DNA of 64,000 nucleotides from Vibrio sp. 10N.261.55.A7 (lineage in GTDB: Bacteria > Pseudomonadota > Gammaproteobacteria > Enterobacterales > Vibrionaceae): positions 1-64,000 of the forward strand of contig NZ_MCWZ01000014.1 of the NCBI RefSeq assembly GCF_002877365.1, in the 5' to 3' direction. The position numbers and the translations under genes were made by a program. Below, piece by piece: positions 1 to 64,000 of the stretch. Positions within the stretch are counted from its first letter, which is position 1; the number at the start of each line of letters is the position of its first letter. The notes under the pieces are model-generated. The model had not been told where the DNA came from. It did not search any database and saw only the letters and a list, made by a program, of their open reading frames with translations.

Positions 1-164
1 CACAGCGACCGCTTCAAGTGACACAAGACTTAGCGTCATTTTGGGCAGGATCGTATAAAGACGTTCAAAAAGAGATGAAGGGGCGATACCCCAAACACGT
101 GTGGCCAGACGATCCGGCCACGCATGTCGCGACCAGTAAAACAAAACGGCAATTTAACCGATGA
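1..164 (+). CDS. hrpB: ATP-dependent RNA helicase HrpB, C-terminal end (partial)
   Basis: Reading from base 3, an open frame runs in from the left edge for 53 codons and stops at TGA 162-164. Its tail has the form RYPKHVWPDDP followed by a basic end, which I recognise as the C-terminus of the DEAH-box helicase HrpB. The stop overlaps the ATG of the next gene (ATGA at 161-164), so the two are probably translationally coupled, and hrpB next to mrcB is also the usual gamma-proteobacterial arrangement. The helicase motifs lie outside the window, so the call rests on the tail and the neighbour. Confidence 0.8.
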   Translation, partial: QRPLQVTQDLASFWAGSYKDVQKEMKGRYPKHVWPDDPATHVATSKTKRQFNR

Positions 165-2527
165 CTGAGAAGAAAACGCCTGTGAAGAAGGCGACGACGA
201 AGAAAAAAGCCACACCGAGAAAAAGCGCCAGAAAGAAAGCCGCTCCGAAGCGAAAAACCAAGGCACAAAGAACTTGGGTTGGCGTTTTATGGGGCATCGC
301 CTGGAAACTGGCGCTGGCTGGCCTGGCGGTATTGGTTTTTGTTGGCGTTTACCTTGATAGCGTCGTGAAGCAAAAGTTTGAAGGGCAGCTATTCAGTCTG
401 CCTACCGTTGTTTATGCGCGCATCTTGAATCTGGTTCCCGGCTCGTCGACAACGTTGGAGCAACTAAGCAATGAGCTCGATGTACTGAATTATCGTAAAG
501 TTCGTCAGCCACGCTATCCTGGAGAATACTCGTCTTCTTCTAATAAGATTGAAGTGATTCGCCGACCGTTCGAGTTTTCTGACGGTTCGGAGCCTTCACG
601 CCATGCCATGATCCATTTTGATTCTACTGGTGTGAGTCGAATTCAATCACTAGAGCAGAGTGGCAACTTGGGCTATTTGCGCATCGATCCAAAAATGCTA
701 GGGATGCTTGAAAAAAACACTAATGAACAACGGCTCTTTTTAAGGCGCGATCAATTCCCAGAAATCATGGTTGATGCATTACTGGTGACAGAGGATCGTA
801 ATTTTTATCAGCACGATGGTGTTTCTCCTTTTGCGATCGCACGTGCGATGGTGGTAAACCTGAAGGCTGGGCGCACTGTTCAAGGTGGCAGCACCTTAAC
901 TCAACAACTTGCGAAGAACTTGTTCTTGTCGAGCGATCGCACCTTATGGCGGAAGATCCGTGAAGCGTACATCGCCATCATTGTTGACCATCGCTACAAC
1001 AAAGATCGCATTCTAGAGGCGTATCTGAATGAGGTGTATTTAGGTCAGAGCGGTGGGGAAGCGATCCATGGGTTTGGTTTGGCGTCTCGGCTTTATTTTG
1101 GTCAGCCAATCGATGAGCTCAGAATTGATCAATTGGCATTGCTGGTGGGAATGGTCAAAGGGCCTTCGTATTACAACCCAATTCGTCATCCTGAGCGTGC
1201 TAAAGCGCGGCGTGATCTTGTACTTCGAATGATGATGCAGCAGGACATATTAACCGCGAGTCAATACGACGAAGCCGCAAGTCGACCACTTGATATTCAA
1301 GACAACCCTCGAATAGCAAGCAGGCAGCCCGCCTATTTTCAGCAGGTCAGTATCGAACTGAGAGAAAAGGTTGGGGATGCGTTCCAATCAGAAATTGGTC
1401 TTCGCGTGTTTACCTCTTTGGATCCCGTCTCTCAGCAAGAGTTAGAAAGGGCGATTTCAAAGAAGGTGCCTGAATTGTCAAAACGGGCCGGTAAATCACT
1501 GGAAGGAGCAGCCGTTGCTGTTGATCGCCACAGCGGTGAAATTAGAGCGATGGTGGGTGGCAAGCGCTCCGGCTACGATGGATTTAATCGTGCTTTAAAC
1601 GCCAGTCGGCAGATAGGTTCATTAGCAAAACCCGCTGTTTATCTAACCGCTTTGGAACAACCAGAGCGTTATAACCTCGCGTCAACGCTTCAAGATAAGC
1701 CGATCAGCTTGAAAGGAAGCAAAGGAAATGTTTGGTCGCCGCGAAACTATGACCGTCAGTTCCGTGGTGAAGTACCATTGTATGAGGCGCTGTCGAAATC
1801 GCTCAATGTGCCTACGGTTCAACTCGGCATGCAGTTAGGCATACCCAATGTTATGGACACCCTAGAGAAGCTCGGCGTTGATCGTTCTGAAATTAGGCCA
1901 GTGCCATCGATGTTCTTAGGCTCGTTTACGCTAACGCCGTTTCAGGTGGCTCAGATGTATCAAACGCTGACTAATTCGGGGAAAAAAGCGCGCTTATCCG
2001 CACTACGCTCGGTGCTCGATAAAGAAGGGCATGTACTTTATGAGTCCATTCCCCATGTGCAACAAAAAGTACCTCAGCAAGCGGCCTGGTTAACCACTTA
2101 TGCCATGAAGGTGGCTGTGGTTGAAGGAACCGGTCGTTACTTACACAGCCAGTTCTCTTGGGCGGCGCTCGCCGGAAAAACAGGAACCAGTAATGATACG
2201 AGAGACAGTTGGTTTGTTGGTGTTGATGGCCGAGAGGTAACGGCTATTTGGCTCGGACGTGATGATAACAAGCCAACCCAACTGACGGGCTCAAGTGGGG
2301 CGTTACGTGTGTATTCAGAATATTTAACCCATCGAATCCCAGAGCGCTTGATTTTGCCTTGGCCACGAGAAATCAGCACGATAGGTTTTGATAAGACCAG
2401 CGAAGGCCCGTTAGAACTTAATTGCAGCAGTAAGTTTAAAGTACCGATGTGGGACCCTAAGGGCGTCATCAAACAAAATTGCGAAAACAAACCAACGGGT
2501 TGGTTTAAAAATATATTCACGTGGTAG
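161..2527 (+). CDS. mrcB: Bifunctional penicillin-binding protein 1B
   Basis: This 788-residue class A PBP polymerises lipid II into glycan strands and cross-links the peptides, acting from the inner membrane into the periplasm. A very Lys-rich cytoplasmic tail (residues 1-37) is followed by one membrane helix at about 39-66. The GT51 domain shows the EDRNFYQH motif with catalytic Glu211 and then GGSTLTQQLAKN. The transpeptidase domain has the S-x-x-K motif in GSLAKP (nucleophile Ser487), S-L-N at 547-549 and K-T-G at 673-675. All catalytic residues are present and the length is normal for PBP1b. It starts inside the stop codon of hrpB. An outer-membrane LpoB-type activator is expected elsewhere. 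Confidence 0.97.
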   Translation: MTEKKTPVKKATTKKKATPRKSARKKAAPKRKTKAQRTWVGVLWGIAWKLALAGLAVLVFVGVYLDSVVKQKFEGQLFSLPTVVYARILNLVPGSSTTLEQLSNELDVLNYRKVRQPRYPGEYSSSSNKIEVIRRPFEFSDGSEPSRHAMIHFDSTGVSRIQSLEQSGNLGYLRIDPKMLGMLEKNTNEQRLFLRRDQFPEIMVDALLVTEDRNFYQHDGVSPFAIARAMVVNLKAGRTVQGGSTLTQQLAKNLFLSSDRTLWRKIREAYIAIIVDHRYNKDRILEAYLNEVYLGQSGGEAIHGFGLASRLYFGQPIDELRIDQLALLVGMVKGPSYYNPIRHPERAKARRDLVLRMMMQQDILTASQYDEAASRPLDIQDNPRIASRQPAYFQQVSIELREKVGDAFQSEIGLRVFTSLDPVSQQELERAISKKVPELSKRAGKSLEGAAVAVDRHSGEIRAMVGGKRSGYDGFNRALNASRQIGSLAKPAVYLTALEQPERYNLASTLQDKPISLKGSKGNVWSPRNYDRQFRGEVPLYEALSKSLNVPTVQLGMQLGIPNVMDTLEKLGVDRSEIRPVPSMFLGSFTLTPFQVAQMYQTLTNSGKKARLSALRSVLDKEGHVLYESIPHVQQKVPQQAAWLTTYAMKVAVVEGTGRYLHSQFSWAALAGKTGTSNDTRDSWFVGVDGREVTAIWLGRDDNKPTQLTGSSGALRVYSEYLTHRIPERLILPWPREISTIGFDKTSEGPLELNCSSKFKVPMWDPKGVIKQNCENKPTGWFKNIFTW

Positions 2528-2620
2528 CCTAGTCACGTACGGTAAATGGCATGTTAAGCTATATTTATCAAGGTTATGCAAGACACAGCTCGGTTTGACA
2601 GCAATTAAAGGATTAATGCA

Positions 2621-4927
2621 GTGCGGTTAATGTTCAGTTTTTTAGTGTTTCTGGTTTATTTGGTCAGCCCAATCTCATTGGCTACCTCCAGTATCGAATC
2701 AGATGAACAACTTGAAAGACCCAGTATTGCGGTTGTACTAGCAGGTGGCGGTGCAAAGGGCGCAGCACATATTGGTGTGCTCAAAGCTCTTGAAGAGCTA
2801 AGAATTCCAGTCGATTACATTACTGGCACCAGTATGGGGGCCTACGTTGGTGGTTTGTACGCAACCGGAATGAGTGCGGAAGAAATAGAAAGCTTAATTT
2901 ATTCAACGGAATGGAATCGTGGCTATCGAGACCGTGTTAACCGAAGTGAAAGACGTACAATTAATAAAGAGTACGAAGATAGGTATCAAATAAAAACAGA
3001 CCTAGGATTGCGCTGGGGGGAAATTCGAGCCCCAAGAGGTGTGGTTCAAGGGCAGAATATGCTACGAATATTACGTGAGACTTCTGGCAATCTACCCGCG
3101 ATAGATTCGTTTGATAATTTGGTGATTCCTTACCGCTCCGTAGCGACCGATATCATTGATTTAGAGCCAGTGGTCATTGATAAGGGCTACCTTGTCGATG
3201 CAATGATGGCAAGCATGTCTGTTCCTGGTGTGCTTCCTCCCTATGAGATTGATGGCAAGCTTCTCGTTGATGGTGGCGTGACCAATAACATGCCCGTCGA
3301 TGTCGCAAGAGATCTCGGCGCAGACATTATTATCGCTATCGACATCAGTAGTGACTACATAGACGAAGATGAATTTAGTTCTTTTTTAACCGTCGCAGAT
3401 CAGCTATCAAATTACCTGGTAAGACGCAGCACTATTCTACAACAAGAAACACTGACAGAGGCCGACTTCTTCCTACAACCAAATGTTGGGGATATGGGGA
3501 CGACCGAGTTTGATAAAATGCCAGGCGCTTTTGTGGAAGGCTATGAAGAGGCAATGGCGAACTCACTTCGCTTGTCTCGACTTTCTCTATCATCCAGTGA
3601 GTATCAGGCTTACATCGATAAAAAACAGAATTTACGTAGAAAGCTGGTATACGGCGATGAAGTGACGGTCGATCGCATCGTGATCAACAATAACACTCAC
3701 TACAATGAAGAACTGTTGCGTACTCGATTAGGTTTACAAGAAGGCAAAGCGATAACAACGGAAGAGCTAGAGCAGAGTATTCAGGATCTGTACGCATTGG
3801 ATCGCTTTGAACTTATTACTTACCAGTATGATAAAGATGAGGATGGCAATAATCTCGTCGTTGTCGATGTGAATGAAAAGTCTTGGGGCCCGAACTACGT
3901 TAACTTCCGTTTTTTCCTCGAGGATGACTTTACAACAGATAGCCAATACTCACTCGGAATATCCAGTAATTTCACGGATCTGAATTCTGGCGGTGCTGAG
4001 TTGCTACTTAACCTGGAGATGGGCAGTGATAAATTGGTTGAAGCAGAGCTGTACTCGCCATTTTTATCAAGCCAGAAACTCTTCACAACATTGGGCGCAA
4101 GTTACAGCAATGATAAACGGAATGTACCGACGAGTGGCTTTGAGGATACAAGTCTAAAGGCGACTGAAAATTACATTCCTGTCACGTTCCGTGAATGGAA
4201 AGCGGAATTGACCCTTGGCTATCAAGAGAGGTTGTGGAGAGAGTTTAATCTTGGTTTGCGTTATATCCAGGGTTATGGGGAGCTGTCAACTTTGCCTGTC
4301 TGTGGCGATCTTAATTATGTTCGTCAAGGGATCTTTGCTGGCTATCGCTACGATACCCTTGACGATTTTAGTTTTCCTCGTTCGGGCTTCTATGCGGATT
4401 TAGAATATTTAGTTTCAAACGACGATATTGAAGGTCAATCCAACTGTTTGGATACTGGTTCCAATCAATCTAATGACGTGGTGACAGAAATCAGCGCCAA
4501 ATTGATTGGTGCCTATACGTATGACCGTCATACTTTAGTGGCAAATATGGATCTCGGTTTGTCTCAAGCTGAGAATGCGTCGATGCCGATTGATCCAAAA
4601 GAAATTGGTGGATTTCTAAAACTGTCAGGTATCCCACGAGACAGCTTAATTGGGCAAAATATCGCTTTCACGAGTTTAGTGTATCGTTACCGTTGGTTTG
4701 ATAATGATTTTGGTCTATTCAGCTCCCCTTTCTATCTTGGAAGTTCGATAGAGTATGGCGGTGTTTGGTCAGACCCTAATGTCAATATTCAAGATGCACC
4801 GTTATATCACGCGGCTTCCGTCTTTGTAGGGGTGAACTCGCCAATAGGACCTATTATGTTCGGCTATGGGTTCACTGAGCAGCAATATAATTCTGTATAT
4901 TTAATAATTGGGACGACATTTAAGTAG
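2621..4927 (+). CDS. Patatin-like phospholipase with POTRA and outer-membrane beta-barrel
   Basis: This 768-residue protein has a signal peptide (about residues 1-21), then a patatin domain with the oxyanion loop GGGAKG (42-47), the nucleophile elbow GTSMG (Ser71) and the catalytic Asp of D-G-G (Asp217). A POTRA-like segment follows at about 345-420. The rest, ending in a typical barrel end (IIGTTFK), resembles a BamA/Omp85 16-stranded beta-barrel. This layout is that of type Vd autotransporters such as PlpD of Pseudomonas aeruginosa, where the lipase passenger is exported through its own barrel; whether it is released here is unknown. The GTG at 2621 is preferred because AAAGGA lies 8 bases upstream; an in-frame ATG at 2630 is the alternative. 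Confidence 0.9.
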   Translation: MRLMFSFLVFLVYLVSPISLATSSIESDEQLERPSIAVVLAGGGAKGAAHIGVLKALEELRIPVDYITGTSMGAYVGGLYATGMSAEEIESLIYSTEWNRGYRDRVNRSERRTINKEYEDRYQIKTDLGLRWGEIRAPRGVVQGQNMLRILRETSGNLPAIDSFDNLVIPYRSVATDIIDLEPVVIDKGYLVDAMMASMSVPGVLPPYEIDGKLLVDGGVTNNMPVDVARDLGADIIIAIDISSDYIDEDEFSSFLTVADQLSNYLVRRSTILQQETLTEADFFLQPNVGDMGTTEFDKMPGAFVEGYEEAMANSLRLSRLSLSSSEYQAYIDKKQNLRRKLVYGDEVTVDRIVINNNTHYNEELLRTRLGLQEGKAITTEELEQSIQDLYALDRFELITYQYDKDEDGNNLVVVDVNEKSWGPNYVNFRFFLEDDFTTDSQYSLGISSNFTDLNSGGAELLLNLEMGSDKLVEAELYSPFLSSQKLFTTLGASYSNDKRNVPTSGFEDTSLKATENYIPVTFREWKAELTLGYQERLWREFNLGLRYIQGYGELSTLPVCGDLNYVRQGIFAGYRYDTLDDFSFPRSGFYADLEYLVSNDDIEGQSNCLDTGSNQSNDVVTEISAKLIGAYTYDRHTLVANMDLGLSQAENASMPIDPKEIGGFLKLSGIPRDSLIGQNIAFTSLVYRYRWFDNDFGLFSSPFYLGSSIEYGGVWSDPNVNIQDAPLYHAASVFVGVNSPIGPIMFGYGFTEQQYNSVYLIIGTTFK

Positions 4928-5168
4928 TAAATAGACCAAGTTAATTTCGAAAAATCATCCAACTTTAGTCTTAACTTGCTATGTTGGTCAAAATGATAAG
5001 ATTTTAATTTTAGGTTAAATTTGCTATCCTGCGTCCCACAGTTTGGCCTCTCTGGCGCTGCTCATCAATTCAATTGTATGACTTCTATGGCAATGGAGAG
5101 CCAAGTTTCCAAGGATGTTCAATCCTAGTCAATGAGCTATGGTTGAACCGCAATGAGAGGAAAAAGTC
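4928..5168. other. Intergenic region with the acnB promoter and leader
   Basis: About 240 bases separate the patatin gene from acnB. A TTGCTATCCT segment near 5020-5030 could be a -10 region after an AT-rich stretch. The transcribed leader would be about 130 bases and contains GTTCAA and TTGAAC copies near 5117 and 5144 that could pair close to the ribosome binding site. No convincing terminator follows the patatin gene. No operator could be assigned with confidence. Confidence 0.35.
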
Positions 5169-7757
5169 GTGCTTGAAGCCTATCGTAAACACGTCGAAGA
5201 GCGTGCTGCTGAAGGAGTTGTTCCTAGACCATTAGACGCTGAGCAAGTAGCGGGTCTAGTTGAACTTTTGAAGAACCCACCTCAAGGTGAAGAAACCTTT
5301 ATTCTTGACCTACTAGAAAATCGTATTCCACCAGGTGTAGATGAAGCTGCTTATGTAAAAGCGGGCTTCTTAACTGCTATCACGAAAGGTGAAGTAGAGT
5401 CTCCACTGGTTAGCAAAGCGAAAGCTGCAGAGCTACTTGGCACCATGCAAGGTGGCTACAACATCGAATCACTCGTCTCTCTATTAGACGATGCAGAGCT
5501 TGCACCAATCGCAGTAAAAGCGCTTTCTCACACTTTATTGATGTTCGATGCTTTCTACGACGTAGAAGAGAAAGCAAAAGCAGGCAATGCTTCTGCTCAA
5601 CAAGTTCTTCAGTCTTGGGCTGATGCTGAGTGGTTTACAGCTAAAGAGAAAGTAGCGGAAAAAATTACCGTTAAAGTATTCAAAGTCACTGGTGAAACAA
5701 ACACCGATGACCTATCTCCAGCACCTGATGCATGGTCTCGTCCTGATATCCCAGTACACGCAAAAGCGATGCTGAAGATGGAACGTGAAGGCATTACACC
5801 TGACGCACAGGGCAGTGTTGGTCCAATTACTCAAATTGAAGAAATGCAAAAAGATGGCATTCCACTGGCTTACGTTGGTGATGTTGTCGGTACTGGTTCT
5901 TCACGTAAATCAGCAACAAACTCAGTACTTTGGTTCATGGGTGAAGATATCCCGTTCGTACCAAACAAGCGTACTGGCGGTGTTTGTCTTGGTGGTAAAA
6001 TTGCACCAATCTTCTACAACACAATGGAAGATTCAGGCGCACTACCAATTGAACTGAACGTACAAGACATGAACATGGGTGATGTGATCGACATTTTCCC
6101 TTACGAAGGTGTGGTACGTAAAAATGGTGCAGAAATCTCAAGCTTTGAGCTTGGCAAGGTTTTACTTGATGAAGTTCGTGCTGGTGGTCGTATTCCACTG
6201 ATCATCGGTCGAGGCCTAACGGGTCGTGCTCGTGACGCTCTAGGCCTAGCTGAAACGGATCTGTTTGCCAAACCAATCGATCCTTCTGCTTCTGATAAAG
6301 GCTACACGCTAGCTCAGAAGATGGTCGGTAAAGCATGTGGTGTTGAAGGCGTTCGCGCTGGTCAATACTGTGAGCCTAAGATGACGACAGTCGGTTCTCA
6401 AGATACTACCGGACCTATGACGCGTGATGAGCTTAAAGACCTTGCGTGTCTTGGTTTCTCAGCTGACCTTGTGATGCAGTCTTTCTGTCATACATCGGCT
6501 TATCCGAAACCAGTAGATGTAAACACTCACCATACGCTACCTGATTTCATCATGAACCGTGCGGGTGTTTCACTGCGTCCGGGTGATGGCGTTATCCACT
6601 CATGGCTAAACCGTATGCTTCTTCCTGATACTGTTGGTACAGGTGGTGACTCGCATACTCGTTTCCCTCTTGGTATTTCATTCCCAGCGGGCTCAGGCCT
6701 AGTCGCATTTGCGGCAGCAACAGGTGTTATGCCTCTTGATATGCCTGAATCAATCTTGGTTCGCTTTAAAGGGGAAATGAAACCAGGTATCACGCTACGT
6801 GACCTAGTACATGCGATTCCTCTTTACGGTATTAAACAGGGTCTACTAACAGTAGAGAAAGCAGGTAAGATCAACGAATTCTCTGGTCGTGTACTAGAAA
6901 TTGAAGGTGTTGAGCACCTATCTGTTGAACAAGCATTTGAGCTTTCTGATGCATCTGCTGAGCGTTCTGCGGCTGGTTGTACCGTTAAGCTATCTCAAGA
7001 GTCTATCGATGAGTACCTAAACTCGAATATCGTTATGCTTAAGTGGATGATTGCTGAAGGCTACGGTGATGTTCGTACGATTGAGCGTCGTATTACGGCA
7101 ATGGAAGAGTGGCTAGCGAACCCTGAGTTGCTATCTGCTGATTCAGATGCTGAATATGCTCACGTTATCGAGATCGACCTTGCTGATATCGATCAGCCAA
7201 TCCTATGTGCACCAAACGATCCAGATGATGCTCGTCTTCTTTCTGACGTTCAAGGCACTGAGATTCAAGAAGTGTTCATCGGTTCTTGTATGACGAACAT
7301 CGGTCACTTCCGTGCTGCAGGTAAGATGCTAGAGGAGTTTAACGGCTCGCTAAATACTCGCCTATGGGTAGCTCCGCCAACGAAGATGGATAAAGACCAA
7401 CTGACAGAAGAAGGCTACTACGGCATCTTCGGTCGTGCTGGAGTACGTATCGAAACTCCTGGCTGTTCACTATGTATGGGTAACCAAGCTCGTGTGGCTG
7501 ATGCTTCGACGGTTATGTCGACGTCAACTCGTAACTTCCCGAACCGCTTAGGTAATGGTGCGAACGTTTACCTAGCGTCTGCTGAGCTTTCTGCTGTTGG
7601 TGCGATTCTAGGTCGCATTCCAACGAAAGAAGAGTACTTAGAGTATTCAGCGAAGATTGATGCAACTGCGGCTGATACTTACCGTTACCTGAACTTCCAT
7701 AAAATGGGTCAGTACACGGATAAAGCCGATACGGTTATCTTCCAAGAGCCTGCGTAA
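5169..7757 (+). CDS. acnB: Aconitate hydratase B
   Basis: AcnB interconverts citrate and isocitrate in the TCA cycle (and handles 2-methylisocitrate) using a [4Fe-4S] cluster; without the cluster the apoprotein can bind mRNA. The 862 residues are colinear with family members: N-terminal HEAT-like domain, swivel domain, then the catalytic domains. The cluster ligands are Cys707 (in GSCMTN) and Cys766 and Cys769 (in GCSLCMGN). Translation starts at GTG 5169, giving the conserved N-terminus [11 protein letters not shown], behind a purine-rich GAGAGGAAAAA ribosome binding site. The gene appears monocistronic, with its own leader and a terminator directly after it. Confidence 0.98.
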
Positions 7758-7784
7758 AACGCGGCCTTAATTGAAGATTAGTCA

Positions 7785-7817
7785 AAAGCACTTGCGAGTT
7801 CGTAAGTGCTTTTTTGT
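7785..7817 (+). terminator. Rho-independent terminator of acnB
   Basis: An imperfect 11-bp stem (AGCACTTGCGA pairing with TCGTAAGTGCT, one mismatch) is followed by TTTTTTG, 28 bases after the acnB stop codon. Confidence 0.85.
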
Positions 7818-7937
7818 TTCTCAAACCAACTAATTGTTCTTAACGTTTCAACTCAGTGCGAAACACCCCTAGAGAGTTTTTCTTTCTCACTATATACTCT
7901 GCGCCAACTTTTCTCTTGTGACCGATTGGAACCTCTC

Positions 7938-8306
7938 ATGGAATTTGAATTCACCCGTAATACCCTAATGGGCGAGTACTATGTCAAGTGCAGTATGGGG
8001 CATGAGATTGTCGGGCGCTGGTTACAGGATGAGATTGGTAAACCTTTAGGCAATATAGAAGCAGTAGAGCGACTGATTGATCGGGCAAAGGCGCTGCCTT
8101 CTAATGAACATACGCTACTCGGTCATGAGATCTCACTGATGATCAGTGAAGATGAAGTCACTATTTCTGAGAACGTACTCAGTCATGGCGATGAGCTAGA
8201 AGAAGGTAGTGAGTTTCAATATTACAATAGTGAAAGCACCGCTAGCTGCGGAATTGATGATTTCGAAATGCTTATTGAGCAATGGCGAGATTTTTTAGGG
8301 TATTAG
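7938..8306 (+). CDS. yacL: YacL family protein (UPF0231)
   Basis: This 122-residue acidic protein has the family hallmarks SMGHEIVG near the N-terminus, a central GHE, and a C-terminal cysteine and FE region before a short aromatic tail. E. coli YacL, also next to acnB, aligns over its full length as I recall it. The function is unknown. The ATG at 7938 is chosen because it gives the family N-terminus (MEFEFTRN); the frame is open further upstream to 7806, but that part overlaps the acnB terminator and resembles no protein. A TATACT hexamer near 7893 may be its -10 element. Confidence 0.9.
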   Translation: MEFEFTRNTLMGEYYVKCSMGHEIVGRWLQDEIGKPLGNIEAVERLIDRAKALPSNEHTLLGHEISLMISEDEVTISENVLSHGDELEEGSEFQYYNSESTASCGIDDFEMLIEQWRDFLGY

Positions 8307-8440
8307 TCTTCTCTCGTTTCCCTCTTAGGTTAGCCATCACTCTATTCTATATGGATGGAGCCCAAGAAAATGCCTAGCTATATACCCTTAGTCATTGCAA
8401 GTGCTTGGTTTTTAGAGTATTTCGGATCATTCGACAAACC

Positions 8441-8578
8441 ATGAAAATATATCTAACCGATAGTCAGAAGAAAGAACTCGAAACCCAACATGATAAAACT
8501 CATGATGGCCGAGTGCGTGACCGCATTAAAGCGGCACTTGTTGTATCTGAAGGTTGGAGTACCGTAATGATTTCATAA
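8441..8578 (+). pseudogene. IS630-type transposase remnant (N-terminus only)
   Basis: A 45-codon frame starting MKIYLTDSQKKELE and containing GRVRDRIKAAL and SEGWS is the start of the helix-turn-helix domain found at the N-terminus of IS630-family transposases. Full-length members are over 300 residues with a DDE catalytic domain, which is absent, and the frame ends in TAA after ...STVMIS. Sequence just upstream (about 8380-8440) may be the left end of the element, but I could not find a matching right inverted repeat. Confidence 0.7.
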
Positions 8579-8727
8579 GCTCTGCGTATCCATTAAACAA
8601 CAGCCACCTTGTTGATTGCACATTATCGGCAAAGCTAACACCTCTAAATGACTTTGTTTCCTAAATCAGGGAACTCAATCATCAACTCACGATCTGATCT
8701 GCTAAGTTCATTCAAAGACTTAGCCAA

Positions 8728-8832
8728 ATGACCAAGCCTCGCTACAAACAACTAACCGGAAACAATATAACCAAGCTTTAATCCATCGTGTGTCACTGAA
8801 ATTACGACACAAGGCTGTGTTACTAAGCCGTT
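8728..8832 (+). pseudogene. IS4/IS5-type transposase remnant, frameshifted
   Basis: The frame opens MTKPRYKQ and then must shift by one base near 8750 to continue as TNRKQYNQALIHRVSL. The two pieces joined resemble the N-terminus of a DDE transposase group that begins MxKPRYKTTNWKQYNQALINRGSLTFW. Only about 34 residues remain, with substitutions at W and G positions I regard as conserved, and no DDE residues. The family name is from memory of the N-terminal motif. Confidence 0.6.
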
Positions 8833-8958
8833 CGTATCAAACGTGCGGTTCTCATTCCTGCTCTTCTGCTTGCTTTGTTCGTTTATTGGATGCAAAACCG
8901 TCGACAGTTAAAAGTACGAGAGTTTTTAGAGCAAGAGATGGCTGAGTCCAACGTTTAA
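8827..8958 (+). pseudogene. Start-less fragment encoding one membrane helix and a charged tail
   Basis: The frame opens directly after a TAA and runs 43 codons to TAA 8956-8958. It encodes a strongly hydrophobic stretch (AVLIPALLLALFVYW) followed by a charged tail (REFLEQEMAESNV). There is no ATG, GTG or TTG before the hydrophobic part; an ATC occupies the position where a start codon would be expected. It may be the end of a small inner-membrane protein whose 5' end was lost when the transposase debris upstream arose. I do not recognise the family. Confidence 0.35.
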
Positions 8959-9071
8959 TATACGGCATAGCTTCTTGACCATATCACTTAATACGCTTAT
9001 TCCATTTATCAGCATGGGGAGTTTGCACTGAAGTGGTGAGATTATTTGTTAATGCATTGTTATAGTGAAAG

Positions 9072-9099
9072 CGGCGCACCGTATTGGTGCGCCGTTTTT
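9072..9099 (+). terminator. Strong Rho-independent terminator without an obvious gene
   Basis: A perfect 9-bp GC-rich stem (CGGCGCACC with GGTGCGCCG, 5-base loop) is followed by TTTTTG. It lies after the start-less fragment and ahead of the glnK promoter, so it insulates glnK from upstream transcription or ends an unannotated transcript. Confidence 0.85.
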
Positions 9100-9152
9100 G
9101 CTTTATTGAAGTGTGAATAATTAAAGTGCTATCAAAACAATAACTTAAATAG

Positions 9153-9170
9153 TTGGCACGTACCTTGGAT
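9153..9170 (+). promoter_or_regulatory. Sigma-54-like promoter of glnK-amtB
   Basis: TTGGCACG-TACC-TTGGAT fits the sigma-54 pattern (TTGGCAC, N5, TTGCA-type) with GG and the second element at the required 12-base phase, except that the invariant-type -12 GC is GG here. It sits 46 bases before the glnK ATG. NtrC-dependent, nitrogen-limited expression is the family norm and is inferred here. Confidence 0.65.
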
Positions 9171-9182
9171 TAGTATTGATAA

Positions 9183-9554
<372 letters not shown>

Positions 9555-9581
9555 AGATTCAAAGGATTGGAGAGCAATATT

Positions 9582-10811
9582 ATGGAACTACTAACAACTG
9601 TAACGGAACTACGTTACGCACTAGATACTTTTTTCTTCCTCATTTCAGGTGCGTTGGTTATGTGGATGGCAGCTGGTTTTGCGATGTTAGAGGCAGGCCT
9701 AGTTCGTTCAAAAAATACGACTGAAATCTTAACTAAGAACATTTGTTTATACGCGATTGCGTGTACGACATTCCTGCTTGTTGGCTACAACATCATGTAC
9801 GTAGACAACGGCGAGGGCGGCTGGTTACCATCATTTGGTGCACTGATAGGCACCCAAGGTGAAGGTGCCGATCACTCGTTAGAATCTGATTTCTTCTTCC
9901 AGGTGGTATTCGTTGCAACAGCAATGTCAGTGGTCTCTGGTGCGGTTGCTGAGCGTATGAAGCTTTGGTCATTCCTAATCTTCTCAGTGGTTCTCACTGC
10001 GTTTATCTACCCGATGGAAGGTTACTGGACATGGGGCGGTGGTTTCCTATCAGAAGCTGGATTTAGTGACTTTGCTGGCTCAGGTATCGTTCACATGGCA
10101 GGTGCTGCTGCTGCACTAGCGGGTGTATTGCTACTGGGAGCACGTAAAGGTAAATACGGTAAAAAAGGTGAAATCTACCCAATTCAAGGTTCTAACCTTC
10201 CACTAGCAACACTGGGTACGTTCATCTTATGGTTCGGTTGGTTCGGCTTTAACGGTGGTTCTCAACTGATGCTGTCAGACTTCGAAAACGCAACCGCTGT
10301 TGGTCAAATCTTCCTAAATACTAATGCTGCTGCGGCTGCAGGTGCAATTGCTGCTCTACTTGTATGTAAAACAACATGGGGTAAAGCCGATTTAACTATG
10401 ATTCTGAATGGCGCATTAGCTGGCTTAGTTGCGATTACTGCTGACCCACTGTCTCCATCACCACTATATTCTGTGGCTATCGGTTGTGTATCTGGCGCGC
10501 TGGTTGTATTTAGCATCATCGCGCTAGATAAACTGAAGATTGATGATCCAGTAGGTGCAATCTCAGTACACGGTGTGTGTGGTTTCTTTGGCCTAATGGT
10601 TGTTCCGCTAAGCAATGGTGATGCAACGTTTGGAGCTCAATTACTTGGCGCTGCGGTAATCTTTGCTTGGGTATTCGGTGCTAGCCTCGTTGTTTGGGGT
10701 ATATTAAAAGCAACGATGGGTATCCGTGTTACTGAGGACGAAGAGCAAGAAGGTATGGACATGCACGACTGTGGTGTTGGTGCTTATCCAGAGTTTGTGA
10801 CAGTTAAATAA
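9582..10811 (+). CDS. amtB: Ammonium channel AmtB
   Basis: AmtB conducts ammonium/ammonia across the inner membrane as a trimer. The 409 residues form about 11 membrane helices. The conserved DFAGSGIVHMAGAAAAL segment carries the structural Asp and the first pore His, and ISVHGVCGFFG carries the second pore His. No cleavable signal peptide is obvious. The ATG at 9582 is chosen because GGAG lies 9 bases upstream; an in-frame TTG at 9567 overlaps that ribosome binding site. It is co-transcribed with glnK, whose product regulates it directly. Confidence 0.97.
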   Translation: MELLTTVTELRYALDTFFFLISGALVMWMAAGFAMLEAGLVRSKNTTEILTKNICLYAIACTTFLLVGYNIMYVDNGEGGWLPSFGALIGTQGEGADHSLESDFFFQVVFVATAMSVVSGAVAERMKLWSFLIFSVVLTAFIYPMEGYWTWGGGFLSEAGFSDFAGSGIVHMAGAAAALAGVLLLGARKGKYGKKGEIYPIQGSNLPLATLGTFILWFGWFGFNGGSQLMLSDFENATAVGQIFLNTNAAAAAGAIAALLVCKTTWGKADLTMILNGALAGLVAITADPLSPSPLYSVAIGCVSGALVVFSIIALDKLKIDDPVGAISVHGVCGFFGLMVVPLSNGDATFGAQLLGAAVIFAWVFGASLVVWGILKATMGIRVTEDEEQEGMDMHDCGVGAYPEFVTVK

Positions 10812-10834
10812 TACTAAATACATCTAGATATTAG

Positions 10835-10864
10835 GGCCTACTCAGCAATGAGTAGGCCTTTTGC
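10835..10864 (+). terminator. Terminator of glnK-amtB
   Basis: A perfect 9-bp stem (GGCCTACTC with GAGTAGGCC, 6-base loop) is followed by TTTTGC, 23 bases after the amtB stop. Confidence 0.9.
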
Positions 10865-10937
10865 TTTTTGGTGATTCACCATAAAGTGGCGTACTCTGTT
10901 CAATATTACGTGGCTAAGCAATATCATGGAGTGATAA

Positions 10938-11741
10938 ATGAAAAATATTTTAGTGACCTTTCTCATTTTGCTAACGTTTAACGCATATGCGGATTCTCAG
11001 TTAAACGATGTGAGTGAACAGCAAAAGAATGAGCTTGAACGGATCATAAATGTACAATTGTTAGGTAATGATCCAGCACTGAACGATTCAGGTGATCTTG
11101 TTCGACATATAAAGCAATTGGGGTCGAGTAGTACTTATCTTTTTAAACTGTTTGATTCTGGATCAGTACATACCCTCGCTTACTTCTCTGATACGAAATC
11201 AATATTAGTAATGTCGGATGCCAATTTAATTCGTTTGGACGATCAATCCAGCATTAAACAGGAATACGAAGCAAGCTATGTGAAACCTATGCTTGAACGT
11301 ATTGACCCAAAGGATGTGATCGCAATGCCTGCGTCCGGTGAGTCAGCAACGAAGGTATACGTGTTTACTGACCCGACTTGTGGCTATTGTCGAAAGTTGC
11401 ATTCAGAGCTAACGGATTATCAGAAGAAGGGGATTTCTATTCAATACCTACCGTATCCAAGGGGTGGGAAAGCTGGGCCTGGATTCAAAATGTTAGTCAA
11501 CGCCTATTGCTCTAAGGACAGAAAAACAGCGTTGAGTTTTGCTAAAGCGAACAACAGCGCACCATCATTGCCTGAAAGCATTACCGCAAAGCAGCTTCAA
11601 CAGTGTGAAGACATCGTCAATAAATACTATGCCCTTGGGAATGAGCTAGGTGTTACTGGCACGCCAGCGATCTACGCCGAATCAGGATATCAGTTAGGCG
11701 GTTATGTCCCAGCCAATGTCATGCAACAGAGGCTACAATAG
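10938..11741 (+). CDS. DsbC/DsbG-like periplasmic thiol-disulfide protein
   Basis: This 267-residue protein starts with a signal peptide (about residues 1-18, ending NAYA). After an N-terminal region of about 120 residues comes a thioredoxin fold with the redox motif C-G-Y-C in FTDPTCGYCRKLH and the cis-proline loop as GTPAIY. The C-G-Y-C motif and flanks match DsbC, the disulfide isomerase kept reduced by DsbD. It stands alone between amtB and fbpABC, away from the xerD-recJ neighbourhood where Vibrio dsbC usually lies, so it is probably a paralogue; a DsbG-like or specialised role is possible. Confidence 0.85.
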   Translation: MKNILVTFLILLTFNAYADSQLNDVSEQQKNELERIINVQLLGNDPALNDSGDLVRHIKQLGSSSTYLFKLFDSGSVHTLAYFSDTKSILVMSDANLIRLDDQSSIKQEYEASYVKPMLERIDPKDVIAMPASGESATKVYVFTDPTCGYCRKLHSELTDYQKKGISIQYLPYPRGGKAGPGFKMLVNAYCSKDRKTALSFAKANNSAPSLPESITAKQLQQCEDIVNKYYALGNELGVTGTPAIYAESGYQLGGYVPANVMQQRLQ

Positions 11742-11800
11742 TACTAGTTTGCTTCCATAGTTATTTGATGAAAAGAATTGTTACAAATCAAATGCCTATA

Positions 11801-11827
11801 AACCAACCTGCAAAGGTTGGTTTTTTT
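11801..11827 (+). terminator. Terminator after the DsbC-like gene
   Basis: A perfect 9-bp stem (AACCAACCT with AGGTTGGTT, GCAA tetraloop) runs into a T tract. It separates this gene from the iron-regulated fbp promoter. Confidence 0.9.
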
Positions 11828-11869
11828 GTCTAGTATCATTGTAATTAATCTATTCATGCATATAATAAT

Positions 11870-11890
11870 GCAACTGATAAACATTATCAT
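11870..11890 (+). promoter_or_regulatory. Putative Fur box upstream of fbpA
   Basis: TGATAA (11875-11880), three bases, then TTATCA (11884-11889) makes a perfect inverted repeat inside an AT-rich block, a good fit to the core of Fur binding sites. It lies 24 bases before the fbpA ATG. Repression by Fe(II)-Fur is inferred from the site and the gene function. Confidence 0.7.
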
Positions 11891-11912
11891 TACGAAGTAA
11901 AGGATTAAACTG

Positions 11913-12929
11913 ATGAAAAAATTGCTAACTCTTTCTGCATTGGCATGCAGCGCTATCGCACCAACAATGGCTATGGCTGCTGAAGAAGTAAATGTCTACT
12001 CTTACCGTCAACCATTTTTAGTAGAACCAATGTTCAATGAGTTCACTAAAGAAACTGGCATTAAGGTAAACGTTAAGTTCGCTAAGAAAGGCCTTGCAGA
12101 AACGCTAGCTCGTGAAGGCGATTTAAGCCCTGCTGATGTTATCCTAACGGTTGATATTAGCCGTCTTGCAGAGTTAACAAAGCAAGAGTTAGTTCAGCCA
12201 GTAGAAAGTCCAGTACTTGAGTCAAATATCCCGGCTCAATACCAAGATACAGACAATGAGTGGTTTGCTCTAACAACTCGTACTCGTTCAGTTTATTCTT
12301 CACGTGACCGTGTTGGTCGTCTTGGTGATGATTTCACTTACGCAGATCTCGTTAAGCCTGAGTTCAAAGGTAAGATCTGTACTCGTAGTGGTAAGCACCC
12401 TTACAACGTTTCTCTTGTTTCTTCTATGATTGCTCACCACGGTGAAGCAGAAACAAAAGAATGGTTAGAAGGCGTAAAAGCAAACCTTGCACGTAAGCCT
12501 CAAGGTAATGACCGTGCGCAAGTTAAAGCGATTAAAGAAGGTCTATGTGACGTAGCACTGGGTAACAGCTACTATCTAGGTAAGATGGTTAACGACAAAG
12601 AGCAGAAAGCTTGGGCAGACTCTGTTTACATCAACTTCCCAAATCAAAATACTGAAGGTACACACGTAAATATCTCAGGTATGGCGATGGCGAAATATTC
12701 TCCAAATAAAGAGAACGCACAGAAGTTAATGGAGTTCCTAAGTGGTGATACTGCTCAAGGTATGTACGCTGAAGTAAACTATGAGTACCCAGTAAAAGCA
12801 GGCGTTGAGCGCTCAGAGCTGGTTGCTTCTTGGGGTGACTTCAAAGCGGATGACGTTTCTTTAGACGACATTGCTTCTTACCACTCAGCTGCAATTCGAC
12901 TTCTTGATGAAGTGAAATTTGACCTTTGA
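11913..12929 (+). CDS. fbpA: Ferric iron ABC transporter, periplasmic binding protein
   Basis: FbpA carries Fe(III) through the periplasm to the FbpBC permease. The 338 residues start with a signal peptide (about 1-22, cut before AEEVN), followed by the VYSYR start of the mature domain. The adjacent tyrosines Tyr220-Tyr221 (NSYYLGK) are the expected iron ligands in this family. Ribosome binding site AAGGA is 8 bases from the ATG. It is first in the fbpABC operon and is followed by a hairpin that may lower expression of the permease genes. Confidence 0.95.
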   Translation: MKKLLTLSALACSAIAPTMAMAAEEVNVYSYRQPFLVEPMFNEFTKETGIKVNVKFAKKGLAETLAREGDLSPADVILTVDISRLAELTKQELVQPVESPVLESNIPAQYQDTDNEWFALTTRTRSVYSSRDRVGRLGDDFTYADLVKPEFKGKICTRSGKHPYNVSLVSSMIAHHGEAETKEWLEGVKANLARKPQGNDRAQVKAIKEGLCDVALGNSYYLGKMVNDKEQKAWADSVYINFPNQNTEGTHVNISGMAMAKYSPNKENAQKLMEFLSGDTAQGMYAEVNYEYPVKAGVERSELVASWGDFKADDVSLDDIASYHSAAIRLLDEVKFDL

Positions 12930-12937
12930 TTATAACT

Positions 12938-12962
12938 AGGGGTATAAAGTACCCCTGTTTTT
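12938..12962 (+). terminator. Intercistronic attenuator between fbpA and fbpB
   Basis: A 7-bp stem (AGGGGTA with TACCCCT, 5-base loop) followed by GTTTTT lies 9 bases after the fbpA stop. Such partial terminators commonly keep binding-protein output above that of the membrane parts. Confidence 0.7.
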
Positions 12963-12976
12963 CAAAAGGATATGAG

Positions 12977-13024
12977 ATGTATTTGCAATTGCGTTTATGT
13001 TTCATACGGCCTTGTTGTAGTTAG
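12977..13024 (+). CDS. Possible 15-codon leader ORF ahead of fbpB
   Basis: The ATG at 12977 has AAGGA 6 bases upstream. The frame reads MYLQLRLCFIRPCCS and ends at TAG 13022-13024, only 3 bases before the fbpB ATG and in the same frame. A second ATG at 12972 opens a 19-codon Cys-rich frame (MRCICNC...) whose TGA overlaps the fbpB start as ATGA. Because fbpB itself has a poor ribosome binding site, translation of one of these may feed ribosomes into fbpB. Nothing shows that the peptide itself has a function. Confidence 0.4.
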   Translation: MYLQLRLCFIRPCCS

Positions 13025-13027
13025 GCT

Positions 13028-14653
13028 ATGAACGAAAAAAATTATATATGGAAAACCAGTAGTGCAAGCTTAGCTTTGCTGCTGGTTTTGCCGATCTTAG
13101 CGATCTTTTATACCTCGTTGGGTGATACCGACGAGGTCTTTTCGCATCTGATGTCTACGGTCATGCCTACCTACGTGTACAACACAGTTGTGCTTACTGT
13201 TGGTGTGATGCTTCTCTCCTTGGTTCTTGGCATTCCTAGTGCTTGGTTTATGGCGATGTGTCGTTTACCGAGTGAGGGTGTTTTACAGTGGGCACTTGTT
13301 CTTCCTCTTGCCATGCCAGGGTACATTATTGGCTATATTTTTACCGACTGGTTTGATTTTGCAGGTCCGATTCAAATTCTGCTTCGAGATCTAACTGGTT
13401 GGGGGCCTGGTGAGTATTGGTTCCCTGATATTCGAACGCTTGCCGGTGCAACCATTGTTTTGGCATTAGTCCTTTATCCTTATGTGTATTTACTGTGCCG
13501 CGCGGCATTTATGGAGCAAAACGTTTCTCTGCTTCAATCTGCGCGATTATTAAAGTGCTCCCCTTGGGAGAGCTTCAAACGAATATCTCTGCCTCTTGTA
13601 CGCCCTTCTATGGCGGTTGGCCTTTCATTGGTGGCGATGGAAACCATCGGTGACTTTGGCACGGTCAGTTACTTTGCCGTGAGCACCTTAACCACGGCGG
13701 TGTACGATACTTGGCTTGGGTACTCTAATCTAAACGCTGCGGCTAAAATTTCTGCCCTAATGCTAGTGATTGTCATACTGTTGCTCAGCGCAGAGCGCTA
13801 TAGCCGACGCAAACAGAAACTGTTCCAAAACCAGTTCAGTAGTCGCGAAGATTTCCGTTACAAGCTAACCGGCTGGAAAAAATGGGCGGCATTAACCTGG
13901 TGTTGGGGCATTGTTTCTGTCGCCTTCATCCTGCCTCTAACGCAGCTGTGCATTTATGCTTATAAGTATTTTGAACAAAGCTGGACTGCAGGGTTCAGTG
14001 AGTACGCGATAAACAGTCTACAAGTGTCGATCATCGCCGCAATTATTGGTGTGTTTGTCGCTTTGGTGGTGAATTTTACTCAACGAGTTAATCCTGGAAA
14101 AAGCAGCCTCGCTTTTATGCGTCTATCCTCTATGGGGTATGCCGTGCCTGGCACTGTATTGGCGATAGGCGTGTTGGTTCCTGTTTTGTTCCTCGACCAT
14201 TTTGTTAATGATGTGGCACGAGCACTCGATTATCAGAGGCCAGGGCTAGTCTTTTCTGGTTCCATGTTTGCGCTGATTGTCGCGCTTGTTGTTCGCTTTT
14301 CAGCTGTCGCTATCGGTAGTATTGAAAGCAGTTTGAATAAGATTCCACCTTCATTGGATATGGCAGCTCGCACAATGGGGTGCAATACTAATAAGATGCT
14401 GTGGAACATTCACTTTCCATTGATTCGCCGCGGCGCCTTGATTGCGGGCTTGCTTGTCTTTATTGAATCAATGAAAGAACTGAATGCTGCTTTACTGTTG
14501 AGGCCGTTCAATTTTGAAACCCTAGCGACGTATGTTTATAACTACGCGTCTGATGAGCATTTAGAGCTGGCTGCTATGCCTGCTATATTATTGGTATTGG
14601 TCGGGTTGATACCACTTGTTGTTGTCAATCGTTCTTTGGAGAAAAGCCACTAA
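13028..14653 (+). CDS. fbpB: Ferric iron ABC transporter, permease
   Basis: This 541-residue inner-membrane protein holds two fused binding-protein-dependent permease domains (about residues 50-255 and 330-530), each with the cytoplasmic loop that docks the ATPase (for example ARLLKCSPWESFKRISLPL and ARTMGCNTNKMLWNIHFPL). About 12 membrane helices are visible. Fused permeases are the norm for FbpB/SfuB. Its stop shares one base with the fbpC start (TAATG). The ribosome binding site directly upstream is weak and leader ORFs run up to the start. Confidence 0.95.
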   Translation: MNEKNYIWKTSSASLALLLVLPILAIFYTSLGDTDEVFSHLMSTVMPTYVYNTVVLTVGVMLLSLVLGIPSAWFMAMCRLPSEGVLQWALVLPLAMPGYIIGYIFTDWFDFAGPIQILLRDLTGWGPGEYWFPDIRTLAGATIVLALVLYPYVYLLCRAAFMEQNVSLLQSARLLKCSPWESFKRISLPLVRPSMAVGLSLVAMETIGDFGTVSYFAVSTLTTAVYDTWLGYSNLNAAAKISALMLVIVILLLSAERYSRRKQKLFQNQFSSREDFRYKLTGWKKWAALTWCWGIVSVAFILPLTQLCIYAYKYFEQSWTAGFSEYAINSLQVSIIAAIIGVFVALVVNFTQRVNPGKSSLAFMRLSSMGYAVPGTVLAIGVLVPVLFLDHFVNDVARALDYQRPGLVFSGSMFALIVALVVRFSAVAIGSIESSLNKIPPSLDMAARTMGCNTNKMLWNIHFPLIRRGALIAGLLVFIESMKELNAALLLRPFNFETLATYVYNYASDEHLELAAMPAILLVLVGLIPLVVVNRSLEKSH

Positions 14654-15681
14654 TGAGTTGTGCGCTGTCGATACAAAACTTAACGTGCAAGTATGAATCT
14701 CAAACCGTACTCGAACAGTTATCGCTAGAAGTGAATCATGGCGAGATCGTGTGCCTACTTGGCGCAAGTGGTTGCGGAAAAACAACATTGTTGAAAGCGG
14801 TCGCAGGCCTGCTTCCGTTAAGTTCTGGTGTCATGAGCCTGAACTGTATGACCATTGATGATGGGGAAAATTGGTTACCGCCAGAACAACGTAATATTGG
14901 TATGATCTTTCAAGATTATGCCTTGTTTCCTCACCTAACCGTGGCCGATAACATCGCTTTTGGTTTACGTAATGTGAGCAGCAGTGAGAAAAAAAACAAG
15001 GTAAAAGAGATGTTGGATCTCGTTCACCTTTCTGACTATGGTGACCGATACCCGCATCAGCTTTCTGGTGGCCAGCAACAACGTGTAGCGATAGCGCGAA
15101 CTCTTGCCTATAAACCCGACTTACTGCTATTGGATGAACCGTTCTCAAATATTGATACCCAAGTTCGCCATGAATTGATCGCGGAAATCCGACGTATTTT
15201 TAAATCTCAGGGCGTGACTGCTATTTTTGTGACTCACAGTAGAGAAGAGGCGTTTGCCTTTTCTGACAAAATGGCCGTCATGAACAACGGGGTTATCGAG
15301 CAGTATGGTACGGCTACCGAGCTTTACTACCATCCATCAAGTAAGTTTGTTGCGGATTTCCTTGGCGGTGGTAGCTATCTCCCTGCAACCCGCATCTCGG
15401 AAAATAAATTCAAAACAGCACTTGGCACAGTAGAAGCTATTGCCAAGAGTGCGATTGAGGTAAACCAAGATTGTGAGTTGCTTTTGAGACCGCAACATAT
15501 TTTGATTGAAGCGGAACAAGAAAGTTCTATTCGCGTTCAAGAGCAGCACTTTATGGGGGATCACTGTCGGTATGTCGTTAAGGTGAATGGTAATCAACTG
15601 ACGGCGAGTTCTTCACAGGCATTAACCATCGGTCAGACAGTCAGTATTAATGTGGATGAGCAAGGCATTTTAGCGTTCTAA
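14653..15681 (+). CDS. fbpC: Ferric iron ABC transporter, ATPase
   Basis: FbpC powers iron import through FbpB. The 342 residues show Walker A (GASGCGKTT), the Q-loop, the ABC signature LSGGQQQR, Walker B (LLLLDEPFSNID) and the H-loop (THSREEA), followed by a C-terminal regulatory domain from about residue 240. The 1-base overlap with fbpB indicates coupled translation. Its last 4 bases overlap the end of the convergent ribbon-helix-helix gene, leaving no room for a terminator. Confidence 0.95.
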   Translation: MSCALSIQNLTCKYESQTVLEQLSLEVNHGEIVCLLGASGCGKTTLLKAVAGLLPLSSGVMSLNCMTIDDGENWLPPEQRNIGMIFQDYALFPHLTVADNIAFGLRNVSSSEKKNKVKEMLDLVHLSDYGDRYPHQLSGGQQQRVAIARTLAYKPDLLLLDEPFSNIDTQVRHELIAEIRRIFKSQGVTAIFVTHSREEAFAFSDKMAVMNNGVIEQYGTATELYYHPSSKFVADFLGGGSYLPATRISENKFKTALGTVEAIAKSAIEVNQDCELLLRPQHILIEAEQESSIRVQEQHFMGDHCRYVVKVNGNQLTASSSQALTIGQTVSINVDEQGILAF

Positions 15682-15953
15682 ACCGTGATTCGTTTGCCAC
15701 CGTTAAGATACGTTGTGCAGGCGACTCGCAGCAAAGAGGTGAAATTACCGAGCTCACCTCTTCGCTGAATCACTTCATTGTAAATTCGAGTCAAAAACTC
15801 TGCGACAGAGATATGTGAATCGTCAGCAATATCTTCAATAATTTTCCAAAATACCGCTTCAAGCCGAATGCTAGTGACCACGCCTTCGATGCGTACTGAA
15901 CGTGTTTTCAGCTCAAACAAGTTATCTTCCGCACCTGAATATATCTCACACAT
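15678..15953 (-). CDS. Ribbon-helix-helix domain protein
   Basis: The 91-residue product has a short acidic start and then RSVRIEGVVTSIRLEAVFWKII, which fits the beta strand and first helix of an Arc/MetJ-like ribbon-helix-helix fold (the group often annotated RHH_4). Such proteins usually bind DNA as dimers, but no target is known to me. It is convergent with fbpC, overlapping by 4 bases. There is no neighbouring toxin gene, so an antitoxin role has no support from context. Confidence 0.75.
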   Translation of the reverse strand: MCEIYSGAEDNLFELKTRSVRIEGVVTSIRLEAVFWKIIEDIADDSHISVAEFLTRIYNEVIQRRGELGNFTSLLRVACTTYLNGGKRITV

Positions 15954-16044
15954 GTTGTTGCCCTATTTATCACCCTGTAGATAGTTCCAGAATAGTGAAT
16001 TATCCGGATAACTCACTAAGTCTTTAGTCTATAGCTGGGAGTAT

Positions 16045-16605
16045 TTATAGGAGCATTTGGTTTAACTGAGCTAACCAGCTTGGGTGCGCAGGCCAAGCAG
16101 GTGCAGTAACGAAGATGCCATCGGTCACCGCTTGATCCATTTCAAGATCCACGTAGTTTGCTCCGGCTAATTTTACTTCCGGAGCGCATGCTGGATACGC
16201 GGAGATTTCCTTACCTTGTATGATGTTCGCTGCTGCAAGCAGTTGGGCACCATGGCATATTGCTGCGATAGGCTTTTGTTCAATGGCAAAAGAGGTGATG
16301 AGTTTGATGACATCAAGGTTTAGACGAAGGTATTCAGGTGCACGGCCACCAGGAATGACCAAAGCATCAAATTGTGAGCATGTAGCCTCTTCAAAATTGG
16401 CATTGAGTGTAAACAAGTGCCCAGGCTTTTCTGTATAGGTTTGGTCGCCTTCGAAGTCATGAATGGCCGTCTTGATGGTCTCTCCACTGCGTTTCTCCGG
16501 GCACACAACACTGACAGTATGTCCAACCATGCCCAATGCTTGAAAGGGAACCATTAATTCGTAATCTTCTACAAAATCACCCGCTAGAATCAGTATACGT
16601 GCCAT
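16045..16605 (-). CDS. DJ-1/PfpI superfamily protein
   Basis: The 186 residues form one DJ-1/PfpI domain. The nucleophilic elbow is A-I-C-H-G-A (Cys117), preceded by the DALVIPGGRAPEYLR loop, and Glu14 near the N-terminus is placed to sit beside the cysteine. Relatives include stress proteins, deglycase/glyoxalase candidates and intracellular peptidases of the PfpI/YhbO group; the exact activity cannot be read from sequence. It lies alone, with the chitin operon terminator between it and that operon. Confidence 0.85.
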   Translation of the reverse strand: MARILILAGDFVEDYELMVPFQALGMVGHTVSVVCPEKRSGETIKTAIHDFEGDQTYTEKPGHLFTLNANFEEATCSQFDALVIPGGRAPEYLRLNLDVIKLITSFAIEQKPIAAICHGAQLLAAANIIQGKEISAYPACAPEVKLAGANYVDLEMDQAVTDGIFVTAPAWPAHPSWLAQLNQMLL

Positions 16606-16712
16606 GTGTTAATTTCCATCTTTGTGAATGAAAATTAAGGTTAACAATTTGTTTACATGTGGTGGTAGTAGTTGGTTACTACAAGGGAAAGTGCATGTTA
16701 GGGCTGTAAGAA

Positions 16713-16737
16713 TAAAAAAGCCCAGCAAATGCTGGGC
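16713..16737 (-). terminator. Terminator of the chitin oligosaccharide operon
   Basis: On the minus strand a 7-bp stem (GCCCAGC with GCTGGGC, 4-base loop) runs into TTTTTT, about 90 bases after the last gene of the operon. Confidence 0.85.
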
Positions 16738-16825
16738 AAGTATTCTTCACCTATAGGGTGCTCACAAATGAGCGAAGGTGCGGCAATCGGTTCCTATCCA
16801 ATTTACTGAAGAAACATCAGTAAAC

Positions 16826-18238
16826 TTATAGGGATAAGAAGTCTTTCACCTGCTGAAGAACACGTTCGGCAGTTTCTTTATCTTCCATTTCAGCGAAGAT
16901 TCGCAGCAAAGGCTCAGTACCTGAGAAACGGGCTATAACCCAGCCGCCATTCTTAAAGTACACTTTAGCGCCATCATCGTAGCTGACTTTTTCAATTTCG
17001 TACTCAAACTCAGGCAATTGCTTTTCAACGTAAACCTTGTTGTAAAGCGCCTCTTTCTCAGCTGGCTTGAATGTGCAGTCACCTTCAGCAGTATAAGCGT
17101 AGCCATACTTGCCATAGATTTCATCAAGCATCTCAGAGAGCTTTTTACCTGTCACTGAAATCATCTCAACAAGCAAGCTTGATGCGAAGACACCATCTTT
17201 ACCCAATATGTGACCACGGATAGTGAGGCCACCAGAGCTTTCACCACCGATAAGAGAGTCATCCGCTTCCATTTGAGAGCTGATGTGCTTAAAGCCTACA
17301 GGAACCTCAAAGCTCTTCTCGCCGTGGTCGGCTGCAATCTTATCGAGAATATGAGTCGTCGCGATGTTACGCACGACAGAGCCTTTCCAGCCTTTGTATT
17401 CAAGCAGGTAGTAGTAGAGAAGAATGAGCACTTCATTTGGATGAATAAAGTGACCTTTTTCATCAATGATCCCTAACCGATCTGCATCTCCATCGGTACC
17501 AATGCCGATGTCGTAACCCTCAGCGGCGACTAAGTGTTTTAAGCGGTAGAGCGTTGCTGCGCTTGGAGATGGCATTAGGCCACCGAAGTCAGGGTTCTTG
17601 CCATCATTAATCACATCAACATCACATCGACCATTGATCAAAACGGTTTGTAATGCGTTTTTTGCAACCCCAAACATAGGATCAATAAGCACTTTCAGGT
17701 TGGCATTCTTGATCGCTTCAATGTCGATAAAGTTGATGATCGAATCAACAAAAGCGTTCATTGGGTTAATAATCACAACTGATTTGTCATTCAGCGCTTG
17801 TTCAAATTCAACGGATTTCACGTCGCTCAATGTGAGTTGGCTGATCTGCTCTTCTACTTTCTGCGTAATGATCTCATCGGCATCGCGTCCACCTTCAATA
17901 AAGATTTTAATGCCGTTGTAATCTGCAGGGTTGTGAGAAGCGGTGATGCAGGCTGAGTAAGCGCATCCCATCTCTTTCGCTTGGAACATAACAATCGGGG
18001 TTGGAACAAACTTATCGATGAAGCTGACAGGAATGTTGTTTGCAGCTAGTACTTCTGCAAACCAACGACCGGCCTTATCGGAAAGAAAGCGACGGTCATA
18101 GCCTACGATAAACCCTTTATCGGCAACGTTTTCGTTGTTAATAATATTTGATAATGCTTGAGCAACAAGGCGAACATTGTCTTTAGTGAACTCTTCACCA
18201 ATGAATGCGCGCCAGCCACCAGTACCAAATTTGATCAT
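16826..18238 (-). CDS. Phosphohexomutase (phosphoglucomutase/phosphomannomutase family)
   Basis: The 470-residue alpha-D-phosphohexomutase has the phosphoserine loop TASHNP (Ser101), the metal-binding GTDGDADR, and the phosphate-binding loop FSGTEP near the C-terminus. The start is the ATG at 18238 with AAGGA upstream (MIKFGTGGWR); the frame extends another 18 codons upstream without a good signal. It is last in the chitin operon. The phosphorylase encoded just upstream makes GlcNAc-1-phosphate, so I infer that this mutase converts it to GlcNAc-6-phosphate for the Nag pathway. True substrate preference is not visible. Confidence 0.9.
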   Translation of the reverse strand: MIKFGTGGWRAFIGEEFTKDNVRLVAQALSNIINNENVADKGFIVGYDRRFLSDKAGRWFAEVLAANNIPVSFIDKFVPTPIVMFQAKEMGCAYSACITASHNPADYNGIKIFIEGGRDADEIITQKVEEQISQLTLSDVKSVEFEQALNDKSVVIINPMNAFVDSIINFIDIEAIKNANLKVLIDPMFGVAKNALQTVLINGRCDVDVINDGKNPDFGGLMPSPSAATLYRLKHLVAAEGYDIGIGTDGDADRLGIIDEKGHFIHPNEVLILLYYYLLEYKGWKGSVVRNIATTHILDKIAADHGEKSFEVPVGFKHISSQMEADDSLIGGESSGGLTIRGHILGKDGVFASSLLVEMISVTGKKLSEMLDEIYGKYGYAYTAEGDCTFKPAEKEALYNKVYVEKQLPEFEYEIEKVSYDDGAKVYFKNGGWVIARFSGTEPLLRIFAEMEDKETAERVLQQVKDFLSL

Positions 18239-18318
18239 GATAAAATCCTTTTGGCTGCCTCGGTTGAAATTCTGATTTGAGAGGACTCTCAACGAATAGC
18301 AGCAAAAATGTGAGTTAG

Positions 18319-18342
18319 AGTGACCTTCAAGCGAAGGTCACT
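18319..18342 (-). other. Intercistronic hairpin
   Basis: A perfect 9-bp stem (AGTGACCTT with AAGGTCACT) lies between the phosphorylase and mutase genes. On the transcribed minus strand no T tract follows, so it looks like an RNA-stabilising or processing hairpin, not a terminator. Confidence 0.5.
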
Positions 18343-18360
18343 TTTCACTAAAAATGCAGA

Positions 18361-20766
18361 TTAGCCTAGAATGACAACGACTTCGTTGACACTTCCTTCG
18401 GCCTGTACCGGCAGAGCACCTTCAACAGACTGGCCGTTAAGCGTCATTGATTTCACGCCTTTGCTCACTGATGATGGGTTTTCAACCTTGATGTTGTAGG
18501 TAGCGCCGCGCCATTGACGGGTTACTTCAAACCCTGGCCAGTCTGTTGGAATACATGGGTCAACAGTAAGACCTTCATAACCGACTCGAACACCTAGAAT
18601 GAAGTTCGTCACAGCAAAGTAAGCCCAGCCGGATGTGCCCGTTAGCCATGGGTGGTTTGCTCGACCGTGATCTTGGTGATCGCGTCCCATAATGAATTGA
18701 ACATACGAGTACGGTTCAGCAATACGCTTATCGATCATGTCGTTTTGGTTGTATGGGTTCAGTGCATCGTAGAACTTCATTGCACGGTCACCACGGCCCA
18801 ATTTAGCTTCAGCGACCCATGCCCACGGGTTCGGGTGAGAGAAGATAGCGCCATTCTCTTTAACGCCTTGGTAAACTCGTGTAACAAAGCCAATGTCGTC
18901 GTTTGGTGTTGCAAAAGAAGGTGAATTCAGGTGCAGACCGTATTCTGAGTAAAGGTTCTCATCAACCGCATCCATCGCTTTTTCACCACGCTCTTGAGAA
19001 ACAGCACCTGACAAGACGGCCAGTGTATTTGACTCTAGGTGAATTCGACCTTCTGTCTGTTGAGCGGTACCAATCTTATCGCCGTCTTTTGTTAGACCAC
19101 GGATATACCAACCGCCTTCTTCGTCCCAAAGGTGTGTTTCACAAGCTTCACGTACGTTTGCTGCCATCTCTGTATACTTAGCAACATCCTCGTCATTTCC
19201 ACGGTGCTTCGCAAGGTCTAGGAACTCTTCAAGTGCCCAGTAGTGTAGGAATGAAACCATAGAAGACTCGCCGCCACCAAGGTTTAGACAGTCATTCCAG
19301 TCCGCACGAAGACCCTTACAAATACCGGTTTGACCAACGTACTCTGCTGAGAAGTCCAGCGCCGCTTTCATGTGGTCATAAACGCTGGCATTGCCGCCAT
19401 CTGCGTATGGGATTTGCTCGTCGAAGAAGCTTTCTTCGCCCGTTTCCATCACGTATTTACAGATGGTTGGTACTAGCCATAAGTGATCATCAGAACAGGT
19501 GTCTTCGATACCGTGGATCTTGTCATCATCAGATGGAGTAGGGACAACCGTTGGAGATTTCGATGGCTCAACGTCGGCTTTATCTGGATCAAACCAATCA
19601 GGATCGAACAAGTGCAGGCCATAACCTGCTTTGACTTGTCCGCGTAGAAGATCGACGAGACGCTTACGAGTCATTTCAGGGTTAGCGTGCGGCACCGAGA
19701 TCGCATCTTGTGCGGTATCACGGTAGCCAAGGCCAGTACGCCCACCGACTTCAATGAAAGATGCAAAGCGAGACCAAACAACACACGTTTCAGCTTGGTA
19801 CAAAGTCCAAGCATTGATCATGGTATCTAGGCCTTCATTTGGAGATTTAACTTGGAACTTGTCGCAACGCTCATTCCAGTGCTCTTTAATACCAGCAAAA
19901 GCGGCATCAACATTGGCCAGATCTTGGTACTTTGTACGTAAGCGATCACCGTTCCCTTTACCGATTCCAAGGATGTAAGCGAAACGTACTTCTTCACCTG
20001 GCTGAATAGTAAATTGCTTATGGAGTGAACCACAGTGGTTGTAACAAGTTTGAGCACTGTTTGAACATTGGCCCTTTTCAACGGCGATTGGATTCGCTTC
20101 GTCACGGTATAGACCTAAGAAGTTATCGCGTTGACCGTCATAGGAATCTGGGTCAAATGTTGAAGCTAAGTAGTAGAAACCTTCAAAGTCATTCGTGTTG
20201 TAGTAAAGATCGTACTCAATAACACCATCTTTATATTCTGTACCCGCAGAGTACAGAGACATCTGGTGGTTTTGATTATCCGATTGAATATGGCTGAATG
20301 AAAACTCAACAAAAGAGAAAGCACTGATTTTACGCGGCTTGTCAGATGTGTTTTTGATGACCACGTCCCAAACTTCTGCATCTTCACCTTTTGGTACGAA
20401 AAGCGTTTTTTCAGCGCTGATTCCGCTGTACTCACATTTGAATTTTGAGTAAGACAGGCCGTGACGAACTTCGTAGCTCGCTTCGTCTAAGCTTTTTGCA
20501 ACTGGCTGCCATGAAATCGACCAGTAATCACCGGTTTCATCGTCACGTAGGTACACATAGTGTCCAGGACGATCAAACGATGCATTGGGTCTGAACTTAG
20601 TCACGCGGTTATATTCAGGCGAATTGTAGAATGAGTAACCACCAGCGTTGTGAGAGATTACAGTACAAAACTTTTCAGTACCTAGGTAGTTAGTCCAAGG
20701 TGCTGGAACGTCAGGGCGAGTGATGACGTATTCACGATTCTCATTATCGAAATAGCCGTATTTCAT
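18361..20766 (-). CDS. chbP: N,N'-diacetylchitobiose phosphorylase (GH94)
   Basis: This enzyme splits (GlcNAc)2 with phosphate to GlcNAc-1-phosphate and GlcNAc in the cytoplasm. The 801 residues match the length I recall for the characterised Vibrio enzyme, and the catalytic acid Asp492 falls in ADWNDCLN. The N-terminal beta-sandwich (about 1-270) and the (alpha/alpha)6 barrel (about 310-750) follow the family plan, and there is no signal peptide. It was long annotated as cellobiose phosphorylase, but its place in the chitin operon and the match to Vibrio chitobiose phosphorylases favour chitobiose. Confidence 0.95.
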   Translation of the reverse strand: MKYGYFDNENREYVITRPDVPAPWTNYLGTEKFCTVISHNAGGYSFYNSPEYNRVTKFRPNASFDRPGHYVYLRDDETGDYWSISWQPVAKSLDEASYEVRHGLSYSKFKCEYSGISAEKTLFVPKGEDAEVWDVVIKNTSDKPRKISAFSFVEFSFSHIQSDNQNHQMSLYSAGTEYKDGVIEYDLYYNTNDFEGFYYLASTFDPDSYDGQRDNFLGLYRDEANPIAVEKGQCSNSAQTCYNHCGSLHKQFTIQPGEEVRFAYILGIGKGNGDRLRTKYQDLANVDAAFAGIKEHWNERCDKFQVKSPNEGLDTMINAWTLYQAETCVVWSRFASFIEVGGRTGLGYRDTAQDAISVPHANPEMTRKRLVDLLRGQVKAGYGLHLFDPDWFDPDKADVEPSKSPTVVPTPSDDDKIHGIEDTCSDDHLWLVPTICKYVMETGEESFFDEQIPYADGGNASVYDHMKAALDFSAEYVGQTGICKGLRADWNDCLNLGGGESSMVSFLHYWALEEFLDLAKHRGNDEDVAKYTEMAANVREACETHLWDEEGGWYIRGLTKDGDKIGTAQQTEGRIHLESNTLAVLSGAVSQERGEKAMDAVDENLYSEYGLHLNSPSFATPNDDIGFVTRVYQGVKENGAIFSHPNPWAWVAEAKLGRGDRAMKFYDALNPYNQNDMIDKRIAEPYSYVQFIMGRDHQDHGRANHPWLTGTSGWAYFAVTNFILGVRVGYEGLTVDPCIPTDWPGFEVTRQWRGATYNIKVENPSSVSKGVKSMTLNGQSVEGALPVQAEGSVNEVVVILG

Positions 20767-20823
20767 GGTTCTATCCTTTTGTATAGGCTGCTAATACAAC
20801 AGCCAAAATAAGTGCTAGTGAAA

Positions 20824-20846
20824 TTTAAAAGAGCGAAAAACGCTCT
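20824..20846 (-). terminator. Weak intercistronic terminator-like hairpin
   Basis: On the minus strand a 6-bp stem (AGAGCG with CGCTCT, T5 loop) is followed by a TTTTAAATTT tract, between the GH20 and phosphorylase genes. It may reduce but is unlikely to block readthrough. Confidence 0.4.
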
Positions 20847-20857
20847 TAACTTGAGTC

Positions 20858-22771
20858 TTACTTCCACGGTGAACGGTATTGAACATTCTGCTTGTCTAGC
20901 AGAGGCAAATGGCCTTTCAGTCGCGTTAAATAGTCATCCCAGTCTCGCTGTTCATTGCTGGTCCAGTAGGCTTCAGCCATGGCAGTTAAACGTGGGAATA
21001 TCATGTAATCAATGCGCTCTTGATGGGTGACGATTTCACACCATAAGGCACATTGAACACCTAGAATGCGTTTCTTAATTGGGTCGCTAGCATCGATGTC
21101 AGCTAGCGGCTCATATTGGTAAGCTTGCTTAATGGGTAAAACGTTCGCCCAGTTAACCCCTGGTTCTTCTGGTGCGTAATCTTGCGCCATATCCAAATAC
21201 GTGTGTTGCGCCGGTTGCAAAATGACGTCAAACCCTTGTTTCGCACACTTTAAGGCCGCTTCTTCGCTAAGCCATGAATAGATGATGGTGTCTTTACTGA
21301 CTTTGTCTCCGTGTTGAGCTTCTTCCCAACCGACCATGCGCTTCCCAAGTGAACGAAGTTTCTTTTCGGCAAAGCGAAGCAAGTGACCTTGAAGTTCTTT
21401 TGGATCCTTATAGCCATGCTCTTCCATTAGGGATTGGCATTTCTCACTTTTCTCCCAAACGCCATTGGGCACTTCATCGGCACCAATGTGAATCCATGGA
21501 GACGGGAATAGTGCGGCAACCTCTTCAAGTACTTTCTCTAAAAAGGTGTAAGTACCTGGCAACCCTGGAGAGAGTACGTTGTCGCTGTAGTTTTGAATGC
21601 TACGGTATTCAGATTGATCATCGGGGTCGACAAGCAATTCAGGCAGTGCCTTGATCGCAGCTCGACTGTGGCCTGGCACATCTATCTCAGGAATGATCGT
21701 AATTCCACGTTGCTGTGCAAAGGCGATGATCTCTTTGATCTGTTCTTGGCTGTAAAAGCCAGAGTACGCTTGATCAATATGACTAAATTGAGGTTCAAGC
21801 TCTGACTGTGTTGAGCGATGAGAGCCGACATTAGTCAACTCTGGAAAGGCTTTTATTTCAATTCGCCAGCCTTCATCATCAGTCAAGTGCCAGTGAAAGG
21901 TATTAAATTTGTAGTGAGCCAGTTGATTGATCAGGCGCTTAACGGTTTCTATCGGGTGAAAGTGACGAGAGCAATCAAGCATCATGCCGCGGTAGTCGTA
22001 TCGAGGCGTATCTGATATCTGAACGAAAGGAATGTGGAGTGCATTTTCTTCGTTGTTTTCTTGGATCAGTTGGATAAAAGAAGCGGTAGCGTGAACAAAG
22101 CCAGCCGATGAATTTGCTTCAAGAGTGACTCCACTTTGATCCACCGTAAGCTGATACTCATTCTTGTCACAAATAGGATTGGTGCGATAGCGAATATCAC
22201 TACGACCGATCGAATGAGTCTTAAAGTTAAAAAGAGTGAGTAATTCCTGTTGAAGCCAGTTTGCTGCGCCGTCTGCAGTGCTTGCTTGCAAGGTTATTTG
22301 GCTTTTACCACTTAAAGTAAAATGCCCTGGTGACGTTTCTATTTTACTTGGCTTCGGAATGACGCAGATTTCCGCCGCCTTTACATGCGGAATCTCTGCT
22401 CGTTGGCGATATGGCGATGCCAATACCACTGGTGTCATTGTTACGGCATGGCGCTCATCAGTGTCAGTGTTGACCAGCACAGCGTCTTTAAGGCCATCAG
22501 TGTAAAATCTTAGTGGTGCCGTATGAATACTGAATTCACAATAGAAGTGGTCATTAGCTTTTAATACTTGTGTATTTGGTTTTAGAACACAGTAACTGCC
22601 GACTTGAGTCAGCTGACCATTTGATACGCTTTGGGGTTGGATGTATCGATCCATAATAAAGTTAAATGACCAATTTTGAATATCTTGATCACTCAGATTA
22701 TGTAACGTTAGGGCAAAACGACAGGCTGGGTTTTGCTCTGAAAGTACTGCTAAATCTACTCTATAACTCAT
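20858..22771 (-). CDS. Beta-N-acetylhexosaminidase (GH20)
   Basis: The 637-residue enzyme removes non-reducing GlcNAc from chitin oligosaccharides. An N-terminal carbohydrate-binding-like and GH20b-type region (about 1-255) precedes the TIM barrel, which starts at RYDYRGMMLDCSRHF. The catalytic pair is Asp432-Glu433 in HIGADEVPNGVW, and HLTDDEGWR and the PEIDVPGH loop are also present. There is no signal peptide, so I infer that it acts in the cytoplasm on imported oligomers. Its stop is followed by a small hairpin before the phosphorylase gene. Confidence 0.93.
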   Translation of the reverse strand: MSYRVDLAVLSEQNPACRFALTLHNLSDQDIQNWSFNFIMDRYIQPQSVSNGQLTQVGSYCVLKPNTQVLKANDHFYCEFSIHTAPLRFYTDGLKDAVLVNTDTDERHAVTMTPVVLASPYRQRAEIPHVKAAEICVIPKPSKIETSPGHFTLSGKSQITLQASTADGAANWLQQELLTLFNFKTHSIGRSDIRYRTNPICDKNEYQLTVDQSGVTLEANSSAGFVHATASFIQLIQENNEENALHIPFVQISDTPRYDYRGMMLDCSRHFHPIETVKRLINQLAHYKFNTFHWHLTDDEGWRIEIKAFPELTNVGSHRSTQSELEPQFSHIDQAYSGFYSQEQIKEIIAFAQQRGITIIPEIDVPGHSRAAIKALPELLVDPDDQSEYRSIQNYSDNVLSPGLPGTYTFLEKVLEEVAALFPSPWIHIGADEVPNGVWEKSEKCQSLMEEHGYKDPKELQGHLLRFAEKKLRSLGKRMVGWEEAQHGDKVSKDTIIYSWLSEEAALKCAKQGFDVILQPAQHTYLDMAQDYAPEEPGVNWANVLPIKQAYQYEPLADIDASDPIKKRILGVQCALWCEIVTHQERIDYMIFPRLTAMAEAYWTSNEQRDWDDYLTRLKGHLPLLDKQNVQYRSPWK

Positions 22772-22780
22772 CTTAGATCC

Positions 22781-23656
22781 TCAGTACAAGTTGTGCTTTT
22801 TTTTGCCGGCGAACATTAGTGCACCTTCAATAGCGTCAAATTGTGGTTTTACAATCCACTGCTGAACGGGCGGAGACAACCATGCGACGATGCGTTCAGC
22901 AATACTGCCCATGAGACAGATTTTGTCAGCGCCCTTACGATTGAGAGCAACCAAAAACATTTCAATGTCAGAAGCGGTTTGTTTGAGCATTTCAATCGCC
23001 AACTCGTCGCCTTCGTTGGCCAACTGGAAAATAGCTGGAGAGAATTGGCCATAGTCTTTCGGAATTGCGCTCTTAGACCACTCAACGATTTGATCAATAT
23101 CGTTGTTAAAGTGATTCATGACATGCCTAGAGAGGGCTGTGTCAGGTCGAATGCCATCCTGAGTGAGTAACACCTGCTGTATGAGCCTTAAACCCATCAC
23201 TGCGCCACCACCTTGGTCTGAAATAGGAAACTCACGTCCCCCAACGACATGCTGTTGACCATTTTTAAGTAAGATGCCACACGACCCAGTACCACCAATC
23301 ATGATTGCACCATCACTGCCATTGTGAGCACCGACACAGGCACCATAAGCATCGGTGTTCAGTGTTATGCTGGCAAATGGGTGGTCGAGTGCCATGAATT
23401 GCGTCCAAGCCGATTTATGCTCTGCACCAGCAAGTGCGAGCCCAACGTGCATTGAAGGATAATCAGTAGAGGTTAACCCTCCTTGCTGAGCAGCTGCGTC
23501 AATCGCATTGATAATAGAGGACATCGCAACATCAACCCCAAGAAGGATATTTGCGCTACCACTTTTGGCTTCACCAATAAATTGGCCATCTTGGGTGCGA
23601 ATACGCGCGCGACATGATGTTCCACCACCATCAATACCAACGTAAAAAAGCGTCAT
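22781..23656 (-). CDS. gspK: Glucosamine-specific kinase, BadF/BadG family
   Basis: The 291-residue protein begins with the phosphate-1 loop GIDGGGTSCRAR and has the GGTGSCG phosphate-2 segment of the ASKHA BadF/BadG/BcrA ATPase group. The orthologue at this position in vibrios is the characterised ATP-dependent glucosamine kinase GspK, although such proteins are often annotated as N-acetylglucosamine kinase. It would phosphorylate the free amino sugar released by the GH9 or GH20 enzymes. It is packed between the GH9 gene (2-base gap) and the GH20 gene. Confidence 0.9.
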   Translation of the reverse strand: MTLFYVGIDGGGTSCRARIRTQDGQFIGEAKSGSANILLGVDVAMSSIINAIDAAAQQGGLTSTDYPSMHVGLALAGAEHKSAWTQFMALDHPFASITLNTDAYGACVGAHNGSDGAIMIGGTGSCGILLKNGQQHVVGGREFPISDQGGGAVMGLRLIQQVLLTQDGIRPDTALSRHVMNHFNNDIDQIVEWSKSAIPKDYGQFSPAIFQLANEGDELAIEMLKQTASDIEMFLVALNRKGADKICLMGSIAERIVAWLSPPVQQWIVKPQFDAIEGALMFAGKKKHNLY

Positions 23657-23658
23657 AA

Positions 23659-25383
23659 TTATTTCTCTCCCGTATTAGAAACAAAGTGCTTATATTGGTT
23701 GATGACAGCGAGCATGTACCATGCTCCATGCGGAATCCATTGTTCACCCCAGCGCCAGTTTTGTAGCATGTCGTCCTTTTGGCCGTCAGGATTGAAGGCG
23801 ATGTCTTGTTCATTTTCAAAGCCAGCCGTAATGCCATTGCAGACACCACCTTTGGCATTGAAGAAACCTAAGTGAGGTAAATACTCAGGATTATTGTGAC
23901 CATGCCCATCGAGCATGCACATGTTGTAAGGATTAAGCCCTACTATCCAGTTAAGAGAGTTTTGAGCGTAATCAGTCAGTTGTTGTTTTAGCTTCGCATC
24001 ATCGATGAATGGTTGAGCTGAGAAAGCCATGCTGGCCAACGACCCTAATCGAGCATTCTCACCTTGCCACCAGTAACCGCTCTCGTTGTTTTGTGCGACG
24101 AAAAACGCGTCTCGTTTGTCTCCATCCACTGATTTTACGTACTGACGAGGGTAACCAAATGGGTTAGCGACGTTAGCCGTGATAGAGAGTTCAAATTGGC
24201 AGGCCGATTGAATGACTTCTTTTGCGCGCGATGCAGCGCTGTTGTCTACTTCTATAGAAAGGTATTCGCATAACGCGATAACAGGTAACCCTGCTTCGGC
24301 CGCATGGAAATATGGGCGAGAACCATCTGAATTTGCAGACCAAAAATGATCGACATTTGAATCTGATCGTTGACGATCCATTAAACGAGTCGCCCAAAGC
24401 CTTGCTTGAATGAGATATTTTTCTTCATTGGATGTGCGATATAGCTCAGTGGAAGCAAGCAACGCACAATACTCATCAATGATGTTTTCTTCACCGTTAT
24501 TAAGGTACTGAGTATTGTATTCAACAAGGTGCCAGTATCCTCGCTCTGCGGCTTGAAGGTAATCCGTTTGAGAGTACTCACCATGCTCTGATAAGCGGGC
24601 GGCGGCGGCTAAGGCTGCGATTGATACCCCTGCGCCTTGACGAAAACCTGCTTGGTAATCATCGCTTTTATGGCCGTCTTGAGTTTCATAAGCACAAATG
24701 TCGCGTTGATTGATGTCTTTGCTCCATTTGTCAAAGACCGTCATGTAAAAAAATCCCTCAGTGTTTTGCATCCGAACTAAGAAGTCAGCACCGAACAAAG
24801 CCTCTTCCGTAAGGCGAGTGCGAGAAAAAGGAGCAAAACCTGAGTGATTTTCTAAAAGGGTTAACCCTTTCAGCATGTTCCATACCACCATGGGTATTTG
24901 CTGAGGGTTTAAGTAATTGGCATAAGAAAGGTGGCTCAGGTATTTACTGACGTCACCAGAAGCATCGTACCAGCCGCCATGCACGTCGGCAGTGACATTT
25001 GTGCCTAGCAGCGGTACTTGCTTATCCTGTTGATCAAAAATCCCACCACATCGTTGTGACTTAAAATAGTGCAGCACATCTGAAAATGTTTGCTGCATCA
25101 AAATACCCTCAGAAATTTCAAAGTTTTCTGAACGAGTATTTTGATATGAAATATAGTAATGGCCAGGGGCGACGAGTTGAGAAAAGTCGATGCTGTAAAA
25201 GTGACCTTGATGCCACTGTGCACAGCTCTTTCCGGCACTGACTGGAAGAGATAAAACAATCTGATGATCACTAGCACGTACTACTTGCGCATTCATACTA
25301 GAGAGGGTTTTCTCTTTAGTCATGATGATGGCTTGCTTAGTACCCTGTACTTCATAACCGATATGGTTAGTGAGTAACTGCAT
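23659..25383 (-). CDS. GH9 family exo-beta-D-glucosaminidase
   Basis: The 574-residue protein has an N-terminal immunoglobulin-like domain (about 1-90) and a GH9 (alpha/alpha)6 barrel. The motif DVHGGWYDASGD carries the likely base aspartates Asp140 and Asp144, and a C-terminal WGEQWIPHG segment supplies the probable acid Glu. Though annotated endoglucanase in many genomes, orthologues in Vibrionaceae chitin operons have been shown to act as exo-beta-D-glucosaminidase on chitosan oligomers. No signal peptide is present. The start is the ATG at 25383, with GGAG 7 bases upstream, rather than the TTG one codon earlier. Confidence 0.9.
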   Translation of the reverse strand: MQLLTNHIGYEVQGTKQAIIMTKEKTLSSMNAQVVRASDHQIVLSLPVSAGKSCAQWHQGHFYSIDFSQLVAPGHYYISYQNTRSENFEISEGILMQQTFSDVLHYFKSQRCGGIFDQQDKQVPLLGTNVTADVHGGWYDASGDVSKYLSHLSYANYLNPQQIPMVVWNMLKGLTLLENHSGFAPFSRTRLTEEALFGADFLVRMQNTEGFFYMTVFDKWSKDINQRDICAYETQDGHKSDDYQAGFRQGAGVSIAALAAAARLSEHGEYSQTDYLQAAERGYWHLVEYNTQYLNNGEENIIDEYCALLASTELYRTSNEEKYLIQARLWATRLMDRQRSDSNVDHFWSANSDGSRPYFHAAEAGLPVIALCEYLSIEVDNSAASRAKEVIQSACQFELSITANVANPFGYPRQYVKSVDGDKRDAFFVAQNNESGYWWQGENARLGSLASMAFSAQPFIDDAKLKQQLTDYAQNSLNWIVGLNPYNMCMLDGHGHNNPEYLPHLGFFNAKGGVCNGITAGFENEQDIAFNPDGQKDDMLQNWRWGEQWIPHGAWYMLAVINQYKHFVSNTGEK

Positions 25384-25422
25384 CAAATATCTCCGAATTT
25401 ATAATGATTATTATTTTTTATG

Positions 25423-25454
25423 CCTAGAGCCAAGCGATCAAACTTAGCTCTAGG
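25423..25454 (-). other. Intercistronic hairpin
   Basis: A 12-bp stem with one G-U pair (CCTAGAGCTAAG with CTTGGCTCTAGG on the minus strand, 8-base loop) lies between the ATPase and GH9 genes. No T tract follows, so a role in RNA stability or processing between transport and enzyme genes is the likelier reading. Confidence 0.5.
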
Positions 25455-25471
25455 TGGATTGTTATGTGTTA

Positions 25472-26464
25472 TTAATCGTATAAGTAACAGCGAACAAAAT
25501 GGTTATCTGAAAGCTGTGTGACTTCAGGAAGGTGTTCTTTACATTTATCCATTGCATGAGTACAACGTCCGGCAAATGGGCATCCCGCAGACGCTGGCGT
25601 CCATAGTGGGATTTCACCCTTGTTACCTTCAAGCTTGGTATGAATGGATTTACTTGGATCTGGAACCGCAGATACAAGCAGTTTGGTGTAAGGGTGTTGA
25701 GGGTTTGCTATGACTTCATCGGTATCGCCCCATTCCACCATGTGACCGACGTACATCACTGAGATGTCTTCCGCGATGTAACGAGCAGTAGCGATATCAT
25801 GGGTAATGTATAGAAGAGACATTTGCTTCTCAAATTTCATCTCTTCCATTAGGTTAAGTACACCAGCACGGATAGATACATCGAGCATGGATGTAGGTTC
25901 ATCCGCCAACACCACTTCTGCGCCTACCGCGATGTTTCGTGCTAGGTTGACACGTTGGCGTTGACCACCTGATAGCTGGTGAGGGAATTTTTCCGCCGTT
26001 GCTTTTGGTGGAATAAGGCCTACTTGCTCAAGTAAGTCATAAACGCGCTCTTCCAATTCCTTTTTATTGCTCGCTGACACCTTATTGTGAATGATCAAAG
26101 GACGAGCAATATGGTGGAAAATATTGTGCGTTGGGTTTAATGAACCAAACGGGTCTTGCCATACCATTTGCACACCTTCACGGTAATGCATTAGGTCTTT
26201 TCTCGCTGTGATATCTTGAATGTCGCGACCTTTGTACTCAATTACACCATCAGTCGGTGCGTACATTTTTGCGATCATTTTTGCCGTCGTTGATTTACCA
26301 GAACCTGATTCACCTACAACCGCAAGGCCACGGCTTTTGTACATTTTGAAAGATACGTCATTGATTGCACGCATCATTGGCTGTTGTAATGTATTACTGC
26401 TGATAGGAAAGTCTTTTATGACATTCTTTCCTTCTACCAGTAGTTCGCCATATTCATTGCTCAT
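25472..26464 (-). CDS. Chitin oligosaccharide ABC transporter, ATPase (DppF type)
   Basis: This 330-residue ATPase has Walker A (GESGSGKST), the signature LSGGQRQR, Walker B (VVLADEPTSMLD) and the C-terminal oligopeptide-transporter extension with a Cys-containing GCPFAGRCTHAM segment, as in DppF/OppF. It pairs with the second ATPase upstream to drive uptake of (GlcNAc)n. The peptide-transporter ancestry is typical of this sugar system in vibrios; substrate assignment rests on the operon. Confidence 0.92.
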   Translation of the reverse strand: MSNEYGELLVEGKNVIKDFPISSNTLQQPMMRAINDVSFKMYKSRGLAVVGESGSGKSTTAKMIAKMYAPTDGVIEYKGRDIQDITARKDLMHYREGVQMVWQDPFGSLNPTHNIFHHIARPLIIHNKVSASNKKELEERVYDLLEQVGLIPPKATAEKFPHQLSGGQRQRVNLARNIAVGAEVVLADEPTSMLDVSIRAGVLNLMEEMKFEKQMSLLYITHDIATARYIAEDISVMYVGHMVEWGDTDEVIANPQHPYTKLLVSAVPDPSKSIHTKLEGNKGEIPLWTPASAGCPFAGRCTHAMDKCKEHLPEVTQLSDNHFVRCYLYD

Positions 26465-26520
26465 AATTGTCTCCAGAAATTCTTATATCTACGTCAGAGT
26501 CTTACGCTCATTCGAGCTAG

Positions 26521-27504
26521 TTATGCCTTTGCCTGAGCAATAGGTTCGCCATATAAGTGGCAGTTAGAGAAGCGGTTTTCTTCTATCTGACGTAAGTGTG
26601 TCGGCACCTTAGTACATGCTTCGTGGACGCGGTCACAACGAGCTTGGAAACGACAACCTTGAGGGATTTCAAGTAAGTTAAGTGGATTACCTGGAATGCC
26701 TTGTAGCTTAGTTTTAGGTCCGATCAATGGAGGGAAAGAACTACCCAGCCCTTTGGTGTAAGGGTGGTAAGGGCTTTCTAGAATCTCTTTAGATGGTGCT
26801 ACCTCAATCAATTCACCCGAGTACATGATGCCGATGCGGTCAGAGAACTCGACCATCAATGACAAATCATGAGTAATGAACAATATAGAGAAACCAAACT
26901 CTTCTTTAAGTGCGTAGATTTTTTGTAGAATCTCTCGCTGAACAACCACATCAAGGGCCGTTGTTGGCTCATCCATGATGATCATTTTTGGATTCAGTGC
27001 TAACGCAATCGCAATAACCAAACGCTGACGCATACCACCTGAGAACTGGTGTGGGTAATCGGTCAAGCGGCTAGGGTGGATATCAACGATTTCCAATAAC
27101 CCTTCTGCACGTTTAATCGCTTGTTCACGAGTCATGTTCGTGTGACGCATAATCACGTCACAGAACTGGTCTTGCATCGTCAGTACTGGGTTTAGTGCAT
27201 TCATGGCACTTTGGAACACCATTGACATCTCACTCCAACGGAAAGATTGCATTCTTTCGTCGCTGTATTGCAGGATGTTTTCACCGTTGAAGATGACCTC
27301 ACCGCCCGTGATAAATGCAGGTGGCTTATGTAGACGCATCAAAGAAAAAGCAACAGTGGATTTACCACAACCGGATTCACCGGCTAGGCCAAAGACTTCG
27401 CCTGGTGCGATATCAAAACTCACGTTGTTACATGCGCGGATATCGCCCGCGTCTGTAATGTAGTCGACGCATAAATTGCGGATAGAAATTAGTGGCTCAG
27501 TCAT
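26521..27504 (-). CDS. Chitin oligosaccharide ABC transporter, ATPase (DppD type)
   Basis: This 327-residue ATPase shows Walker A (GESGCGKST), the signature FSGGMRQR, Walker B (MIIMDEPTTALD) and the Cys-containing oligopeptide-family C-terminal extension (GCRFQARCDRVHEAC). It is 2 bases from the upstream permease gene and 56 bases from the downstream ATPase gene. It forms the heterodimeric motor of the importer with the DppF-type subunit. Confidence 0.92.
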   Translation of the reverse strand: MTEPLISIRNLCVDYITDAGDIRACNNVSFDIAPGEVFGLAGESGCGKSTVAFSLMRLHKPPAFITGGEVIFNGENILQYSDERMQSFRWSEMSMVFQSAMNALNPVLTMQDQFCDVIMRHTNMTREQAIKRAEGLLEIVDIHPSRLTDYPHQFSGGMRQRLVIAIALALNPKMIIMDEPTTALDVVVQREILQKIYALKEEFGFSILFITHDLSLMVEFSDRIGIMYSGELIEVAPSKEILESPYHPYTKGLGSSFPPLIGPKTKLQGIPGNPLNLLEIPQGCRFQARCDRVHEACTKVPTHLRQIEENRFSNCHLYGEPIAQAKA

Positions 27505-27506
27505 GA

Positions 27507-28532
27507 TTATTTATCTCCGCTCCAAAGTGAATTTTGTGGTGGTAGTGTTGGTTCGCGCTCAGTTTTGTCTTGCTCTGCAAGCGTTTTCCAGCGCTTCATT
27601 CCTTTGTGAGAACGTAGTTGAGGGTTAGCAATTTCATCGACAGCAAAGTTAAGCAATGCAAGACCAACCACTAAGAAAGTCAGTGCGAAACAAGGTGCTA
27701 GAAGCTCCCACCAAGCGCCAACAATCATTGAAGAGGATGTGTTTACGTTGTAAAGCATGATGCCCCAGCTAACAGTACTTGGGTTACCAAGGCCTAAGAA
27801 CGACAATGTTGCTTCTGTCATAATAGCTAGCATTACAGAGCCGATGAAGCTTGCACCAACGATTGAAATAAGGTTCGGTAGAATTTCAACAAAGATGATT
27901 CTGAACGATGATTCACCCAGTACTTCTGCTGCTTTAACAAATTCTTTTTCACGTAGAGATAGCGTTTGTGAACGTACAACCCTTGCCCCCCATGCCCAGG
28001 AGGTGGCACCGATTACCAACGCTATGGTTAATGGGCCTGCTGCACCTATGAAGGCGGCGATGACAAACAGTAATGGCAATTGAGGGATGACGAGCATGAT
28101 GTTCATTGCAGCGGATAACACATCATCCACGCGTCCACCAAAGTAACCAGCTGAAACACCGATGATGGTTGCCAACACACACACCATTAAACCAGCACCG
28201 AAGCCCACAGCTAGTGAGGTACGTGCACCATAAACAACTTGTGACCAGACATCTCGACCCATGCGAGTCGTGCCCAATGTGTGCTCAGCTTTCTTAGATA
28301 GTAGAAGCGTGCGACGGCTATCTGCTAAGTTTTGAGCAACCCAACCATCTGGGTTCGCCTGCGCTGACTTCACGACAAATGCAGGGTACTCGTGTGGGTT
28401 ACCTGTACGCTTATTTGGCTCATACTTTGTAATAACTGGAGCAAAAATAGCGGCGAAAATGAAAAGCATGATAATTGAAAAGCCAACCAGTGCCTTATGG
28501 TTATTCGAGAATAATTTTATTAAGTTTTTCAT
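27507..28532 (-). CDS. Chitin oligosaccharide ABC transporter, permease (DppC type)
   Basis: The 341-residue inner-membrane protein has one N-terminal helix (about 14-35), a long periplasmic loop (about 36-100) and then the permease core, with the ATPase-docking loop near KAAEVLGESSFRIIFVEILPN. The charged C-terminal tail is cytoplasmic. It is 2 bases from each neighbouring transporter gene, so translation is coupled. The family plan is that of DppC/OppC. Confidence 0.92.
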   Translation of the reverse strand: MKNLIKLFSNNHKALVGFSIIMLFIFAAIFAPVITKYEPNKRTGNPHEYPAFVVKSAQANPDGWVAQNLADSRRTLLLSKKAEHTLGTTRMGRDVWSQVVYGARTSLAVGFGAGLMVCVLATIIGVSAGYFGGRVDDVLSAAMNIMLVIPQLPLLFVIAAFIGAAGPLTIALVIGATSWAWGARVVRSQTLSLREKEFVKAAEVLGESSFRIIFVEILPNLISIVGASFIGSVMLAIMTEATLSFLGLGNPSTVSWGIMLYNVNTSSSMIVGAWWELLAPCFALTFLVVGLALLNFAVDEIANPQLRSHKGMKRWKTLAEQDKTEREPTLPPQNSLWSGDK

Positions 28533-28534
28533 AA

Positions 28535-29521
28535 TTATTTACCCCCTTTGCGTAGGCGAGGATCAAGTGCCACGATAAGGATGTCGGCTAGGAAGTTAAA
28601 GAACAGCATAAATAAAGTCATGATGAGTAGCTGACCTTGCAGGACTTGATAGTCACGTGCATGAATAGCATTCAGTAGTACCGTACCAAGACCAGGGTAG
28701 TTGAATATCATCTCGATGATCAGCTGACCGCCGATGGCCATACCTAGCGCCATTGAAAGAGCGGTAACACTTGGAAGCATCGCGTTTCGAGCTGCGTAGT
28801 TAAAGACAACGCGGTTTTCGCTTAGACCTTTACCCTTTGCCATTGTGATGTAATCTTCATTGAGCAGGTTGATCATGTTGTTACGCATGTTGATCAAGAA
28901 GCCACCGATTTGGATGATGGTTGCACAGAAAAGTGGCAATACAGCGTGGTATGCAACATCTTTCAAGAATTCCCAACTTGTCCAGTCTGGAATCGTACCG
29001 GCAGTATAGGCATAAGTAGATGGGAACCATTTAGCGCCATAGGCAAAGGTGTATAGCACCAGCATTGCGACTACAACAGGGGGAACGGCTTGAACCACCA
29101 TCATTCCCGGTGAAATGAATGCGTCATATTTACTGCCACGTTTCCACGCTGCGAAAATACCTAATGTTGAGCCAATACAGAATGCTAGTACTACTGCAGA
29201 ACCCGCTAGGAAAAGAGACCAACCAACAGCGCCACCTAAAACTTCGTTTACAGTTTGAGGGAACGTTTGAATTGAGATACCTAGGTCCCAAGTAAGGATA
29301 CCTTTTAGGTAGATGAAATACTGTTCGTAGATTGGTCCATCAACAAACCCAAGCAGATCTTTCATTGCTGCGATTCGTTCTGGCGTAACCTGTGAATTTG
29401 CATTAGCAAACATCATGGTAACTGGGTCACCAGGCATTGCTCTAGGCAAAATAAAATTCAGTGTTATTGCAAATAAAAGTGCTATCAAATAGAAAGATAA
29501 CCGACGAATAAAGAAACCCAT
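28535..29521 (-). CDS. Chitin oligosaccharide ABC transporter, permease (DppB type)
   Basis: The 328-residue protein begins with a membrane helix and the family motif FILPRAMPGDPVTMMF, has about six helices in all, and carries the ATPase-docking loop around AKGKGLSENRVVFNYAARNAMLP. It resembles DppB/OppB. It is the first gene after the binding-protein gene, separated by 135 bases holding two inverted repeats that probably lower its expression. Confidence 0.92.
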   Translation of the reverse strand: MGFFIRRLSFYLIALLFAITLNFILPRAMPGDPVTMMFANANSQVTPERIAAMKDLLGFVDGPIYEQYFIYLKGILTWDLGISIQTFPQTVNEVLGGAVGWSLFLAGSAVVLAFCIGSTLGIFAAWKRGSKYDAFISPGMMVVQAVPPVVVAMLVLYTFAYGAKWFPSTYAYTAGTIPDWTSWEFLKDVAYHAVLPLFCATIIQIGGFLINMRNNMINLLNEDYITMAKGKGLSENRVVFNYAARNAMLPSVTALSMALGMAIGGQLIIEMIFNYPGLGTVLLNAIHARDYQVLQGQLLIMTLFMLFFNFLADILIVALDPRLRKGGK

Positions 29522-29568
29522 AACTCACACCTTAGTCATCCAGCACTGTTGTGCACCAGATTTAAGAC

Positions 29569-29642
29569 AAAAATCCCCCTGACGCAAAGCGCCACAATTA
29601 ACAGTAGGAGGGGGAAGTGACGGTGCGCAAGGTGCGCACCGT
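29569..29642 (-). terminator. Two stem-loops between binding protein and permease genes
   Basis: In transcription order (right to left) there is a perfect 9-bp stem (bases 29620-29642, ACGGTGCGC with GCGCACCGT), then a second stem of 7 bp (TCCCCCT at 29609-29615 with AGGGGGA at 29574-29580, large loop) followed by TTTTTG on the transcribed strand. The first is a typical 3'-end-protecting hairpin and the second a leaky terminator, which together would give more binding protein than permease. Confidence 0.65.
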
Positions 29643-29656
29643 AAATTAGAACCTAA

Positions 29657-31345
29657 TTAAGACTTAGGCTTTAGATCAAGTACTTGCAGTAGACGTTCTT
29701 GCGTGTTGGTGATTGGCATTGGACGTCCTTGTGGATTCTCTTCATTCCACCAACCCGTGAAACGAGAAGTGTTATATTGAGAAGTGTACGCGCCAGACAT
29801 TACAGGAACAGTTACTTGGTTCTCTGCGATGATGCCTTGGATTGTGTGAGCGATCTTAACTTGCTCATCACGGTCTGCCGTTTGGTAGAAACCATCTAGT
29901 GCTTTATCAAGCTCTTTGTCGTTCCAGTAGTGCAGTGCAAAACGAGGCATGCCTTGGTTTGCTTGGAAACGAGAGTGGTACGCGCTATCCCAGTAAGTGT
30001 ATGGATCTGCACCGTGGAAGTAGTTCGTGTAAGCAACATCATAAGTTGCGTCTAGCATCGCTTGGTTGTAAACAGAGAAGTCAGGAGTCGCTGCTTTCGC
30101 TTTGATGCCTACTTCTTCTAGCATTTCAACACTCAGTTGTACTGTGTTGTTGAAGTCAGTCCAACCGTTTGGTGATTGGATAGCGAGTTCAAGTTTCTTA
30201 CCTGTTGGAGTTTCAACGAAACCATCGCCATTTGTATCAACGAAACCAGCTTCTTTTAGAAGTGCTTTAGCGTTGTCAACGTTGTAAGTCATGAATGGCT
30301 TGTACTTGTTGTACACTTCGTCATCAGACCAAGATGCGAATGCAGCGCCAAGACCTGAAGCGTAATCGTTCACTACACCGCCGCCGTAGAATGCGATTTC
30401 GATGATTGTTTCACGGTCAATAGCCATAGAGAATGCGCGACGGAAATCAATGTTGTTGATAGCTTCTGAGTTACCAGCTTCTGGCGATTTGTAGTTGAAT
30501 ACAAATGCTTGGCTACCGCCAGCAGGGTACCAGTATTTGTTATCTGGGCTAGCTGCTGCGTAAGTGCTGTCTACGTCAGGAATGAAAGAGTAAGACCAGT
30601 CAAACTGACCGCTTAGAACTTGACCTAGGAACTGCTCGTTACCAGCAACTTGTGGTAGACGTAGACAGTCAACATCTAGGTTGTCTGCATCCCAGTAGTT
30701 AGGGTTACGACACTGAGTGTAAAGTTGAGGAGTGAAGGTTTCGATCTCAGTAAATGGACCTGTACCCACTGGGTTTTCGTTAGTGAAGCGTGATGGATCT
30801 TCAACCTTGCTCCATACGTGCTCTGCAACAATAGATACTTTGTTGATTAGGTATGGAAGGTTTGAGTTTGCTTCTGTTAGATCGAAAGTCACTGTGTTGC
30901 CTGATGCAGTGATTTTGTCTAAACGAGCGTTGATACCTGTGCGGTCAAGCTCAGGGTGCTTTTTAAGCATGTTAAATGTAAATGCTACATCTTCTGCTGT
31001 AAATGCTTCACCATCAGACCATTTTACACCGTCACGGATGACAAAAGAAACTTGCTTTAGGTCATCTGACATTTTGTAGCTTTCTGCCAAACGTAATACA
31101 GGCTCATTCCCTTTTAATTCGTTAAAAACAACTAGTGGCTCATAGATGAAATCTTGAACTGTATCTAGCTGAGTTTGTAGATAAGGGTTGAAGTTACGAA
31201 CGAAAGTTGGGAAAAACTTTGGAACTACAGTTAGTTCACTACGTTCTGATGCAGAGGCGATTGGTGCTGTAACTACAGTAGTCGCTGCTGCAAGTACTGC
31301 AAACGCTAACTTTGTTTTTTTTAAATTGGCAAGCATAGCTGTCAT
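29657..31345 (-). CDS. Periplasmic chitin oligosaccharide-binding protein
   Basis: This 562-residue solute-binding protein of the oligopeptide (SBP family 5) type carries (GlcNAc)n to the ABC permease, and in vibrios it also holds the sensor ChiS inactive when free of ligand. A signal peptide covers about residues 1-34, with an Ala-rich core ending ASA. The ATG at 31345 is chosen because AAGGA lies 7 bases upstream; the frame extends to a GTG at 31375 without a comparable site. It is the first gene of the operon, with a leader of about 150 bases and repeat elements upstream. Confidence 0.93.
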   Translation of the reverse strand: MTAMLANLKKTKLAFAVLAAATTVVTAPIASASERSELTVVPKFFPTFVRNFNPYLQTQLDTVQDFIYEPLVVFNELKGNEPVLRLAESYKMSDDLKQVSFVIRDGVKWSDGEAFTAEDVAFTFNMLKKHPELDRTGINARLDKITASGNTVTFDLTEANSNLPYLINKVSIVAEHVWSKVEDPSRFTNENPVGTGPFTEIETFTPQLYTQCRNPNYWDADNLDVDCLRLPQVAGNEQFLGQVLSGQFDWSYSFIPDVDSTYAAASPDNKYWYPAGGSQAFVFNYKSPEAGNSEAINNIDFRRAFSMAIDRETIIEIAFYGGGVVNDYASGLGAAFASWSDDEVYNKYKPFMTYNVDNAKALLKEAGFVDTNGDGFVETPTGKKLELAIQSPNGWTDFNNTVQLSVEMLEEVGIKAKAATPDFSVYNQAMLDATYDVAYTNYFHGADPYTYWDSAYHSRFQANQGMPRFALHYWNDKELDKALDGFYQTADRDEQVKIAHTIQGIIAENQVTVPVMSGAYTSQYNTSRFTGWWNEENPQGRPMPITNTQERLLQVLDLKPKS

Positions 31346-31401
31346 AGCTGTGTCCTTACTTTTGTTTAGTTTCACTAATGGATGTGAATGTCATCAATTG
31401 A

Positions 31402-31425
31402 TTAACACTCCCCAAGGCATACCAT
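31402..31425 (-). CDS. Possible 7-codon leader ORF of the chitin operon
   Basis: On the minus strand an ATG at 31425 reads M-V-C-L-G-E-C and stops at TAA. It has a good GAAGGA ribosome binding site (31432-31437) 6 bases upstream and ends about 57 bases before the binding-protein start. Such short ORFs arise by chance, but the spacing to the ribosome binding site is ideal. Confidence 0.3.
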   Translation of the reverse strand: MVCLGEC

Positions 31426-31541
31426 TGTTTATCCTTCGAGTTGCTTTAAGCGATTGGCTAGAAACAATTCAATACAAAGTGGCCTGTAAGCCTTAGGCCC
31501 TATAAGAAAACACTGTGCCGGACTTTTTTTCAAACACCATT

Positions 31542-31590
31542 CCCGTCAAAAACGTTAAAACCTGCATGCTCTCCGTCATTAACGTTAAAA
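31542..31590 (-). promoter_or_regulatory. Pair of 19-bp direct repeats upstream of the chitin operon
   Basis: CCCGTCAAAAACGTTAAAA (31542-31560) and TCCGTCATTAACGTTAAAA (31572-31590) match at 16 of 19 positions and start exactly 30 bases apart, close to three helical turns, so two protein molecules could bind on one face. They lie about 200 to 245 bases upstream of the first gene. A transcription activator such as ChiS is the natural candidate, but that is inference. Confidence 0.55.
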
Positions 31591-31851
31591 ATTCGTTTTG
31601 TGATTATTTTTTGTTCTAGATTATACGCAGTTCAACATCTCACTTTTGACGTTATACTCCACAGTTTGTAAGTGGTTACTATTCCAATTGATCTTATTTT
31701 GCAGGGCTTTTATTTCTCACTTTGATTATTGAGATCTCCGTCACTAGCCATTATTTACGTTAATTATACGTGAAAATTAAATCTGACGTATTGTTGTGAC
31801 TCGCTTCTCAATATTCAAACGTAAACGACTTTTCAACGAGAGAATTGCTTT

Positions 31852-32114
31852 TTAGCACAAGAATTCATCCAAATATTGCGTTGTTAGTTCAGTAAATTTA
31901 CGAGGAAAAATAACCCTATAACTCTGTTGGTGTTTTTTCCTAGGGAGCCTTAGATGAGGCTTTGTCGCTGTATAGCTCAGTGCCATCCACCTTAAGTGCG
32001 AGGCCTTTAGAAGTTGTAGAGTTGGGGGTGAATGCGGTTCGACGGACTAGCAACAGGAGAGGACGATAGGGGAGTGAATCGTAACTGTGAGAGCAGAAGG
32101 AGAGACTCTCTATA
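31852..32114 (-). repeat. Possible dispersed repeat or structured element
   Basis: On the minus strand this block is open in two overlapping frames that both look protein-like: a 44-codon ORF from ATG 31986 to 31852 (MALSYTATKPHLRLPRKK...) and another frame with no good start reading ...TSKGLALKVDGTELYSDKASSKAP. Both remind me of short hypothetical proteins predicted repeatedly in Vibrio genomes, which would fit a dispersed intergenic repeat, but I cannot search. The block also contains short inverted repeats (AGCCTTAGATGAGGCT; AGAGACTCTCT). No real gene is claimed. Confidence 0.35.
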
Positions 32115-32116
32115 GA

Positions 32117-32145
32117 ACAAAAAAAGGCCTGTATAAACAGGCCTT
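32117..32145 (-). terminator. Terminator of chiS
   Basis: On the minus strand a perfect 9-bp stem (AAGGCCTGT with ACAGGCCTT, 4-base loop) is followed by a long T tract, about 20 bases after the chiS stop. Confidence 0.92.
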
Positions 32146-32164
32146 AGGGGGATATCTACGAAAC

Positions 32165-35100
32165 TTAGCTAGTTAACAACTTTTGCAGTTTATCTCTGAG
32201 TACCATTAAGTGAGATCGTTGTGGACTCGACTCCTGACAGTGTTCCAATATGTAATCAATAGAATTGAGCACTGTTCTCCAACGTGGGGTGTTGGGCAGC
32301 GTCTCTTTACGGAGGTACTTATCCAGGGTTCGAGTTTGCAGAGTACTTCGGTCAAGGTACACACGCCACAATCCACTCTGTTCAGCGAAAGCGAATTTAG
32401 TCTGGCCTGTCACCCTCTCCCAATAATCGATAGCACTTGTCATCGCTTCAACTAGAACCTCTCTCATCACATCTTGTCGTGATTGAGTTTCTCCTCCAGC
32501 ACGGTCAGCTATTCGAGTGAACTCACCACCTAGCTCTTTGAGCTGTTGAAGTTTTTCCTTGTCTCCTTCGAATGCATAGCTAGATAACGCCTCAATCGCT
32601 GTTTCTAGGTTTCCTATTCTCGCTGCATTGACACTTCCGCCAACGTTAAAGATGTACATCGCTTTCAAGCCAGATTCTTCTGGCAGCTTAAGAATATCGG
32701 TAGAGATGTTTTGGCGAATGTCCTCAATGTAAATATCTATATTGCCGCAATAGTGCTCTTGTTCAACCAGAAGGTATTTAGGCGCAATCATTTCATCGGC
32801 AATGGAGCGCTTTAATTGCTCTGGTGTGCGTTTGAACAACTTAGATGCGGCTTCATTGGCAAAACGGACCTTGTTGTCGTCTCGAATACAGACAATCGCT
32901 TCGGGAGCGGATTCTAATTGCTCGAGTAAACGACCTTGTGTCTCAAGCAAGCTTGCTTCAACCATCGCTCTGTGTTTCAGCTCTATTTGCAGTTTAGAGT
33001 TTTCAATTCGACGTTTTTCGGCTTGGCTAGCCGCGAGGTGCGCCGTAATTCGAGCGGCTAACTCTTGTTTATTAAAGGGTTTAGACAAGTAGTCATTGGC
33101 GCCAGCTTCGAATCCACGTACTCGGTCGTCAGACTGGTTTAGAGCGGTCAACATGATGACGGGTAATTCTGAATGGTCATATTGCTCTCGTAGTTTTTCG
33201 CAGACGCTGTAACCAGAAAGCCCAGGCATCATGACGTCGAGCAGCAATAGCTCCGGTTTCTCTTTTTCAACCTGCTCCAGCGCTTCATTGCCGTCTTTTG
33301 CGGTTCTGACTCTATAACCTTCAATACGTAAGAAGCTATCTAGAATGCGAAGGTTGACGGGCTCATCATCAGCAATGAGAAGCAGTGGCCCTTGCGGGTT
33401 CTCCGGAAGGCTGTTCTGATCTGGCAGTACAATCTCATTCAGATCTGGTGCGTTAAAATGGCTGGTTTCTCCGAATCCAGCGGCTTCAATCTCACTGTCC
33501 AGTGCGAGTGGAAGAGTGAAACTGAAAGTCGTTCCCACCATCGGCTGGCTGCTTACGTAGAGTGAGCCATTCATCAATTCGATTAACTGGCGACTAATAG
33601 ATAGCCCCAGGCCTGTTCCCTGCCTATAACGACTAGAATCTGAGCCAGCTTGAATCAATGGTTCAAAGATATGTTCCAACTGTTCAGCGGGTATCCCTTG
33701 GCCAGTATCGACCACTTGTACTCGTAGATTATCGTCGACGACATTCGCTGAGATTACAATCTTGCCTTCAGAAGTAAATTTAATGGCATTACCAATAAGG
33801 TTGTAAAGCACTTGCTCCAAGCGTTGTGGGTCAGCCGAAACCCATAACATTTCATCGGGTACTTGGTTGATGATACGGATTGGCTTGTTGCCAAGTAAGT
33901 GGTGAGAGAGCTCTAGAACTAAACGGGTCGCGCTGGATAGATCGACAGCACAAGTATTAATGTCAAGATTTCCATAACGCATTTTATGGTAGTCCAACAA
34001 ATCATCGACCAAGGTCGTTAGGCGCTGCCCACTACTTATAATGATGTTGAGTTGGTATTTATGATCGGCGGTAATTGGGCCGTTCGCCCCTGAGACTAAT
34101 GACTCAGCAATGCCGACCATGCCATGTAAAGGGGTGCGAAGTTCATGAGAGGTGGTGGCTAAGAATTCATCTTTTAGCTTGTTGGCTAGGTGTAACTCTT
34201 CATTCTGTTTCTTGATTAAGTGAAGGTTACTTTCTAGCTCACTATTTTGAGACTTTATGAGGATCATCTTTTCGCGTATTGAACGTTGCATACGCTCAAA
34301 GCTAACGGCTAAGCGCCCAATCTCATCTTTACGTTCCGTGTTAATCATCGTTTCATCGAGATCACCCGCTGAAACCTTTTCCGCAGCCCAGGTCAGTTTT
34401 AGCAGTGGCGATGTAATGAAGTTTGATAGGTAGTGAGAAGCGATAACCACAAGTACTAAAGCGGTCAGCATAGCGATGACAAACAGTTTCTCAAGTTGGT
34501 GGACGCGAGCAAATGCCTCTTTCTCTGCGACTTCAACCACGATGGCCCAGTTTAGGTCTCTAAAGCTGATAGGGCTGTAAGCCGCGATAGTTTTTTCATT
34601 TTCGGTGTTTGTATAAGTGCCAACAGAGTTCAAACCTTGTAGCGCTAACTTAATCACTTCGGTACTGGTTGCGATATCGTCTTGTTGAAAAGCCATGGTT
34701 CGACTTTGTTCATCTTGTCCAACGAGCAATGTTCTCATCGAAGAGGTTTTACTGATGTCTGCAATCAGTTTCGTTATGCCATTGTTTGGTAGCCTAAACA
34801 TCGCATAGCTATGGAGGTAGCCCTGTTGGATGATCGGTGCCCCAAGCCAAGCGACAGATTTCCCTTCGCTATTGGGAGAAAAATCAGAGATGATGACTGG
34901 CGTAAAATCGGGATTGGTTGAATGTTTTTCTTTTAAGATCGTTTGTAACTTTTTGAACGCTAAACCGAGGTTGTCATCCTTGTAATTGCCCGTAACAAGG
35001 TTGGTTCCGAAATAGTCATATTTATAAATAGAGTAAGTCACATTACCTGTTCGATCGACAAGCAAAATATCCTCAAAATCAGAACGTTTAAGTAGCTCTT

Positions 35101-35554
35101 GATAGGCCCAGTGATAGCGCTTGTGTAGCAGTCGGTATCGTTCACTTCCTGCATAAGAGGTTGATTGTGGAAGAATTGACGTACGAATCTGATCGCCTGA
35201 GCCTTCGATAAATCTTTGCTGAGCATGACTTCTTGCTTGTTCTATGTCTGGGCCCAAGTTCTGAAAGGCGTTAACCAGTCCATAGAAGCGGCCACCACTT
35301 GCGTGAGCGAGTTCTGAGCGCACAAAGCCCATAACCTCAGACTCTTTAGCATAGAGATAGTCGATAACTTGCTGTCGCTTGGTGTCTCGAACGGAGGTGA
35401 CATGCGATGTACTCTGCTCTTGAAGATCGGTACTGTGTGAATGGAGGAAAAACAGTGCCACGACGGTCAAAGGCGTAAGGCTTAGAACCAAGAATGCCAA
35501 CATCAAGGTGTTTTGGAGGCGTTTGAATTTTTGTTTGCGATAAAACCTGAACAT
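32165..35554 (-). CDS. chiS: Chitin catabolic hybrid sensor histidine kinase ChiS
   Basis: ChiS is the inner-membrane master regulator of chitin use, held in check by the periplasmic chitin oligosaccharide-binding protein and reported in V. cholerae to bind DNA itself. The 1129 residues comprise a membrane helix (about 16-38), a long periplasmic sensor domain (about 40-355), a second helix (about 356-376), a HAMP region (about 377-430), a histidine kinase with phospho-acceptor His470 (TTSHELRTPLHG), ATP-binding motifs (DTGQG, GTGLGL), a receiver domain with Asp773 (LLLDVMMPG), and a C-terminal region of about 280 residues. Both phosphorylation residues lie one position from those I recall for V. 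cholerae (469 and 772). Confidence 0.96.
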   Translation of the reverse strand: MFRFYRKQKFKRLQNTLMLAFLVLSLTPLTVVALFFLHSHSTDLQEQSTSHVTSVRDTKRQQVIDYLYAKESEVMGFVRSELAHASGGRFYGLVNAFQNLGPDIEQARSHAQQRFIEGSGDQIRTSILPQSTSYAGSERYRLLHKRYHWAYQELLKRSDFEDILLVDRTGNVTYSIYKYDYFGTNLVTGNYKDDNLGLAFKKLQTILKEKHSTNPDFTPVIISDFSPNSEGKSVAWLGAPIIQQGYLHSYAMFRLPNNGITKLIADISKTSSMRTLLVGQDEQSRTMAFQQDDIATSTEVIKLALQGLNSVGTYTNTENEKTIAAYSPISFRDLNWAIVVEVAEKEAFARVHQLEKLFVIAMLTALVLVVIASHYLSNFITSPLLKLTWAAEKVSAGDLDETMINTERKDEIGRLAVSFERMQRSIREKMILIKSQNSELESNLHLIKKQNEELHLANKLKDEFLATTSHELRTPLHGMVGIAESLVSGANGPITADHKYQLNIIISSGQRLTTLVDDLLDYHKMRYGNLDINTCAVDLSSATRLVLELSHHLLGNKPIRIINQVPDEMLWVSADPQRLEQVLYNLIGNAIKFTSEGKIVISANVVDDNLRVQVVDTGQGIPAEQLEHIFEPLIQAGSDSSRYRQGTGLGLSISRQLIELMNGSLYVSSQPMVGTTFSFTLPLALDSEIEAAGFGETSHFNAPDLNEIVLPDQNSLPENPQGPLLLIADDEPVNLRILDSFLRIEGYRVRTAKDGNEALEQVEKEKPELLLLDVMMPGLSGYSVCEKLREQYDHSELPVIMLTALNQSDDRVRGFEAGANDYLSKPFNKQELAARITAHLAASQAEKRRIENSKLQIELKHRAMVEASLLETQGRLLEQLESAPEAIVCIRDDNKVRFANEAASKLFKRTPEQLKRSIADEMIAPKYLLVEQEHYCGNIDIYIEDIRQNISTDILKLPEESGLKAMYIFNVGGSVNAARIGNLETAIEALSSYAFEGDKEKLQQLKELGGEFTRIADRAGGETQSRQDVMREVLVEAMTSAIDYWERVTGQTKFAFAEQSGLWRVYLDRSTLQTRTLDKYLRKETLPNTPRWRTVLNSIDYILEHCQESSPQRSHLMVLRDKLQKLLTS

Positions 35555-35767
35555 AATAAGGCGTTACTTTCCTTTCAGTAAATGATGAAACCAGTTTCAC
35601 CAAGCAAAGTAAAAATGCGTAGAATGACAAAATTAACGAGTTTTTTTCCTTTGACAAGTAAGTCAGTAGCAATTCGTGTTCAAAGGCGCATAAAAGCACC
35701 AATTCGCAGAGCTTTGGCGACGGATTAGACGTATTTCTTAAGGCGCTTAATCCGTACGTTTAGTTGG

Positions 35768-36793
35768 CTAACCTTTGTTTGCGTTGTAGATGGCAAATTT
35801 ATTGGTCTTATTTAGCGTCTCACAATGACCAAATGCATTTTCTATGATCGGTATGTATTTTAAGAAACTATTAGCCACAATCACCAATTGGCCCATATGT
35901 TTTAACTTGCTTGGCGCTTCGGCTAATAAGGTTTCCGTCGCACTGTAGCTAGTATCTAGGCCTGAATGAAATGGCGGATTACTGACAATAAATTGGTAGT
36001 CTTTACTGCAATCTGAATAGACATCACTGGCAAATATGTTCCCGGTTAAACCATTTGCCAGGAGTGTTTGCTTTGTTGAGGCAACGGCCAACGCACTAAT
36101 ATCACAGCTTTCTAACTCTATATCGGGATTTTGGCTCGCCATGACCGCGCTTAGAACGCCGGCTCCACAACCGAAATCGAGTACTTTGCCTTTAAGTGTT
36201 GGTAGTGTGTCGAGTAAAAGCTTGCTACCGACATCGAACTCACCATGGCTAAAGACGCCCGGCAGGCTTTTAATGGTTAATTCTTGGTTGTTGTAATTAA
36301 CCTGATAACTCTTATACCAATCTTCTAACGAGAAACGAGCTGGTTGCTCTAAGCATTGTCCCCAGTAGAAAGAGCAGCGCCTCGCGGAGTCAAACTTAGT
36401 AATAGGCCCATAAGTTTTGAACATCTTTTCAATGCTTCGTACTCCAGAACGATTTTCACCGACAACGACAATTTCGGTATCTTTTCCAAGCTTACTCAGT
36501 AGCATTGTAAGCAAAAACTCTGCTTCCGCTTTCGCTTTAGGCCAATAGAGTAGAATCATATCTGCTTGGGTTGACTCCGTTAATTCGGCGCCAAAATAGC
36601 AGTTAAGCTGGGAGTGCGTTTTTACCTGTCTGTAATAACCATAGTTTGTCGTGTAGATGGATACCGATTCACAGTGATCAACTAACTCTAGAGGAAACAG
36701 ATCTTCGGCTTCTCCGGCAACTAGGACATGCTTCCCGTTGAAATAAGCAAGTTGGCGTTGTGCGATTTGACTAGGGGTAGTATATGCAGACAT
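35768..36793 (-). CDS. rsmC: 16S rRNA (guanine-1207-N2)-methyltransferase
   Basis: RsmC uses S-adenosylmethionine to methylate G1207 of 16S rRNA in the small subunit. The 341 residues contain two related domains: an N-terminal pseudo-methyltransferase half (about 1-155) and a catalytic C-terminal half with the AdoMet loop [12 protein letters not shown] and the active-site motif NPPFHSG. Length and order match the family. It lies alone between chiS and perM. An inverted repeat just after its stop (CGGATTA with TAATCCG, 35721-35754) has no T tract. Confidence 0.95.
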
Positions 36794-36870
36794 GGTTCAT
36801 TCTGTAGTAGATCAAGTGAGGGCTGATTTTCTCACAATCTGCCCTCTGCTAGAAGTCTTTCGTGTTGGGG

Positions 36871-37956
36871 TTAACTATTATCTTGCTTGGTTAGGAAACC
36901 CTTGAAATCCTCTTCATAGATTGTAAACAACACGATGGTGATGGCAAAAATCAACGGCCCGTAAATAAGTCCTATTAAACCAAAGAGTTGTATACCACCA
37001 AGCAGTGAGAAAAATATCATCAGTGTATTCATACCCGCACTGCCTTGCATGAGCAAAGGGCGCAGTAGATTATCGATAGAACCGACAATAGCAACACTCC
37101 AGATAGCCAAGAAAATTGCCCAATTCGTATCGCCGGTCAAGTAGAGGTAAACAGTCGCGGGAATCCAGATAAGTGCAGTACCGACAACCGGAATAAAGGA
37201 CGCAAAGCCCATCATTGTTCCCCAGAACAACCCCGGAAAGCCAGCTAGCCACATGCCTATTCCGCCAGCAAAGCCTTGAGCGATTGCCGTTAGAAAGGAT
37301 CCCATGACTGCGGATTTAGAGACTTGTTCAATTTCTGTTAAGAGTCGATCTTCTTGGCTACGAGATAAAGGCAGTATGTGACGGATTGCGCTGATGATTT
37401 TGTCATGATCACGAAGCAAGAAAAACAATACAAACAGCATTAAGAAGAAATCCATAAGAAAATGGGTCGCGTTACCCAAAATCTTTGCGCTTATAGCAAC
37501 GAGGCTCGATCCAAATGTCGTGGCAAACTGCCCAATCTTTGTGGCAATTTCTTGAGGCTTAATCTCATCAAACGGCAGGTAAGTGTTAGCAAATGCGAGG
37601 GCCTTTACGACCAAGGGGTGCTCTAACAGTGTATTGATTCCACCATGAGTCACCCACTGGTAGGTACTGTGCGAAAAAGTCGACCCTTGTTGAACGATAG
37701 CAGCAAAAACAACCAACAAAGGAAGAACAATAATGAAGGTCAAAATAACACAAGACAAGAGAGAGACTGTGTTCTTGTGTTTCGGAAGCTTCTTTTCTAA
37801 CCAATCATGGATTGGAAACATGAGTAACGAAATAATAAACGCCATAACGATGGAGTTGACGTACGGTTCAACCAGTAAATAGCAGGCATAAGCCGAAGCT
37901 ATGAGTGCAGCAATTAATACCCAATGGCTAGAGTTTATTTGAACTTTGTCCTTCAC
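36871..37956 (-). CDS. perM: AI-2E family transporter, PerM-like
   Basis: The 361-residue protein has about eight membrane helices, including an N-terminal pair, a central soluble stretch and the conserved C-terminal GLIGLIYGPLIFA segment of the AI-2E/PerM family. Members have been linked to export of autoinducer-2 or to Na+/H+ exchange, and E. coli PerM was called a permease without a proven substrate. I would not assign a cargo from sequence. It is transcribed alone, divergently from the small gene at 38052. Confidence 0.9.
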   Translation of the reverse strand: MKDKVQINSSHWVLIAALIASAYACYLLVEPYVNSIVMAFIISLLMFPIHDWLEKKLPKHKNTVSLLSCVILTFIIVLPLLVVFAAIVQQGSTFSHSTYQWVTHGGINTLLEHPLVVKALAFANTYLPFDEIKPQEIATKIGQFATTFGSSLVAISAKILGNATHFLMDFFLMLFVLFFLLRDHDKIISAIRHILPLSRSQEDRLLTEIEQVSKSAVMGSFLTAIAQGFAGGIGMWLAGFPGLFWGTMMGFASFIPVVGTALIWIPATVYLYLTGDTNWAIFLAIWSVAIVGSIDNLLRPLLMQGSAGMNTLMIFFSLLGGIQLFGLIGLIYGPLIFAITIVLFTIYEEDFKGFLTKQDNS

Positions 37957-38051
37957 TTCGATGCCCTACGTTCATGTGTGTTATGTCATAATGACGGTAA
38001 ATCAAAATGTTATCAATGTACTCGTTAATAGAGAACCCAAAGGAGAGCTGA

Positions 38052-38174
38052 ATGGGGTGTTGTAACGGCGGCTGTGATGAGCATAAAAAGCAGAAGCGTA
38101 AGAAGTGGCCGATTAACGGGGTGACGCTAATACTGTTGGTTTTACTTGTTTTAGTGATTCTCTATTGGCAATAA
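38052..38174 (+). CDS. 40-residue Cys-rich single-helix membrane protein
   Basis: The ORF reads MGCCNGGCDEHKKQKRKKW and then a hydrophobic helix of about 16 residues (LILLVLLVLVILYW) ending YWQ. Three cysteines (3, 4 and 8) and several lysines precede the helix, so the Cys cluster probably faces the cytoplasm. AGGAGA lies 6 bases before the ATG and a strong terminator follows the stop directly, so the unit looks like a genuine tiny gene. I do not know the family; metal or iron-sulfur handling is only a guess, prompted by the cysteines and the nearby hemL and erpA. Confidence 0.75.
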   Translation: MGCCNGGCDEHKKQKRKKWPINGVTLILLVLLVLVILYWQ

Positions 38175-38176
38175 AA

Positions 38177-38204
38177 AAACGAGCTAAAATTTAGCTCGTT
38201 TTTT
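38177..38204. terminator. Bidirectional terminator
   Basis: AAACGAGCTAA and TTAGCTCGTTT form an 11-bp stem with A tracts on one side and T tracts on the other. It ends the small Cys-rich gene rightwards and hemL leftwards. Confidence 0.92.
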
Positions 38205-38235
38205 TTAAGTTTAACTCGTTCGCTTGAGGTACTAA

Positions 38236-39528
38236 TTATGCCTCTTGGGCAAGGATAGCGAAACAGCGATCCGCGGCCTCTAGTGTTGCCTCAAGTTCTT
38301 TTGTATCGTGAGCTAACGATAGGAAGCTTGCTTCAAATGCTGAAGGCGCAAGGTAAACACCGTGTTTAATCATTAGGTGGAAGAAGCGCTTAAAGCGGTC
38401 AATATCGCATTTAGTCACATCTTCGTAGCACGTAATACTCTCTTGCTCTGTAAAGAAGAAGCCGAACATCCCACCCACTTGATTGACCGCTAATGGAATA
38501 CCGTGTTTATCTGCAAGTGATTTAAAACCGTTAGCGATGTATTTGGTTTTATCCGCGAGACGCTTTTCGTTACCTTCTTCTTTTAACAAGTTAAGACAAG
38601 CTAAGCCTGCCGCCATTGCTACCGGATTTCCAGATAATGTACCCGCTTGGTATACAGGACCCGTTGGTGCGATGTGCTGCATGACTTCTTTAGAACCGCC
38701 GAAAGCACCGACAGGCATGCCACCGCCAATGACTTTACCTAACGTTGTTAAATCGGGTTTGATGTTGTAATGCGCTTGAGCGCCGCCTAATGCCACGCGA
38801 AAACCTGTCATGACTTCATCAAAAATAAGTAACGCACCTTCTTGATCACAAATTTCACGTAGCCCTTCATGGAAGCCTTCCACAGGAGGAATGCAGTTCA
38901 TGTTGCCCGCGACAGGCTCAACGATAATACAAGCGATTTCGCCTTTATTCGCTGCGAAGAGTTCACGAACAGAATCTAGGTTGTTAAATGCAGCGGTAAG
39001 AGTGTGCTTCGCAAAATCTTCAGGTACGCCAGGAGAGCTTGGTTGACCAAGTGTTAATGCACCTGAGCCGGCTTTAACTAACAAGCTGTCAGCGTGACCA
39101 TGGTAACAGCCTTCAAACTTCAAGATTTTGTCGCGACCTGTGTAACCACGAGCCAGGCGGATTGCGCTCATCGTTGCTTCCGTACCAGAGCTCACCATGC
39201 GCAGTTGCTCCATTGATGGAACCAGTTCTGATACAAGCTCAGCCATGTTGATTTCGGTTTCAGTCGGCGCACCGAAGCTTAGGCCACGTTGAGCAGCTTC
39301 GATAACCGCATCGCGAATTACACCATGGTTGTGACCGAGAATCATTGGTCCCCAAGAACCGACGTAGTCGATATACGCTTTGCCGTCAGCATCAAAAATC
39401 AAAGGACCATCTGCTCGTTCAACAAAAATTGGAGAACCGCCAACACCGTTGAAAGCGCGAACGGGAGAGTTCACCCCTCCAGGGATAGTCTGTTGAGCTT
39501 TTTGATAAAGTTCTGCTGATTTGGTCAT
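38236..39528 (-). CDS. hemL: Glutamate-1-semialdehyde 2,1-aminomutase
   Basis: HemL makes 5-aminolevulinate from glutamate-1-semialdehyde in the C5 route to haem, using pyridoxal phosphate. The 430 residues carry the Schiff-base lysine Lys265 ([10 protein letters not shown]), the Asp of [10 protein letters not shown], and the GSGTEAT-type cofactor loop as [10 protein letters not shown]. The length is standard. It is divergent from erpA across a 279-base gap. Confidence 0.97.
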
Positions 39529-39807
39529 CGGTACATCCTCGTTTGATTATTGGGACCAAGTGGTCTCGCATTGTACCGATCCGAGTAGGAACAAGAAATC
39601 TTTTGCTGAATTTTCTGCACCTTTTCACATCTTAAACAGGTATATTGAGGACAAATTTAGTGAAAACTCGATTCCAAGCGAGGAATACTTGAACGAATAA
39701 GTCAGGTATTAGATAATCGATTCATTATTAAAAAAGATACACCCATTTGCATTTCGTTTACGACATAATGAGCCGATGGGGATTTACACGAAGTAAGAGA
39801 GGTCGCC

Positions 39808-40149
39808 GTGAGCGAAGTAAATGTACCATTGTCTTTTTCTGATGCAGCAGCAACACGTGTGCAAACGTTGATTTCAGAAGAAGAAAACCCAGAGCTAAAG
39901 CTACGTGTCTATATTACAGGCGGTGGTTGTAGTGGATTCCAATACGGCTTTACCTTTGATGAAAATGTTAATGATGGCGACACTACAATCGTTAATAGCG
40001 GAGTCACGTTAGTCGTTGACCCAATGAGCCTGCAATACTTAGTTGGTGGGGTCGTTGATTACACTGAAGGCTTAGAAGGTGCTCGATTCTTTATCGACAA
40101 CCCGAATGCAACAACAACCTGTGGCTGCGGGGCTTCATTTAGCGTTTAG
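39808..40149 (+). CDS. erpA: Iron-sulfur cluster insertion protein ErpA
   Basis: ErpA is an A-type carrier that delivers [4Fe-4S] clusters to apo-enzymes, notably those of isoprenoid synthesis and respiration. The 113 residues include the three ligands Cys41 ([11 protein letters not shown]), Cys105 and Cys107 ([12 protein letters not shown]). The ATG-like start is a GTG at 39808 with AGAGAGG 5 bases upstream. It is divergent from hemL and followed at about 100 bases by the RND pump genes. Confidence 0.95.
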
Positions 40150-40250
40150 ACATTTTGCGTAATAAAAAACATTATAATGCAGTTAGGTTAGACACCTAGC
40201 TGCGCCCTGCGAATGAGGATGTATTGCGGGGAATACCAAAAGGAAGTTAT

Positions 40251-41354
40251 ATGGCTAGTTTTCCCGTCACGCGCTTTTTTTCTCAGCGTCCTTGGCTTGT
40301 GTCTCTCATTCTCATCATTCTCTTAACATCATGGCTCGGTTTAGGCTCTCTTCAAGCAGAAGAGGGGAAAGCGAGCGAATCCAAACCAGTTATTCCTTTA
40401 GCTAAAGTGGTTTACCAAACCTTTAAAGCCGAAGACACGCCTAAGAAAATTGATCTTTATGGCCGAACAGCCCCAGATAAAAAAGCGCAAATTGGTGCCG
40501 AAATTGCGGGAAAAATTGATCGTTTAATCGTCCGTAAAGGTGGCTCGGTTAAGAAAGGTCAAGTTATTGCCTCTATTGATAAAGGCGATTTAGATATTCA
40601 ACTTCAACGTGCGCAAGCCATGCTGAAAGTTCGAGAGAAAGAATTTAACGCTGCAGAGTCTTTGAAAAGTAGAGGCCTTCAGGGAGAAGTTGCCTACGCT
40701 ACTGCGCAAGCATCTCTCATAGAAGCAAAAGCGAACGTGAGCAATGTCAAAGTGGCCCTATCAAATACTCAGGTCACTGCCCCTTTCTCCGGTATCGTTG
40801 ATCACCTGTTTATTGAGCAAGGTGATTTTGTTGGCATCGGTGATCCTGTTGCTAAGGTTATCGATCTCAACAAGTTAGTGATTGAAGCGGATATCAGTGA
40901 GCGACATATTCAGAAATTAGTTGCAAACCAAACGGCTCAAATCCGCTTCATTGATGGCTCTATCGTCGAAGGGACACTGCGATATATTTCCCGTGTTTCT
41001 TCCATTTCGACAAATACCTTTCCTATTGAAATTGAGATCCCGAACCCTAAACAACGCATTCCTGCGGGTATCAGTGCAGAAGTCGAGTTGACGTTAAACC
41101 AACAGCTTGCCGTTAAGGTTACTCCTGCAATGTTGGCACTTGATGCCGTTGGGAACCTAGGGGTGAAAACTCTTGCTGACGACGTTGTTAAGTTCATTCC
41201 TATTCAATTGGTTAAAGCAGAACAAGATGGTGTTTGGCTGTCTGGTCTAGGGAATGAAGTGAAGATCATTACTGTGGGGCAAGGTTTTGTGCGTGATGGT
41301 GATTCAGTCGAGGCGGTTGAGTTTAATCCTCAAGAATCGTCGCAGCAGCTTTAG
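40251..41354 (+). CDS. RND efflux periplasmic adaptor (membrane fusion protein)
   Basis: The 367-residue adaptor has one N-terminal membrane anchor (about 15-38) without a lipobox Cys, then a biotinyl-lipoyl half (AEIAGKIDRLIVRKGGSVKKGQ), a coiled-coil hairpin, the matching lipoyl half (TAPFSGIVD) and beta-barrel domains. It links the RND pump to a TolC-type outer-membrane channel, which is not encoded here. The ATG at 40251 with AGGA 7 bases upstream is preferred to an upstream TTG. It is 9 bases from the pump gene. In V. cholerae this locus is, as I recall, one of the Vex systems (VexLM). Confidence 0.92.
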   Translation: MASFPVTRFFSQRPWLVSLILIILLTSWLGLGSLQAEEGKASESKPVIPLAKVVYQTFKAEDTPKKIDLYGRTAPDKKAQIGAEIAGKIDRLIVRKGGSVKKGQVIASIDKGDLDIQLQRAQAMLKVREKEFNAAESLKSRGLQGEVAYATAQASLIEAKANVSNVKVALSNTQVTAPFSGIVDHLFIEQGDFVGIGDPVAKVIDLNKLVIEADISERHIQKLVANQTAQIRFIDGSIVEGTLRYISRVSSISTNTFPIEIEIPNPKQRIPAGISAEVELTLNQQLAVKVTPAMLALDAVGNLGVKTLADDVVKFIPIQLVKAEQDGVWLSGLGNEVKIITVGQGFVRDGDSVEAVEFNPQESSQQL

Positions 41355-41363
41355 GAGTTACGT

Positions 41364-44300
41364 ATGTATGCACTAATAGATGCTGCGTTGTCTCGAACGC
41401 GAACGATGATGAGCCTGCTGATTTTGATATTGATCGCTGGCGCTGGTACTTACGTCACTATCCCAAAGGAATCGAGTCCAGATATTACGATTCCAATTAT
41501 TTATGTCTCAATCGGTCACCAAGGGATTTCTCCATCCGATGCAGAGCGATTGCTTGTTAGGCCGATAGAGCAAGAGCTAAGAGCAATTGAAGGCGTGAAA
41601 GAGATGACCTCTGTTGCGTCTGAAGGGCATGGATCCGTCACGCTTGAATTCAATGTGGGTGCGGATTTAAGTAAGGCAATGGCCGATGTTCGCGATGCTG
41701 TGGATCTCGCTAAACCGAAGTTACCCGCTGACAGTGATGAGCCTACGGTCAATGAAGTGACACTGGCGTCTGAAGAGCCGGCCTTGTCCGTTGTGCTTTA
41801 CGGTACGGTTCCAGAGCGGACGATCGTTCAAATAAGCCGTCAGATTCGCGACAAATTAGAAAGCTATCGCCAAGTTCTTGAAGTCGATATTGCAGGCGAT
41901 CGCGATGACATCGTTGAAATCATCGTTGATCCTCTGTTGATGGAAAGCTATGGACTTGATCAAGCGGATATCTACAATCTAATTGCACTTAATAACAAAG
42001 TCGTTGCTGCGGGCTTTGTTGACACAGGCTATGGGCGATTCTCGGTAAAAGTACCTTCTGTCTTTGATTCATTAAAAGATGTTTTGGAGTTGCCTGTTAA
42101 GGTCGATGGCAAACAAGTCATTACCTTCGGTGATGTCGCAACGGTCAGACGAGCATTTAGAGATCCAGAGAGCTTTGCCCGACTGGATGGTAAATCAGCG
42201 GTTGTTCTCGACGTCAAAAAGCGTGCGGGTGAGAACATCATTGATACCGTGGCGTTAGTGAAAACAGTACTTGCTGAAGCACAAAATCGTTCTGAGTGGC
42301 CAAACAACCTCTTGGTCAAATACACGTGGGATCAATCAAAAGACGTTAAGCAGATGCTTAATGATCTTCAAAACAATATTCTGTCCGCCATTATTTTGGT
42401 TGTTATTGTGATCATTGCGATTCTGGGGGTTCGTACAGCACTGCTCGTCGGGATCTCCATACCAGGATCATTTTTAACCGGGTTGTTGGTGCTATCGCTA
42501 TTTGGGTTGACGGTCAACATCGTTGTTCTTTTCTCGTTAATCATGGCCGTTGGTATGTTGGTTGACGGAGCCATTGTTGTCACAGAGTTTGCCGATAGGA
42601 GAATGCAGGAAGGAACACCCCGAAGACAAGCATATCGAGACGCCGCTAAGCGTATGGCCTGGCCCATTATTGCTTCAACGGCAACGACATTAGCAGCGTT
42701 TGCTCCACTGTTGTTCTGGCCCGGCATCACCGGCGAGTTTATGAAGTACTTGCCGTTGACTTTGATTGCCACACTGGCGGCTTCATTGGTGATGGCATTG
42801 TTGTTTGTGCCAGTACTTGGTGGGTTGATAGGTAAGCCGCAAAATGTCACTAGTGCTAATCGCGCCAAAATGGTTGCCTTACATGATGGTAACTTTGAGA
42901 AAGCGGAAGGGCTGACCAAGCTTTATTATCAGACTCTAGCGGTGGCGATTAAACACCCATTGAAGATTTTACTGGGTGCGATTGTGATTTCAATTGGGGT
43001 TGGCTTTACCTATGCAAAAGCGGGCTTAGGTGCTGAATTTTTCCCTGAAGTGGATCCCCCTTTCTTTACTGTAAAAGTACGCTCATTTGGTGATCTCTCT
43101 ATCAATGAAAAAGACGTCATTATGAAAGAGATCGAAAACGTCATGCTCGATCATGATGAATTTGAAAGTGTGTACACCAAAACGGGTGGTGATGAAGAAA
43201 TCGGTCAGATTCAGATCACTCCTGTCGATTGGCAGTACCGACGCCGTGTGAAAGACATCATTGAGGAGCTGAAGCAAACGACAGATAAATTTGCTGGTGT
43301 GGAGATAGAGTTCAAGTTTCCGGATGCAGGGCCACCTGTTGAGCACGACCTCGTGATTGAAATGTCGGCTCGTATACCCGATAACCTCGACGCAGCCGCT
43401 AAAATGGTTCGCCATTGGGCTGATAATAACCCTGCCTTTACGAATATCAGTGATACCTCAAGTAAAGAGGGGATTGATTGGCGAATCGACATCCGTCGAG
43501 ATGATGCCTCTCGTTTTGCTGCGGATGCTACTTTGGTGGGTAATACGGTTCAATTTGTGACTAACGGGTTGAAGATTGGTGACTACCTGCCTGATGATGC
43601 AAATGAAGAAGTGGATATCCTTGTTCGCTATCCAGAAGATAAGCGAGATATAGGGCGTTTTGATCAGCTCAGGGTAAAAACGGCCGCAGGTTTGGTGCCA
43701 ATTACAAACTTCGCTCAGATTGTCCCTGATCATAAGCAAGATACTATTCGACGGATTGATGGGCATCGAGTCATCAATATTATGGCAGATATTGGTGAAG
43801 GCTATAACCTAGCGCTTGAGCTGCCTAAGATTCAGCAAGCGATTAGCGAGCTTGGTCTACCAAGCGAGGTTGAGTTTAAAATCCGTGGTCAAAATGAAGA
43901 GCAAGATGAATCATCCGCTTTCCTACAAAGTGCCTTTATGGTGGCTCTTGCGGTCATGGCGCTGATTCTGGTCACTCAGTTTAATAGCTTCTATCAAGCT
44001 TTTCTGATTCTCAGTGCCGTGCTGTTTTCGACGGTGGGTGTGTTTGCTGGGCTACTGATCTTCCAGAAACCATTTGGTATCGTTATGTCAGGGATTGGTG
44101 TGATTGCGCTTGCTGGTATTGTTGTCAATAACAACATCGTATTGATTGATACCTTTAATCAGCTCGTTAAGCGTGGTTTAAGCCGACAAGAGGCGATTCT
44201 AAGAACGGGCGTTCAACGTTTGCGTCCTGTTTTACTGACAACCGTTACGACCATCTTGGGCCTACTACCGATGGTGCTGGAGATGAACATAGATCTCATC

Positions 44301-44498
44301 AACCAAAAAGTAGAGTTTGGTGCACCTAGCACTCAATGGTGGTCTCAGCTAGCTACAGCCGTTGCTGGTGGTTTGGCGTTTGCAACCGTGCTGACTCTGG
44401 TTCTTACGCCCTGCTTATTGATGTTAGGTAAAAAGCACAAGCTCGAAGAGAATGAGGTTGTCGGTAAGCTTGATGAAGTTAACAAGAGCCCTAGCTAA
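41364..44498 (+). CDS. RND family efflux pump permease
   Basis: The 1044 residues have the two-fold RND plan: helix, large periplasmic loop (about 35-330), six helices, then the same again. Helix 4 reads MLVDGAIVVTEF, so the usual Asp-Asp proton relay pair is Asp-Gly, and helix 10 reads VVNNNIVLIDTF without the usual lysine. This differs from AcrB-like pumps and suggests an RND subgroup with a different relay. Substrates cannot be predicted. It forms an operon with the adaptor gene and ends at a terminator. Confidence 0.93.
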   Translation: MYALIDAALSRTRTMMSLLILILIAGAGTYVTIPKESSPDITIPIIYVSIGHQGISPSDAERLLVRPIEQELRAIEGVKEMTSVASEGHGSVTLEFNVGADLSKAMADVRDAVDLAKPKLPADSDEPTVNEVTLASEEPALSVVLYGTVPERTIVQISRQIRDKLESYRQVLEVDIAGDRDDIVEIIVDPLLMESYGLDQADIYNLIALNNKVVAAGFVDTGYGRFSVKVPSVFDSLKDVLELPVKVDGKQVITFGDVATVRRAFRDPESFARLDGKSAVVLDVKKRAGENIIDTVALVKTVLAEAQNRSEWPNNLLVKYTWDQSKDVKQMLNDLQNNILSAIILVVIVIIAILGVRTALLVGISIPGSFLTGLLVLSLFGLTVNIVVLFSLIMAVGMLVDGAIVVTEFADRRMQEGTPRRQAYRDAAKRMAWPIIASTATTLAAFAPLLFWPGITGEFMKYLPLTLIATLAASLVMALLFVPVLGGLIGKPQNVTSANRAKMVALHDGNFEKAEGLTKLYYQTLAVAIKHPLKILLGAIVISIGVGFTYAKAGLGAEFFPEVDPPFFTVKVRSFGDLSINEKDVIMKEIENVMLDHDEFESVYTKTGGDEEIGQIQITPVDWQYRRRVKDIIEELKQTTDKFAGVEIEFKFPDAGPPVEHDLVIEMSARIPDNLDAAAKMVRHWADNNPAFTNISDTSSKEGIDWRIDIRRDDASRFAADATLVGNTVQFVTNGLKIGDYLPDDANEEVDILVRYPEDKRDIGRFDQLRVKTAAGLVPITNFAQIVPDHKQDTIRRIDGHRVINIMADIGEGYNLALELPKIQQAISELGLPSEVEFKIRGQNEEQDESSAFLQSAFMVALAVMALILVTQFNSFYQAFLILSAVLFSTVGVFAGLLIFQKPFGIVMSGIGVIALAGIVVNNNIVLIDTFNQLVKRGLSRQEAILRTGVQRLRPVLLTTVTTILGLLPMVLEMNIDLINQKVEFGAPSTQWWSQLATAVAGGLAFATVLTLVLTPCLLMLGKKHKLEENEVVGKLDEVNKSPS

Positions 44499-44540
44499 CT
44501 TCCCTTGAGAAGACGATGTTAGACTGCTTAATAGTAAAAA

Positions 44541-44564
44541 TGCCCATCTCAGATGGGCATTTTT
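44541..44564 (+). terminator. Terminator of the RND operon
   Basis: A stem TGCCCAT with ATGGGCA (5-base loop) and a TTTTTG tail lies about 40 bases after the pump stop. Confidence 0.88.
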
Positions 44565-44687
44565 GTATTAGAACATTGTGGATTATTCGATGGTGAGCTG
44601 ATGCCTCAACTCGCAGTCGTCAATTGAATTCGCAATTCATTCTAAAGAAGCTCTTATTTGTGAGCACTTCTTGATTAATGGCTCAAG

Positions 44688-45980
44688 TTAAGGCTTCGAA
44701 TAGAGCAGTTCACTGTATCGCTCTAGTCTGTCTAAACGTATTTTAGAGTTAGCAATAAACGTTTCTTTGTCTTGCCCAGTGAGAGACTTCGACTGAGGCA
44801 ATTTAACGGTTCGAGCATTTTTATGTACGCCATTAACAAGGAATTCGTAATGAAGATGAGGGCCTGTCACTCGTCCGGTGCCCCCTAACGTACCAATGGT
44901 TTGTCCTTGTTTAACACGATCGCCGGTTTTCACTTTACGCTTACTGAGGTGAAGATACTTGGTGATGTAGGTATTGCTGTGGCGGATGAATACATAGTTG
45001 CCGTTAAATTGGTTGTAACTGGATTTCTGCACGATACCATCACCTGCGGCCCAGATAGGAGTACCAACAGGGGCGGCATAGTCAGTGCCCCTATGGGCTC
45101 TAACTTTCCCTGTTACTGGGTGGCGCCGAGTAGGGTTAAAGTTTGAAGTGACACGTCTAAAGTCAACAGGTGAGCGTAGAAAGGCTTTTTTCATTGCTCG
45201 TCCATTTTCGTCAAAATAGCTGCCTGTTTTATCGTCTAAGATGGCAGTGAACGTATCGCCTTGGTTACTAAAAATAGCGGCAATAATTTTGCCTCGACCG
45301 ATCACTTCTCCTTCAACGACCTGCTCTTGGTAGAGCATTTTGAATTGATCACCACTTCGTATATCCAACGCGAAATCGATATCCCATCCAAAGATACCTG
45401 CCAGTTCCATTATTTGGTTTGCTGTTAACCCAGCATTTATGCCTGCATTCCAGAAATTAGAGGTAATTTCAGCTTCTGCATAGTTGTATTGGTATTGAAG
45501 TTCTTTTTTATCCAGTGTGGAGGTGAACCCGTCATTGGTTTTCGAGATGATAAACGTTTCGTAAGCACTGAGCTTGCGTTTGAGTTGAATCAAATCATTA
45601 TTTTCATCGAATCCGAACTGGAAAACATCGCCTGGCTTTATGCGAGTAAGCTGGTTCTTAATGTCGTCGTTGGTGGTGGTCAACTGATAGAGCAAGCGAG
45701 ACGATAGGCCGAGTCGTTGAAATAGAATAGCGGCGCTTTCACCTGAACCAATGGTGTGTTTCTCCCAACGTAACCCTGCAAGAGGTGAAATTGTCACACC
45801 TGGAGACAGCGCTTCTGCGTTGATGGTCAGCGGGTAGTGTCGACCTATTTCATAAGTACTCTTTTCTTGGCGAAGCTCTTTGGGGTCAGGAAGAAAAAAG
45901 AGTGCAATGGTGATTACTGCACTAAAAAAGACAATAAGAGCACGGTGAACCCAAGGTAGACGATTAAAAATAGACAGCAT
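44688..45980 (-). CDS. M23 family peptidoglycan DD-endopeptidase, MepM-like
   Basis: The 430-residue protein has an N-terminal membrane anchor or signal (about 12-31), an OapA/LysM-like middle region and a C-terminal LytM/M23 metallopeptidase domain. The zinc motif H-R-G-T-D-Y and the later HLHYEF both appear intact, so it should be an active cross-link cleaving enzyme in the periplasm. It is divergent from tyrS, an arrangement also seen in Pseudomonas, where the neighbour is MepM-like. V. cholerae has several such enzymes, and I do not assign a Shy-type name. Confidence 0.9.
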   Translation of the reverse strand: MLSIFNRLPWVHRALIVFFSAVITIALFFLPDPKELRQEKSTYEIGRHYPLTINAEALSPGVTISPLAGLRWEKHTIGSGESAAILFQRLGLSSRLLYQLTTTNDDIKNQLTRIKPGDVFQFGFDENNDLIQLKRKLSAYETFIISKTNDGFTSTLDKKELQYQYNYAEAEITSNFWNAGINAGLTANQIMELAGIFGWDIDFALDIRSGDQFKMLYQEQVVEGEVIGRGKIIAAIFSNQGDTFTAILDDKTGSYFDENGRAMKKAFLRSPVDFRRVTSNFNPTRRHPVTGKVRAHRGTDYAAPVGTPIWAAGDGIVQKSSYNQFNGNYVFIRHSNTYITKYLHLSKRKVKTGDRVKQGQTIGTLGGTGRVTGPHLHYEFLVNGVHKNARTVKLPQSKSLTGQDKETFIANSKIRLDRLERYSELLYSKP

Positions 45981-46109
45981 TTTAGCGTTCGTTCTATAAA
46001 AGTTAATAAAATAGCTAGCCGTTTAGTCTAACTGGTTTCAAAAAACATCGCTATTCGAGTAAGATGGCAAACTATAAAATTTTTGCCAAATCTGTGGGAG
46101 TGAACAAGA

Positions 46110-47297
46110 ATGGCGAGTATCGAAGCTGCATTGGCAGAGATTAAACGTGGTGTTGACGAATTAATTCCAGAAGAAGAGCTCATTGCGAAGCTAAAAGAGA
46201 ACCGACCTCTAAGAATTAAACTGGGTGCTGATCCAACAGCGCCTGATATCCACCTAGGCCATACAGTGATCTTGAATAAGCTTCGTGCTTTCCAAGAACT
46301 AGGCCATGATGTGACGTTCCTTATTGGTGATTTCACTGGCATGGTTGGCGACCCAACAGGTAAAAATACCACGCGTCCACCACTGACTCGTGAAGACGTA
46401 CTCCGCAACGCTGAGACGTATAAAGAGCAGGTATTTAAGATTCTAGACCCTGCGAAAACCAAGATTCAATTCAACTCTGAATGGTTATCTGAATTGGGTG
46501 CAGAAGGTATGATTCGCCTTGCCGCTAATCAAACAGTTGCTCGTATGCTTGAGCGTGATGATTTTAAGAAGCGTTACTCTGGCGGGCAACCAATTGCCAT
46601 TCACGAATTTATGTATCCGTTATTGCAAGGCTATGATTCTGTTGCAATGGAAACAGACGTTGAGCTAGGCGGAACAGACCAAAAATTCAACCTTTTGATG
46701 GGACGTGAATTGCAAAAGGGTCATGGTCAAAAGCCACAAGTGGTATTGACTATGCCTTTGCTCGTTGGTCTTGATGGCGAGAAGAAGATGTCTAAGTCTG
46801 CGCACAATTACATTGGTGTGAGTGAAGCACCAAGTGAAATGTTCGGTAAGATCATGTCTATCTCAGATGTTCTTATGTGGAGCTACTACGAGTTATTGTC
46901 ATTCCGTCCACTTGAAGAGATTGCTCAATTTAAAGCGGATGTTGAAGCAGGCAAAAACCCTCGTGATGTTAAAGTGCTTCTAGCGAAAGAGATCATTGCA
47001 CGTTTCCACTCAGAAGCGGATGCTGATGCGGCAGAGCAAGAATTTGTTAATCGTTTTGCAAAGAATCAAATTCCAGATGATATGCCAGAGTTTACTTTTG
47101 ACGCGGGCCTTCCTGTTAGCAACATTCTGAAAGAGGCGGGTTTGTGTGCATCTACGTCGGAAGCGATGCGCATGGTGAAGCAAGGCGCGGCTAAGATTGA
47201 AGGTGAGAAAGTAGCTGATGCGAAATTTGCACCTGAATCAGGAACCTATGTATTCCAAGTTGGTAAGCGTAAATTTGCTCGAATCACCATTGCTTAA
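46110..47297 (+). CDS. tyrS: Tyrosyl-tRNA synthetase
   Basis: TyrRS charges tRNA-Tyr. The 395 residues contain the class I signatures as PDIHLGHTV (HIGH equivalent) and KKMSKS, and end with an S4-type RNA-binding domain (about 330-395). It is shorter than the roughly 424-residue E. coli enzyme and belongs to the TyrZ-like branch found in Haemophilus and Pseudomonas. No T-box or other leader element is apparent upstream. Confidence 0.96.
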
Positions 47298-47328
47298 TAG
47301 CATAACTATTGAGTGAACATAGAAACAC

Positions 47329-47355
47329 CAAAAAGCACCTTAGGGTGCTTTTTTT
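47329..47355. terminator. Bidirectional terminator overlapping the ybaN stop
   Basis: AAAGCAC and GTGCTTT arms with flanking A and T tracts form a terminator about 30 bases after tyrS. The last codons of the convergent gene lie in it. Confidence 0.85.
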
Positions 47356-47756
47356 ATGTGTGTTTTAAAGCGTAAGATAAACCAAGTCTCAAATACCAAA
47401 AGGGCTGCGATGGCGTATTGCCAATGTGTCCCGTACGCGATGAAATAGAAAACACCACCCATTGAAAGCCATATCATTAAGAGAGACTGCACTTTTTCTT
47501 TCGGTGTTAACCCTTCATTGCCTTTTAACCGCCTTGCGATAGGGCCTAGTCGAGGGTGCTTAAGAAGCCACTGCTGAAATTTCGGAGAGGCGACACCAAA
47601 GCAATATAACGCCAACAAAATAAATGGCACCGTTGGAAGCAGGGGAACCGTCACTCCAATCATACCCAAGATGACACAGGTCCAGCCAACGCATATATAG
47701 CCTTTTCGTTTTATGTATTGTTTTGAAAATGGACGACATTTTCCTTTGTTATTCAT
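47340..47756 (-). CDS. ybaN: YbaN family inner-membrane protein (DUF454)
   Basis: The 138-residue protein has the DUF454 hallmark GVTVPLLPTVPFILLALYCF close to the N-terminus, with helices at about 20-40, 42-58, 88-105 and 108-128, and the conserved LLKHPRLGPI loop. The function is unknown. It is convergent with tyrS, sharing the terminator. Confidence 0.88.
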   Translation of the reverse strand: MNNKGKCRPFSKQYIKRKGYICVGWTCVILGMIGVTVPLLPTVPFILLALYCFGVASPKFQQWLLKHPRLGPIARRLKGNEGLTPKEKVQSLLMIWLSMGGVFYFIAYGTHWQYAIAALLVFETWFILRFKTHIKKAP

Positions 47757-48194
47757 ACATGAACCAACTGATTTTATTGTTATCTATAGATTATTGGTTA
47801 AGGCCATTGAGAAGGGCAAGTAATTAACACAAATAGGCGAAATTTAGCTGATCTGATCTTTTAGATTTGGTAGTATGCGCGCGCTGCTATTACAGCAGTT
47901 CATTCGGAGATAACTATGAACAATACCGACCATCCTCCTAGTATGAAGGGAGAAGAGTAACCGCTCTGGTATTGTCGATCTTCGCCCCTACCTAGTGGTA
48001 GGGTATGCACCACCTTTTCCCTGTATTTTTCTCCATTTCTTTCTAGACACCATAAGCTACATCACATTTGTGTTGTAGGGTTTGTGACGAATTTCATTCT
48101 AGCGCTATCGGCATTTTGCTTGGCAATAGAGGTGAAAATGATTTCAAACACTTATGCGTGATGGTCGTTACCTTTGCCAATCGGGAGATTCGCC
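47757..48194 (+). promoter_or_regulatory. Long structured leader of the mgtE-like gene
   Basis: The gap upstream of the MgtE-like gene contains a 14-codon ORF (47916-47960) and three possible stems: CAATACC (47921-47927, inside the ORF) with GGTATTG (47968-47974); CCCTACC with GGTAGGG (47986-48003); and CTACATCAC with GTGTTGTAG (about 48056-48077, one mismatch). A competing stem GTGGT (47995-47999) with ACCAC (48009-48013) excludes the second. A -10-like TAGTAT lies near 47872. The layout recalls leader-peptide control of Mg2+ transporters such as mgtA; this is inference. Confidence 0.5.
47916..47960 (+). CDS. Possible 14-codon leader peptide ORF of mgtE-like gene
   Basis: The ATG at 47916 has GGAG 6 bases upstream. 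The peptide is MNNTDHPPSMKGEE, with two adjacent prolines and an acidic end, then TAA. Pro and acidic residues in leader peptides are used as Mg2+ sensors in mgtL of enterobacteria, which makes the composition suggestive. Part of the ORF pairs with sequence just after its stop, so ribosome position could change the fold of the leader. Confidence 0.5.
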   Translation: MNNTDHPPSMKGEE

Positions 48195-49040
48195 ATGACG
48201 GTAATGAGCAATACTTACATTGAAAACACACCTAACTTTTCAGATGAAGAGATAGGTGCCGCGCGCAACGCTTTTTTACAGTATGACCAAGAGAAGCAAT
48301 TGCATCTTTTGACGGTTATGCCAATTGAAGAAGCGGCTGGAATTTTACATCACTGCTCTGTTGGGTATGTTCAGCGGCTTATTAGCTTGCTAGAAGCTCA
48401 AGGACACGACAAAAGAACTCGACACTTTGCGCACCAACTTGGGATCATTCACTCAGAGGTAGAGACTGCTGATGGGTATCTGACGACCAGTGTTATCGAT
48501 CACGTGAAACAACGTATTGGCTGGATCATTGCTTTAGCGTTACTTGGTATCGTCTCAGGCTTAATCATTGCGCAATATGAAGATACCTTGAGTCAGTTGG
48601 TTCTCTTGGCGATTTATATGCCTGTAATCGCGGCCGCAGGTGGCAATACTGGAACACAAGCGGCGACTCTCGTGATAAGGGCGTTAGCGACTGGAGAGCT
48701 AAAGAAGAGGCAATGGCTTGCTGTATTGTGGAAAGAGAGCCGAGTGGCAGTATGCCTAGCACTGGCCATTTCCTTTGTGATGATCGGCAGAATATTGCTC
48801 TTTAGTGATTCATCGTCTGCTGGGGGCTTTGATATTAATCTGATAGCGTTGGCAATCGCAGTTGCCTTGTTTATTCAGGTAACAATATCGACCACACTCG
48901 GTGGCGTATTGCCAATCCTTGCAAGAGCAGTCAAGCTAGACCCCGCCGTATTGGTGAGTCCTGTTTTAGCTTCGATTGTGGATATATCAGGTATGTGGAT
49001 CTATTTTACAGTCGTTAACTATTTCTTAGGCATTGCTTAA
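48195..49040 (+). CDS. MgtE-type Mg2+ transporter, short form without CBS domains
   Basis: The 281-residue protein has a short N-terminal MgtE-like helical region (about 15-85) and then the five-helix MgtE pore domain with the signature AAAGGNTGTQAATLVIRALATGEL, including the Asp- and Asn-rich pore residues near the end (LDPAVLVSPVLASIVDISG). Usual MgtE proteins are about 450 residues with two CBS domains that gate the channel by Mg2+; those are missing here. The ATG at 48195 has GGGAG 7 bases upstream. Divalent cation transport is likely, but the ion is not proven. Confidence 0.85.
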   Translation: MTVMSNTYIENTPNFSDEEIGAARNAFLQYDQEKQLHLLTVMPIEEAAGILHHCSVGYVQRLISLLEAQGHDKRTRHFAHQLGIIHSEVETADGYLTTSVIDHVKQRIGWIIALALLGIVSGLIIAQYEDTLSQLVLLAIYMPVIAAAGGNTGTQAATLVIRALATGELKKRQWLAVLWKESRVAVCLALAISFVMIGRILLFSDSSSAGGFDINLIALAIAVALFIQVTISTTLGGVLPILARAVKLDPAVLVSPVLASIVDISGMWIYFTVVNYFLGIA

Positions 49041-49073
49041 TCAAACGATACCTAAGGAGTAATGAATACAGCG

Positions 49074-50534
49074 CTAATGTTTAGATAACATCTGACTAAA
49101 TGAAACAATATCTTGATAAAAGATTTGTTCAAATTGAGTGATAGGAGCAATGACTGGTTTGTCATTGCTCTTTTTTATGGGGTGGTAATCCGTTATAAAC
49201 TGAACGAATAGTGAGCTTGGCTTTCCATCTGTACCGAGTCCATATCCGGCCATGTTGTAGCTTCCGTAAACAGAGCCACTTTTCGCAATAATTTGGTCTT
49301 TGATAGGCGGCTTTCGCATACTACTTCGATATTGCAGCGTGCCGCTCGTGCCTGAGGTTGGCATGAGCTGAATTAAATTCAAATCCGCATCGTTTTGCCA
49401 AATATAGCGCAGTACATCTGCCATATCTTGACTGGTTAAACGATTGTTTCGAGACAGGCCAGAGCCATCGGCTAATTTTGATTTTTCTAAATCAATGCCC
49501 GTATTGGCTAGAATAATATGTTTCATTGCCAGCGTGCCATTTTTGAAACTGCCTGCCTGATGAAAGAAATGCTTACCTAAGGTTTTGGTTAAATTATCAG
49601 CAATGAGGTTGTCGGATTTTTTTAGCATGATATCGAGCAGTTCCGGCAACTTTTCTGAGCTGTGTTTGGTGATGAGGACAGACGAAGCACCATCATAGGT
49701 CTCAGGTTGTCCAACCTTTACTGAGCCTTTTAGTTCAATACTAAGTTGGTTTAAAATCGTGTAAACCATACGAGTGGTGTATTGCGTTGGATTCTGTACT
49801 GCAAATTTTAACGGTAATGGTTTGCTGCGTTCGACCAAACAGCCATTGAGTTGGTATTGATTGTTGTTTTGTGTCGTCAACTCGAGATCGCATTGACTGC
49901 CTTCCTGTTCTATTTTGCTAACAGTACGTGCTTTTGTCGAAACATGAATAGGAAATTGCTCTGGAACATAGACCCTAGTATTTCCACTATCCATGGTATA
50001 AATCGAGGCTTGAACACAGTTTTCATCAAGGGTAATCGCACTCGCTGGCGCACTGTAACAAACGCCCAAAATATCCCACGGCCAACCTACTGCACGTTCA
50101 TAGCCTGTAAAGCTGGAATCATCTAACCAAATATCACCGTTGATCACGTTCAAACCTTGCTGCTTCGCCTTCTTTAGCTGTCCTTTCAGATCTTCGGTGG
50201 TAATCGTAGGGTCACCAGTGAACTCTATGATCAGATCATCGTTGTTTTTAAGTAGTGAGGTGTGAAACTGGAAGTCGTCACCAAGCTCTAATTTAGCCGC
50301 GAGTGCAGTGATGAGTTTTAGTGTGCTTGCGGGTGGAAAAAATTGTTCTGTATTTTCAGATAAAGATGTTGCCCTTGGACTAGATAGGCTTTCAAGTATA
50401 AGGCTATTTCTGCTGCCTTCAGGAAGCAATTGAGTTTGTTCATAACTGTAAACTGCAGAGCTAGAAAGTAGAGCAAACATAAATACTAGATGAGTAAGGG
50501 GCTTACGGTGTTGAGATACTGGAGCGAACATCAT
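49074..50534 (-). CDS. dacB: D-alanyl-D-alanine carboxypeptidase/endopeptidase (PBP4)
   Basis: PBP4 trims and opens peptidoglycan cross-links in the periplasm. The 486 residues start with a signal peptide (about 1-30) and contain S-x-x-K with Ser70-Lys73 (PASTLKLITAL), S-R-N in GSGLSRNN, and K-S-G in AKSGSVYGSY, plus the large insert domain between the first two motifs that is typical of PBP4. The start has two adjacent ATGs (50534 and 50531). It is convergent with the MgtE-like gene and upstream of no obvious partner. Confidence 0.95.
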   Translation of the reverse strand: MMFAPVSQHRKPLTHLVFMFALLSSSAVYSYEQTQLLPEGSRNSLILESLSSPRATSLSENTEQFFPPASTLKLITALAAKLELGDDFQFHTSLLKNNDDLIIEFTGDPTITTEDLKGQLKKAKQQGLNVINGDIWLDDSSFTGYERAVGWPWDILGVCYSAPASAITLDENCVQASIYTMDSGNTRVYVPEQFPIHVSTKARTVSKIEQEGSQCDLELTTQNNNQYQLNGCLVERSKPLPLKFAVQNPTQYTTRMVYTILNQLSIELKGSVKVGQPETYDGASSVLITKHSSEKLPELLDIMLKKSDNLIADNLTKTLGKHFFHQAGSFKNGTLAMKHIILANTGIDLEKSKLADGSGLSRNNRLTSQDMADVLRYIWQNDADLNLIQLMPTSGTSGTLQYRSSMRKPPIKDQIIAKSGSVYGSYNMAGYGLGTDGKPSSLFVQFITDYHPIKKSNDKPVIAPITQFEQIFYQDIVSFSQMLSKH

Positions 50535-50612
50535 CGACGCCTAATCCTAATAAAATGCATGGTTTGAGTATAAAGAGCGAGTTAGATATGGCAAAGAGTA
50601 TATCGTGTTGAT

Positions 50613-50645
50613 ATGAAAAAGGTCCGACATTTGTCAGACCTTTGA
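50613..50645 (-). terminator. Terminator of ompU
   Basis: On the minus strand GGTCTGACA pairs with TGTCGGACC (one G-U) and is followed by TTTTTC, about 20 bases after the ompU stop. Confidence 0.88.
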
Positions 50646-50660
50646 TTCCACTAAATGAAT

Positions 50661-51662
50661 TTAGAACGAATATTTCAAGCCGAAGCGTAATGTGTCTTCC
50701 GCATCTTTAGCGCCAACCGAGCTTTCTTTCAGGTTGTTAACCAAGTAAGCCAAGTACGCATTAATGTTTTTATTAAATGCATAATCACCGGTTAATTCAA
50801 AGAAGTCTGACTTTTCTGTTGTCACGCCACTATTCTTATTGTCCGTTTTTTGGTACGCCCCTTTTAACGCAAAACCGTTACCGAACCCGTATACAGCGGC
50901 TAATTCGACACCTTCAAATTCTGAATTAGCTTTGTCATCTAAGTCACCACTTGTATAAGTACCGGCCACGTACAGGGAGTCTAATGCATAGTTAATACCG
51001 GCAATAGCGGCTTGACCTGAACCCGCACCAACGCCGTTATCACCGCCAGAGAGTCCCAGACCAAACCCTAAACCCATAGGTAGGGTATAAATCCCTGAAA
51101 TACCATAGCCATCAGTGTCTTTATCTTCCCCAGCTATGTAACTGGCTTTTAGGCTCAGAGCATCAAAGTTTCCTGCGTACGCAATGGTGTTATTGATCTG
51201 CTCATTACCCGCATTGATGAATTCCTTTTGCGCACCAGTAAAAGTGGTGACATCAGACATTTGAGAGATTTGTACCGCTGCGGTATCTTGGCGACCAAAA
51301 GAGACGGCGCCAAAATCACCCTGGAGACCTGCATACATGTAACGCTGTTTGAAGCTCGTCGTAGTGTCTGTGCTTCCTTGGTCGTTAGCAGACGAGCCCA
51401 CGCCTTGTTCGCCTTCATAGAACCCGAAACCGCTCAAGGTGTCGGATATTTGTGTCGTACCACCGACATTAAGACGGAATCGACTTTTGTTTGCCATGGT
51501 GCCTTCAATTTCTTTTCCACCGTTACCAATGAAGTCGCCACGAAACTCTGCGCGTCCACCTACATTAAGTTCAGTGCCATCTGAACTGTATACATTCGCC
51601 GCGTGAGCGCCAGTTGATCCTGCTGCAGCTACCACCGCTAGAGCAATTAGAGTCTTTTTCAT
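50661..51662 (-). CDS. ompU: Outer-membrane porin OmpU
   Basis: The 333-residue trimeric porin has a 21-residue signal peptide ending AHA, a mature start ANVYSSDGTELNVGGRAEF, alternating beta strands with Gly-rich turns and the C-terminal Phe (RFGLKYSF) needed for barrel assembly. It corresponds in position to OmpU between dacB and greA. ToxR-dependent expression is known in V. cholerae, but I did not find a clear ToxR box here. Its leader has a short hairpin CGCTAACTAGCG near 51727. Confidence 0.93.
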   Translation of the reverse strand: MKKTLIALAVVAAAGSTGAHAANVYSSDGTELNVGGRAEFRGDFIGNGGKEIEGTMANKSRFRLNVGGTTQISDTLSGFGFYEGEQGVGSSANDQGSTDTTTSFKQRYMYAGLQGDFGAVSFGRQDTAAVQISQMSDVTTFTGAQKEFINAGNEQINNTIAYAGNFDALSLKASYIAGEDKDTDGYGISGIYTLPMGLGFGLGLSGGDNGVGAGSGQAAIAGINYALDSLYVAGTYTSGDLDDKANSEFEGVELAAVYGFGNGFALKGAYQKTDNKNSGVTTEKSDFFELTGDYAFNKNINAYLAYLVNNLKESSVGAKDAEDTLRFGLKYSF

Positions 51663-52172
51663 TTTCTTGTCCTATTTTATTGTCCATAAATAGTTATTGT
51701 TTTAGAAAGGATTAACTCCCTTACGCTAGTTAGCGTTATTCTAATATATGGATTAATCAAGTTTCATATGTAAGATAAATGTAATATTTGCAATGGATTA
51801 CTCAAAACTATAGATCTTTGTCTTTAGTGAGATGTTTTGTACTGATTCTGAACTACGCAGTCCAACAATGGATTTTTGACCAGACAATAGGAAAGTCTGA
51901 GGTTCTTTGGGTTATCCACCTGCTTTGTTTAGGCGGTAAATTGGATGCTATGGGCGATACGCTTATACGTAGAATGGATTACAAATGAACATCAGTTATT
52001 ACCGTCAATAACGTGTAATTATTTCCAATTTGAGATTTATTACAGGTAAATTTTGATGATTTACCTGCTAAGTTTGTTAAACTAAGAGAAATAAATGCAC
52101 AAATAAACCACCTGATCATTTGGATCGGGTGGTTTTGTTTTGTCCAAAGCAGACTTTGGCATAGAGGTAAAT
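51663..52172. other. Intergenic region between ompU and greA
   Basis: This 510-base gap contains the ompU promoter on the minus strand (a TATATT near 51746 with TTGATT upstream), an open frame without good start signals (51788-51988), and the greA leader with two hairpins (52043-52067 and 52106-52134). Nothing else is recognisable. Confidence 0.5.
52043..52140 (+). terminator. greA leader with upstream hairpin and strong terminator
   Basis: CAGGTAAAT with ATTTACCTG (52043-52067) makes a 9-bp stem. It is followed by AACCACCTGATC with GATCGGGTGGTT (52106-52134), a 12-bp stem with one G-U pair, and TTTGTTTT. This terminator lies between the probable promoter and greA, 33 bases from the ATG. In E. 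coli the greA leader likewise terminates most transcripts, releasing the GraL RNAs; a parallel here is inferred from position and structure. Confidence 0.7.
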
Positions 52173-52646
52173 ATGGAAAAGGTTCCAATGACCGTTCGTG
52201 GCGAAAAAAAGCTACGTGATGAACTTGATAAACTACTCAAGCAGCGTCCAATTATTTCAGCTGCGATTGGTGAAGCTCGTGAGTTGGGCGATCTAAAAGA
52301 AAATGCTGAGTACCATGCGGCTCGTGAAGAGCAGGGGATCTGCGAAGCACAAATTCGCGATATAGAGTACAAGCTTTCTGTTGCTCAAATCATCGATGTG
52401 ACTCAAATGGAAAATACGGGAAAGATTATTTTCGGTACGACAGTGACTTTGATAGACGTTGATACTGACGAAGAAGTGAAATACCAGATTGTTTCGGAAG
52501 ACGAAGCAGACATCAAGTCTGGCCGTATTTCTGTGAAGTCTCCAATTGCTCGTGGTTTAATTGGCAAGCTGGAAGGTGATGAAGTGATGATCTCAACACC
52601 AGGCGGCGAAAAAGATTTTGAAATCGACAAAGTGGAATACATCTAA
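52173..52646 (+). CDS. greA: Transcription elongation factor GreA
   Basis: GreA binds in the RNA polymerase secondary channel and promotes cleavage of backtracked RNA. The 157 residues have the N-terminal coiled coil with the acidic tip ([18 protein letters not shown]) and the C-terminal FKBP-like domain. The ATG at 52173 gives the family N-terminus [10 protein letters not shown], with GAGG 6 bases upstream; the longer frame from 52140 would include the terminator tail. Confidence 0.97.
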
Positions 52647-52678
52647 GCGGTAGTTAATCTGCTTGTTAGAGATATGAA

Positions 52679-52707
52679 AAAGGTCGCAATTTGCGACCTT
52701 TTTTCTC
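52679..52707. terminator. Bidirectional terminator between greA and yhbY
   Basis: GGTCGCA with TGCGACC, flanked by an A tract on the left and a T tract on the right, serves the convergent greA and yhbY genes. Confidence 0.93.
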
Positions 52708-52729
52708 ACTGTAGTAATCTAAACTAAGC

Positions 52730-53026
52730 TTACTTACGTGGGATTTCGATTTTACGCTGCTCTGATTGACGGAACAGTACCAGTACTTTACCAATGGTTT
52801 GTACTTTTTCTGCTTCCGTTTCTCGAATAATTGCATCAATAATAAGTTGCTTTGTATCACGATCTTCAGAAGCGATCTTGATTTTCACAAGCTCGTGGTG
52901 GTTCAGTGCAATTTCGATCTCTGCCAGTACAGCCTCGGTGAGTCCATTCGCGCCCATCAGCACGACAGGTTTTAGACTGTGCGCTAGGCCTTTAAGATGC
53001 TGCTTTTGTTTGGTGCTTAGGTTCAT
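52730..53026 (-). CDS. yhbY: Ribosome assembly RNA-binding protein YhbY
   Basis: The 98-residue protein is a single CRM domain, which binds pre-50S ribosomal RNA. The family motif GANGLTEAVLAEIEIALNHHELVKIKI is present in full. It lies between greA and rlmE with its promoter facing rlmE, as in other gamma-proteobacteria. Confidence 0.95.
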   Translation of the reverse strand: MNLSTKQKQHLKGLAHSLKPVVLMGANGLTEAVLAEIEIALNHHELVKIKIASEDRDTKQLIIDAIIRETEAEKVQTIGKVLVLFRQSEQRKIEIPRK

Positions 53027-53154
53027 TACGCGGCCAATTTATTTTCTATTAGGGTTGAAAAAAAGCATTTTAACGCCATCTAATGCTGAAGACTATTAAT
53101 TATTAGTCTTATGTATATAGCAATTGGGTTTTTGCCCATTAAATTAGGTATCTA

Positions 53155-53784
53155 ATGAGTAAACAAAAACATTCGGCCAGCTCTGGTCGTTGGTTGAAAG
53201 AGCATTTCGATGATAAGTATGCGAACGAAGCCAGAAAGAAAGGCTACCGCTCACGTGCTTACTTTAAGATGGAAGAAATCCATACTAAAGACAGATTGTT
53301 CTCTCAAGGAATGACAGTCGTTGATTTAGGGGCGGCTCCTGGTGGGTGGTCTCAATACGCTGCTAAGATAGTAGGAGATAGCGGACAAATTATTGCCTGT
53401 GATCTACTGCCTATGGATCCAATTGCTGGCGTAAGCTTTTTACAAGGTGACTTTCGTGAAGATGCCGTTCTTGAGGCGCTGTTGGAACGAATTCAGCCAA
53501 ACATGGTGGATGTTGTGATGTCAGATATGGCACCCAATATCGCCGGTAATAATTCAGTCGATCAGCCTAGAGCTATGTATTTAGTGGAATTAGCATTGGA
53601 TATGTGTCGACAAGTTCTAGCCACAAATGGTAGCTTTGTTGTTAAAGTCTTCCAAGGCGAAGGGTTTGATCAATACGTGAAAGATGTCCGCGAGATGTTT
53701 AAAAGCGTTAAGGTTAGAAAACCTGATTCTTCAAGGGCTCGTTCCCGTGAAGTCTTTATCGTAGCCACTGGTTACAAAGGTTAA
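53155..53784 (+). CDS. rlmE: 23S rRNA (uridine-2552-2'-O)-methyltransferase
   Basis: RlmE (FtsJ, RrmJ) methylates U2552 in the A loop of the 50S subunit. The 209 residues contain the AdoMet loop [15 protein letters not shown] and the K-D-K tetrad elements: an N-terminal [20 protein letters not shown] and a later [10 protein letters not shown]. It directly precedes ftsH, as in E. coli. Confidence 0.97.
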
Positions 53785-53883
53785 CTATTTAGCGATAAAA
53801 GGCTAAAGTTAACACTATAGCTACAGGTTTCAAACTGTAGTACCCTACCTTTAATTACAATTAGTTATCGAGAGGCTTGCACC

Positions 53884-55851
53884 TTGAGTGACATGGCAAA
53901 AAATTTAATTCTGTGGCTTGTTATCGCTGTGGTATTGATGTCCGTTTTCCAAAGCTTCGGCCCTGGTGAAAACAACAGCAGATCAGTAGATTACACCACA
54001 TTTGTACAGGAAGTTGGCCAAGGCCAGATACAGGAAGCAACATTTAAAGGTCAAGAAATTGCCTTTTTACGTCGTGGAGGTGGCACTCGTTTTGTCACAT
54101 ACATGCCGGTTTACGATCAAAAGCTTCTTGATGACCTCATTAACCAAAACGTGAAAGTTCAAGGTACGCCTCCAGAAGAACAAAGCCTTCTTGGAACTAT
54201 CTTTATTTCTTGGTTCCCTATGATTTTACTCATTGGTGTATGGATTTTCTTCATGCGTCAAATGCAAGGCGGCGGTGGCAAAGGTGCTATGTCGTTTGGT
54301 AAGAGTAAAGCTCGTATGATGAGCGAAGAACAAATCAAAACAACATTTGGCGATGTCGCTGGTTGTGATGAAGCAAAAGAAGACGTGAAAGAGCTGGTTG
54401 ATTACTTACGTGATCCAAGCCGATTCCAGAAGTTGGGTGGTAAGATTCCAACGGGTGTTCTTTTGGTTGGTCCTCCTGGGACAGGTAAAACACTTTTAGC
54501 AAAAGCCATTGCTGGTGAAGCAAAAGTACCGTTCTTTACTATTTCAGGTTCTGACTTCGTAGAAATGTTTGTGGGTGTTGGTGCATCTCGTGTTCGTGAT
54601 ATGTTCGAACAAGCGAAGAAAGCCGCGCCTTGTATCATCTTTATTGATGAAATCGATGCAGTAGGTCGTCAACGTGGCGCTGGTGTTGGTGGTGGTCACG
54701 ATGAGCGTGAACAAACACTGAACCAAATGCTGGTTGAAATGGATGGCTTTGAAGGTAACGAAGGTATCATCGTTATCGCTGCGACGAACCGTCCTGACGT
54801 ACTTGACCCTGCGCTACTTCGTCCTGGTCGTTTTGACCGTCAAGTTGTGGTAGGTCTTCCAGACGTTCGTGGCCGTGAACAAATATTGAAAGTTCACATG
54901 CGTAAAGTTCCATTGGCGGGAGATGTTGAACCATCACTGATTGCTCGTGGTACACCAGGCTTCTCGGGTGCTGACTTAGCTAACCTTGTGAACGAAGCGG
55001 CCCTATTTGCTGCTCGTAGCAACAAACGCAACGTCTCAATGGTTGAGTTTGAACTGGCTAAAGATAAGATCATGATGGGTGCAGAGCGCCGTTCTATGGT
55101 CCTTTCTGAAGACACGAAAGAGTCAACGGCATACCACGAAGCAGGACACGCGATTGTTGGCCGCTTAGTGCCTGAGCATGATCCAGTGTATAAGGTTTCT
55201 ATTATTCCTCGTGGACGCGCATTGGGTGTGACCATGTACTTACCAGAGCAAGATCGTGTAAGTATGAACCGTCAGCATTTAGAGTCTATGATCTCTAGCT
55301 TGTACGGTGGTCGTCTAGCTGAAGAGTTGATCTATGGTCAAGATAAAGTCTCCACTGGTGCTTCAAACGATATCGAGCGAGCAACAGATATTGCCCGTAA
55401 GATGGTGACGCAGTGGGGCTTCTCTGAAAAACTAGGTCCTCTTCTTTATGCAGAAGATGAAGGTGAAGTATTCCTAGGTCGTTCGGTTACACAAACTAAG
55501 CATGTATCCAATGATACGGCTAAGCTTATCGATGATGAAGTTCGCTTGATTATCGATCGTAACTACGCTCGAGCGAAGCAGATTCTAGAAGACAATATGG
55601 ATCTTATGCATTCAATGAAAGACGCACTTGTTAAGTACGAAACTATTGATGCTGGCCAAATTGACGACTTAATGGAGCGTAAAGAAGATATTCGCGAACC
55701 TGCTGGTTGGGGTGACAATGATGCACCTCAAGCTGAAAGCAAAGATGAGTCAGTGGAGAAAGAAGAAGATAAAGCAGAAGCTAAATCTCCTGAAGCTAAC
55801 ACGACTGATGACTCACCTGTTGACAATGCAGATAAGAAAGACGCTGAGTAA
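53884..55851 (+). CDS. ftsH: ATP-dependent zinc metalloprotease FtsH
   Basis: FtsH is a hexameric inner-membrane AAA protease that degrades membrane and regulatory proteins. The 655 residues have a membrane helix (about 5-24), a periplasmic domain, a second helix (about 103-121), Walker A GPPGTGKT, Walker B IIFIDEID, the second region of homology, and the zinc site HEAGH (His418, His422) with a distal Asp. The C-terminal tail is acidic and low-complexity. The TTG at 53884 has GAGAGG upstream at good spacing; the ATG three codons on (53893) is the alternative, matching many annotations. Confidence 0.97.
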
Positions 55852-55867
55852 TCGTAATCATTAATTG

Positions 55868-55893
55868 AAACCCCGAGAACTCTCGGGGTTTTT
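55868..55893 (+). terminator. Terminator of ftsH
   Basis: An 8-bp stem (CCCCGAGA with TCTCGGGG) followed by TTTTTG sits between ftsH and folP. Readthrough may still occur because folP is only 14 bases further. Confidence 0.9.
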
Positions 55894-55906
55894 GTGTTTT
55901 AGCCTT

Positions 55907-56737
55907 ATGAAAATCACTGCAAATAATAAACAGCTAGACCTTTCAACCCCTCACGTTATGGGGATTCTTAATGTTACTCCCGACTCATTCTCCGATGGTG
56001 GCCAGTTCTCTACGTTAGAAAAGGCCTTGCACCAAGCAGAAAAAATGATTTCGGCTGGTGTGAGCATCATCGATATTGGCGGGGAATCAACGCGACCCGG
56101 TGCGCCAGACGTTACCCTCGAAGAAGAGTTGATCCGAGTCATCCCTATCATTCAAGCCATCCGCAATAAATATGACGTTTGGATTTCCATTGATACCAGT
56201 AAAGCGGAAGTGATGGAGAAAGCCATCGCCGCTGGTGCTGACATTATTAATGATGTTCGTGCGTTACAAGAGCCTGGTGCGCTTGAAGTTGCTGCTAGGG
56301 CTCAAGTGCCAATTTGCTTGATGCATATGCAGGGGCAACCTCGTACTATGCAGGCATCGCCTTCTTATCAAGATATCATCGACGATATTAGTGCTTTTCT
56401 TACCGAGCGTGTCGATGCATGTAAATCGGCGGGGATTGATGAGACGCAGCTAATTCTAGATCCTGGTTTTGGTTTTGGTAAAACTTTAGAACACAATTAC
56501 CATCTGCTTGCTCATTTAGACAAATTCCATCAATTAGGCATGCCTATACTTGCAGGTATGTCTCGTAAATCGATGATATTCCGGCTCTTAGATAAAGAGC
56601 CTTCTGATTGCACAATGGCAAGTGTAACTTGTGCAACGATTGCTGCCTTAAAAGGTGCTCAAATACTGCGTGTTCATGACGTTGATGAAACATTGGAAGC
56701 AATGAAAATCATCAAAGTAATGAACCAGAACGCCTAG
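55907..56737 (+). CDS. folP: Dihydropteroate synthase
   Basis: FolP joins 4-aminobenzoate to the pterin pyrophosphate in folate synthesis and is the sulfonamide target. The 276-residue TIM-barrel protein shows [15 protein letters not shown] and GGESTRPGA near the N-terminus and the C-terminal RVHDVDE. The ATG at 55907 is chosen because it gives the E. coli-like N-terminus ([13 protein letters not shown]) and avoids the ftsH terminator; its ribosome binding site is weak. folP-glmM follow each other 28 bases apart. Confidence 0.95.
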
Positions 56738-56765
56738 CACCCAAATAATAACTCAAGGAATAAAA

Positions 56766-58106
56766 ATGTCAGATAAAAGACGTTACTTCGGCACCGATGG
56801 TGTACGTGGAAAAGTAGGACAATACCCAATTACACCTGACTTTGTATTAAAGCTCGGCTGGGCTGCTGGTCGAGTTCTGGCTAAGCAGGGAACGAAGAAA
56901 GTGATCATTGGTAAAGATACTCGTATCTCTGGCTACATGCTTGAGTCGGCATTGGAAGCAGGCCTTGCTGCAGCGGGTCTCCAGGCTACATTCACAGGTC
57001 CAATGCCGACACCGGCAGTGGCTTACCTAACCCAAACATTCCGAGCAGAAGCTGGTATTGTTATTTCAGCGTCGCACAACCCATATTATGATAATGGTAT
57101 TAAGTTTTTCTCTTCTGAAGGAACAAAGCTTCCCGATGATATCGAGCTCGCTATTGAAGCAGAACTGGATAAAGACATCGAATGTGTAGACTCATCAGAT
57201 TTAGGAAAAGCAGTGCGTCTTAATGATGCTGCAGGCCGATACATTGAATTCTGCAAAAGTACATTCCCGCACCAAATGACGTTAGCGGGTATGAAAATCG
57301 TTATTGATTGTGCTCATGGTGCCACTTATCACATTGCCCCTTCCGTATTTAAAGAGCTCGGTGCTGAAGTTGTCTCTATAGGTGTAGAGCCGAACGGGAC
57401 CAATATTAACCATGAAGTCGGCGCGACAGACGTACGAGCCCTTCAAGCTAAAGTACTGGAAGAAAAAGCGGCACTAGGTCTTGGCTTTGATGGCGACGGT
57501 GACCGTATTATCATGGTTGATGAGCTTGGTAATAAAGTCGATGGAGACCAAATAGCTTATATCATTGCGCGTGATGCATTGCGACGTGGTGAGCTGAAGG
57601 GCGGTGTAGTCGGCACATTAATGACAAACCTTGGTATGGAAAACGGCCTCAAGCAATTAGGCATTCCATTCGTTCGTGCAGCGGTTGGCGATCGCTATGT
57701 TATGGAGCAACTGCTAGTAAAAGGCTGGAAGATTGGTGCTGAAAATTCAGGACACGTGATCTTACTAGATAAAGTGACGACCGGTGATGCCATCGTTGCA
57801 GCCCTGCAAGTGTTAGCTTCTGTAGTCGACAGTGACATGTCACTTAATGAACTGTCTCAAGGTATGACTCTGTACCCTCAAGTTTTAGAAAATGTACGTT
57901 TTAGTGGTGACTCTAACCCTCTTGATGCCCAAGCGGTGAAAGATTCTGTAAAAGAAGTGGAAGCAGTATTAGGGGAAAAAGGCAGAGTGCTATTACGTAA
58001 GTCAGGAACGGAGCCTTTACTGCGAGTTATGGTGGAAGGTGAGGATGCCGATCTCGTACAAAGCTCAGCATTGAAAATTGCAAACGCAGTAAAAGCGAGC
58101 TGTTAA
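56766..58106 (+). CDS. glmM: Phosphoglucosamine mutase
   Basis: GlmM converts glucosamine-6-phosphate to glucosamine-1-phosphate on the way to UDP-GlcNAc. The 446 residues contain the phosphoserine loop SASHNP (Ser103), the metal loop FDGDGDR and the phosphate-binding [10 protein letters not shown]. The order folP-glmM-secG is the normal enterobacterial one. It is distinct from the other phosphohexomutase in the chitin operon. Confidence 0.97.
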
Positions 58107-58338
58107 AATTGCTATGGTGCTGTATAAAGTTGAGTCCTTTTTCAGCACCAAATGCCAGTTGGCGAGCCTTTTGCCCTTTTTTTAACCGTTCGAGACCTAT
58201 TGCTAAAGTTTTTCTAAAAATCTTCTTGTCAGCGTACTCGGCTTTCGCTAGTATTGCTCGGCCTTCAGTTAGGAGGTCGCTAGCCTTGTTGTGAAATTCG
58301 TGTTTAGTCACTGATTTTAAACGGCGCTGGCTCAACAA
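58027..58338 (-). CDS. Uncertain antisense ORF between glmM and secG
   Basis: A 103-codon minus-strand frame begins at a TTG (58338) or a GTG a few codons later, with no clear ribosome binding site. Its first 75 residues look protein-like: a Lys/Glu-rich helical stretch ([20 protein letters not shown], then [19 protein letters not shown]). The last 25 codons lie opposite the end of glmM. It could be a lineage-specific small protein or a chance frame in an otherwise empty gap of about 250 bases. Confidence 0.3.
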
Positions 58339-58359
58339 TTTGAAACATAGGTGGACATC

Positions 58360-58695
58360 ATGTTTTCAGTTCTACTTGTGACTTACCTGTTGGCAGCGCT
58401 CGGTGTAATTGGCCTTGTGTTGATTCAGCAAGGTAAAGGCGCAGATATGGGAGCCTCATTCGGTGCTGGCGCTTCAAACACTGTGTTTGGTGCTGGTGGC
58501 TCAGGAAATTTCCTAACCCGAATGACTGCAATTTTTGCAACAGTATTTTTCATCCTTAGCTTAGTGCTTGGCAACATGTCTACAAATAAGACTGAGTCAC
58601 AATGGATTGACCCGACTCAAGGTCAAGTAATCCAACAAGCTGAAGATGTAGTGAGTGAAATCCCTGCCGAAACTGGCGATGAGATTCCTCAATAA
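58360..58695 (+). CDS. secG: Protein translocase subunit SecG
   Basis: SecG is the small membrane partner of SecYE. The 111 residues have two helices (about 2-22 and 52-70) around the conserved [22 protein letters not shown] loop (in two pieces: [13 protein letters not shown] and AGASNTVFG), and a polar tail. The ATG at 58360 has AGGTGG 5 bases upstream; a GTG three codons earlier overlaps that site. tRNA-Leu follows, as in E. coli. Confidence 0.96.
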
Positions 58696-58715
58696 GCTAA
58701 TTCAATGATTTAGCT

Positions 58716-58800
58716 GCCGAGATGGTGAAATTGGTAGACACGCTAGCATGAGGTGCTAGTGCCTTAGGGTGTGAGGGTTCAAGTCCCTCTCTCGGCACCA
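58716..58800 (+). tRNA. tRNA-Leu (anticodon GAG)
   Basis: An 85-base tRNA with acceptor arms GCCGAGA and TCTCGGC, anticodon stem CTAGC/GCTAG around the loop ATGAGGT (anticodon GAG), a long class II variable arm, GGTTCAAGTCC T-arm and encoded CCA. It follows secG exactly as leuU does in E. coli. Confidence 0.97.
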
Positions 58801-58811
58801 TATTTACAAAC

Positions 58812-58839
58812 TTGTAAATCACCTTGTTGAGCGTATAAT
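58812..58839 (+). promoter_or_regulatory. Sigma-70 promoter of initiator tRNA
   Basis: TTGTAA (58812-58817) and a perfect TATAAT (58834-58839) are 16 bases apart and precede the tRNA by 15 bases. Confidence 0.7.
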
Positions 58840-58854
58840 GCACAGCAAGTCGGA

Positions 58855-58931
<77 letters not shown>

Positions 58932-59023
58932 AATCCTTTTAAGGATTCGTGGACAAGTTTGCGCAGTGATTCGTTACTGTGAGTTAGATACATTTAGTAT
59001 TTAACGAATCAAGGGTCCAGCAA

Positions 59024-59053
59024 TAAAAAACCCCGACACTATCGGGGTTTTTT
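59024..59053 (+). terminator. Terminator after the initiator tRNA
   Basis: CCCCGA with TCGGGG, preceded by AAAAAA and followed by TTTTTT, lies about 95 bases after the tRNA. It must be partly bypassed if rimP-nusA-infB also uses the tRNA promoter. Confidence 0.9.
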
Positions 59054-59101
59054 GTTATCTAGCTTTTGTATTTTGCTAGGTAGTTGCTTGGGATTTAAAT
59101 T

Positions 59102-59121
59102 GGGCTCTATGCCCTTTTTTT
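59102..59121 (+). terminator. Short attenuator-like hairpin ahead of rimP
   Basis: GGGC, TCTAT loop, GCCC and then seven or more T residues end 19 bases before the rimP ATG. The stem is only 4 bp, so it would be a weak terminator. Confidence 0.45.
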
Positions 59122-59139
59122 GTTTCTGGAGTGGTTTAA

Positions 59140-59595
59140 ATGACTGGTTTAGAGAGACAACTTACTGACATGCTTGATGCCCCAGTATCAGCGTTAAGCT
59201 ATGAGTTAGTTGGATTAGAGTTTATTCGTGCAGGCGAGCATTCAACGCTACGTATCTATATCGATCATGAGAATGGTATTAACGTTGACGATTGTTCTGA
59301 AGTAAGTCGTCAGGTTAGTGCAGTTTTAGATGTAGAAGATCCAATTTCAGTGGCTTATAACCTAGAAGTGTCTTCTCCAGGTCTAGAAAGACCACTTTTC
59401 ACAGCAGCACACTATGAACAGTTTATTGGTCACGAGGTCAACATCGTCTTGAAAATGGCCGTTGCCAACCGTCGTAAATGGAAGGGTGATATTCACTCTG
59501 TCGATGGGGAAACTATTTCAGTCGTCGTTGAAGGAAAGCAAGAGAATTTTGCATTAAGCAATATCTCTAAAGCTAACCTAATTCCTAAATTTTAG
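59140..59595 (+). CDS. rimP: Ribosome maturation factor RimP
   Basis: RimP helps assemble the 30S subunit. The 151-residue protein has the N-terminal alpha/beta domain ([38 protein letters not shown]) and the C-terminal SH3-like domain, with the conserved [13 protein letters not shown] between. It is first in the rimP-nusA-infB operon, 38 bases from nusA. Confidence 0.96.
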
Positions 59596-59633
59596 TTCTC
59601 CTAGAGAAATTTGAGCTTAAGAGGCTAGATAGA

Positions 59634-61121
59634 ATGAGTAAAGAAATTTTAGCGGTAGTTGAGGCGGTTTCTAACGAAAAAGCCGTACCTCGTGAGCGTA
59701 TTTTTGAAGCGTTAGAAATCGCGCTTGCTACGTCTACTAAGAAGAAACATGCACTAGAAATTGAAGTTCGCGTAGAAATTGATCGTAGAACGGGTGAGTT
59801 CGATACTTTCCGTCGCTGGGAAGTGGTTGAAGAAGTAGAAAGCCCAACACGCGAGATCTCTATAGAAGCAGCACAGTTCGAAGATGAAACGTTAGGTCTT
59901 GGCGACTTTGTTGAAGATGACATTGAATCAGTCACGTTTGACCGTATTACGACTCAAACAGCGAAGCAAGTTATCGTACAGAAAGTACGTGAAGCTGAGC
60001 GTGCACAAATTGTTGAACAGTTCATCGATAACGAAGGTGAGCTTGTTACAGGCGTCGTGAAAAAAGTAAATCGTGAAACCATTATTCTCGATTTAGGTAA
60101 CAATGCAGAAGCGGTTATTCTACGTGATGATCAATTGCCACGTGAAAACTTCCGTCCAGGCGATCGTGTTCGTGGTTTGCTATATGCGGTTAAGCCAGAT
60201 GCACGAGGTTTCCAGCTATTTGTTACTCGTTCTAAGCCGGAGATGTTGGCTGAGCTTTTCCGCGTTGAAGTACCTGAAATTGGCGAAGAGCTGATTGAAC
60301 TTAAAGCAGGTGCTCGCGATCCTGGTTCACGAGCGAAAATCGCGGTCAAAACAAATGACCGTCGTATCGACCCTGTCGGTGCATGTGTAGGTATGCGTGG
60401 CGCACGTGTACAAGCAGTATCTGGTGAGCTTGGCGGCGAGCGTATCGATATCGTTCTTTGGGATGATAACCCGGCTCAGTTTGCTATCAATGCAATGGCT
60501 CCTGCTGATGTAGCATCAATCATTGTTGATGAAGATGCACACTCAATGGATATTGCGGTTGAACCTGATAACTTAGCACAGGCGATTGGTCGCAATGGTC
60601 AAAACGTACGTCTTGCCTCTCAACTTACGGGTTGGGAACTAAACGTAATGACAGTTGAAGACCTACAGAAGAAACATCAAGAAGAATCTCAAGCTGCTGT
60701 AGAGAGCTTCATGAAGCATCTTGATATCGAGCAAGATTTTGCTGAGATGCTAACGGAAGAAGGCTTCTCTACTCTTGAAGAAATTGCGTATGTTCCAGTT
60801 AACGAATTGCTTGAAGTTGATGGCTTGAATGAAGAGCTAGTGGAAGAGCTGCGTAGTCGTGCGAAAGATGCATTGACGACACTTGCTCTTGCGCAAGAAG
60901 AAACATTAGATGGTGTTGAACCTGCTGAAGACTTGCTTGCCCTAGAAGGGTTAGAGCGTGAGTTAGCGTTTAAGCTAGCAGCGAAAGGTGTTTTAACACT
61001 AGAAGATCTAGCCGATCAAGGTGTTGATGAGCTAGAAGATATTGAAGGATTAACAGAAGAACGCGCTGGTGAGCTTATCATGGCAGCACGTAACATTTGT
61101 TGGTTCGGCGACGAAGAATAA
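59634..61121 (+). CDS. nusA: Transcription termination/antitermination factor NusA
   Basis: NusA binds RNA polymerase and RNA to control pausing, termination and antitermination. The 495 residues comprise the N-terminal polymerase-binding domain (1-130), an S1 domain (about 135-200), KH1 and KH2 (about 230-345, with [13 protein letters not shown] and [12 protein letters not shown]) and two acidic C-terminal repeats (about 365-425 and 440-495), the gamma-proteobacterial form. Its stop is 21 bases from infB, with GGAGG before that start. Confidence 0.97.
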
Positions 61122-61142
61122 TTTCAGCAAGGAGGTAGCGGA

Positions 61143-63836
61143 ATGACGCAACTAACAGTAAAAGCTCTAAGTGAAGAAATTGGTACGCCAGTTGATCGCT
61201 TAGTTGAACAACTTGCTGACGCAGGCATGAAAAAAGCAAGCGGCGATCAAGTATCAGATGATGAGAAGCAAAAGCTTCTTGTTCACCTGAAAAAAGAACA
61301 CGGTGATACATCAGGTGAAACAGAGCCTACTCGCTTAACACTACAAAGAAAAACTCGCAGCACACTCAGTGTTTCTGCAAGTGGTGGTAAGAGTAAAGAT
61401 GTACAAGTAGAAGTACGTAAGAAACGTACTTATGTGAAGCGCAGCACAGTAGATGACGAAGCGAAACGTGAAGCTGAGGAAGCAGCAAAACGCGAAGCGG
61501 AAGAGCTAGCAAAACGCGAAGCGGAAGAACTAGCAAAACGTGATGCTGCAGACAAAGCAAAACGCGAAGCCGATGAACTAGCAAAACGTGAAGCGGATGC
61601 AAAACGTAATGCTGAAGAAAAGGCGCAGCGTGCACAAGCTGATAAGGCTAAGAAAGACATGAATGCAAAAAGTGCGGATGTTAATTCGCAAGCGAAGAAA
61701 GAAGCTGATGAACTAAAACTTCGTCAAGAAGCTGAAGCTCAACGTAAAGCAGAACAAGAAGCGGCGAGACTGGTTGAAGAAGCTCGTAAGCTAGCTGAAG
61801 AAAATGAAGCTCGTTGGACGGAAGAAGAGAAGAAGAAGACTGAGCAAGAGAAATCTGCTGATTATCATGTAACGACGTCTACTTATGCTCGTGAAGCGGA
61901 AGATGCTTCAGACCGTAAAGAAGAAGGCGGCGGTCGTCGTAAGAAGAAGAAAAAAGCTCCCGCGACTCAAGACCGTAATGGCGGTCGTAACCAACGCGGT
62001 GGCCGTGGTGGTCGTAATAAAGGCAAACTGGCTAAGCCAACGTCTATGCAACACGGTTTTGATAAAACAGCTACGGTCGCTAAATCTGACGTTGCTATCG
62101 GCGAGACTATCGTAGTATCTGAACTGGCAAGCAAAATGTCAGTGAAGGGCACTGAAGTCATCAAAGTCATGATGAAGATGGGCGCTATGGCGACTATCAA
62201 CCAAGTTATCGACCAAGAAACGGCAGCATTGGTTGCTGAAGAAATGGGCCACAAGGTTATTCTTCGTAAAGAAAATGAACTTGAAGAAGCGGTACTGTCT
62301 GATCGTGATAACGATGCCGTTGCTGAAGGTCGCGCTCCAGTTGTTACTATCATGGGTCACGTTGACCACGGTAAAACATCAACACTGGATTACATCCGTA
62401 AAGCACACGTTGCAGACGCAGAAGCAGGCGGTATCACGCAGCACATCGGTGCATACCACGTAGAAACTGACAACGGTATGATTACCTTCCTTGATACTCC
62501 AGGACACGCGGCATTTACTGCGATGCGTGCACGTGGTGCTCAAGCGACAGATATCGTTGTTCTTGTTGTTGCTGCCGACGATGGTGTTATGCCACAAACA
62601 ATCGAAGCAATCCAGCACGCGAAAGCGGCAGGTGTTCCTCTTATCGTCGCGGTAAACAAGATCGATAAAGAAGATGCGAACCCTGACAACGTTAAGAACG
62701 AGCTAGCTCAATACGATGTTATCCCTGAAGAGTGGGGCGGCGAGAACATGTTCGTTCACATCTCTGCGAAGCAAGGTACGAACATTGAAGGCCTACTTGA
62801 AACGATTCTTCTTCAGTCTGAAGTTCTAGAACTTACGGCGGTTAAAGAAGGCATGGCGTCAGGTGTGGTTGTTGAGTCTCGTCTTGATAAAGGTCGTGGC
62901 CCGGTTGCTACAGTACTTGTACAGTCTGGTACGCTTAACAAAGGTGATATCCTTCTTTGTGGTCAAGAATACGGCCGTGTTCGTGCAATGCGCGATGAGA
63001 ATGGTAAAGAGATCTTCGAAGCAGGTCCTTCTATCCCTGTAGAAATCATCGGTCTATCTGGTGTTCCTTCTTCTGGTGACGAAGCTACAGTGGTACGTGA
63101 TGAGCGTAAAGCTCGAGAAGTTGCGAACTACCGTCAAGGTAAATTCCGTGACGTGAAACTTGCTCGCCAGCAGAAGTCTAAGCTAGAGAACATGTTCTCT
63201 AACATGGAAGCAGGTGAAGTTGCCGAACTTAACGTTGTACTTAAAGGTGACGTTCAAGGTTCTGTTGAAGCAATCTCTGATTCACTACTGAAACTGTCTA
63301 CAGACGAAGTTAAAGTGAACATTGTTGGTTCTGGTGTGGGTGGTATTACTGAAACTGATGCAACGCTTGCAGCGGCTTCAAACGCTATCATCCTTGGTTT
63401 CAACGTACGTGCTGATGCAACAGCTCGTCGTACCGTTGATACAGAAAACCTTGACCTACGTTACTACTCAATCATCTACCAATTGATTGATGAAGTTAAA
63501 CAAGCAATGGGCGGCATGCTGGCTCCAGAATTCAAGCAAGAGATCATTGGTCTTGCTGAAGTTCGTGACGTGTTCAAGTCACCTAAACTGGGCGCTATCG
63601 CTGGTTGTATGGTTACTGAAGGCATCATTAAGCGTAACAACCCAATCCGCGTTCTACGTGAAAACGTTGTTATCTACGAAGGTGAACTAGAGTCACTTCG
63701 TCGCTTTAAAGATGACGTTATGGAAGTTAAGAATGGCTACGAATGTGGTATCGGCGTTAAGAACTACAATGATGTTCGCGCTGGTGACCAAATCGAAGTA
63801 TTCGAAATCGTTGAAATTAAACGTACACTCGACTAA
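61143..63836 (+). CDS. infB: Translation initiation factor IF-2
   Basis: IF-2 delivers initiator tRNA to the 30S subunit and promotes subunit joining. The 897 residues have an N-terminal IF2 domain (1-50), a long charged linker rich in Ala, Lys, Arg and Glu (about 100-260), a second IF2_N-type domain, the G domain with [17 protein letters not shown] and NKID, and C-terminal domains II to IV. Shorter isoforms from internal starts exist in E. coli and may exist here. It is followed by rbfA. Confidence 0.97.
61456..61840 (+). repeat. KREAEE-type repeat in the IF-2 linker
   Basis: The linker is built of near-identical 7- to 8-residue units such as [16 protein letters not shown] and AKRDAADK, with matching DNA repeats of about 24 bases (GCAAAACGCGAAGCGGAAGA core). 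Such tracts vary in copy number between strains. Confidence 0.8.
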
Positions 63837-63890
63837 TTGATAAAGTTACCCGCCTATATAAAGGCAAGGTAATCGGTTGTTGAATGCACC

Positions 63891-63920
63891 ATGGGGGGCT
63901 GGCTTTGGCCATCCCCCCAT
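63891..63920 (+). other. GC-rich hairpin between infB and rbfA
   Basis: ATGGGGGG (63891-63898) pairs with CCCCCCAT (63913-63920) with an extra TGG/CCA pairing in the loop. The following TCTTTCTATTTG is not a good T tract, so this may be a processing or pausing hairpin before rbfA. Confidence 0.55.
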
Positions 63921-63944
63921 TCTTTCTATTTGTGAGAAATGATT

Positions 63945-64000
63945 ATGTCAAAAGAATTTAGCCGTACACAACGCGTGTCACAGCAATTACAAAAGGAACT
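63945..64000 (+). CDS. rbfA: Ribosome-binding factor A, N-terminal part (partial)
   Basis: The frame opens MSKEFSRTQRVSQQLQKEL and runs off the right edge. It matches the start of RbfA, a cold-shock-linked 30S maturation factor, in the usual place after infB. Only 18 complete codons are visible. Confidence 0.85.
   Translation, partial: MSKEFSRTQRVSQQLQKE

Follow-up and report, generated by a model that had tools for sequence, protein, structure and literature searches.

A conserved and possibly translation-sensing leader ahead of the short mgtE gene of Vibrio and its relatives

The question raised by this locus is whether the DNA ahead of a short mgtE gene in Vibrio sp. 10N.261.55.A7 carries a regulatory RNA, and what would read it. 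A preliminary description of the window (the whole stretch analysed, 64,000 nucleotides of contig NZ_MCWZ01000014.1) had proposed that an MgtE-like gene is preceded by a leader peptide and a switching RNA. That proposal is upheld by sequence conservation, by covariation and by selection on an Asp-x-Pro-Pro-Ser motif at the amino-acid level, and we judge the leader, at 47868-48207 on the + strand, to be real. It runs from an extended -10 element through a 5' hairpin and a 14-codon upstream open reading frame (uORF), recognized in that description and preceded by GGAG 6 nt 5' of its ATG, to the mgtE start, which lies within the last hairpin (Table 1). The 5' half of the uORF can pair with the sequence after its stop codon, and its 3' end and Asp-His-Pro codons with sites 64 and 225 nt further 3'. 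By DNA similarity search, 47870-48230 is similar in 133 of 196 same-genus genomes, mostly as two islands, one comprising the uORF and the stems that follow it and the other the mgtE start. A 357-nt piece folds at -101 kcal/mol vs a shuffled mean of -87.4 (z -2.79; 1 of 100 shuffles equally low). Our tentative reading, with a probability of roughly 0.48, is that of a translation-sensing 5' leader for short MgtE, a leader-peptide switch working like those of mgtL/mgtA and corL/corA and unrelated to them in sequence.

Table 1 Features of the leader and of the gene behind it, in window coordinates
Feature	Position	Strand	Basis or partner
Extended -10 element TGGTAGTAT	47868-47876	+	TGnTAnnnT pattern count in leaders
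H0, 5' hairpin at the putative transcript start	47883-47899	+	Covariation
uORF Shine-Dalgarno region CGGAGAT, also P1-low 5' strand	47905-47911	+	Partner 47978-47984, ATCTTCG
uORF MNNTDHPPSMKGEE, 14 codons (ATG to TAA)	47916-47960	+	D-[HNQ]-P-P-S at codons 5-9
P1-up 5' strand ACAATACC (uORF codons 2-4)	47920-47927	+	Complementary to 47968-47975
LR1 5' strand CGACCATC (from the last base of codon 4 through Asp5 and His6 to the first base of Pro7)	47927-47934	+	Complementary to 48160-48167
LR2 5' strand GGAGAAGAGTA (uORF 3' end)	47949-47959	+	Pairs with 48024-48034
P1-up 3' strand GGTATTGT, directly after the uORF stop	47968-47975	+	Covariation and inverted-repeat search
P1-low 3' strand ATCTTCG	47978-47984	+	Complementary to uORF Shine-Dalgarno region
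P2 hairpin CCCTACC-tagt-GGTAGGG	47986-48003	+	Covariation and inverted-repeat search
Pyrimidine-rich, G-poor segment, candidate Rho-loading (rut-like) region	48009-48068	+	Base composition
LR2 3' strand TATTTTTCTCC, inside the pyrimidine-rich segment	48024-48034	+	Inverted-repeat search, clade comparison
LR1 3' strand GATGGTCG, directly 5' of the mgtE start hairpin; last three bases common to P5	48160-48167	+	RNAalifold, pair counts, inverted-repeat search
P5, TCGTTACC (48165-48172) with GGTAATGA (48200-48207), encloses mgtE Shine-Dalgarno and ATG	48165-48207	+	Pair counts, fold
Small hairpin, mgtE Shine-Dalgarno GGGAG (48183-48187) in its loop	48176-48193	+	Six pairs invariant in 28/28 same-genus leaders
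mgtE, short MgtE, 281 aa, transmembrane domain, no CBS hit	48195-49040	+	Pfam PF01769

Model R1, a covariance model spanning 146 positions of the first island, matches 218 of the 329 genomes searched in Vibrionaceae, spread over 6 of 13 genera, and 17 of the 295 genomes of an order-wide sample, one of which (G375) comes from another family and has the leader ahead of a 55%-identical MgtE. All 30 divergent R1 matches examined have a short MgtE or a shortened relative downstream, and the 30 loci from the DNA similarity search are all followed by mgtE, in L027 only by its N-terminal part. A DNA pattern of the uORF core occurs in at least 118 stretches of Vibrio, Photobacterium, Enterovibrio, Salinivibrio or Veronia; among the 80 of these loci that were checked, mgtE or its N-terminal part begins 200-377 nt downstream of the uORF start in 79, and the 80th consists of only 187 nt of DNA. 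Of 24 genomes without a leader match in the DNA similarity and R1 searches, 23 have only a distant MgtE (at most 35% identity), and the other, G016, has an MgtE ortholog (56%). From 224 leader loci, 73 repeats and 16 loci not taken were set aside, which left 135, or 108 after removal of near-copies; a locus was taken when its uORF encoded D-x-PPS, its mgtE start had the given letters and its DNA was long enough. The 16 left out were L082, L094, L100, L101, L106, L148, L165, L166, L184, L191, L215, L217, L219, L227, L234 and L240; the first five were read by hand, and those of the others numbered within L134-L213 are among the 80 checked loci. The uORF-core pattern, which fixes most of the DHPPS letters, supplied 44 of the 108 leaders (among the matches listed), and these 44 are therefore no evidence for conservation of DHPPS or of the LR1 5' strand.

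The protein encoded downstream in the window matches PF01769 at 112.9 bits over residues 142-273, its sole Pfam family at E<=0.001, and its match to TIGR00400 starts at model position 268 of 450 and scores below the cut-off. This makes it a short MgtE, and nothing in it points to the regulatory CBS domain through which Mg2+ gates full-length MgtE. A longer MgtE paralogue, a 454-aa open frame with 25% identity over the matched part, is encoded in the same genome. Among 128 leaders whose downstream frame is readable to its stop, the protein has at least 260 aa in 119, 203-213 aa in three and 93-128 aa in six, from V. xiamenensis and Salinivibrio.

Transcription would start just 5' of H0. Of 106 leaders, 72 have TGnTAnnnT in the 81 nt preceding the uORF, against a shuffled expectation of 14.9, and in 67 of those 72 it ends 39-40 nt before the ATG. 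The -10 element was not listed by a consensus promoter scan, because that scan needs a -35 hexamer. In H0, both sides have changed in 5 of 6 pairs and 96.2% of cells are paired (100 leaders, 99 distinct).

The sequence variants of the uORF argue that it is under selection for Asp-x-Pro-Pro-Ser. Loci L001-L103 were found by DNA similarity or by model R1, both of which include the uORF letters and not the peptide as such. Taken over all 103 loci, with the same genomes recurring, the first nine codons occur as 18 distinct 27-mers; 17 are in frame, and all 17 encode D-[HNQ]-P-P-S at codons 5-9. Within these codons only nt 18, 21 and 24 vary, the wobble positions of His6, Pro7 and Pro8, together with a single change at nt 16, and the amino-acid changes at codon 6 are His to Gln via nt 18 (L103) and His to Asn via nt 16 (L101). 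In the 18th variant, that of genome G028 (L094), a one-base difference breaks the frame and the RNA letters remain. From codon 10 onward the uORF is variable in sequence and length, with peptides of 14-19 residues among the 135 leaders. Of the prolines and acidic residues first pointed out in the window's peptide, Pro7-Pro8 and Asp5, its invariant acidic residue, have stood the comparison, and the terminal acidic GEE is unconserved. The uORF is thus conserved at the amino-acid level, as in a leader-peptide attenuator. In G016 (L106) it keeps MQNVDFPPSLNGIGNN, with D-F-P-P-S, and most RNA letters are changed. By eye, this locus retains a similar promoter-like element and 5' hairpin, the mgtE start hairpin and the LR1 partner are gone, and no clear Shine-Dalgarno stands ahead of the uORF; it is possibly a stripped-down version of the leader.

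All 108 leaders, 44 of them chosen by a pattern that fixes Pro and leaves the third base free, have CCU or CCC as codon 7 of the uORF (47934-47936), and codon 8 uses all four Pro codons. The restriction may reflect the use of a single tRNA-Pro species at this step. It also lends weight, as does the invariance of Pro7-Pro8 in the 17 in-frame variants, to the nearest rival of the favoured reading. In that rival, the ribosome would stall at His-Pro-Pro-Ser in an EF-P- or tRNA-Pro-dependent manner instead of dropping off in response to Mg2+. P1 would be held open, LR1 masked and the mgtE start hairpin changed in a translational switch, with proline, EF-P or general elongation as the signal. A plain Pro-Pro stall needs no Asp, so the invariant Asp5 counts against it. 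EF-P and Pro codons are described as acting on the mgtL and mgtP leaders in the available part of PMC6460261. We regard stalling of this kind as somewhat unlikely here; the folding models, considered below, bear on it in both directions.

Across the aligned leaders, RNA helices built from the uORF's own letters covary. In an unfitted alignment of 28 same-genus sequences (A1; L007 and L010 left out), the structure H0 + P1 + P2 pairs 93.5% of cells vs 89.3% when shuffled, with a covariation of 0.241 vs 0.163 (0/500 shuffles) and at most 0.112 for slid versions. Double changes in A1 affect one pair of P1-low and none of P1-up, and the support for P1 comes from other genera. In an alignment of 100 of the 108 leaders (A3), covariation reaches 0.419 vs 0.190 shuffled (0/500), a value that leans toward the model because the alignment was fitted to it. 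Changes on both sides are found in A3 in 6/6 pairs of P2 (97.2% of cells paired), 3/7 of P1-up (92.9%) and 3/7 of P1-low (77.9%), the last being weaker than the other helices. RNAalifold predicted H0, P1-up and P2 on A3, and not P1-low; on the same-genus leaders with no structure given, it predicted H0, P2, LR1 and P5, and not P1. An inverted-repeat search of 336 nt gave five pairs, four of which are LR2, LR1, P1-up and P2. P1-up, which is 100% complementary in that search and covaries across genera, is the stem linking the uORF start to the sequence after its stop that was noticed in the window at the outset. Comparative alignment, which the preliminary description had suggested as a check, thus found a conserved leader with covarying helices.

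The two long-range helices are LR2, whose arm to 48024-48037 spans 14 nt at 79% complementarity in the inverted-repeat search, and LR1, whose arm to 48160-48170 spans 11 nt at 91%. LR2 has been remade with other letters outside Vibrio, as GGGAAGC:GCTTCCC in the Enterovibrio-like group, GGAAAATTA:TAATTTTCC in the KLEN group and GGGAAATAAC:GTTATTTCCT in G375; the V. harveyi-type and Photobacterium-like groups have it in weak form or not at all. For LR1, where the strand it has in common with P5 was located by allowing up to 5 differences from the consensus, the first six pairs are kept in 105-108 of the 108 leaders and the outer two in 102 and 98; A-U becomes G-U in 19 leaders, and there is no double change. 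When strands were swapped between leaders, a leader's own partner was better than the mean of swaps for P1 in 69/108 and for LR2 in 88/108, and in a second test for P1-up in 85/108, P1-low in 68/108 and LR2 in 77/108, a modest excess in both. In ungapped swaps between clades, which we assigned from peptide spelling, the own LR2 partner was better in fractions of 0.83 (Vibrio-main), 0.84 (Salinivibrio), 0.80 (Enterovibrio-like), 0.92 (KLEN) and 0.92 (f2), and less often in the V. harveyi-type (0.52), MNTTD (0.61) and Photobacterium-like (0.62) groups. For P1-up, the clade swaps gave 0.73, 0.94, 0.31, 0.26 and 1.00 for the first five groups in the same order and 0.51, 0.94 and 0.32 for the last three. 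Both helices thus fail to beat the swaps in several groups. LR1 showed no excess in the clade swaps (0.03-0.56); none is expected, because its letters hardly vary, and the swaps give it no support.

As in leader-peptide attenuators, there are alternative RNA pairings that involve the uORF, namely P1-up, LR2 in several groups, and LR1. P1 crosses LR1/LR2 in topology and would exclude them. These crossing pairings are conserved in place of the two mutually exclusive hairpins named in the preliminary description, which were not confirmed as a pair of local hairpins; the region of about 48040-48158 aligns poorly between species. Between the pyrimidine tract and LR1, both the length and the sequence of this segment and of its counterparts in relatives differ strongly. 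Complementary letters such as ATACAG/CTGTAT bound it in several Vibrio leaders, and it is perhaps a free-form spacer hairpin.

The crossing helices could also be taken as a direct ion-sensing RNA, in which pseudoknot-like P1 + LR1 + LR2 would make up a riboswitch-type fold binding Mg2+ or another ligand, with the uORF secondary. This would suit the crossing itself, the near invariance of the letters around the mgtE start and in LR1, and G028, where RNA letters persist despite a broken uORF frame. Apart from G028, however, changes in codons 5-9 follow the reading frame, G016 keeps D-F-P-P-S with little of the RNA, and no Rfam family matches. We consider such an RNA distinctly improbable. In the Rfam searches, none of 10 related loci reached the gathering score of any family, and 3 kb of the window, searched at E up to 5, had four weak matches, with neither the mgtA leader (named Mg_sensor in Rfam) nor the M-box riboswitch family among them.

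In the segment after P2, C exceeds G in 108/108 leaders and is at least twice G in 83/108, vs 5.1% of background 60-mers of the window. An intrinsic terminator in the leader was considered and rejected, as none was found in 47700-48300. A C-rich, G-poor region without an intrinsic terminator therefore lies before the gene, as in a Rho attenuator. Together with the conserved D-x-P-P-S and the use of uORF letters in P1, LR1 and LR2, it points to a switch read by the ribosome, for which we infer Mg2+, Rho and the polarity. In the favoured reading, ribosomes that finish the uORF would keep its 3' half covered and the pyrimidine-rich segment bare; Rho would then load, P5 would stay at full length and mgtE would be low. 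Ribosome failure at Asp-x-Pro-Pro, which the MgtL case leads us to expect at low Mg2+, would free the uORF to pair with the pyrimidine segment (LR2) and with the site adjoining P5 (LR1, which takes three P5 bases). With the segment hidden and P5 shortened, mgtE would be made, and P1 would then cover the uORF ribosome-binding site and hold the state.

Folding of the 108 leaders is in part consistent with this scheme. The LR2 partner has a mean unpaired probability of 0.17 when the RNA is naked; the value rises to 0.49 when a ribosome sits at codon 8 and to 0.66 when the uORF is coated. Openness in coated vs naked RNA is higher by more than 0.1 in 85/108 leaders and lower in 2. Because complementarity served to choose the partner, these results are partly circular, and the switch is poorly visible in the leader of the window itself (0.70 naked, 0.48 at codon 8, 0.79 coated). 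The value at codon 8 speaks against stalling as the switch, since a ribosome there also covers the start of the LR2 strand and leaves the partner more open than in naked RNA.

At the mgtE start, each P5 pair is kept in 106-108 of the 108 leaders, a set chosen partly on mgtE start letters, with C-G to U-A in 2, and the predicted folding energy of the 54-nt piece is -16.6 kcal/mol (z -2.03). Since LR1 and P5 share three bases, LR1 should shorten P5, which is weakly borne out in the folding models. In relative units, pairing of the P5 region is 0.69 in naked RNA, 1.01 with an initiating ribosome, 0.86 with a stalled one, 0.75 with a terminating one and 0.74 with the uORF coated. The rise from 0.69 to 0.86 when nt 7-37 are masked favours the stalling alternative, as does pairing hardly above the naked value in the terminating and coated states. 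At the mgtE ribosome-binding site, nested folding gives mean shifts between ribosome states of -0.15 to +0.05, with both signs among species. Folding thus predicts little change at this site, which counts against the favoured switch. The post-stop ATCTTCG looked by eye complementary to the mgtE Shine-Dalgarno; as an anti-Shine-Dalgarno it was rejected, the 45 nt after the stop pairing with that site at a mean of only 0.02-0.09 in five ribosome states.

That folding predicts no strong switch at the start codon would suit a constitutive leader, whose conserved RNA would set only mRNA stability and a fixed MgtE level. A 5'-terminal hairpin can stabilise mRNA. This explanation leaves the amino-acid selection on the uORF and the crossing helices from uORF letters unaccounted for, and we hold it to be highly improbable.

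With Mg2+ as the signal, the favoured reading is plausible from the downstream transporter and from analogy with mgtL, corL and mgtQ. Photobacterium damselae ATCC 33539 carries the leader (L241). In P. damselae RM-71, a 'Magnesium transporter MgtE' is 5.35-fold up at 1% vs 3% NaCl according to the accessible part of PMC10308900, in which short and long MgtE are not distinguishable and NaCl is not Mg2+. Against the favoured reading, Asp5 alone is less acidic than the EPDP of MgtL, and G028 combines its broken uORF frame with a downstream protein shortened to 119 aa. Shortened proteins without the channel domain are also found behind the leaders of V. xiamenensis (L027/L163) and Salinivibrio (L086, L088, L089, L146, L194, L195 and L248). 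The leader thus outlives the channel domain in some lineages, which the Mg2+-import reading leaves unexplained. The shortened proteins keep the N-terminal part of MgtE and, by eye, about one membrane helix, except the 93-aa one. The shortened protein of Salinivibrio seems functional, as its dN lies well below its dS (e.g. 0.07 vs 0.38).

Several known systems are of the same kind. The mgtL/mgtA leader of Salmonella and E. coli likewise has a short acidic and proline-containing uORF ahead of a Mg2+ transporter and alternative RNA pairing, as far as the available text of PMC11282234 and PMC6460261 describes it; drop-off at EPDP of MgtL hides a Rho site, and a Rho-dependent terminator is reported (PMC11282234), whereas the accessible portion of PMC11552253 states that none was detected for E. 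coli mgtA. The transporter there is a P-type ATPase and here MgtE (PF01769), the motif is EPDP with alternating prolines there and D-x-P-P-S here, and in our leader, which lacks an Rfam match, the uORF letters form two long-range helices. In corL/corA of E. coli and Salmonella, uORF translation is inverse to the transporter, and the ON state hides pyrimidine-rich rut sites (PMC11552253, in part), a layout predicted here from sequence; the transporter is CorA there and MgtE here, again without an Rfam match. In Salmonella mgtQ/mgtB, a destabilising uORF (Asp, Glu) alters a hairpin at the transporter start codon and acts at the level of translation (PMC8092293, in part). The mgtQ uORF lies within an operon, has 8 aa and reportedly does not need its Pro codon, whereas Pro-Pro is invariant here and the leader would lie at the 5' end of the transcript. 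The Mycobacterium tuberculosis M-box with a uORF also combines a uORF, a Mg2+-related RNA and Rho termination (PMC12810186, in part); it differs in being a direct Mg2+ riboswitch, and our leader has no M-box match. The preliminary description knew of no such leader for short MgtE proteins in Vibrio, and a literature search, mostly without subscription papers, found no published leader, leader peptide or uORF for mgtE in Vibrio or Vibrionaceae. The kind of system is known, and the family, motif, gene and architecture of this leader appear new.

A further-reaching idea, unlikely as we see it, is that Asp-x-Pro-Pro-Ser is a new minimal nascent-chain Mg2+ sensor and that, in this CBS-less MgtE family, a uORF has taken over sensing from the protein, its own letters folding back, after ribosome failure, over a Rho site and the transporter's start hairpin. 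In the literature consulted, Mg2+-linked leader peptides are those of enterobacterial mgtA, mgtB/mgtCBR and corA, and the present leader would add a third transporter family. With its different peptide and no Rfam match, its occurrence in six genera of one family and in one genome of another would suggest that ribosome failure at Asp and Pro codons came to serve as a gauge of ion status on more than one occasion. D-x-P-P-S at codons 5-9 offers a compact motif for asking how few residues such sensing needs.
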